A DNA stretch of 32,399 bases from an uncultured Candidatus Saccharibacteria bacterium (lineage in GTDB: Bacteria > Patescibacteriota > Saccharimonadia > Saccharimonadales > Saccharimonadaceae), in the NCBI GenBank assembly GCA_946638615.1, contig CAMPBO010000006.1, positions 1 to 32,399 of the forward strand, in the 5' to 3' direction. Positions 1 to 32,399 of the stretch are shown here, one piece after another. Every line of letters begins with the position of its first letter. Position 1 is the first letter of the stretch. The notes under the pieces were generated by a model. The model ran no database searches, was not told the DNA's origin, and saw nothing but the letters and a program-made list of their open reading frames with translations. Position numbers and translations under genes: made by a program.

Positions 1-136
1 ATGAATCAAAGGTAAAGTTTACTCCAACATCTTGAGAATAGGTGAGAGCGGAAACTTTTTTAATTATACCAACCATGCCGACCAGCATTACAGAGACTAA
101 GATTATTTTTATGATTTTTATGATATCCTTACCCAT
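1..136 (-). CDS. Secreted surface protein, N-terminus only (cut by window edge)
   Basis: Only the first 45 codons lie in the window. They encode a short Lys-containing start, a hydrophobic stretch from about residue 6 to 25, and a VSA-like site near residue 30, which together look like a signal peptide. The mature sequence begins LTYSQDVGVNFTF. From memory, this style of start occurs in secreted repeat or FISUMP-type proteins of Saccharibacteria; that link is inference. The start is supported by an extended -10 box ending 7 bases before the ATG, with no room for a Shine-Dalgarno leader. It lies just downstream of the tig terminator on the same strand. The function cannot be named from this fragment. 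Confidence 0.6.
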   Translation of the reverse strand, partial: MGKDIIKIIKIILVSVMLVGMVGIIKKVSALTYSQDVGVNFTFDS

Positions 137-143
137 GAGATTA

Positions 144-152
144 ATTATAGCA
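144..152 (-). promoter_or_regulatory. Extended -10 (TGCTATAAT) of the left-edge secreted protein
   Basis: The hexamer TATAAT is preceded by TGC and ends 7 bases before the ATG at 136. Transcription would start at or within a base or two of the start codon. Confidence 0.6.
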
Positions 153-177
153 TAAACTTTATTATTATAACAACAAC

Positions 178-213
178 AATATTAAAATAGCCCCGAGGGG
201 CTATTTTAATATT
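178..213 (-). terminator. Intrinsic terminator of tig
   Basis: This is a perfect 17-bp inverted repeat (178-194 with 197-213) around a 2-base centre. The GC core is GCCCC/GGGGC and the A/T-rich outer arms supply the U-tract on either strand. It overlaps the last two bases read of the tig stop codon and isolates tig from the secreted-protein gene to its left. Confidence 0.85.
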
Positions 214-1489
214 AGCTATTAGCTTTAACTAGAAAATCCAAAGTTTTTTCGATTATCATACGGTTTTTGATGTCCATTTTAACATTTGGATCTTTTAAGT
301 TTTTTAGTGCCTCAGGAGATTTCTTATAAACATCCTTTAACTCAGCGATTTTGGCCGCCACTAAATCATCTGATATAGTGATTTTTTGAGCCAGGGCTAA
401 GTTTTGCAAGGCAAGAGATGCTTTAACTCTTTCTTCGGCGATTTCGCGGGCTTGCTTTTCCCAATTCTCTATAGTTTCACCATTTCGTTTTAAATATTCT
501 TCAAAACTTATTCCTTGCGCCATGGCGTTTCTACTCATATCTTCTTTGATCATTCGTACTTGGTCATCGATTAAGATTTCTGGAGTTGGGATTTTGGATT
601 TTTTGACAAGAGCCTTAACTAAGTCGTCTTTAAATTTTTCTTCACTACGATGTGAGTTTTGAGTTTCAAGATTTTTCTTAATATCAGCCTTTAAGTCATC
701 CAAAGTTTTAAACGGACCGCATTTTTTAGCTAAATCATCGTTGAGCTCGGCTTTCTTGACTTCATTTACTTGCTTTAATAAAACTTCAAATACTGTCTTT
801 GCGCCAGCTAAATCTTTTACACCGTAATCAGTCGGGAAAGTTAGTTTAAGGTCAAACTTGTCACCAGTCTCGTGCCCGATAATTCCATCTTCAAAGCCTG
901 GAATAAAGGTGTTTGAACCGAGGATTAGTTTGTAATCTTTAGCTGAACCACCAGTGAAAGCCTCACCGTCTTTTTTGCCAACAAAATCGATAATTACTTC
1001 ATCGGTTAATTGGGCGGCACGCTTTGCAACTTTTTTCTCAGCAAAAGAACTAGCAAGGTTATTTAAAATTTCATCTACTTCTTTAACTGACACTTTAGTT
1101 ACTGGACGCTTGACGCCAAGATTCTTGTAGTCACCAAGTTTAACCTCGGGAACAATATCAGCAGTGGCGGTATATTCAGCCATTTCGCCTGGAACGTATT
1201 TGGTTACATTGACGGATGGGATTACAAGTGGTGATTTCTCGGCCTGTTTGAAGGCTTCGATTACAGTGGTCCTCACAGCAATATCAATACTTTCGGCATT
1301 TAAATCATTCTCAGGGATAAACTTTACGGCAACTTCTACTGGTACCTTACCTTTACGAAACCCTTCAACGTGAATTTCTTTTGCTAATTTTTCGAGAGCC
1401 TTATCGCGGGCTGGTTTTAAATCTTCGCTGTCCAAAGTCACGGTAATCTCAACGCGTGAATCAGAAAGCTTCTTTGATTTTATTTTCAT
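212..1489 (-). CDS. tig: Trigger factor, ribosome-associated chaperone and prolyl isomerase
   Basis: At 425 aa this has full trigger-factor length and all three parts. The N-terminal ribosome-binding domain carries the signature GFRKGKVP at residues 43-50, which docks the protein at the exit tunnel. An FKBP-type peptidyl-prolyl isomerase domain occupies about residues 150-240, and the rest is the helical, Lys-rich chaperone domain. The family binds nascent chains in the cytosol. The start is fixed by AGGAG 7 bases upstream. An extended -10 box overlaps the stop codon of the FAD oxidase upstream, so tig can be transcribed separately; a perfect hairpin ends it. This is one of the minority of promoter-proximal genes here with a normal leader. 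Confidence 0.96.
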   Translation of the reverse strand: MKIKSKKLSDSRVEITVTLDSEDLKPARDKALEKLAKEIHVEGFRKGKVPVEVAVKFIPENDLNAESIDIAVRTTVIEAFKQAEKSPLVIPSVNVTKYVPGEMAEYTATADIVPEVKLGDYKNLGVKRPVTKVSVKEVDEILNNLASSFAEKKVAKRAAQLTDEVIIDFVGKKDGEAFTGGSAKDYKLILGSNTFIPGFEDGIIGHETGDKFDLKLTFPTDYGVKDLAGAKTVFEVLLKQVNEVKKAELNDDLAKKCGPFKTLDDLKADIKKNLETQNSHRSEEKFKDDLVKALVKKSKIPTPEILIDDQVRMIKEDMSRNAMAQGISFEEYLKRNGETIENWEKQAREIAEERVKASLALQNLALAQKITISDDLVAAKIAELKDVYKKSPEALKNLKDPNVKMDIKNRMIIEKTLDFLVKANS

Positions 1490-1512
1490 AATAACTCCTG
1501 TATATTGTGTTT

Positions 1513-1521
1513 ATTATAACA
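1513..1521 (-). promoter_or_regulatory. Extended -10 (TGTTATAAT) of tig
   Basis: The box overlaps the stop codon of the FAD oxidase gene. It leaves a leader of roughly 17-20 bases containing the AGGAG ribosome binding site of tig. Confidence 0.6.
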
Positions 1522-3100
1522 TAATCTTTGGACGATTCGTATCTCGAAAATGCGTCAATGTAAATTTTGAACTAGCACCAAGTTTTACGTCGGGATTTAA
1601 GATGCCGTTTTTGTCAAATAATTCCTTGATCTCAGTATAAAGTTTTTCTTCTGCGCTAGGCATCTCGGTGTTTGTTACCACAGCTTTTAGCCTTCCTTCT
1701 GGCGTACCACCAGTTAGCGAACCCCCTTGACGATTAATGATATAGGCCCCCGCTTTAAGAAAAGTTGCGGCTTTGCGGTTAAAATCTTTGTCTTCCAAGT
1801 TAAATTTTGGTCTAAGGCTGTAGGTTGAGTTGCTAAACGAACCATAAAGCGCCAAATCAAGGTCTAATTTTTCTTCCAAAATAGCAAGATCTTTCAGAAA
1901 ATTCTTAATATTGTAGGCTGGTAAATAAAAATCAGTTAATATTGGTACGCGCTCGCCATTTTTGACGTATCCAAGATAATTGGCGAGCGAGTTTTCAAAT
2001 TCGTTTAGTGTTGTTTGATTTTCTGGAGCCTCAAAAATAAATTTAACATTGCGCGGCAAGATTTCTTTAATATTTAGAATTTTTTTGATGTAATTATTGC
2101 GTTTATCGTCAAAGCTCGCAAATACTACATAACCGTCCTCAAGGCGCTTGATTACGCCGTCTAGATTTTTGCCACTTTCACGGGCTTCCATGATAATTTT
2201 AAGATCATAAAGGTTGAGTTTTCTTGGCATAAGTTCGGCGATTTTTTCAAGATATTTGATTGCGTCATCAATTTCTTTAAATGTGGCAACAACGCGATTA
2301 GCTTTAGCTCTAAGGGGTACTGCTCTTAAGATCACTTCCGAAATAATCCCGAGAGTGCCTTGCGCCCCAAAAAATAGCGGCATTAGGTCAAGCGTTTCTC
2401 GTTTTGGAGCTTGCAAAATTGTAGGATAGCCAGAAAGGCTGATGTCGTGTTTGCTGATTTTAACCAAAAGCTCATCATTTTCTTTCAAAATTTTGGAAAT
2501 TTTACGATAAATCTCCCCTTCTAGAGTTTTCTCGACAGCTTTTTTGGCGACAGCATATTTTTTTAGTCGTTCAGTCTGCAAACAGTCACCATTTGCCAAA
2601 ATTACTTCGATGCGTTCAACAAAATTCATGATTCCACCATATTTACCAGAGGCTTCATCTTTCGCGTAATTGGAAATTAAGCCACCAATAGTTTCACCGT
2701 CTCTTCCGTCAATCGGAACAGTTAACCCTGACACCGATAACGCTGTATTTAGTTCTTTTAAGGTAATCCCTGCTTGAACGCGGACTAGTCTTTCGCGAGG
2801 ATCGATTTCGAGTAAATTGTTTAACTTTTCGGTTGAGATCACTATGCCATTTGTAAGGTCAGCTCCCCCCTCATCTAGACCAGAACCACGTGCAGTCACA
2901 GCGACTTTGATATCTTTTTGTGAAAGTTGATAGAAAAATCTTAGAAGCTTTTGGATGTCGGTTGTTGACTCTGGGAAAGCAACAAGTTTTGGTTTGATTT
3001 TAAGTACCGAGCGGTCGGTAGAATAATTTTCCAAAATTTCTGGATTATCAAAAACATTACCCACCGTAAGTTGATTCAAGTACTTCGCAATTTTGCCCAT
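1514..3100 (-). CDS. FAD-binding oxidase/dehydrogenase of the VAO (FAD_binding_4) family
   Basis: The 528-aa protein has the layout of FAD-linked hydroxyacid dehydrogenases such as GlcD and D-lactate dehydrogenase. An N-terminal PCMH-type FAD domain shows VAFPESTTDIQKLL, RGSGLDEGG and TVPIDGRDGETIGGLISN; a central GAQGTLGIISEVILR motif closes the FAD site; a C-terminal cap follows, with FDKNGILNPDVKLG near the end, as in the family. FAD is expected to be held in the cytosol or at the inner face of the membrane. No signal peptide, membrane segment or Cys-rich iron-sulfur domain is visible, so the substrate and electron acceptor are unknown. A -10 box ends 10 bases before the ATG, implying a leader of only about 3 bases. 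Redox enzymes of this kind are notable in a reduced genome. Confidence 0.88.
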   Translation of the reverse strand: MGKIAKYLNQLTVGNVFDNPEILENYSTDRSVLKIKPKLVAFPESTTDIQKLLRFFYQLSQKDIKVAVTARGSGLDEGGADLTNGIVISTEKLNNLLEIDPRERLVRVQAGITLKELNTALSVSGLTVPIDGRDGETIGGLISNYAKDEASGKYGGIMNFVERIEVILANGDCLQTERLKKYAVAKKAVEKTLEGEIYRKISKILKENDELLVKISKHDISLSGYPTILQAPKRETLDLMPLFFGAQGTLGIISEVILRAVPLRAKANRVVATFKEIDDAIKYLEKIAELMPRKLNLYDLKIIMEARESGKNLDGVIKRLEDGYVVFASFDDKRNNYIKKILNIKEILPRNVKFIFEAPENQTTLNEFENSLANYLGYVKNGERVPILTDFYLPAYNIKNFLKDLAILEEKLDLDLALYGSFSNSTYSLRPKFNLEDKDFNRKAATFLKAGAYIINRQGGSLTGGTPEGRLKAVVTNTEMPSAEEKLYTEIKELFDKNGILNPDVKLGASSKFTLTHFRDTNRPKIML

Positions 3101-3110
3101 ATCGTTTATG

Positions 3111-3119
3111 ATTATATCA
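3111..3119 (-). promoter_or_regulatory. Extended -10 (TGATATAAT) of the FAD oxidase
   Basis: The hexamer ends 10 bases before the ATG at 3100. No Shine-Dalgarno sequence fits in the gap. Confidence 0.55.
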
Positions 3120-3141
3120 CATAATCGTAAGCTACAACGAT

Positions 3142-4023
3142 TTATATTCTAGTTAATTCATATTTTGTTTCACCTAGACCAAGCATTTCGGCGTATGGTA
3201 AAATTTCACGACCAAGTCTCGAATCGATCCGCTCTTTTAATTTTTTAGCTCCAGGGTCTTTGCTTGCCCAAATCATATCAATAAAAGCTTGATCGTTCGC
3301 CACGGGGTCAAGTGAGGCTACGATGCCAAGATCTTCCATGACTGGGTCATCTTGGTTTGCATCGCAATCACATGATGTTGATAGCGCATTCATTATGGTT
3401 ATATAAATTATTGGTTTATTTTGTGCATTTAGATAATCCGCTACCGCAGTAGCCGCTTCAGCCATGCTCTCAATAAAATCAATTTGTTTATGCTCGCTTT
3501 GCCAACATTCAGCTGGATCTTCTGTCTGTCCGCATGAATGGATATAAGCCTTACCATTTCGCGAAGCGAAGCCAATCGACTGGTTTTTGAGATTTGCTCC
3601 AAACCCACCCATAAGATGTCCTTTTCCGTGTGCCAAATTTACAAATGCGTCGTAATTATCAAAATGCGAACCCAGTAAGTCATATTTTAGATGCTTGCCT
3701 TTATGAACTGGGATTTTAATTTCGCCATCAGCATCCATAATGTCAACTTCGGCAAAGCTTGTAAAACCGTGTTCTTTTGCCACTTCCATGTGGTCTTTAA
3801 CAGTGTTACGTGCACCACCATAAGCTGTATTACATTCCACGATTGTACCATTTAGGAATTGCACAAATGGACCAATTAAATCCGCTTTCAAATAGCCTTT
3901 TGCTCCACGTTCGCCCGTCGATACTTTTATGCCAATTTTACCTGTTAATTTTACACCGAGTGCATTGTAGATTTTTTTCAATGCTTCTGGAGTGATTTCT
4001 TTTGAATAATATACTTTGGTCAT
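3142..4023 (-). CDS. DUF362 domain protein
   Basis: The 293-aa product matches the DUF362 family by its opening (KIGIKVSTGERGAKGYLKADLIGPFV), the glycine-rich LAHGKGHLMGGFGANLKN stretch and a Cys motif near ALSTSCDCD. Several other cysteines occur (SCGQTEDPAECW). The biochemical role of the family is unsettled; some members are joined to ferredoxin domains, but this one is not. I chose the ATG at 4023 because AGGAG stands 6 bases before it. The frame is open 12 codons further upstream, but those codons overlap the ribosome binding site. It lies 86 bases downstream of the CmpB-type gene on the same strand and could share its transcript. No clear promoter is visible in the gap. Confidence 0.85.
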   Translation of the reverse strand: MTKVYYSKEITPEALKKIYNALGVKLTGKIGIKVSTGERGAKGYLKADLIGPFVQFLNGTIVECNTAYGGARNTVKDHMEVAKEHGFTSFAEVDIMDADGEIKIPVHKGKHLKYDLLGSHFDNYDAFVNLAHGKGHLMGGFGANLKNQSIGFASRNGKAYIHSCGQTEDPAECWQSEHKQIDFIESMAEAATAVADYLNAQNKPIIYITIMNALSTSCDCDANQDDPVMEDLGIVASLDPVANDQAFIDMIWASKDPGAKKLKERIDSRLGREILPYAEMLGLGETKYELTRI

Positions 4024-4109
4024 ATTTTCTCCTTTATTTTCTTGATTTTTGCAGTTCAAATCGATATCTTTGCCCTCTTTACGGATATTCGTTGTGATCT
4101 AATACGCGG

Positions 4110-4754
4110 CTACCTATATTGCCAACCCAGCGAATGGTAAAAATCCATTGCCGTAGGCAACCCTAAATTTTTAAGAGTCAAATTAGTGATGTCATCGACC
4201 ACTACGAGCACAAAAAGCGTAATTGCGAGTGTAAGAAATGCTCGTCGCGACATCGTTAGAGCTAAATGGATACAATGCGGTAGTAACCAGTAGATTAAAA
4301 GTAGTGCCCCTAGCCCAAAAATAATCGCACTAGCTGGGCAAACGAAGCCATTAATATTTCCAATGCCCCACCAACTTCTGGTGTAATCCCAGTAACGAGT
4401 TCCGTTACCCACAGTGTAAACTATCCAACCTGCGAATAATTCCAAGAGACCAGTTGCCAGTGCTGAGATAACAAATACCAACCAGGGGTTTTTCCTAAAC
4501 CAGTATGCAATCGCCAAAATAAGAAGTGCTCCATAAGCATAAATATTTAACCACGGTAAAAAATTTCCGCCTTTGATATATAGATGTTTAAAGCCACCGC
4601 CAACTTCGGCTAGGCTAAATTCCCATAGCCATCCAATAAACCCCGAGAACACCACAATCAGGAACAAAACTCCTACTTTTTGGTAAGTTTTAAGTTTGAT
4701 TTTGCCGCTTAAATAATCTTTATAAGTCTTAGAAAATGCCCACCTTTTCATCAT
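4110..4754 (-). CDS. CmpB-type putative ABC transporter permease (multi-pass membrane protein)
   Basis: From the ATG at 4754 the protein has 214 aa with at least five hydrophobic segments. The central motif RYWDYTRSWWGIGNINGFVCPASAIIFGLG matches the family annotated ABC_trans_CmpB (PF06541), whose transport role is assigned by name only. The open frame extends further upstream, but that extension runs into the tRNA-Leu gene and cannot be real. An extended -10 box (TGCTATAAT) ends 6 bases before the first of two adjacent ATGs, so the message is probably leaderless and starts at 4754. No ATP-binding partner is encoded nearby. I am fairly sure of the family and not of the function. Confidence 0.8.
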   Translation of the reverse strand: MMKRWAFSKTYKDYLSGKIKLKTYQKVGVLFLIVVFSGFIGWLWEFSLAEVGGGFKHLYIKGGNFLPWLNIYAYGALLILAIAYWFRKNPWLVFVISALATGLLELFAGWIVYTVGNGTRYWDYTRSWWGIGNINGFVCPASAIIFGLGALLLIYWLLPHCIHLALTMSRRAFLTLAITLFVLVVVDDITNLTLKNLGLPTAMDFYHSLGWQYR

Positions 4755-4760
4755 AATTTT

Positions 4761-4769
4761 ATTATAGCA
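4761..4769 (-). promoter_or_regulatory. Extended -10 (TGCTATAAT) deciding the CmpB-type start
   Basis: The hexamer ends exactly 6 bases before the ATG at 4754. This supports a leaderless message and excludes the longer frame that overlaps the tRNA. Confidence 0.65.
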
Positions 4770-4805
4770 TACATTCGTCGATATCTCGACCGAAGAATTT
4801 CGGTC

Positions 4806-4890
4806 TGGTGCCCGAGACTGGACTTGAACCAGCACGCCGATTGGCATATGCTCCTAAGGCATACGTGTATACCAATTTCACCACTCGGGC
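4806..4890 (-). tRNA. tRNA-Leu, anticodon UAG, with encoded CCA
   Basis: The gene is 85 bases. The acceptor stem GCCCGAG/CTCGGGC is perfect. The D stem is GTG/CAC, the anticodon stem TATGC/GCATA holds loop CTTAGGA with anticodon TAG at 4854-4856 (minus strand), and the T arm carries TTCAAGT. A 13-base variable region can form a short GCC/GGC stem, as expected for a class II leucine tRNA. The discriminator A and CCA tail are encoded (4806-4809). It has its own extended -10 box only 8 bases upstream, so the 5' leader would be about 1-2 bases. A 7-bp hairpin without a T run (4788-4805) follows the CCA. Confidence 0.96.
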
Positions 4891-4898
4891 ATGTAGTA

Positions 4899-4907
4899 AT
4901 TATATCA
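4899..4907 (-). promoter_or_regulatory. Extended -10 (TGATATAAT) of tRNA-Leu
   Basis: The hexamer ends 8 bases before the mature 5' end of the tRNA. RNase P would therefore have almost no leader to remove. Confidence 0.6.
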
Positions 4908-4919
4908 TAAATCATCAAA

Positions 4920-4941
4920 AAAGCGAGGAAAAACTCGCTTT
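4920..4941 (-). terminator. Intrinsic terminator after the PDTG-tail protein
   Basis: An 8-bp stem AAAGCGAG/CTCGCTTT with a 6-base loop is followed on the minus strand by a T run. It lies 14 bases past the stop codon at 4955 and separates that gene from the tRNA. Confidence 0.85.
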
Positions 4942-4954
4942 CTTGAATACTCCG

Positions 4955-5362
4955 TTAGGCATTCTTTTTTGCTAATATTGTTGAAGAAATATATGCTACT
5001 AAGGCACCTAAAATCAAAGCTACTGGCAAAACATCTTCTGGACCAGTGTCTGGTATATCTGAGCTAGTAGCAGGCGTATTATTGGTCGCTACAGGCGTCA
5101 TAGTATTCGTTAAATTACCAACGGTATTTTGGGCTTCGTTTTCTTTGTTATTCTTATCATTTTTAGTATCGGTTTCTTCATCTTCGGTTTCTGAAATTTC
5201 AAAAGCTGAATTTTCTGCATTGCTGATACTTGTTTTGGCAGATTTTTTAACTGCCACGACAATGATTGCGGTAATCAAAATCAAAATAATTGCTACGACT
5301 GCTGTTGCCGCAATGATAATTTTGCGACGTTCTTTCTTTTCTGCTTCTCCTTGGTATTGCAT
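4955..5362 (-). CDS. Small surface-type protein with two membrane segments and a PDTG sorting-like tail
   Basis: The 135-aa protein has a charged N-terminus, a strongly hydrophobic segment at about residues 15-38, then a long disordered linker rich in Glu, Asp, Asn and Thr. It ends with SSDIPDTGPEDVLPVALILGALVAYISSTILAKKNA. The end has the order of a sortase signal: a PDTG motif, a hydrophobic span and a basic tail, although the motif is IPDTG rather than LPxTG. The function is unknown; it is probably anchored in or exposed from the cell envelope. AGGAG stands 8 bases before the ATG and an extended -10 box lies 22 bases upstream, so this gene has a normal leader. An intrinsic terminator follows closely, making it a single-gene unit. 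Confidence 0.75.
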   Translation of the reverse strand: MQYQGEAEKKERRKIIIAATAVVAIILILITAIIVVAVKKSAKTSISNAENSAFEISETEDEETDTKNDKNNKENEAQNTVGNLTNTMTPVATNNTPATSSDIPDTGPEDVLPVALILGALVAYISSTILAKKNA

Positions 5363-5384
5363 AATAAAAACTCCTTATGCTCTC

Positions 5385-5393
5385 ATTATATCA
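5385..5393 (-). promoter_or_regulatory. Extended -10 (TGATATAAT) of the PDTG-tail protein
   Basis: The hexamer ends 22 bases before the ATG. The leader contains AGGAG at 5371-5375. Confidence 0.6.
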
Positions 5394-5415
5394 CACTTTT
5401 GCTAAAAATGCAAGA

Positions 5416-5934
5416 TTATTTTACATAAAGAGAAAGATGTGCTCTGGCGTACTGGTTAGTTTTTATTAACTTCATTCCAGACAAATCTGGTGCTTTATTT
5501 GGATGAGATAAGACCATTATTCCGCCACTAGCTACATTGTCCGTAATTTTTTCAATTAAGTTACTTTTGAAATTGTCGTATGGCGGATCGGCTAGAACTA
5601 TATCAAATTTTTGATTATCATTAAATGATAACACATCTTCAGTGATAATCTTGGCATTTAAGCCTAAATTTGCTAAATTTTGTTTTATTGTTGAGGCTAT
5701 TTTGGGGCTTTTTTCAATAAATACCACTTCGGCAGCACCTCTAGAAATTGCTTCTATCCCCAGTGCTCCCGATCCTGCAAAAGCGTCAAGGACTCTTGCT
5801 CCAGGTAAAAATTCGGCAATCATATTAAAAAGCGCTAATTTTTCCCTCGCTCCCATTGGGTGTGTCGAATTGGAATTTGGGGATTTAAGGTTTCGTCCAC
5901 GAAATTTTCCTGAAGTAACAATAATATTTTTCAT
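5416..5934 (-). CDS. rsmD: 16S rRNA (guanine966-N2)-methyltransferase RsmD
   Basis: The 172-aa protein is a Rossmann-fold methyltransferase of RsmD length. The SAM-binding loop reads VLDAFAGSGALGIEA (about residues 46-60), the acidic strand VVFIEKSP follows, and the N6/N2-methyltransferase catalytic motif is DPPYDN. The N-terminal FRGRNLKSP and AREKLALFNM segments are typical of the family. The enzyme modifies G966 of 16S rRNA in the assembling small subunit. The gene begins 37 bases after recG and probably shares its transcript; only a weak purine-rich site precedes the ATG. Confidence 0.93.
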   Translation of the reverse strand: MKNIIVTSGKFRGRNLKSPNSNSTHPMGAREKLALFNMIAEFLPGARVLDAFAGSGALGIEAISRGAAEVVFIEKSPKIASTIKQNLANLGLNAKIITEDVLSFNDNQKFDIVLADPPYDNFKSNLIEKITDNVASGGIMVLSHPNKAPDLSGMKLIKTNQYARAHLSLYVK

Positions 5935-5971
5935 AATTAAATAGTTTAAGGAGTTAAAAGCCTACTAAAAG

Positions 5972-8017
5972 TTAGTTTAACGTTGTAATTTGCTGATATT
6001 TTGTGATGCCTTGCATCAATTCACTATATTTTAACATATTTTTAGGGTCTTGTAAAAATTTCATCACGTCAATTTGAGCTTTGTGGATTAATTTAGTGTC
6101 CGATAAAGAAGCAATTCGAAGGTCTAGCGCCCCGTGTTGTAAAGAACCATAGATTTCTCCAGGGCCCCGAAGTTTTAAGTCTACTTCAGCGAGATAAAAC
6201 CCATCAGTGGATTTTTCAAGCTCTCGAAGTCGGCGCGAAGGCGTTAATTCTCCAGAGGTTACAAAATAGCAAAATGCTGGCGAAGCTCCTCTCCCCACTC
6301 GACCTCTTAGCTGATGCAACTGCGCCAAGCCATAAGATTCAGCATTTTCTATTACTATTAAAGTTGCGTTGGGTACATCTACGCCAACTTCCACTACCGT
6401 AGTCGACACTAAAATATCAATTTTGCCGTCTGCGAATTGCTCCATTATTGCATCTTTCTCGGTCGGCTTCATTTTACCGTGCAGAAATTCTACGCGACAT
6501 TTTGGAAAAATCTCCCTTAATTTTCTGGTTCGAGTTTTAACAGATGTTGCTTCTGAAATTTCACTATCTTCAATCGCCTTGCAAATCCAATATATTTGTT
6601 GTCCTCGAGCGTTTTTGCCATGTTTTTTAGTGTCTGGTAAACGCGAGAGGATTTCTTGTATTTTGGGGTACAATTTCTCTTTGGTCTCTGTTTCCTTTAA
6701 AATCGTAGTCTGTATGGATTGGCGTCCTTGCGGTAATTCATTTAGTATAGACACGTCCAAATCTCCAAATAAAGTCAGCTGCAAAGAACGTGGAATTGGT
6801 GTTGCAGTCATCGCAAGTAGATGCGGCGCTAAGTCTGCGGGTGATTTTAACATTAGTTTTTGTCTTTGTTCTACCCCAAAGCGATGTTGCTCATCAATGA
6901 TCACTAAATCTAAGCCCAAAAACTCCGTATCATCAGTTAAGAGAGCATGCGTGCCAACCACGAGATTAATTTTGCCATTTTTGATATTAGTCTTGAGGCT
7001 CTTTTTGTCTTTCGTTGCACCAGTTAGGAGCGCTACTGTAATTTTAAAAGGCTCAAAAAGTTCGCGTAAATTTTCGTAATGTTGATTTGCTAAAATCGCC
7101 GTCGGTGCAAGAAAAGCTACTTGTGCGCCAGCCAGTATAGCTTCATAGGCTGCCATTGCTGCCACCATGGTTTTACCCGAGCCGACATCTCCTTGCAAAA
7201 GTCGGTTCATGGGCGTTTCTTTTTGCATATCTTGGAATATTTCCCAACTAGCCAATCTCTGTGCATTTGTTAATTTAAAAGGTAGGCTTGCGACAAAATT
7301 TTTAATTTTTTTTACATCAAAGGGGATTTTAGTGGCTTTTAATTTGTTGTTTTCCTGACGATTAAGTTTGGCTGCCAAAATTAATTCAAACAATTCTTCG
7401 TAGGCCAAATATTCTCGTGCCTTTTCGGCTGTTTTTAGGGTGTTTGGAAAATGTGCAAAAAATAACGCATCTTTGCGCGTTCCAGGCCGTACCATCGGCA
7501 ATAAATCTGGAATTTCTGCAAATTTTGCTCGCGAATTATTTATAAGTCTTTTAAAATCAGATGATTTTAGTTTGCCATGCGCCACATAAATTGGGCTGAT
7601 GCCAGATATTGGGTCGACATCTGAAGCTAGTATCGCCGAAGGTGAGATTAGACTATATCTTCCATTTTTAAATTCAAAATTTCCCGTAAAAAAATACTCT
7701 TTTTCGGGCTCAAATTGTCTTAATCTGTAACTTTGGTTAAACCAAACTACTTTAATTGCCCCAGTTTTATCCCTAATTACGCCTTCAGTAATTAATAAAT
7801 TACGTCTCTTTGCTCTCCTGGTTGAGAGCGAATCAATTTTGCCTCGTATCACTATTTTGCCAGGTTTAATTTCAGCGATTGAGACAGGTTTTTCGTAATT
7901 TTCATAATCACGAGGCAAATTATAAAAAAAATCCCGCACTGTCCGAATACCATATTTTTTTAAAATCTCTGCAGTTTTCGGACCAATTCCTTTTAATTTT
8001 TCTACACCTAAGTCCAT
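5972..8017 (-). CDS. recG: ATP-dependent DNA helicase RecG
   Basis: The 681-aa protein has RecG architecture. It opens with a helix-hairpin-helix-like start (LKGIGPKTAEILKKYGI) and an OB-fold wedge region. The helicase core has the Walker A motif GDVGSGKT at about residues 275-283, the DEQH box IIDEQHRFGVEQRQ near residue 373, motif III TATPIPRSL, and the C-terminal motif VI QLRGRVGRG. It ends with the family RGPGEIYGSLQHG segment. RecG remodels stalled forks and Holliday junctions. TGATATGAT ends 6 bases before the ATG, suggesting a leaderless message, and a strong terminator from the upstream SLH gene isolates the pair recG-rsmD. No truncation or missing motif is visible. Confidence 0.95.
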   Translation of the reverse strand: MDLGVEKLKGIGPKTAEILKKYGIRTVRDFFYNLPRDYENYEKPVSIAEIKPGKIVIRGKIDSLSTRRAKRRNLLITEGVIRDKTGAIKVVWFNQSYRLRQFEPEKEYFFTGNFEFKNGRYSLISPSAILASDVDPISGISPIYVAHGKLKSSDFKRLINNSRAKFAEIPDLLPMVRPGTRKDALFFAHFPNTLKTAEKAREYLAYEELFELILAAKLNRQENNKLKATKIPFDVKKIKNFVASLPFKLTNAQRLASWEIFQDMQKETPMNRLLQGDVGSGKTMVAAMAAYEAILAGAQVAFLAPTAILANQHYENLRELFEPFKITVALLTGATKDKKSLKTNIKNGKINLVVGTHALLTDDTEFLGLDLVIIDEQHRFGVEQRQKLMLKSPADLAPHLLAMTATPIPRSLQLTLFGDLDVSILNELPQGRQSIQTTILKETETKEKLYPKIQEILSRLPDTKKHGKNARGQQIYWICKAIEDSEISEATSVKTRTRKLREIFPKCRVEFLHGKMKPTEKDAIMEQFADGKIDILVSTTVVEVGVDVPNATLIVIENAESYGLAQLHQLRGRVGRGASPAFCYFVTSGELTPSRRLRELEKSTDGFYLAEVDLKLRGPGEIYGSLQHGALDLRIASLSDTKLIHKAQIDVMKFLQDPKNMLKYSELMQGITKYQQITTLN

Positions 8018-8023
8018 ATCTAT

Positions 8024-8032
8024 ATCATATCA
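8024..8032 (-). promoter_or_regulatory. Extended -10 (TGATATGAT) of recG-rsmD
   Basis: The hexamer TATGAT ends exactly 6 bases before the recG ATG, which fits a leaderless start. Confidence 0.55.
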
Positions 8033-8045
8033 TGAATAAAAGCAG

Positions 8046-8087
8046 AAAAAATCCCCGGAATCATGAAATATAATCATGATCCCGGGG
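8046..8087 (-). terminator. Intrinsic terminator of the SLH protein gene
   Basis: A 14-base arm (8053-8066) pairs with 8074-8087 around a 7-base loop with one mismatch. The stem has a CCCGG/CCGGG-type GC base and is followed on the minus strand by six T. It separates the SLH gene from recG. Confidence 0.88.
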
Positions 8088-8102
8088 GCAGGAGGAGGGT
8101 AA

Positions 8103-9560
8103 TTACTTAACCCACTGGTTAGTGATGGATTCGTAAACCTGACCATCGACATAACCAGTCTGGGATAAAAGGTTGCCGTAAGCGTCATACTTATTCTCAT
8201 AAGTAACGCTCATATCATAGGAGAGAAAATTTTTCTTTCCTATGATGGTTTTGGTGGTTTTATCATCATACTGATTATAGGTGTAGTATTCCGTATAATC
8301 AGTATGATTTCCGCAGAGATATCTCGTTTCGATTAGCCGCCCCCACCTGTCATAAGAATAAAAGAGCTCTTCGATCTCCTTATTCTTTAAATTCTCGGTT
8401 CGTGTTGCGACTAGTCTGTTATCTTTGTCGTATGTTTTTGAAACGGCAAAGACGTCATCTTTTGACTCGGTTGTATACCCATCGCTAGTGTAGGTAAAAT
8501 TAAGATTCACTAATTTCACCTGAAGCGTTGGGGTAACTTCAATTCTTGTGGCTACTTTTACCCTACCATTAGAATCATAAGTGGGGTAATAGTATTTGAA
8601 TTGATTTGTGAGGAGATCTCGCTTAGAAGAGAGCTCTCCACGGGAGTCATATTCAAACCACTCGTCTTCCACGAGCTTGGGGGTTTTTGCGTAGGTGTCA
8701 TAACGAACCGCACGGATAATCTTTCCGCTAGCGTCGTAATGCACCTGCGTTTGGTTTCCGGCCGTGTTGGTATATTCTATTTTACCAGTATAGCCAGAAT
8801 TTTCGTAGTTATAGACCGTTATTTTTTCGGTCGAATCCGATCGAATCAGTCTATAACCACTTCTTTCGCGTTTTCCTATTGTTGCCACGAAATTATCGTT
8901 TCTAGGTCTAACATTAAACATTAATCCCAAACGATGAGATACTGCAGCAAGTTCGGCGCGAGTCGTTGTGCCCTGGGGTGAAAGTTCTGTTCCAGAAGTT
9001 CCTCTCACCAAACCTGTTGCTACTGCCCATGCAAAGGGGCTAGTAGCCCAGACACTAACTTTATCTAAGTCTTTATACTGGGATAAAGTTTGCCAAGGTG
9101 TTAAATCCGCCTTTTTGTAGAACGCGTAACGATAGAGTATCGTTACCAGTTGTTCTCTGGTGACGGGGTCGTTCACCCCCACGGTTCTTTTCTCATCACC
9201 ATAGCCGTAGATTATGCCCTTATCTACGGCCCAATTTATAGCGTAGTAATACGGAGAATTGGGGGTGGGTATGTCTGAAAAATAATAGTAGGTCGTCGCT
9301 GCGATGCTGGGCTTTCCGTCCAGTCTATATAAAGACTGGATAATCTCGCCTCTGGTAGCGTAATTAAAAGGGAGAAACTTTTCCCCCACGCCGTCCATCA
9401 GGCCGAGATTGTGGACGTAACCAACATCATCCACAAACCAATCCGTGTCATACACGTCCTGGTAAGTCCCCTTGCTAGCGGTATTTGCCGCCAGTGCTGA
9501 AGGGGATACTGCAATAGCTGTCATTACGATTGCAAAAACCAAAATAAAAACCTTTTTCAT
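8103..9560 (-). CDS. Secreted SLH-domain surface protein with C-terminal YD-type repeats
   Basis: From the ATG at 9560 the protein has 485 aa. A signal peptide (MKKVFILVFAIVM..., cleavage near SALAA, residue 25) is followed by three S-layer homology domains at about residues 33-80, 93-150 and 160-212, each with the F/Y-x-D-V or I start and a TREQL or TRAEL-like helix. SLH domains bind pyruvylated wall polymers in Gram-positive cells. The second half has repeated Y-D-x-x-G-x-L units (EYDSRGELSS, SYDRWGRLIET, KYDAYGNLLSQ), like degenerate RHS/YD repeats. I chose 9560 because a GGAGG site, a signal peptide and a promoter precede it; the longer open frame lies within the trmD end. The repeats suggest a binding surface. 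Confidence 0.85.
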   Translation of the reverse strand: MKKVFILVFAIVMTAIAVSPSALAANTASKGTYQDVYDTDWFVDDVGYVHNLGLMDGVGEKFLPFNYATRGEIIQSLYRLDGKPSIAATTYYYFSDIPTPNSPYYYAINWAVDKGIIYGYGDEKRTVGVNDPVTREQLVTILYRYAFYKKADLTPWQTLSQYKDLDKVSVWATSPFAWAVATGLVRGTSGTELSPQGTTTRAELAAVSHRLGLMFNVRPRNDNFVATIGKRERSGYRLIRSDSTEKITVYNYENSGYTGKIEYTNTAGNQTQVHYDASGKIIRAVRYDTYAKTPKLVEDEWFEYDSRGELSSKRDLLTNQFKYYYPTYDSNGRVKVATRIEVTPTLQVKLVNLNFTYTSDGYTTESKDDVFAVSKTYDKDNRLVATRTENLKNKEIEELFYSYDRWGRLIETRYLCGNHTDYTEYYTYNQYDDKTTKTIIGKKNFLSYDMSVTYENKYDAYGNLLSQTGYVDGQVYESITNQWVK

Positions 9561-9617
9561 TTTAGTGCTCCTCCTTTTTAATAATACTAAGGGAAAATTA
9601 CCCTTCCTCTTCAGACC

Positions 9618-9646
9618 ATTATAACACAAGAACTTTAATTTGTCAA
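9618..9646 (-). promoter_or_regulatory. Perfect consensus promoter of the SLH gene
   Basis: TTGACA (9641-9646) and TATAAT (9618-9623) are separated by exactly 17 bases, the sigma-70 consensus. The -35 box overlaps the trmD stop codon. The leader is about 50 bases and ends with GGAGG. This is the strongest promoter by sequence in the window and predicts abundant expression. Confidence 0.85.
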
Positions 9647-10311
9647 TATTTAGAGGAGTTATCTGCGGTGCCAGAATGTTCTTCTCTCCATTTTGCAATT
9701 TCGCCATGATTGCCTGATAATAAAATCTCGGGTACTTTCATTCCACGAAATTCTTCTGGCCTAGTATATTGTGGATACTCTAGATTGTCACCATCAGAGA
9801 AAGATTCGATTTCGGCCGATTTTTCGCCGCCTAGAACGCCAGGGATTAATCGCACTACTGAATCAACGATAATTAATGCTGGTAGTTCCCCACCAGTCAA
9901 CACATATTTACCCAGTGAAATCTTGTAATCTACGATTGATAAAATTCGTTCATCGTATCCTTCGTAGTGAGGACATAAAATAATATAGTGCTCAGATGCC
10001 TCCATGAAACTTCGGGCTGTTTTTTGATTCCAAATTTCACCAACAGGTGTAGGTAAAATAACTTTGGCAGACGGATCTTTGGATTTGACAGATTCTATTG
10101 CCGCAAATACGGGTTCACAACGAAGAAGCATTCCGTCTCCACCACCATAAGGCGTGTCATCAACGGAACGGTGTGGTCCTAAGCCAAATTCACGAAGATT
10201 CACGAAATTAAATTCGGCTAAACCTTTATCTACCGCTTTCCACATCATGGAAGTCTTAAGGTAGGGTTCAATTGCTTCACGAAATAGCGTAATAATTGTA
10301 AATTTAATCAT
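9643..10311 (-). CDS. trmD: tRNA (guanine37-N1)-methyltransferase TrmD
   Basis: The 222-aa protein carries the TrmD signatures of the SPOUT trefoil-knot fold: YGGGDGM (usual form YGGGpGM), HYEGYDERI, YVLTGGELPALIIVD, LEYPQYTRPEEFRG and GNHGEIAKWR. It methylates G37 next to the anticodon and prevents frameshifting. Two in-frame ATGs lie 6 bases apart. I chose the second (10311) because the extended -10 TATAAT ends exactly 6 bases before it, as for obgE, recG and others, whereas the first would touch the -10 box itself. A terminator hairpin just upstream separates it from the RNA candidate. The usual rpsP-rimM-rplS neighbours are absent. Confidence 0.95.
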   Translation of the reverse strand: MIKFTIITLFREAIEPYLKTSMMWKAVDKGLAEFNFVNLREFGLGPHRSVDDTPYGGGDGMLLRCEPVFAAIESVKSKDPSAKVILPTPVGEIWNQKTARSFMEASEHYIILCPHYEGYDERILSIVDYKISLGKYVLTGGELPALIIVDSVVRLIPGVLGGEKSAEIESFSDGDNLEYPQYTRPEEFRGMKVPEILLSGNHGEIAKWREEHSGTADNSSKY

Positions 10312-10317
10312 GCACAT

Positions 10318-10326
10318 ATTATATCA
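10318..10326 (-). promoter_or_regulatory. Extended -10 (TGATATAAT) deciding the trmD start
   Basis: The hexamer ends at 10318, directly against the first ATG (10317) and exactly 6 bases before the second (10311). Only the second can be the start of a message made from this box. Confidence 0.65.
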
Positions 10327-10330
10327 TAAA

Positions 10331-10353
10331 GAAAAACGACCCTTCGGTCGTTT
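10331..10353 (-). terminator. Intrinsic terminator of the RNA candidate upstream of trmD
   Basis: An 8-bp stem AAACGACC/GGTCGTTT closed by a GAAG tetraloop is followed by T-rich sequence on the minus strand. Confidence 0.85.
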
Positions 10354-10476
10354 CCCCGCTGTTACGCGCCCACCCTTGGGGCACATTGTTTTGTTTTAAT
10401 CCGCTGTGTTTGTTTTTAATGAGTCTCCACACTCCACTAAATAAATCAGTGGAACCCCTGTGAAGCGTACCAGCTT
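10331..10476 (-). ncRNA. Candidate structured small RNA (about 146 nt)
   Basis: The interval has a promoter (TTGACT, 17 bases, TATTAT), no open frame, and ends in a strong terminator. By hand pairing, bases 10465-10474 form a stem with 10358-10367 (9 of 10 pairs), enclosing two hairpins. The first pairs CUUCACA with UGUGGAG and, inside it, UCCACU with AGUGGA across an internal loop. The second is GUGCCC/GGGCGC with loop CAAGGGU. An A-rich linker joins them. This looks like an independent RNA gene. The 3' end vaguely recalls 6S RNA but I cannot assign a family. A leader or riboswitch for trmD is less likely because trmD has its own -10 box after the terminator. Confidence 0.6.
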
Positions 10477-10482
10477 ATGTTT

Positions 10483-10511
10483 ATAATAAGTCATAAATAT
10501 ATAAAAGTCAA
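10483..10511 (-). promoter_or_regulatory. Promoter of the RNA candidate
   Basis: TTGACT (10506-10511) and TATTAT (10483-10488) are 17 bases apart. It is divergent from the obgE promoter, whose -10 box lies about 30 bases to the right. Confidence 0.65.
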
Positions 10512-10525
10512 GCACTTTTCTGTAG

Positions 10526-12001
<1,476 letters not shown>

Positions 12002-12063
12002 AAGGTATATCTACATATTATAGCATAAATTAGTATAAAAGTCAATATGACTGATCTTTGGGA

Positions 12064-13179
12064 TTAATAAATGTAATTAAAATTACCTACTCGTGATGCT
12101 GGTATTATAGCTTCCGAAACTATAGCATATCCTGCGTAGTTCATTTCGCGCACTACGATCGAACCATCAGCATTAATTCCAACCACTACTCCTACGTGTC
12201 CATAGCCGCCACCACCAAAAGGCGTCTGGAATACGGCACCTACTACTGGCGTATTTCCGACCCCCCTATAGGCATAGTCTTTGTTCCATGTTCTGGCATG
12301 TCTACCATTGTGATTAAGTGCACCGAGCGATAAAGGACTGGTGGCTCGCCAGTACCAGGCATACCAAGTACAGTTACCGCGAACTCCAGGATTTGGGTTC
12401 GGATAGGCGTAGTTTGGATCGTAAAAGTTATAAGCGATAATTCGAAGATCTTGACGACCAGAAGTGCTACCAAGGTAGGTGTAAGTGTAGAGTGTCCTGA
12501 CTGGTGGTACGTACTCTGGGCGTTCTTTTTCGGGTAATGCACCATCTTTAATGAAAATTTTACTTCCCTCAGTAAGACCTGTTACATCAAGGTCGTTAAA
12601 GATTGTAATTTCGGCAACATTAGAACCGTATTTTGAAGCGATAGATTCTACAGTATCGCCACTCTTCACAGTATAAACGATGCCAGATTTTTTAGGTATA
12701 TATAGTACCATCCCTGCCGAAAGATTGGTATTTTTAAGACCGTTAGACCAACGAATTTGATCGGTCGAAATACCATATTTGGCAGCAATTGATTCCATCG
12801 TTTCACCTTCACTCACAGTGTACACAACTATCCATTCACGATCTTCTACGTCAGTCAGGTTGGGTTTTTCCAAGCGCCCAAAGTTCGTTTGACCAGCTTC
12901 GTACATCGTAGTAGTGACCACGTAATTGTTAGCTACATCGGAAGCACTAGCAAGACTCAGTGCATCTGATAAATCTGCTACTACATATAATTCGGAAAGT
13001 TGATCTACTGAGATTTTATAATTACTTGCTGCAAAAGTATCTAAACTGAGATTTATCTCAGAATTACTCTTATCTATCGAGCCAACAAAAACCAAAGCTA
13101 AAGTAACAAGTCCCGTCGCAAAATATGGCAAAACTCTTTTTAGCCACTTAGTATTAATTTTTCGTTTTTTCTTTGTCAT
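12064..13179 (-). CDS. Secreted peptidoglycan hydrolase with two LysM and a CHAP domain
   Basis: The 371-aa protein starts with a basic stretch and a hydrophobic segment (about residues 13-35) that could be a signal peptide or anchor. LysM domains follow at about 119-163 and 168-211; these bind peptidoglycan glycans. The C-terminal CHAP domain (about 255-371) has the catalytic Cys in RGNCTWYAW (C270) and His in GYGHVGVVVG (H328), as in NlpC/P60-related amidases and endopeptidases. Its ATG overlaps the stop of the RuvX-MltG gene by 4 bases (ATGA), so the two are translationally coupled. Pairing a wall-cutting CHAP enzyme with MltG points to envelope growth or division, or attack on a host cell wall; the sequence cannot distinguish these. 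Confidence 0.9.
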   Translation of the reverse strand: MTKKKRKINTKWLKRVLPYFATGLVTLALVFVGSIDKSNSEINLSLDTFAASNYKISVDQLSELYVVADLSDALSLASASDVANNYVVTTTMYEAGQTNFGRLEKPNLTDVEDREWIVVYTVSEGETMESIAAKYGISTDQIRWSNGLKNTNLSAGMVLYIPKKSGIVYTVKSGDTVESIASKYGSNVAEITIFNDLDVTGLTEGSKIFIKDGALPEKERPEYVPPVRTLYTYTYLGSTSGRQDLRIIAYNFYDPNYAYPNPNPGVRGNCTWYAWYWRATSPLSLGALNHNGRHARTWNKDYAYRGVGNTPVVGAVFQTPFGGGGYGHVGVVVGINADGSIVVREMNYAGYAIVSEAIIPASRVGNFNYIY

Positions 13180-14486
13180 AATGATATATCACAAAGTCTT
13201 TGGCAATGGCTGTAAATATTCCGAATATGCTCAGACTCTGTATAGCTATAATACATCAAACCGTCATCACCTGTCAAGAAATAAAGATAAGCCGTATTTG
13301 ATGGATTGGCTACGGCAAGAAGAGCCGAAAGCCCAGGATTTGAGATTGGGCCGCAAGGCAAGCCTCCATGCAATCTGGTGTTATAGCAGGAGTCTACCTT
13401 TAAAGCCGCTTGATTATCGGTGTAAATTTCACGGTTGGGGTCTAGCACGTCCAACGCATAGGAAACTGTCACATCGCTCCCCAGGGGTATACCATAGTTA
13501 AGCCGTGATAGAAACACCTGTGCTACAGTAGGTTGTTCTGGTGATGAGGCTTCTTTTTGTACGATTGAAGCTAGCGTAATCCCCTGGAACAATGTCAGAC
13601 CTTTGGCGGCATATTTTGCCTCAAGATTATTTTCAGCAATGATTTTCCCCATTTCCTTTAGAAAGACGTCTAAAATTTCCTGCACAGTTGAATTTTTATA
13701 GAATTCGTGCGTTTCCCCATACAGATATCCCTCTAAGCTTGCTCCTAGTGGTCGGTCTTTTAAAAAATCATAATCATACTCCGCATTGAATCCAGCTTCG
13801 ATCTCTTCTGAGGTATAACCAATTTCCGCTAGTTTTTTCTTTATAGCAAAGATGTTTTCACCAGGTAAAATTGTAAAATTAAATACTTCGGCCTTCATTT
13901 GTGATTCTAACTCAGCGTAATATTCGGCTCTTTCTTTGGCACGGAGATCTTTTATCCACAAAATTCCTCCAACTATAAGAAGCGTCAAAATCACTGCTAT
14001 AGCCAGTAAAGTGATTATTTTTATGAAATTTTTAGATTTTTTTTTATCACATTCCTCCTTGTGAGGACTAGGAATTGGCTCTTTTTGCGTAACCCCCTCT
14101 AAGAAATCCTGTAAAATAATCGATGCCGCTTCAGCGTCAATTTCACCTTTTTCATAACGTTTTTTACGTGACTTTAAGCGTTCTTCTGCCATGACTGAGG
14201 TTAAACTTTCGTCTTGAAAACGAATTTTAGCTTCGGGGAGTTTGACCACTAAATTTTTAGCAAAATTTCGCACATATTCTGTTTGCTTGGTTTCATTTCC
14301 GTCGTTACTGCGAGGCAATCCGAGCACAAAGAAATTGGTATTATTTAGACGCGCTAAACGAGCAATTTCCTGCCATTCTGAGCCATCTACTGTTATAAAC
14401 CCGACTGGGACCGCAATTCGAGTACTGGAGTCCGCCTTGGCCACGCCAATGCGTTTTTCGCCTACATCAAGGCAGAGAATACGCAT
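13176..14486 (-). CDS. RuvX/YqgF nuclease fused to MltG endolytic transglycosylase
   Basis: One 436-aa frame holds two proteins that are normally separate. Residues 1-135 are a RuvX/YqgF RNase H-like nuclease (ILCLDVGEKRIGVAKAD with Asp6, FVLGLPRSNDGNETKQTEYV, FQDESLTS), a family linked to 16S rRNA 5'-end maturation. After a charged linker and a membrane segment (about 154-178) comes MltG/YceG, which cleaves nascent peptidoglycan glycans outside the membrane. It shows FTILPGENIF, LEGYLYGETHEF, ASIVQKEAS with Glu312, SRLNYGIPLGSDVTVSYAL and GLPCGPISNPG. AAGGA precedes the ATG. The junction codes DKKKSK in an A9 run (14037-14045) with AAGGAGG (14054-14060) 8 bases upstream. The gene starts 1 base after the upstream gene ends and overlaps the LysM-CHAP gene. 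Confidence 0.93.
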   Translation of the reverse strand: MRILCLDVGEKRIGVAKADSSTRIAVPVGFITVDGSEWQEIARLARLNNTNFFVLGLPRSNDGNETKQTEYVRNFAKNLVVKLPEAKIRFQDESLTSVMAEERLKSRKKRYEKGEIDAEAASIILQDFLEGVTQKEPIPSPHKEECDKKKSKNFIKIITLLAIAVILTLLIVGGILWIKDLRAKERAEYYAELESQMKAEVFNFTILPGENIFAIKKKLAEIGYTSEEIEAGFNAEYDYDFLKDRPLGASLEGYLYGETHEFYKNSTVQEILDVFLKEMGKIIAENNLEAKYAAKGLTLFQGITLASIVQKEASSPEQPTVAQVFLSRLNYGIPLGSDVTVSYALDVLDPNREIYTDNQAALKVDSCYNTRLHGGLPCGPISNPGLSALLAVANPSNTAYLYFLTGDDGLMYYSYTESEHIRNIYSHCQRLCDISL

Positions 14487-14487
14487 T

Positions 14488-16176
14488 TTATTCCTTTATC
14501 TCAAGAATTATAGTTATTTTGTTGGAATCATTTGGGATTGAGGTCACCCAAGGGAAAGATGGATTTATTGTAACAGATACGATGCCATTTATATCTCTCA
14601 GATCATGCTGTGCTTGTCCAAGGCCTTTACCTTTCACGATGTTTACGACGTCGTTCTCTGTTATTTTAGGGCCAGTAGCATAGGAAGTTTTTAGTTTACC
14701 GCTAAAGCCATTGTCGGTTTTGGCGAAATTTTCAATGAATGGATCGCGAATTTCGTATATTTTCTGATTTTCGCCAAGCTTAGCTTTTTCGGTGATAAAT
14801 TCTTCAACTTTAGTTTTATCGATAGCGTAAATTGTCGTAATGGTTTTTGCAGTTAATATTGGTTTGGTATTTGCGTCAACTTTTTCACCGACAGCTGGAG
14901 TCGAAATCGCGTCTTCGGTAATTTGGTTAAGGCTAGATTCTATCGCCATTGAATTGTCGCTAATTTCGGCCAGTAGTTTTTCTTTGTTTTCCTCCGAATC
15001 TGTTTCAGCTAGCTTCTCTTTAGCTTTTTCAATATCTTCCTTCGAGACAACTGTTATCATTTCGTCAGTGCCGCCACTCATAGCCTTATCAGAATACGCT
15101 GCAACATTGGCAGAGGTACTCCAGCCAGTATTATTGGCCGAAATATTGTATTTCGATCCTGGTTCAGTGGCAATAACTTTTATCCGTCCAGAAACTAAAC
15201 ATCCAGAATTGATAAACGCAATAGGATTACTACTATTACCGCAACTATCCATGTTTTTTCCATCCCAAGATAAAGTTGTATCTTCGTTTGTAATAAAAGC
15301 TAAACTGTCTAGCGAAAACTTGGTTCCAGATTTTATCTGAATCGATCCACTTACTTTGAAATAAGCATAAATTACCAAGTCGCCTTTAGCTTTTTCGCCA
15401 ACGTTCTTTTGCCCAGTGGCTTCGAATTCAACTTTTTTGATTGTCTCAACTTTCTTTTCTTCCAAATAAAACTTTCCAGTATCAGCATCTTCTTCATCGA
15501 GTTTAGTGGTAAAGCTTACTGTTTCGGAAAAATTGTTTAGGTTAGTTTTGATTCCTACCGTCAATGTGGCAGCTGGTGCAATTACTAATGCCCAAATCAT
15601 GACTATGATTAGAATTATTAGTGCAACACCACTAAAGATTGCAATTTTTTTATGTTCATTAAACCATTGAATGAATTTATTATTTGACTTTTTTAAACTC
15701 ATCTTAGTCGGTTTGTCTTCAGGCTCTTCGTCTGTTTTATCAGACAAATTTGCTGTATTATCATCGGAGCGAGCTTCTTCACTAACTAAGGAATCCTTTT
15801 CTTCATCAGAAGGTTCATCTTTTAGCTGGACGCTTTTTTCTGCGTCATCTGAAGGTTCATGAAGCTCCTCTTTTGTTGTTTCTGTTTCTTGTTCTTCCAT
15901 TTTAGGAATGGCTGGGGCTGATTGAAGATTTTTTGCTACAGGAATTTTAATAGCTGCAGATAGTTTTACGATAGATGGATCTGTTGTAACTAGCACAACG
16001 GTCTTTGACACAGAAGTAGCAGCTTTGGCAATCAATTTAATATTTACCACACTCCTAAAAACGCTAGCTTTTTTAGGTGGCACTAAGGCGACGATTTTTG
16101 ATTTTGAATTTTCGATTTTATTGATGATATCCGTGATATCATCTTCAGGCTCAATATAAATGACGTCTTTATTCAT
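14488..16176 (-). CDS. Single-pass membrane protein with large outer domain, unknown function
   Basis: From the ATG at 16176 the protein has 562 aa. An N-terminal globular domain (about 1-85) alternates hydrophobic strands and helices (SKIVALVPPKKASVFRSVVNIKLI, KTVVLVTTDPSIVKL, IPVAKNL). An acidic Glu/Asp/Ser linker (about 94-155), a membrane helix (about 178-200) and an outer domain of about 360 residues rich in beta-type sequence follow. From memory, related Patescibacteria proteins are sometimes labelled baseplate J-like, but I cannot confirm that. I rejected the longer frame because TGGTATGAT ends 6 bases before 16176. It heads the operon with RuvX-MltG and LysM-CHAP, so a role in envelope assembly is plausible. 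Confidence 0.7.
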   Translation of the reverse strand: MNKDVIYIEPEDDITDIINKIENSKSKIVALVPPKKASVFRSVVNIKLIAKAATSVSKTVVLVTTDPSIVKLSAAIKIPVAKNLQSAPAIPKMEEQETETTKEELHEPSDDAEKSVQLKDEPSDEEKDSLVSEEARSDDNTANLSDKTDEEPEDKPTKMSLKKSNNKFIQWFNEHKKIAIFSGVALIILIIVMIWALVIAPAATLTVGIKTNLNNFSETVSFTTKLDEEDADTGKFYLEEKKVETIKKVEFEATGQKNVGEKAKGDLVIYAYFKVSGSIQIKSGTKFSLDSLAFITNEDTTLSWDGKNMDSCGNSSNPIAFINSGCLVSGRIKVIATEPGSKYNISANNTGWSTSANVAAYSDKAMSGGTDEMITVVSKEDIEKAKEKLAETDSEENKEKLLAEISDNSMAIESSLNQITEDAISTPAVGEKVDANTKPILTAKTITTIYAIDKTKVEEFITEKAKLGENQKIYEIRDPFIENFAKTDNGFSGKLKTSYATGPKITENDVVNIVKGKGLGQAQHDLRDINGIVSVTINPSFPWVTSIPNDSNKITIILEIKE

Positions 16177-16182
16177 ACTAAA

Positions 16183-16191
16183 ATCATACCA
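16183..16191 (-). promoter_or_regulatory. Extended -10 (TGGTATGAT) of the envelope operon
   Basis: The hexamer ends exactly 6 bases before the ATG at 16176 and overlaps the upstream in-frame ATG region, so it decides the shorter start. It is divergent from the histidine kinase promoter about 20 bases away. Confidence 0.6.
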
Positions 16192-16207
16192 CATTTTATG
16201 AAGCTTG

Positions 16208-16216
16208 TGTTAAAAT
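16208..16216 (+). promoter_or_regulatory. Extended -10 (TGTTAAAAT) of the two-component operon
   Basis: TAAAAT with a preceding TGT ends 8 bases before the kinase ATG at 16225. No Shine-Dalgarno sequence is present. Confidence 0.5.
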
Positions 16217-16224
16217 AAAAGTAA

Positions 16225-17442
16225 ATGAAATTTTTTCGACGCAATAATTTTAATCCAGTAAGCACAAATGATGTCACTAATCAATCTGCTTTAGCTGAAA
16301 TGGCTTTGCGAGCGATCCATGATGGCGTTGTTATCACTAACAAAGTTGGAGTTATTAAGTTTATTAATCCAGCTGCCACGGCTATGGTTGGTTATAATAC
16401 TCCAGACAACATTGTTGGGCTGGATTATGGGCTAATAATTAAACTGGAGTCTAAAGAAGGCCGTGAACTTTCTGAGTCTGAAAATCCACTTGTCCAAGCC
16501 ATGCGTAGTAATCAATTTTTAGAGGCTTTTCAAGGAAATCTAATTATGGGTGGATCTAACAAACGAATCCCTATATCTATCTCAGTACTACCAGCCGAAG
16601 GTGCTCAACAAGATCGCATTATTACTTTTAGAGATATTACTAAGGAACTCAAACAAGAGGGTGAACAAACTGAGTTTATTTCTACGGCGTCTCACGAGAT
16701 GCGTACGCCAGTTGCCACTATTGACGGCTATTTGTCTTTAGCTCTTAACCCCCAGACCGCTACTATTGATGAGCGAGCTCGAGGTTATCTTGTAGCCGCA
16801 CAAGCCGCTTCGCAACATTTAGGTAGGCTCTTCCACGATTTGCTTGATGTAACTAAACTCGATGATGGGCGTGTTCGCCCACAACTTCAGCCAGTTGAAA
16901 TGATTGGGCTTGTTAGGCAAATTTCTGCTGACTATCTTAATCGCGCAAAAGAATCTAAAATTAATTTCACTTTTGGTTCTAACGAATCTAATCCATTTGA
17001 TAATAGTCGTCGTTTAGAACAGGTAGTTTATGGTTTTGTGGATGTAAATTTCATACGCGAAATTCTCGACAACATTATTGATAATGCACTTAAATATACC
17101 CCTGAAGGTGGAGCTATTTATATTAATGTGCGTGGCGATGGGGATCGAGTTTTAATTAATGTTACTGATACTGGCATTGGTATCTCGTCTAACGATATAG
17201 GTCACATCTTCCAGAAGTTTTATCGTGCTGATAATTCTGATACTCGCACTATTGGTGGTACAGGATTAGGGCTCTACCTCGTTAAGCAGCGTGTTGAAGC
17301 AATGGGAGGGCGTGTTTGGGCGGAATCTGCTTTTGGTGAAGGCTCGACTTTTTATGTGTCTTTGCCACGCCTTACTGGTGAAGAATATGAAAAACGCATG
17401 ATTGCAATACGTAATAATAATTTAAATGGAGAACCGAAATGA
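16225..17442 (+). CDS. Cytosolic PAS-domain histidine kinase
   Basis: The 405-aa protein has no membrane segment. A PAS domain (about residues 22-140) is followed by HisKA with the phosphoacceptor in STASHEMRTP (His157) and a HATPase domain with N-box NIIDNALKYTP (Asn287), G1 DTGIG (315-319) and G2 GTGLG (345-349). All ATP-binding and phosphotransfer residues are present, so it should be active and sense an internal signal or a partner. The architecture resembles the PhoR/ResE-like core without the sensor. It overlaps the response regulator by 4 bases (ATGA), which indicates a cognate pair. The start lies just after a TAAAAT box, so the leader is at most a few bases. Confidence 0.93.
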   Translation: MKFFRRNNFNPVSTNDVTNQSALAEMALRAIHDGVVITNKVGVIKFINPAATAMVGYNTPDNIVGLDYGLIIKLESKEGRELSESENPLVQAMRSNQFLEAFQGNLIMGGSNKRIPISISVLPAEGAQQDRIITFRDITKELKQEGEQTEFISTASHEMRTPVATIDGYLSLALNPQTATIDERARGYLVAAQAASQHLGRLFHDLLDVTKLDDGRVRPQLQPVEMIGLVRQISADYLNRAKESKINFTFGSNESNPFDNSRRLEQVVYGFVDVNFIREILDNIIDNALKYTPEGGAIYINVRGDGDRVLINVTDTGIGISSNDIGHIFQKFYRADNSDTRTIGGTGLGLYLVKQRVEAMGGRVWAESAFGEGSTFYVSLPRLTGEEYEKRMIAIRNNNLNGEPK

Positions 17443-17828
17443 GTAAAATTATGGTAGTCGAAGATGATGCATCTTTACGTGAAATTTACAGTATCCGTAT
17501 CACCGCTGAAGGATATAACGTTGTGTCGGCTGGTGATGGCGAAGAAGCTTTAGCGGTTGCTGTACGTGAAAAACCAGACTTAATTTTATCAGATGTTATG
17601 ATGCCCAAAATTTCAGGTTTTGATATGCTGGATATTTTGCGTGCTACACCAGAAACTGCTAACATTAAAGTTATAATGATGACGGCTCTTTCTTCGGATG
17701 ACCAACGCGAGCGAGGCGAACGTTTAGGGGCTGATCGTTATTTAGTAAAATCTCAGGTTGGTATTGAAGACGTCATTAATGCAATTCATGAAGTACTAGG
17801 AGATCGAGTTGTCTCTCCGGCTCAATAA
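17439..17828 (+). CDS. Single-domain response regulator (receiver only)
   Basis: The 129-aa protein is a CheY-like receiver with acidic pocket Asp9/Asp10, phosphoacceptor Asp52 in LILSDVMMP, Thr82 in MMTAL and Lys104 in YLVKS. No DNA-binding or enzymatic output domain follows, so output must go through protein contact or phosphorelay. It overlaps the kinase gene by 4 bases and has GGAGA upstream inside that gene. Its own 3' end contains the ribosome binding site and TTG start of the next gene. The adjacent kinase is the likely partner. Confidence 0.94.
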   Translation: MSKIMVVEDDASLREIYSIRITAEGYNVVSAGDGEEALAVAVREKPDLILSDVMMPKISGFDMLDILRATPETANIKVIMMTALSSDDQRERGERLGADRYLVKSQVGIEDVINAIHEVLGDRVVSPAQ

Positions 17829-18561
17829 ATTTCTTGCCGAAAGATTAGGTGTTTCTCGTCGTGAAGCCGACGAGCTAATCGCTACTGGTAAGGTGATAGT
17901 TAACAATAAAATGGCGGTTCTAGGGGATAGGGTTGACGAAAAAGATAAAGTATGCTATAATAATAAAACAATATCGTTTGAAACAAATTTCTTGTATCTT
18001 GCTCTTAATAAACCAGTTGGCTATGTTTGCTCTCGTCATGCACAAGGCGATACTCCGACGGTCTATGAGTTACTGCCAAAAAAATATTATAAACTAAAAA
18101 CCGTTGGTCGTCTTGATAAAGATTCTTCAGGTCTGATTTTGCTTACTAATGACGGTGATTTTGCTTTTCAGATGACTCACCCCAAATTTCGCAAAAATAA
18201 AGTCTATGAAGTCGAACTTGACCACCCCCTTGCCCCTCTCCATCAACAAATGATTTCAGACTACGGCGTAATGCTTGACGACGGCCCCAGTCAATTCAAA
18301 GTTATCATATTGGCGGATAATAAATCCAAAAAGTCCCTCCAAGGTGTTTCCGAAAATAAAAGTTTTGAGACGGGAGAAAATTCGGCGAGTTTTGTCGAAA
18401 AGAAGCGTTATCTTGTGATTTTATCTGAAGGTCGCAACCGTCAAATTCGTCGTACCTTTGCGGCCCTCGGGTATAAAGTCACCAAACTTCATCGTACTGG
18501 ATTTGGTAAATATGAACTTGGGGAGTTAAAATCGGGAACATATGCTATAATTAAACCATGA
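17809..18561 (+). CDS. RsuA/RluB-type 16S/23S rRNA pseudouridine synthase
   Basis: The 250-aa protein has an N-terminal S4 RNA-binding domain (RLNKFLAERLGVSRREADELIATGKVIVN) and a pseudouridine synthase domain with the catalytic motif GRLDKDSSGLILLTNDG (Asp103). The C-terminal motif is LSEGRNRQIRRTFAALGYKVTKLHRTGFG. RluB, RluE/F and RsuA cannot be separated by eye. I accept a TTG start at 17809 because AGGAG lies 6-10 bases upstream and the S4 domain begins immediately; the frame overlaps the response regulator by 20 bases. A segment of about 20 residues rich in Ser, Lys and Asn (residues 170-190) interrupts the domain and looks like an expansion. Confidence 0.92.
   Translation: MSLRLNKFLAERLGVSRREADELIATGKVIVNNKMAVLGDRVDEKDKVCYNNKTISFETNFLYLALNKPVGYVCSRHAQGDTPTVYELLPKKYYKLKTVGRLDKDSSGLILLTNDGDFAFQMTHPKFRKNKVYEVELDHPLAPLHQQMISDYGVMLDDGPSQFKVIILADNKSKKSLQGVSENKSFETGENSASFVEKKRYLVILSEGRNRQIRRTFAALGYKVTKLHRTGFGKYELGELKSGTYAIIKP
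18543..18551 (+). promoter_or_regulatory. Extended -10 (TGCTATAAT) inside the pseudouridine synthase gene
   Basis: The hexamer ends exactly 6 bases before the ATG at 18558. The FtsA/PilM-like gene could therefore be transcribed as its own leaderless message as well as from the operon. Confidence 0.55.
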
Positions 18562-19796
18562 GTACAATCTTAGGTCTTGATATTGGTACGGAATTTGTTA
18601 AGGCTGTCTTAGCTAAATCTAACAAAAAAGGTAACCTTGAAATTATAGGCGTAGGTAAAGCCAAGCAAGATGAAGGCAATATGCATGCTGGCGCAGTGGC
18701 AGATATTCCTGCTGTGGTCAGTGTTTGTGAAGAGGCTTTAGTTCAAGCCGAGGAACAAGCGGGCGAGAGAGCCAGTCTTGCTGTAGTTGGCATCGCAGGA
18801 GAGCTCATTAAAGGCAATACTACTTCTGTTAATTATACTCGTAAAAACTCCAATAAGCCCATTACTGACTCCGAGATGAACGAAATCATCAAGAAGGTTC
18901 AGCAAAAATCTGGCGAGGTTGCTAAAAAAGCTGTAGCACTCGAAACTGGCAACGACAATGTTGAAATTCGCTTAATTAATTCCGCTATTGTCTCACTGAC
19001 GATTGATGGCTATAAAGTTAGTAATCCCATCGGCTTTAAAGGCTCCGAAGTAGTAATTCAATTTTATACTGCTTTTGCTCCGATGATTCATGTTGCAGCT
19101 ATTGAAAAAGTTTGCGCTGAGCTCAACCTTGATTTACTTTCAATTGCCGTAGAACCTTTTGCAGTCTGCCGCGCATGTCTTGGTGATGATCTTGAATCAA
19201 ATTTCTCAAGTATCGTTATGGATATTGGTGGCGGTACAACCGATATTGCTGTGGTCGAAGATGGTGGCGTGGAAGGTACCAAAATGTTTTCTATAGGTGG
19301 CCGTAGTTTTACTCGTCAAATTGCCGAATCTTTAGGCGTGGATTTTGACACTGCTGAAAATTATAAGCTTGACTACGACTCAGGCAAGCTAGACGATCAT
19401 ATGAAAGCCAAAATCGAAACTGCGCTTTCTCGTAATATAGCCGTTTGGCTAACTGGAGTTGAGGTCACACTGGAGGAATTTAACAGTATTGGTAGCCTTC
19501 CTCGCAATATTTTGCTTTGTGGCGGAGGAGCTAGTCTTTCTTTATTGCAAGAAACTTTAGCTATTTCAGATTGGTACCAAAATTTGCCCTTCTCACGTCG
19601 TCCAATTATTCATCTTATGAGCATAGATGAACTTCCTAATCTTGTCACTGAAAGCTTAAACGCCGAAGCTTTGTCATATCTAGATCATTCTTTTGCTACG
19701 GCTTTAGGACTACTTCGTGTTGGTATGGATACTTTAGCTGGTGCTCCTAAAGAAAATAGACTCAAAGCTAGGATCGATAAACTTCTCCAAAACTAA
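18558..19796 (+). CDS. FtsA/PilM-like actin-fold ATPase
   Basis: The 412-aa protein has the actin-superfamily phosphate loops. PHOSPHATE 1 is ILGLDIGTEFVKAVL at the N-terminus, PHOSPHATE 2 is VMDIGGGTTDIAVVEDG (about 220-236), and the adenosine motif ILLCGGGASL lies near residue 316. An inserted region (about 80-170) has the position of the SHS2/1C domain of FtsA and PilM. FtsA tethers FtsZ to the membrane; PilM does a similar job for type IV pili. The C-terminal residues (RLKARIDKLLQN) could form an amphipathic tether but are not an obvious FtsA tail. No ftsZ or pil gene is nearby, so I leave the choice open. Its ATG overlaps the preceding stop codon. Confidence 0.85.
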   Translation: MSTILGLDIGTEFVKAVLAKSNKKGNLEIIGVGKAKQDEGNMHAGAVADIPAVVSVCEEALVQAEEQAGERASLAVVGIAGELIKGNTTSVNYTRKNSNKPITDSEMNEIIKKVQQKSGEVAKKAVALETGNDNVEIRLINSAIVSLTIDGYKVSNPIGFKGSEVVIQFYTAFAPMIHVAAIEKVCAELNLDLLSIAVEPFAVCRACLGDDLESNFSSIVMDIGGGTTDIAVVEDGGVEGTKMFSIGGRSFTRQIAESLGVDFDTAENYKLDYDSGKLDDHMKAKIETALSRNIAVWLTGVEVTLEEFNSIGSLPRNILLCGGGASLSLLQETLAISDWYQNLPFSRRPIIHLMSIDELPNLVTESLNAEALSYLDHSFATALGLLRVGMDTLAGAPKENRLKARIDKLLQN

Positions 19797-19805
19797 CTTC
19801 CTAGT

Positions 19806-19834
19806 TAGACATTTTTTATAAAATACGGTATAAT
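19806..19834 (+). promoter_or_regulatory. Promoter of the 258-aa membrane protein
   Basis: TAGACA (19806-19811) and TATAAT (19829-19834) are 17 bases apart. The predicted leader is about 55 bases and contains GGAGGAG. Confidence 0.7.
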
Positions 19835-19894
19835 ATATCTGTATCTTTATTTGGGGTAAGTATTTTTTACATTTTTATGGAGGAGTGATAGAAG

Positions 19895-20671
19895 TTGTTG
19901 ATGGGGATATTCGTCAAAATCTGTCTAATTTGTCTTTTTATGAATTTGATATCGTGCGCCTTTTATGCGATTTTGAGTGAAAAATTCGCGAAAAGCGTCG
20001 ATATAGAAGACGTGCGGAAATCTAAGAATGGCAAAGTCGTGTATTTTATTGATGGGGTTGGTTTTAAAACTCCAATTTCATTAAACTCTATGCTGGATAA
20101 TATACCTGAAGACGTCGGAATATGCTTGATAAGGTACAAAAACACTGGTTTTGATTTAAGATATGCATCAAAAATCATTTTTCGGCACATGTTTAATTAC
20201 AAGTCTAAAGATATCACAGTGATTTCAGTATTCACAGGACATTTGCTGGCTAACCAACCTTTGTATCCTGAAATATGTGAAATTGCAATAAATCCATATT
20301 TCGGCAAATTCAGCTTAAAGAAATCTCATCAGGATCTTTTATATTTTTTGCCAATTATTGAGTTTGGGACTTTTTTAATCGGCTGGCTAGCGTATCTGCC
20401 ACTATTCAAAAGCTCAGGTAATCAGCGATATTCAATTAGGCTTTTTGTAGATCATCTTTCGATAATCGACGAAGACGATATTGCGTTTCGTACTAAAATT
20501 ACCCAAATTATATTTTTGACTGAGGAAAATCGGATGTTAGAAAATAATGCTATTCAAACAGAAATTCTAACAAAAGAACCCACAATGTACTATCAAATAG
20601 TACCACAATCCTATTTAGGGAATGCGTTATTCAGTGCTCTTCCGAGTTATTTAACCAAAAACCACCCTTAA
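19895..20671 (+). CDS. Membrane-anchored protein of unknown function, possibly degenerate hydrolase fold
   Basis: The 258-aa protein begins with a hydrophobic anchor (about residues 3-26). The rest alternates strands and helices: KVVYFIDGVGF, VGICLIRYKNTGFDLRYASKIIFRHM, DITVISVFTGHLLAN, ICEIAINPYF. The order resembles an alpha/beta hydrolase, but where a GxSxG elbow would be the sequence reads VFTGH, so if related it has lost the nucleophile. This is weak inference. Start choice: TTG at 19895 sits 9 bases after GGAGGAG, while the ATG at 19901 is 15 bases away; both are in frame. It has its own promoter and terminator, making it a single-gene unit. I do not recognise the family. Confidence 0.7.
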   Translation: MLMGIFVKICLICLFMNLISCAFYAILSEKFAKSVDIEDVRKSKNGKVVYFIDGVGFKTPISLNSMLDNIPEDVGICLIRYKNTGFDLRYASKIIFRHMFNYKSKDITVISVFTGHLLANQPLYPEICEIAINPYFGKFSLKKSHQDLLYFLPIIEFGTFLIGWLAYLPLFKSSGNQRYSIRLFVDHLSIIDEDDIAFRTKITQIIFLTEENRMLENNAIQTEILTKEPTMYYQIVPQSYLGNALFSALPSYLTKNHP

Positions 20672-20683
20672 TGGGTGGTTTTT
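20657..20683 (+). terminator. Bidirectional intrinsic terminator between the 258-aa gene and alaS
   Basis: The 11-bp perfect stem AAAAACCACCC/GGGTGGTTTTT has a 5-base loop that includes the stop codon. T runs flank it on both strands, so it can serve the convergent alaS transcript too. Confidence 0.88.
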
Positions 20684-20722
20684 AATTTCTAAAGAATTTA
20701 TCAATTTAATTCAGTAGCTTTG

Positions 20723-22687
20723 TTATTCTATCACGGCTTTAATTCTGCGTACTCCGGCCGAGGAAGATTCTTCTTTGGTGATTTTAAAATGGCCGATTGC
20801 ACCAGTATGTTCAACATGTGGCCCACCACAAACTTCGCGTGAGACTGGGTTTTCAAAATCACCAATTGTGTAAACCTTTAACTTTTCTGGATATTTGTCC
20901 CAAAATTCGCCGTGTGCTTTGAGGGTGTCACGAGCATAGGCTTTATCATATTCGTCATAAACTACTGGTAAATCTGCTTCAATCCATTCATTTACTTGAG
21001 CTTCGACTTTTGTGATTTCTTCTGGCGTCATTTTGTGATCTAAATTAAAATCAAAGCGTACGCGCTCTGCGGTGATGTTGGAGCCTTTCTGACAAATTTC
21101 AGAACTAATCAGCTTTTGAAGAGCCGCAAGTAGCAGATGGCAAGCCGTATGATATTTGATGGTTCGTTCGCCATGGTCTTCAAGCCCACCTTTAAACATT
21201 CCTTTACTTGCTGTTTGCGATCTTTCACGTTGTTCTTTCAGTGCTTTTTCAAATTCCTCGCGATAATTTTCGGAAAGTTTAATTCCCTCTCTATAACATT
21301 CTTCTACGGATAGCTCAAACGGGAAGCCATATGTATCTTGAAGTTTAAACAAATCTTGCCCAGAAAGTTGTTGGATTTTTTCTTCCTGAGTAGCGTCTGG
21401 CATTTTTGCCACTGCAATCCCTTCAGTATTTGGTTTTGTATCGTTATGTTTTGAACGATTTTGATTAGAGAGTTTGCGTAGTTCTTTTAATCCTCGGCTT
21501 AAGGTCTTTCGGAAAGCATTCTCCTCGCGAAGCATCACTTCAAGCGCCACGTCACGATGGGTTAAAATTGAGTCTGGCAAATCAGCATAATTTTTTGCTA
21601 CGATTGGCACAATTTCAGCTAAGAAATTTGTAGCAATCCCAAGATCTAATGCTCGAAGAATTGCTCGGCGAAGCAATCTTCTCATTGCGTAACCTTGAGT
21701 TTTATTAGAAGGTACTAGGCCCTGTGCTCCCAGAAGATAGGCTCCGCGGATATGGTCAGCGATTACTCTCATTTCATCAGTATTATTATCATACGATTTC
21801 CCCGAAATCTCTTCAAGTTTATCGATTATTGGCTTAATCAAAGAAATTTTGAATACATCAAACGAGCCAATTGCGGCGGCCGCGATTCGCTCTAGGCCTC
21901 CACCAAAATCCACATTTTTCTTTTCAAGTTCCTTAAATGAGCCATCGGGCAAGCGTCGGTATTGCATAAAAACTTGATTGCCGATTTCGATAAATCGTGC
22001 TCCATCAGAAGCTGGGTGAGATAATCCGTACTTCTTAATGTCTTGTTTATCTTCTCCAAAATCATAAAAAACTTCCGAATCTGGCCCACACGGATCACCA
22101 ATTGGTGTGCTTTCGCAACCACCACCACGACTCCACCAGTTTTCGTGATCATCGTAAAAGAAAATTCTTTCGCCAGGTTTTATGCCACGTTTGTCACCAT
22201 TAGAAGCCGAACCAATTTCGGCGATTTTAGCATCAATTCCAGCCTCAGCAAACACTTTTTGCCAAATTTCAGCCGCTTCAGTATCTTTTGGGATACCATA
22301 TTTTTCGCTGCCAATGAAACAAGTTACATAAATCCGTGAAGGATCAAGACCGACTTCACGCGTCAAAAATTCAAAAAAGTTTCGAATCTGCTCCTCTTTG
22401 AAGTAGTCACCTAACGACCAGTTGCCAAGCATTTCAAACACGGTGGTATGGCGTGTGTCACCGACATCTTCAATATCCTGGAGTCTCATTGATGGCTGCG
22501 AGTCGCATAATCTTGTCCCATCAGGATGTTTTTTACCCAGTAGGTACGGGAGCAATGGTTGCATTCCAGAACCAGTAAAAAGCGTAGTAGGATCATTCTC
22601 TAAAACCAAAGGAGCTGGAGCAATCAATTTATGCCCTTTTTTAACTTGAAAATCTAAGAATTTTTTTCTAATCGTGTTTGCATCCAT
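20723..22687 (-). CDS. alaS: Alanyl-tRNA synthetase, compact form
   Basis: The 654-aa enzyme keeps the class II catalytic domain (IEDVGDTRHTTVFEMLGNWSLGDYFK, then FGGGLERIAA), the tRNA-recognition helices and the editing-site metal ligands HTACH (His513, His517) and CGGPH (Cys620, His624). It ends at GVRRIKAVIE. Compared with the roughly 875-aa enzyme of E. coli it lacks the C-terminal C-Ala/DHHA1 domain. The beta-barrel usually found before HTATH is also missing: FKGGLED runs almost directly into the His motif. A Lys/Asn-rich insert occupies residues 408-437. TATAAT ends 7 bases before the ATG at 22687, so I reject the 12-codon longer frame. Confidence 0.95.
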   Translation of the reverse strand: MDANTIRKKFLDFQVKKGHKLIAPAPLVLENDPTTLFTGSGMQPLLPYLLGKKHPDGTRLCDSQPSMRLQDIEDVGDTRHTTVFEMLGNWSLGDYFKEEQIRNFFEFLTREVGLDPSRIYVTCFIGSEKYGIPKDTEAAEIWQKVFAEAGIDAKIAEIGSASNGDKRGIKPGERIFFYDDHENWWSRGGGCESTPIGDPCGPDSEVFYDFGEDKQDIKKYGLSHPASDGARFIEIGNQVFMQYRRLPDGSFKELEKKNVDFGGGLERIAAAAIGSFDVFKISLIKPIIDKLEEISGKSYDNNTDEMRVIADHIRGAYLLGAQGLVPSNKTQGYAMRRLLRRAILRALDLGIATNFLAEIVPIVAKNYADLPDSILTHRDVALEVMLREENAFRKTLSRGLKELRKLSNQNRSKHNDTKPNTEGIAVAKMPDATQEEKIQQLSGQDLFKLQDTYGFPFELSVEECYREGIKLSENYREEFEKALKEQRERSQTASKGMFKGGLEDHGERTIKYHTACHLLLAALQKLISSEICQKGSNITAERVRFDFNLDHKMTPEEITKVEAQVNEWIEADLPVVYDEYDKAYARDTLKAHGEFWDKYPEKLKVYTIGDFENPVSREVCGGPHVEHTGAIGHFKITKEESSSAGVRRIKAVIE

Positions 22688-22694
22688 AGAGGTA

Positions 22695-22700
22695 ATTATA
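22695..22700 (-). promoter_or_regulatory. -10 box (TATAAT) deciding the alaS start
   Basis: The hexamer ends 7 bases before the ATG at 22687. The preceding bases are GTG, so it is not a strict TGn extended form. Confidence 0.55.
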
Positions 22701-22778
22701 CACCAAATGATTGGCGTATGCAATTAGCAATCAATAGCAACAAAAAAGCCCCCTTCATTTGTTCATCATGAAAACTTT

Positions 22779-22916
22779 AAAAAGCAATCCACTATTGCCG
22801 CCTTCCGCAAAATCATGAGAATTTCCACAGTACTACCAGACGCCAAAGTGAGACTCGCTTTTAGCTAAGAATCACAAGATTTATTTTAATTTTTCACTTT
22901 ATTATTGGTTGCACCC
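22779..22916 (-). ncRNA. Weak candidate small RNA (about 138 nt)
   Basis: A possible promoter lies at 22923-22950. The interval ends with a 6-bp hairpin GGCAAT/ATTGCT and five T (22779-22799). Inside, AAAGUGA can pair with UCACUUU. The terminator stem is short, and I recognise no family. It could instead be the decayed end of the mnmA transcript. Confidence 0.3.
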
Positions 22917-22922
22917 AGCCTT

Positions 22923-22950
22923 ATTTTATCATGGTGTAAATAAAAAGCAA
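22923..22950 (-). promoter_or_regulatory. Possible promoter in the mnmA-alaS gap
   Basis: TTGCTT (22945-22950) and TAAAAT (22923-22928), 16 bases apart, with TGA before the -10 hexamer. Confidence 0.35.
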
Positions 22951-22998
22951 TGGCTCAATTATCCAGAGTGTGGCTTTAAATGCATTATTAATACGGCC

Positions 22999-24108
22999 TT
23001 AGGCGATAATTCCTCCACCTAAACAAACTTCACCATCATATAAAACAGCGGATTGCCCCGAAGCTGGACGCTTAATTTCATGCTCAAAATACAAAGTCTC
23101 GCCATCAAATTTCACTGGGATCAAAGGTGCGCGATGTCTAAGACGAACTAACATCTCCGTTTCGTGGACGGGTGACGTCACTTGAGTCCCACTCATCGAG
23201 CTTGACGAAGACTGGAGAAAAGCAACGGTAGGGCCCGTCCGAAGAAACACGTCTTTTAGTTTTAATTCTTTTGTCCAGATTGCCTCATGATTTAAGTTTT
23301 TTGATACATATACGATATTTTTAGGAAGATCTTTTTTAACCACGTAATACGGCATCCCATCATTTATTTCGCCTTTGTTGCCAGAGATGTAAAGACCATG
23401 TCTCTGTCCAATCGTGTAAAATATCGCACCTTCGTGGTAGCCTAATATTTTTTCGGTTTCAACTTCACGAATTTCACCTGGTTTTACATCAATATATTCC
23501 TTCAAAAAATCTTTCATGCCCACTTCACCCACAAAACACACTCCCATTGATTCTTTTTTGTAGGCATTATGCAAGCCTTTTTCTTCGGCTAGCTTTTTTA
23601 CGTCGGGTTTTAGCATTTCTCCAATTGGAAAAATCGTATGTGCTAGCGCTTCATCCGAAATTCGATACAAGAAATATGTCTGGTCTTTGTTTTCATCTAC
23701 TGCTCGCATGAGGCATGGTTCATCTAAAGAAACTCTTGCATAATGTCCAGTGGCAATAAAATCAGCTCCTCTCTCCATTGCTTTTTCGTAAAATAATTTG
23801 AATTTGATTTCCTGATTGCACATAACGTCGGGATTCGGTGTGTTGCCTTTTTTGAATTCGGTAAGCATATATTCTACGACTTTTTCACGATACGCTTCCT
23901 CAAAATCCCAAACTTCAAACGGAATCCCAAGCTTTACTGCTACGCGTTTAGCATCAGCGAGGTCTTCCGCCCAAGGACATTTCATACCAGGAAGATCTTT
24001 GGACCAATTTTTCATATAAACACCAGTTACATCGTAACCCTGCTCCACGAGAAGCGCCGCCGAGACACTCGAATCTACTCCACCACTCATCCCAACAAAA
24101 ACTTTCAT
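22999..24108 (-). CDS. mnmA: tRNA-specific 2-thiouridylase MnmA
   Basis: The 369-aa enzyme has the PP-loop GMSGGVDSSVSA (about residues 6-17), catalytic Cys97 in NPDVMCNQEIKF and Cys191 in MGVCFVGE, and the IGQRHGL motif of the tRNA-binding part. It adds sulfur to U34 of Lys, Glu and Gln tRNAs, using persulfide sulfur. The cysteine desulfurase directly upstream overlaps it by 4 bases (ATGA), so sulfur donor and acceptor are co-translated. A Ser-rich insert (about 296-313) splits the C-terminal beta-barrel. Its DNA has interrupted inverted repeats (GTTTC..GGACGGG at 23159-23172 with CCCGTCC..GAAAC at 23234-23248). Confidence 0.95.
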   Translation of the reverse strand: MKVFVGMSGGVDSSVSAALLVEQGYDVTGVYMKNWSKDLPGMKCPWAEDLADAKRVAVKLGIPFEVWDFEEAYREKVVEYMLTEFKKGNTPNPDVMCNQEIKFKLFYEKAMERGADFIATGHYARVSLDEPCLMRAVDENKDQTYFLYRISDEALAHTIFPIGEMLKPDVKKLAEEKGLHNAYKKESMGVCFVGEVGMKDFLKEYIDVKPGEIREVETEKILGYHEGAIFYTIGQRHGLYISGNKGEINDGMPYYVVKKDLPKNIVYVSKNLNHEAIWTKELKLKDVFLRTGPTVAFLQSSSSSMSGTQVTSPVHETEMLVRLRHRAPLIPVKFDGETLYFEHEIKRPASGQSAVLYDGEVCLGGGIIA

Positions 24109-25238
24109 CTCCCTAGTCTCCGTTTTTCATTGGTTACAACTTCGTTAATGATTTGTGCCGCCTCGTGAATTTGCTCTTCATTATTAGCCTCACCAAAAGT
24201 TAGACGTAAAGACCCCGCAATCTGTTCATCGGAAAGCCCAATGGCTTTTAATACGTGTGATTTTTGGCCTTTACTTGCTGCACAAGCCGCACCCGTAGAT
24301 ACGTAAACCTCTCTATCTTCAAGAAGATAAATTAACCTCTCTGCATCTAAACCATTATAGCACAAAACTACGAAATTGTCAAGCACATGCTTTTTGTTAA
24401 TGAGTTCGTATCCTTGTAGTTCTGATAACAAAATTTTTCGCCACGAAGCATATTTTTTACGGTTGCCGTTCAAATGTTCTTTCGCAAGTTCTACTGCCTT
24501 AGCAAAACCAATCACGCTGGGCACATTTTCTGTACCAGAGCGAAGCCCGTTTTCTTGTCCGCCACCATAAGTCAAAGGCTTTAGCCGTGCGTCATGCGAT
24601 ACATATAAAGCCCCAACGCCTTTAGGCCCATAAACTTTGGCGGCATTCAAAGTGAGTAAATCTGTTCCTAGGCGTGCTACATTGATGTCGAGCAAATTCA
24701 AAGCTTGTGATGCGTCCGAATGAAGAAGTAGCTGTTTTTTTATTCCTCGTTTCAAACGGTCTATTTTTATTTCACGAATAATCGCCGCAATTTCAGCAAG
24801 CGGTTGAATCACGCCAATCTCGTTATTTACAAGTGCTACTGAAATTAACTCTGTGCTATCCGTAATTTTTGTCTTCAAATCATCAAGATCAATCACCCCA
24901 TTCGACAACACTTTAATTCCCTGCCCATTGTGTTGCTCGGCAATTTTTCGTACTGAATCATGTTCGATTGTTAGATAAAGGCAAGACCCGTCCAGAGCTA
25001 AACTTGTAAACGCTAAATTATTTGCCTCAGTTGCACCAGCGGTGATTATGATATCAGACGTTTTGGCGCCAATTGCATGAGCAATCGAACCTTTGGCTTT
25101 TTCGTAATCTGCCGCCACTTTTTTAGCGGGTAAATACGCTGCCGACGGGTTAAAAAAATCACGCAAAAAATACGGCTCCATCGCTTCAAGCACTCTTGAA
25201 CCTACTGGCGTTGCCGCCGCGTGATCTAAATATATCAT
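24105..25238 (-). CDS. Cysteine desulfurase (NifS/IscS class)
   Basis: From the ATG at 25238 the enzyme has 377 aa. It opens MIYLDHAAATPVG, as the family does, and contains ITAGATEANNLAF (PLP phosphate site), the PLP lysine in NAAKVYGPKGVGALY, and the catalytic Cys in STGAACAASKGQKSHVLKAIG. It is a PLP enzyme that turns cysteine into alanine and a protein persulfide. The residue before the PLP lysine is Ala, whereas IscS has His. No iscU or sufBCD is nearby, and overlap with mnmA suggests its main job is tRNA thiolation. An extended -10 box ends 7 bases before the ATG; the longer frame would start upstream of that promoter. Confidence 0.92.
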   Translation of the reverse strand: MIYLDHAAATPVGSRVLEAMEPYFLRDFFNPSAAYLPAKKVAADYEKAKGSIAHAIGAKTSDIIITAGATEANNLAFTSLALDGSCLYLTIEHDSVRKIAEQHNGQGIKVLSNGVIDLDDLKTKITDSTELISVALVNNEIGVIQPLAEIAAIIREIKIDRLKRGIKKQLLLHSDASQALNLLDINVARLGTDLLTLNAAKVYGPKGVGALYVSHDARLKPLTYGGGQENGLRSGTENVPSVIGFAKAVELAKEHLNGNRKKYASWRKILLSELQGYELINKKHVLDNFVVLCYNGLDAERLIYLLEDREVYVSTGAACAASKGQKSHVLKAIGLSDEQIAGSLRLTFGEANNEEQIHEAAQIINEVVTNEKRRLGR

Positions 25239-25245
25239 ATTATAT

Positions 25246-25254
25246 ATTATAACA
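25246..25254 (-). promoter_or_regulatory. Extended -10 (TGTTATAAT) of the desulfurase-mnmA operon
   Basis: The hexamer ends 7 bases before the ATG at 25238 and supports the short start of the desulfurase. Confidence 0.6.
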
Positions 25255-25299
25255 TTCTTTTTATAAATCCGCAAACGCTTTTTTGTGCTTTTAGTTATC

Positions 25300-25326
25300 T
25301 TGACGAAGCTTTTTGTGTGTTACAAT
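25300..25326 (+). promoter_or_regulatory. Promoter of the DUF1846 gene
   Basis: TTGACG (25300-25305) and TACAAT (25321-25326) are 15 bases apart, with TGT before the -10 hexamer, which may compensate for the short spacing. The leader carries AAGGAGG. Confidence 0.55.
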
Positions 25327-25351
25327 TAAATAGTTACAAGGAGGCGACAAT

Positions 25352-26818
25352 ATGGCAAAAGAGTGTTTTGATGCCAAAAAATACTTAAAAATCCAAAAAC
25401 AGAAAATCGAGAAGCGCATTAAAATGTTCGATAAACTTTATTTGGAATTTGGCGGTAAACTCATAGACGATCAACACGCTGCTCGTACTTTGCCTGGATT
25501 TTTGCCTGATCTTAAAATTCGTTTGCTTCAAGAATTTAAAGACAAGGCCGAAGTGATTTTATGTATCAACGCAAACGCTATTGAAAAATCTAAGATTCGT
25601 GCTGACCATATGATTTCTTATGAAACTGAAGTGTTGAGACTAATTGAGTTTTTGCGTAGTAAAGGTGTTTATGTTAGTTCGGTTGTAATTACTCTCTACG
25701 ATGGTCAGAAAAAAGCCAAAGATTTTGCCGAAAGATTAAAAGACTACAACGTTAAAACTTATTTCCATACTTTCACCAAAGGTTATCCGACGGACGTTGA
25801 TACAATAGTTTCAGATGAAGGCTACGGTGCTAATCCATACATTGAGACCACGAGACCTCTCGTGGTGGTTTCGGCTCCAGGCCCCTGCTCTGGCAAGCTT
25901 GCTACTAGTTTATCTCAGCTTTATCATGAATCTAAGCGTGGCATTAATGCTGGGTATGCTAAGTTTGAAACTTTTCCAGTTTGGTCTTTGCCTTTAAAAC
26001 ATCCAGTTAATATTGCTTACGAAGCTGCTACTGCCGACTTAAACGATAAAAATATGATTGATTTTTTCCATCTTGAAAAATACGGTCGTCAAGCGGTTAA
26101 TTACAATCGCGATCTTGAAACATTCCCAGTGCTTAAAGAAATTTTGACGCGTATTACTGGACAAGCTGTTTATTACTCTCCTACCGATATGGGAGTTAAT
26201 GTGATTGGCGAATGTATTGTAAATGATAAATTAGCTTGCGAAGCCGCCAAATCTGAAATCATTCGGCGATATTATCGCGCGCTGGTTGATCTTAAAAAAG
26301 GCGTTGTAGCACCAGAGGTCCCCGAACGCATCAAGTTACTTATGAACGAGCTTGATATTTCCGAGGATGGTCGTCAAGTTGCTAAAAAAGCCGCCATTAA
26401 GCGTGAATCATCTGGTAATCTCCCTAGTGCTTGTATCGAAATTGGTCGAAAATACATCGTTGGTCGTAAAACTGGTTATCTTTCACCTGTTTCGTCCACT
26501 ATGTTAAATGCTCTTAAGGTCATTAATAAGATTCCTGATGAAATTGATTTAATCGCTCCAGCTGTTCTTGAGCCGATTCTAGATATTAAAAATAAAACTT
26601 CCAATTTTAAAGAGAGCTATCTTAAACTCGGTGAAGTTTTAATCGCTCTATCGATTTGCGGGACAACCAATCCTACCGTCAAGAAAGCCATCGAAAGTCT
26701 TGATAAATTTAGGGGCGCCGAGTTCCATGCTACACATATGCTTTCAGACGACGAGATGGTAATTCTTTCCAATCTTGGCATCAATGCGACTTGTGGTACA
26801 GAAGTCGACATCAATTAA
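25352..26818 (+). CDS. DUF1846 (UPF0371) family protein
   Basis: The 488-aa protein matches the DUF1846 family across its length. It has the opening FDAKKYLKIQKQKIEKRIKMFDKLYLEFGGKLIDDQHAARTLPGF, the central SAPGPCSGKLATSLSQLYHE loop, which looks like a nucleotide-binding P-loop, and PVNIAYEAATADLNDKNMIDFFH. The family is widespread in Firmicutes; its function is not established. The protein looks soluble and cytosolic. AAGGAGG 8 bases before the ATG makes this the best ribosome binding site on the plus strand and fixes the start. It is a single-gene unit divergent from the desulfurase and convergent with the small membrane protein. Confidence 0.92.
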   Translation: MAKECFDAKKYLKIQKQKIEKRIKMFDKLYLEFGGKLIDDQHAARTLPGFLPDLKIRLLQEFKDKAEVILCINANAIEKSKIRADHMISYETEVLRLIEFLRSKGVYVSSVVITLYDGQKKAKDFAERLKDYNVKTYFHTFTKGYPTDVDTIVSDEGYGANPYIETTRPLVVVSAPGPCSGKLATSLSQLYHESKRGINAGYAKFETFPVWSLPLKHPVNIAYEAATADLNDKNMIDFFHLEKYGRQAVNYNRDLETFPVLKEILTRITGQAVYYSPTDMGVNVIGECIVNDKLACEAAKSEIIRRYYRALVDLKKGVVAPEVPERIKLLMNELDISEDGRQVAKKAAIKRESSGNLPSACIEIGRKYIVGRKTGYLSPVSSTMLNALKVINKIPDEIDLIAPAVLEPILDIKNKTSNFKESYLKLGEVLIALSICGTTNPTVKKAIESLDKFRGAEFHATHMLSDDEMVILSNLGINATCGTEVDIN

Positions 26819-26832
26819 ATCAGTAGTTAGTT

Positions 26833-27291
26833 TTATTCCGCTGATTCGGTTATGGCTGGTACAAATTTGATTTCTTCTTCGCCAGGATTTAATATCAAAA
26901 TTTTATTATTCTGGTCAAGTTTATAGATAAATTCATCATTTAAGTCATAAAGCCAACTGGTTTCGATTTTCAATTTGTCACCTTCAATTGCCCAAATAAA
27001 ATTATAATCATTAATATGGTCATTAGTCGTAAGAGTACCCTTACCAATTTCGGTAAAATTCCAAATCACTCCAGAACCATTTTCACAGTTTGTCTCTTCG
27101 GTACAATTCGCATTGGTCTCTAGCTCCCATGTCCCCACCGATACTAAGAAATTTCCGTCTGGAATTCCAGGTTTTGCTAAGATTTTTATCAGGAAAAATA
27201 TTAAGCCAATAATTAATACAAAAACTCCGACTAGCATTATTATAAAGCTAGTGCGACTTTTGGTTTCTTGTTTAGAATTCTTTATGTTCAT
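26833..27291 (-). CDS. Small single-pass membrane protein, unknown function
   Basis: The 152-aa protein has a short basic N-terminus and one hydrophobic helix (about residues 15-38). The outer part is about 110 residues of mainly beta-type sequence (FLVSVGTWELETN, GVIWNFTEIGKGTLTTN, YNFIWAIEGDKLKIETSWLYDL, KILILNPGEEEIKFVP), which recalls a lipocalin-like or similar small barrel. One Cys pair (NCTEETNC) could form a disulfide. No lipobox is present. TAAAAT ends 6 bases before the ATG, as in the leaderless genes. I do not recognise a named family. Confidence 0.7.
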   Translation of the reverse strand: MNIKNSKQETKSRTSFIIMLVGVFVLIIGLIFFLIKILAKPGIPDGNFLVSVGTWELETNANCTEETNCENGSGVIWNFTEIGKGTLTTNDHINDYNFIWAIEGDKLKIETSWLYDLNDEFIYKLDQNNKILILNPGEEEIKFVPAITESAE

Positions 27292-27297
27292 GCTTTT

Positions 27298-27303
27298 ATT
27301 TTA
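27298..27303 (-). promoter_or_regulatory. -10 box (TAAAAT) of the small membrane protein
   Basis: The hexamer ends exactly 6 bases before the ATG at 27291. An overlapping TATAGT lies 5 bases further upstream and is an alternative. Confidence 0.4.
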
Positions 27304-27358
27304 CTATAATTTTATTTTTTCGTACAATTACATTTTGTTGCATGTCTATCGTGCTGAT

Positions 27359-28192
27359 TTAAATCCCAAAAAGCTGCTCAGCATTTTTGGTGGTCGTAGC
27401 TTTTATTAAATCAAAATTCGTCTCTAATTTTTTACTGAGCCATATTGCAATCTCGCGAACATAGGCTGGTTCATTAGTCTTGCTACGGAATGGCACTGGC
27501 GCCAAGAAGGGTGCGTCGGTCTCGAGTAAAATTCGCTCTAATGGAGGTGTTGGTAAGGTTGTGTAAGTTGCGAGACCATTTACTCCTATATAAAAGTCAG
27601 TTTCATTTAAAATTCGTTTTAGTGTTTTTTTGCTATCCGTGAAGGAGTGTACCACTCCACGCACTGACGGAAAATTTGCTGTCACCGCAAAAAAGTCATC
27701 GAACGCTTCTCGTACATGAAATGATACAGGTAAATCATTGTCGACTGCGAGTTGCAACATTTTTTCAAACAACTTTATCTGTGCCTCGCGATTATAACCC
27801 TCATAATGATAGTCTAGCCCTACTTCACCTATTGCAATAGGATGATTTGACGAAGAAGAAACGTTGAGGGGGGTTAAAATCGTCCCTACTGGGGGATTCC
27901 GGAGCGCGGCAGCGCGAGGGTTAGCGCCGTCCGCCCGTGGCGACGGGCCGGACGGACGCGACCCCAGTGGGGATGATTTAACTCCCGTTTCTTCTGGATG
28001 TATGCCATATGTCCAATAGACGTTTGAATGTCGGCTTGCAAAATCACGAGCCACCAAAGAATCCTCGTGCGACGTGCCGATGCAGATAATTTTTTCAACA
28101 CCATTTTCATGCGCCCGCTTCAACATCTCTTCTGCCTGGGCTTCCGAGAAGAATTCGCGGTCGTGTAGATGACAATGTGTGTCAATTAACAC
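27359..28192 (-). CDS. tatD: TatD family metal-dependent hydrolase (DNase) with in-frame insert
   Basis: The 277-aa protein is a TIM-barrel amidohydrolase. Metal ligands are visible at His6 and His8 (DTHCHLH), Glu123 (IGEVGLDYH), His159, His182 and Asp226 (LLETDAPFL). TatD proteins act as Mg-dependent 3'-5' DNases in repair. The start is GTG at 28192, overlapping the typA stop by 11 bases, so the genes are coupled. Residues 70-116 hold a Pro/Arg/Ala/Ser-rich insert between the GIHPEETG and AIGEVGLDY motifs, where about 15 residues are usual. The insert is encoded by a GC-rich palindromic element. All catalytic residues lie outside it, so the enzyme may still work. Confidence 0.93.
   Translation of the reverse strand: MLIDTHCHLHDREFFSEAQAEEMLKRAHENGVEKIICIGTSHEDSLVARDFASRHSNVYWTYGIHPEETGVKSSPLGSRPSGPSPRADGANPRAAALRNPPVGTILTPLNVSSSSNHPIAIGEVGLDYHYEGYNREAQIKLFEKMLQLAVDNDLPVSFHVREAFDDFFAVTANFPSVRGVVHSFTDSKKTLKRILNETDFYIGVNGLATYTTLPTPPLERILLETDAPFLAPVPFRSKTNEPAYVREIAIWLSKKLETNFDLIKATTTKNAEQLFGI
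27854..27995. repeat. GC-rich palindromic element inserted in frame in tatD
   Basis: The element is bounded by 10-bp perfect inverted repeats (AGAAGAAACG and CGTTTCTTCT). Inside, a second inverted pair matches GTTAAAATC and TCCC with ACTGGGG on the left to their complements at 27962-27982 with few mismatches. The core contains a hairpin CCGTCCG/CGGACGG with CCCGT/ACGGG. By my count 69 of 90 bases from 27883 are G or C. The whole is 142 bases and keeps the tatD frame open. Confidence 0.75.
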
Positions 28193-29999
28193 GGTTTTCT
28201 CGTTTTCTCTTGATTGGATCGAGCTGACGTTTGCGAAGACGCAAAGATTTTGGCGTGACTTCTAGGAGTTCATCATCAAGTAGAAAATCCAAACATTGTT
28301 CAAGCGAAAGTTGCGTGTAAGGCGTTAGCTGAATCGCTCCGTCCGAAGCATGTGTCCGCATATTGGTAAGCTGTTTTTCGCGACAAATATTAATATCGAG
28401 ATCATCCTTTTTGTTGGAAAGTCCCACAATCATGCCTTGATAGACTGGCACCTGTGGTGGAATAAACAAAATTCCCCTTGCTTGCGCTGCATCGAGTGCA
28501 TAAGCCGTAGAAGTTCCGTCTTCAAACGAAATCAAAGCTCCATTTCGCTCTGGTTTGTAGCGACCCTCCACTGGACGATAGCCCGATGGGATTGAAGACA
28601 TAATTACCGTACCTTTAGTGGCGGTTAGTAGATTATTTCTAAGTCCGATTAAGGCAGCAGTTGATATTTCGTAGACAAACCTCGTCGAACCAGCACTGGT
28701 TAATTCCTGGGACTTTAATTCGGCTTTTCTGATTCCTAACTCTTGTGAGACAGCTCCCACAAATTCTGGATCGACTTCAATTGTGAGCTCTTCAATTGGT
28801 TCACATTTGACGCCGTCAATTTCTTTATAAACTACTTCAGGACGGCCAGCTTCTAGCTCGTATCCTTCACGGCGCATGGTCTCAATTAAAACCGATAGGT
28901 GCAACTCACCGCGACCAGATACCTTGTATCCCAAGCCATCAGGCTGGAGTTTCAAGGCGATGTTGGTTTCGAGCTCTTTTTCGAGCCTTTCTGCAATTTG
29001 TCGTGAAGTCGTAAATTCGCCTTCACGCCCCTTGAGTGGTGAAGTATTCGGCCCAATGTAGATAGACAAAGTTGGCGCTTCAAGTTCAATCGTTGGTAAA
29101 GCTTCAGGATTGTCGCCTGTCGCAATCGTGTCGCCGATGTTTGCTTCAGCCACGCCAGTTACGGCCACAATGTCGCCGGCGATTGCTTCTGGTACTTCTT
29201 CCCGGCCGAGCCCTTTATAAATAAATAGTTTATCAATCTTTCCGCTTTTAACTTCGTTGTCGTGTAAGATTTTGACGGTTTGGCCTTTTTTGAGCTTGCC
29301 GCGGAAAATTTTACCAATACAGTATTTACCGAGATAATTGTCACTAGCTAGAGCTGCCACGAGTAATTGTGCTGATTCGTGATTAGTATCAACCGTAGGG
29401 GCTGGAATATCATTAATGATGGAATCAAAAATTACATGTAGATCATCATCTAGCTCAGTGGTCTTACCCGCCTTGCCCTCTCTTGCGATGGCGTAATAAA
29501 CTGGATAAAATAGCTGTGATTCATCGGTTGCGAGCTCCAAAAATAGACTCTCGACTTCGCTTAATACTTCATCGATACGTGCAGCTGGCTTGTCGATTTT
29601 GTTAATAATTACTACTGGCTTTAGATTGAGTTCCAAAGCTTTTTTAAGTACAAATTTTGTTTGTGGCATTGGGCCTTCTTGTGCATCCACAATAAGAAGT
29701 ACACCATCAGCCATATTGAGCGTCCGCTCTACCTCACCCGAAAAATCGGCGTGGCCAGGAGTATCAATGATGTTAATTTTGTAGCCATTATAATAAACGC
29801 AAGTTTGTTTGGCGGTGATAGTGATTCCCCGCTCATGTTCCTGATCCATCGAATCCATGATGAGGGTTTGCGACATTTCCGCCTGGTTGTCGCGAAAAGT
29901 ATGTGACTGCTTGAGAAGTCCATCTACCAAGGTGGTTTTACCATGGTCAACGTGCGCAATAATTGCCACATTACGAATTAAATCTTTATTCAAAGTCAT
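28182..29999 (-). CDS. typA: Ribosome-associated GTPase TypA/BipA
   Basis: The 605-aa protein is a full-length translational GTPase. It has P-loop AHVDHGKTTLVDGLL, switch region GITITAKQT, DTPGHADFSGEVER and NKIDKPAAR, an EF-G-like domain II, and the BipA C-terminal domain (DAAQARGILFIPPQVPVYQGMIVG, TPKSLRLRKRQLDP). It assists 50S assembly and stress adaptation. TGGTAGAAT ends 7 bases before the ATG, so the message is probably leaderless. The stop codon overlaps the GTG of tatD. It lies 23 bases downstream of the cutinase gene on the same strand. Confidence 0.96.
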   Translation of the reverse strand: MTLNKDLIRNVAIIAHVDHGKTTLVDGLLKQSHTFRDNQAEMSQTLIMDSMDQEHERGITITAKQTCVYYNGYKINIIDTPGHADFSGEVERTLNMADGVLLIVDAQEGPMPQTKFVLKKALELNLKPVVIINKIDKPAARIDEVLSEVESLFLELATDESQLFYPVYYAIAREGKAGKTTELDDDLHVIFDSIINDIPAPTVDTNHESAQLLVAALASDNYLGKYCIGKIFRGKLKKGQTVKILHDNEVKSGKIDKLFIYKGLGREEVPEAIAGDIVAVTGVAEANIGDTIATGDNPEALPTIELEAPTLSIYIGPNTSPLKGREGEFTTSRQIAERLEKELETNIALKLQPDGLGYKVSGRGELHLSVLIETMRREGYELEAGRPEVVYKEIDGVKCEPIEELTIEVDPEFVGAVSQELGIRKAELKSQELTSAGSTRFVYEISTAALIGLRNNLLTATKGTVIMSSIPSGYRPVEGRYKPERNGALISFEDGTSTAYALDAAQARGILFIPPQVPVYQGMIVGLSNKKDDLDINICREKQLTNMRTHASDGAIQLTPYTQLSLEQCLDFLLDDELLEVTPKSLRLRKRQLDPIKRKRENRVN

Positions 30000-30006
30000 A
30001 GAGATA

Positions 30007-30015
30007 ATTCTACCA
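30007..30015 (-). promoter_or_regulatory. Extended -10 (TGGTAGAAT) of typA-tatD
   Basis: The hexamer ends 7 bases before the typA ATG, in the 23-base gap after the cutinase stop codon. Confidence 0.5.
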
Positions 30016-30022
30016 TAAAAGG

Positions 30023-31768
30023 CTAAAGCTGTCCAGTATTTGGTACTCTTGGTAACGACTGGCTAGCTTGTTTTATATCTGCTGTTTTTTCAGTATCAGG
30101 CACCTTTGGTAAAAGCTGACTAATTATTGGCAGTTCTAGTTCAGCTCCTTCCCCTCGCAAACTGTTTTTAATCGGTGTTAAAATTATGTGATTTTCCTTG
30201 GCTCGGTCAAGCCCATCAATCGTAACTGTTCTTTCTGTTGTTATTCCTAAGATTTTATCGTTCAAAATTACCAAAATTTGGTCGCCATCCGTAGTGAAGT
30301 TAATAGTTGCTTTAGCGCCTGATTCTGACACGTCATCAATGCTAATAGTAGTAGTATTCTTGACTTCTCTTTTTTCTTCCACCCTCGGCAAGCTGTCGTA
30401 CCTTTGGATAATATAGTCCGTTAGCAAACTAAAATCATCGGGCTCCGTCACCACCTTGCCGCCAGTATCTTCGGCTAGCGAAAAATATTCTTCAGCAACA
30501 TCGTCTGTAGTAATAATATAAAAATTCACAGGGTCAATAGTTTTGCTTAGGGTTACAGCCTCGGCATAAGTAATCCCATCACGGTCTGGCGACAAAAATC
30601 CTGCGTCGGTCAAAACCACTAATGATTTGGTCGCCCCGCGCTGCCAACTAAGTGTCGCCATTACATGAAAAGCAGCAGAAAGTAAAGACTCAGGCGTATC
30701 GCCACCGCCGTCAACTGCGATTTCTTCCAGTCCTCGTGCAAAATTCTCGAGGTTGCAAGTTTCAAAATTGCAGTGTTCCACCGGCTGATAAGGGTCACCT
30801 AAATCCCGATAATCATAAAGAGCAACTCTTCCGCCAATATCCAGAGTCTCTTTGGCAAGACGATAGGCTTCGGCTTTATATTTTTCAATCAGACTTGCCA
30901 TCGAACCTGTTGAATCTATTATAATCGCCGTATCGTGTGGTGAATAAAACTGATTAGAAATATTAAAGGTTTTAGTAATCTTATCAAAAATTATTCTTGA
31001 AGCATCTTCATATAAGTCGTCTTCTACGTATGAAACATGGTCATCTATATTGAAATGCGAACTACAGAAAATGTCATTTTTATTACACCAGGTTCCGATT
31101 TTGCCGGTAAATTGTTCTGGCTCATAAGGAATGTAAGCTCCGAGTAGTCCCATATATGCGTGGCAATCTGGTACATAAATACGATAGTCAGATAATTTTC
31201 TGCCTAAGCAGGCATCTGGTATTAAGCCTGCGCCTTCTGGCAAATAAATTTTAGGGTCACCAAAGGTTGCTACATAAATTATTTTATCGGAATCTAGGTT
31301 TTTGAGCCCCCTTGAAATGACCATTGCCCCCTGCGAATACCCGCCTAGGACGTATTTAGTGCCAGGGCAGCTCGAAGAGTCTATCATTTTGTCAAGTTTT
31401 TTCACACCAGACTTCACACTATCGCCAAATTCGTAGGCTTCCCCCGCTCCAAAAAAAGCCCCAGCCGCCACACCCAGATTATCAATTCCGATTGCTGGGT
31501 AATCTAAATCAATAAACTCATAAGCTAGACTCGTGGTGCTTAGCTTTGACTCAATTGCTTCTTTGAAAGCGAGATAGCTTTGCCCAGTATTCTGCTCTTC
31601 TCCCGAGCCGCGCGCAAACACTATTCTTAAATCTGGACATTGTTCTGCTCTTACGTCTAGTTGTAGATTGCTCGCGCCAAGGATAATTGCGACTATAGGT
31701 ATCAAGAATTTAGTTTTGATATTTCGCTTTTGCCCACCAGGTTTTTTCGTGCGGATTTTATTTCGCAT
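30023..31768 (-). CDS. Secreted cutinase fused to a VWA domain, with PNTG tail
   Basis: The 581-aa protein has a basic start and a signal peptide (hydrophobic 20-33, cleavage near residue 41). Residues 44-270 are a cutinase domain of actinobacterial style: FARGSGE, nucleophile in GGYSQGAM (Ser145), Asp232 in CNKNDIFC and His244 in DDHVSY, so the Ser-Asp-His triad is complete. Residues 278-460 are a von Willebrand A domain with the MIDAS motif DSTGS (285-289), Thr358 and Asp388 (LTDAG). A beta-type segment follows. The end repeats LPKVPDTEKT and LPRVPNTGQL but has no hydrophobic anchor. AGGAG precedes the ATG. Cutinases hydrolyse polyesters or lipid esters; the VWA part should bind a surface through metal. 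Confidence 0.9.
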   Translation of the reverse strand: MRNKIRTKKPGGQKRNIKTKFLIPIVAIILGASNLQLDVRAEQCPDLRIVFARGSGEEQNTGQSYLAFKEAIESKLSTTSLAYEFIDLDYPAIGIDNLGVAAGAFFGAGEAYEFGDSVKSGVKKLDKMIDSSSCPGTKYVLGGYSQGAMVISRGLKNLDSDKIIYVATFGDPKIYLPEGAGLIPDACLGRKLSDYRIYVPDCHAYMGLLGAYIPYEPEQFTGKIGTWCNKNDIFCSSHFNIDDHVSYVEDDLYEDASRIIFDKITKTFNISNQFYSPHDTAIIIDSTGSMASLIEKYKAEAYRLAKETLDIGGRVALYDYRDLGDPYQPVEHCNFETCNLENFARGLEEIAVDGGGDTPESLLSAAFHVMATLSWQRGATKSLVVLTDAGFLSPDRDGITYAEAVTLSKTIDPVNFYIITTDDVAEEYFSLAEDTGGKVVTEPDDFSLLTDYIIQRYDSLPRVEEKREVKNTTTISIDDVSESGAKATINFTTDGDQILVILNDKILGITTERTVTIDGLDRAKENHIILTPIKNSLRGEGAELELPIISQLLPKVPDTEKTADIKQASQSLPRVPNTGQL

Positions 31769-31962
31769 TTTTTCTCCTGTATTTTATGGTATTGATGGTT
31801 CTATGTATGACTTTCGCCTCCAGCTTGTGCGCATTATGGGCATAGAAAAATCAAAAATACAACCCCCTTAGTGAGATTAGTGAAGCATAAAAGTTTTCAC
31901 CTCTTTAATTTCCGCCATTTTGCCTAAGGTTAAATAGGCGTAAATGAGATAATTATTCCGAA
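31769..31962. other. Intergenic region before the cutinase gene
   Basis: There is no open frame of note. It holds a possible cutinase promoter and, at 31869-31884, a short direct repeat TTAGTGA separated by GA. No clear terminator for the FISUMP gene is visible. Confidence 0.5.
31833..31862 (-). promoter_or_regulatory. Possible promoter of the cutinase gene
   Basis: TTGTAT (31857-31862) and CATAAT (31833-31838) are 18 bases apart. The leader would be about 57 bases and ends with AGGAG. Confidence 0.4.
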
Positions 31963-32399
31963 CTACTTAGCTATACAGCGTACGCTAAATCCGTTGTTCC
32001 GGTAGAGGTTGAGGCTAGGGAGGATCCTACTAGTATCCATGGCGAGGTACCTCATGGCGTTGGTAATGCGCCAAGTAGAGGGCCAAAAGTAGCCGTGCCC
32101 ACTCTGACTGCGAGCCGAACCACCACTGGCGTAGTAGCCTGAGAGAGGGGTAGATAAGGCTCGTCGGAAATCGGTGTAGTCCATGGAATAGGCTGAGTAA
32201 AGGGCTCGGTATTCACCGTCTTCACTAGTGGCATTAGTAGGCATCCGCCAGCCTAGTGGGCAGATATCTTCTTGGACGTCTAGTAAAGTACCCGAGTTAG
32301 GATCAGTAGTTGGGCTACCAGCAGAACTTGTGCCGTTCCCCCAGCAGTAGGTACCAGCGCTGGCAGCACAGTAGTTATAATAGATACCTATTTTGTTGT
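31963..32399 (-). CDS. FISUMP domain surface protein, C-terminus only (cut by window edge)
   Basis: The frame is open from the window edge to the stop at 31963 (145 codons); the ATG at 32244 is internal. The sequence has the FISUMP (Fib_succ_major) pattern: an aromatic and Cys-rich start (YYNYCAASAGTYCWG), DVQEDICPLGWRMPT, a variable middle with YYASGGSARSQSGHGYFWPSTW, and the ending LYRNNGFSVRCIAK. The domain is common in secreted proteins of Saccharibacteria and Bacteroidetes; its function is unclear, probably binding. By my count two 60-base lines inside the gene are 60% GC, well above most of the window. The N-terminus with its signal peptide lies outside. Confidence 0.85.
   Translation of the reverse strand, partial: NKIGIYYNYCAASAGTYCWGNGTSSAGSPTTDPNSGTLLDVQEDICPLGWRMPTNATSEDGEYRALYSAYSMDYTDFRRALSTPLSGYYASGGSARSQSGHGYFWPSTWRITNAMRYLAMDTSRILPSLNLYRNNGFSVRCIAK

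Follow-up and report, generated by a model that had tools for sequence, protein, structure and literature searches.

The window analysed here, a stretch of 32,399 nucleotides from Nanosyncoccus (Saccharibacteria), carries a gene that joins a cutinase domain to a VWA domain, and it raises the question of what such a protein does for its cell, where the gene came from and how the product may be kept at a surface. For the lipid supply of fatty-acid-auxotrophic epibionts, a predicted secreted esterase would be a concrete and testable candidate. The one considered here is carried by almost every species of a single Saccharibacterial genus and is kin to Actinobacterial surface enzymes.

Gene and predicted architecture

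A protein of 581 aa is encoded by the open reading frame at 30023-31768 (minus strand), whose ATG start is preceded by an AGGAG-like site. The features of the gene and its downstream neighbour are listed below, with the basis of each in brackets.

30023..31768, minus strand: Cutinase-VWA gene, 581 aa (open reading frame and Pfam; 85/90 genus genomes)
31646..31768, minus strand: predicted signal peptide, residues 1-41 (sequence; model helix 19-33; disulfide-type cysteines downstream)
30983..31642, minus strand: cutinase / CE5 alpha-beta hydrolase domain, residues 43-262 (PF01083, 2.9e-25; fold matches)
31334..31336, minus strand: predicted nucleophile Ser145 in GYSQG (invariant in 82 genus and 6 order relatives)
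31073..31075, minus strand: predicted catalytic Asp232 between C228 and C235 (invariant)
31037..31039, minus strand: predicted catalytic His244 (invariant)
30392..30946, minus strand: VWA domain, residues 275-459, integrin beta-I-like fold (PF25106, 8.9e-10; match to 3ze2_D)
30902..30916, minus strand: MIDAS-type motif D285-S-T-G-S289 (alignment of genus members)
30119..30361, minus strand: C-terminal beta-strand domain, residues 470-550 (model strands 475-546)
30026..30046, minus strand: clipped sortase-like C-terminal tag VPNTGQL (no membrane segment after the tag)
28182..29999, minus strand: neighbour TypA/BipA, 23 bp downstream of the Cutinase-VWA gene (recurrent neighbour in the genus)

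The cutinase family matched residues 43-258 with 89.6 bits (Pfam cut-off 25.9), and VWA_4 matched residues 282-418 with 38.8 bits (cut-off 27). The C-terminal beta domain stands where relatives have their PKD region, and no PKD domain was matched by Pfam in the window protein. The protein is predicted to be exported via Sec, since its signal peptide combines a long basic n-region, a hydrophobic helix (19-33) and a likely cleavage site after VRA. The cysteines C44, C134, C228 and C235 are conserved, and so are C187 and C202, which are specific to the genus; this pattern would suit a disulfide protein that is exported.

The preliminary description had named a Ser145-Asp232-His244 triad, a FARGSGE opening and a VWA half with a MIDAS site, and all three were recovered. 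The triad residues stand at these positions and are each 100% conserved in 82 relatives of the genus and in six sequences that represent other families of the order. C228 and C235, which bracket the Asp, are kept in 99-100% of the 82 genus relatives, with the spacing of fungal cutinase (C171-D175-C178). The FARGSGE opening is present, and DSTGS at 285-289 matches a DxSxS-type motif and is a putative metal site. This motif is less strictly kept: of the 82 genus members, 79 have D285 and 74 have S289, and it decays in relatives from the rest of the order.

An AlphaFold model (mean pLDDT 83) was built from 43 relatives. Its cutinase half matched the folds of a yeast cutinase-like enzyme (7cc4, Z 21.4), an acetylxylan esterase (1bs9, Z 20.8) and the mycobacterial proteins Mtb Rv3802c (Z 20.3) and MSMEG_6394 (Z 19.3), the latter two over ~200 residues. 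The VWA half matched integrin beta-I, with Z 21.9 and 2.2 A over 182 residues of integrin beta3 (3ze2_D). The window protein is thus predicted to be a secreted serine esterase or lipase of the cutinase (CE5) fold with an integrin beta-I-like VWA domain. The substrate is not fixed by fold similarity of the model.

VWA domains serve many jobs, and the protein might be mainly an adhesin, with a VWA domain that binds a partner and an esterase of secondary importance. The best match by fold is to integrin beta-I domains, and the MIDAS motif is mostly retained, both of which would agree with such a role. We consider it a distinctly improbable one, because the triad is fully conserved whereas the MIDAS is incomplete within the genus and fades outside it.

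Two further observations were made in the window. A fragment of a Fib_succ_major-type surface protein (31963-32397) lies upstream of the Cutinase-VWA gene on the same strand, at the contig end. A G+C-rich insert of ~124 bp (27849-27972), flanked by AAATCATCC repeats, lies within a TatD-like gene (27359-28192), and a second copy was found at G000:C14:8790-8864 (81% over 75 bp).

Distribution and kinship with Actinobacteria

PF01083 was found in 85/90 Nanosyncoccus genomes, nearly always as a single gene, so the Cutinase-VWA frame is not a chance one and is a trait of the genus. The gene is absent from five genus genomes, three of which are at least 94% complete. Beyond the genus, PF01083 was found in 6/60 other sampled genomes of the order and in 12/380 of a phylum-wide sample, the latter mostly from Nanosyncoccus and its family. 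The named relatives are mostly ruminant-gut MAGs. In the genus the gene often has TypA on its downstream side and a divergent deaminase-like gene on its upstream side, a recurrence that points to vertical inheritance within Nanosyncoccus. No literature report of a cutinase in Saccharibacteria was found, an absence that is weak evidence.

It had been proposed that the gene may have come from an Actinobacterial host, with a phylogeny of the cutinase domain as the check, and close kinship with Actinobacteria was indeed obtained in two trees. In a tblastn search of plasmids, a protein of an Arthrobacter plasmid aligned over residues 39-461 (2e-46), and Cutinase-VWA proteins on plasmids of Rhodococcus from soil and sediment were also matched. 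A genome scan gave full-length relatives in Pseudoclavibacter, Microbacterium, Arthrobacter, Actinomycetaceae, Bifidobacteriaceae, Ilumatobacter and Nocardioides. The Actinobacterial homologues checked with Pfam have the order Cutinase-VWA-PKD, and several end in an LAxTG/LPxTG-like motif followed by a TM segment and an Arg tail. Judged by these matches, the fusion is also Actinobacterial and hence no Saccharibacterial speciality. In the annotated Arthrobacter plasmid gene (L190 6895-8325, PKD domain-containing protein), the start is placed too far downstream; the open frame at 5809-8325 contains the entire cutinase domain.

On the tree of both domains, the Nanosyncoccus clade and a further Saccharibacterial sequence (L206) were grouped with Actinobacterial proteins (98/96) and, with Rhodococcus as root, fell within the span of Actinobacteria. 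The same grouping was obtained in a cutinase-only tree rooted on mycobacterial cutinases (97/91). Six sequences from other Saccharibacterial families were placed outside the Nanosyncoccus-Actinobacteria group, and a single Saccharibacterial clade was not rejected by the AU test (p 0.35). The grouping of the Nanosyncoccus clade with Actinobacterial proteins supports gene transfer between the two phyla, in either direction and once or more often. By sequence, the window protein appears to share one ancestry with the wall-anchored Actinobacterial Cutinase-VWA(-PKD) proteins.

The suggestion that the enzyme acts on hosts with mycolate envelopes did not hold up. The close Actinobacterial homologues belong to Microbacteriaceae, Micrococcaceae, Actinomycetaceae, Bifidobacteriaceae, Nocardioides and Ilumatobacter, and none of these groups is known to make mycolates, so the mycolate idea is unsupported. 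Membership of Culp6 was rejected, as the NCBIfam Culp6 model gave 14.1 bits against a cut-off of 570, and a mycolate-specific function of this type is also disfavoured by the taxonomy. No phage match was found that would indicate a LysB-like phage origin, and no PADLOC match that would indicate membership of a defence system.

The clipped sortase-like C-terminus

In 76/82 genus proteins the C-terminus reads P-[NDKRAS]-[TSACK]-G with no more than 14 further residues, a form found in 1% of shuffled ends, and in 66 of these 76 only two or three residues follow the G. P576 (0.99) and G579 (0.96) are conserved columns in an otherwise variable tail, and the catalytic domains of the tag-bearing proteins diverge to ~40% identity. 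The window protein ends with VPNTG, two residues and the stop, and this VPNTG is of the same type as in anchored proteins of the same genome, which carry ordinary PNTG-TM-Lys signals. The hydrophobic segment and charged tail of canonical LPxTG-type signals are absent after it. The Nanosyncoccus protein is therefore without a C-terminal membrane anchor, and the sortase recognition motif is retained at its last residues. A membrane tail hidden behind readthrough or frameshift was, as a rule, not found: hydrophobic continuations were seen in 1, 4 and 1 of the 82 in the three frames, and in the window TypA, 23 bp downstream, leaves no room for one.

Sortases were found in 99/99 genus genomes; the ones read carry a TCTP site as well as a membrane segment. 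Several related ends were noted in passing. A small protein in the window (4955-5362) ends IPDTG-TM-KK and is an ordinary sortase-type substrate. In some genus members (L070, L111, L115 and L117) the C-terminal PNTG is replaced by PNCG or PDCG. Two Rhodococcus Cutinase-VWA proteins (L191 and L193) end in repeated PGTGSA units and are without a membrane segment, which is possibly an independent look-alike of the clipped tag.

Genome-wide tag counts were based on pattern and family searches. A search with PK[AV]P[ND][TS]G revealed, besides Cutinase-VWA, a second secreted family with the same ending, namely Lipase_3 (PF01764), which is present in 43/99 genus genomes. Its members end either with the full anchor PNTG-TM-Lys (KK) or with a clipped PNTGRR.

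L173, L174, L176, L177, L179, L181, L183, L186 and L278-L305: Lipase_3 loci, with two C-terminal forms

On a Lipase_3 tree calculated with the tail left out, five changes between anchored and clipped forms were obtained by parsimony, at least two of them unavoidable given the well supported branches. The strict pattern, P[ND][TS]G followed by two basic-type codons and a stop, gave 30 sites in the 99 genus genomes, against 2 for its reversed control. These comprised 23 sites in Cutinase-VWA (22 by the script rule and L321 read by eye), five in Lipase_3, one in a Fib_succ-type surface protein and one out of frame. The strict tag in the genus is thus almost confined to Cutinase-VWA and Lipase_3 (28/30 sites). 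As an order-wide feature the clipped tag was rejected, because outside the genus the strict pattern is rarer than its reversed control.

Classic anchoring of a sortase substrate needs the hydrophobic tail and retention at the membrane, and the sortases read are membrane-bound. Both points would suit a tag that is a mere remnant on proteins that are simply secreted, without any sortase action. We regard this as doubtful, because the motif persists in 76/82 proteins at a fixed distance to the stop, despite variable tails and catalytic domains that diverge down to ~40% identity, and the second family requires more than one change on its tree. Since the tag is conserved and present in two families, a retained sortase substrate seems somewhat likelier than a remnant. 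No literature report of a tail-less sorting tag was found, although such absence is weak evidence, and the clipped motif looks like a C-terminal signal undescribed in the literature searched. It is common to two unrelated secreted lipases and stands, in Lipase_3, alongside full-anchor orthologues.

Proposed working and comparison with known systems

No ketoacyl synthase was found in 40 genus genomes (0/40), while the controls were positive (14/14), so acyl chains are probably imported. This fits lipid scavenging by a secreted lipid-ester hydrolase. Saccharibacteria are considered to rely on their hosts for lipids (PMC8406219), and binding of TM7x, a relative from another genus, alters the membrane fluidity of its host (PMC10939385).

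We infer the target cell, the substrate and the roles of the VWA domain and the tag as follows. The protein would be released outside the membrane, where the VWA/MIDAS domain would hold it on a surface, either the cell's own or that of a partner. The esterase would then hydrolyse acyl esters of the partner, such as membrane glycerolipids or similar, and the fatty acids or lysolipids set free would reach a cell unable to make them. That an esterase with a VWA tether scavenges partner-cell lipids for Nanosyncoccus has, in our estimate, about even chances of being right. As to the clipped P-N-T-G, a sortase may attach the released enzyme to a surface, or the tag may keep the enzyme a sortase substrate without membrane fixation. 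The more specific idea of a ligation tag, by which released hydrolases would be joined covalently by a sortase to a surface away from where they are made, perhaps that of a partner cell, is a speculative one and probably wrong.

The main rival to lipid scavenging is hydrolysis of dietary plant polymers (acetylxylan or cutin) by a secreted CE5 esterase, with the VWA domain as a binder of substrate or matrix and no bacterial host lipid involved. The acetylxylan esterase match is about as good as the cutinase match, a point against the lipid reading which makes a plant-polymer substrate possible in the ruminant gut, the source of most named relatives. On the other hand, fatty acid synthesis is missing from the genus, a Lipase_3 carries this rare C-terminal tag too, and related fusions also occur on plasmids of Rhodococcus from soil and sediment; plant-polymer hydrolysis is thus judged unlikely, and scavenging of partner lipids is kept as the preferred reading.

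Among known enzymes, fungal and yeast cutinases and CE5 acetylxylan esterases have the fold (Z ~21) and GYSQG in common with the window protein, as well as its Cys-bracketed Asp and its His. They are single-domain proteins without a VWA domain or tag. Mycobacterial Culp6 (Rv3802c, MSMEG_6394) shares the cutinase-like fold and is likewise without a VWA domain. The Actinobacterial Cutinase-VWA-PKD proteins (Arthrobacter sp. zg-Y1110 plasmid, Microbacterium, Pseudoclavibacter, and Actinomycetaceae and Bifidobacteriaceae MAGs) share with it the same order of cutinase and VWA, 30-39% identity over ~480 residues and the IDPVN motif. They mostly end in an LAxTG/LPxTG-like motif with a TM helix and an Arg tail, and those checked carry a PKD domain, whereas the window protein gave no PKD hit and has no TM. 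The Nanosyncoccus Lipase_3 that ends in PKVPNTGRR resembles the window protein in being a secreted Ser hydrolase of this genus and in bearing the clipped tag, but it belongs to another hydrolase family (PF01764), has a GYSRGG nucleophile motif and occurs in anchored as well as clipped forms. If the clipped P-N-T-G were a working ligation tag, it would do in nature what sortase tagging does in the laboratory.
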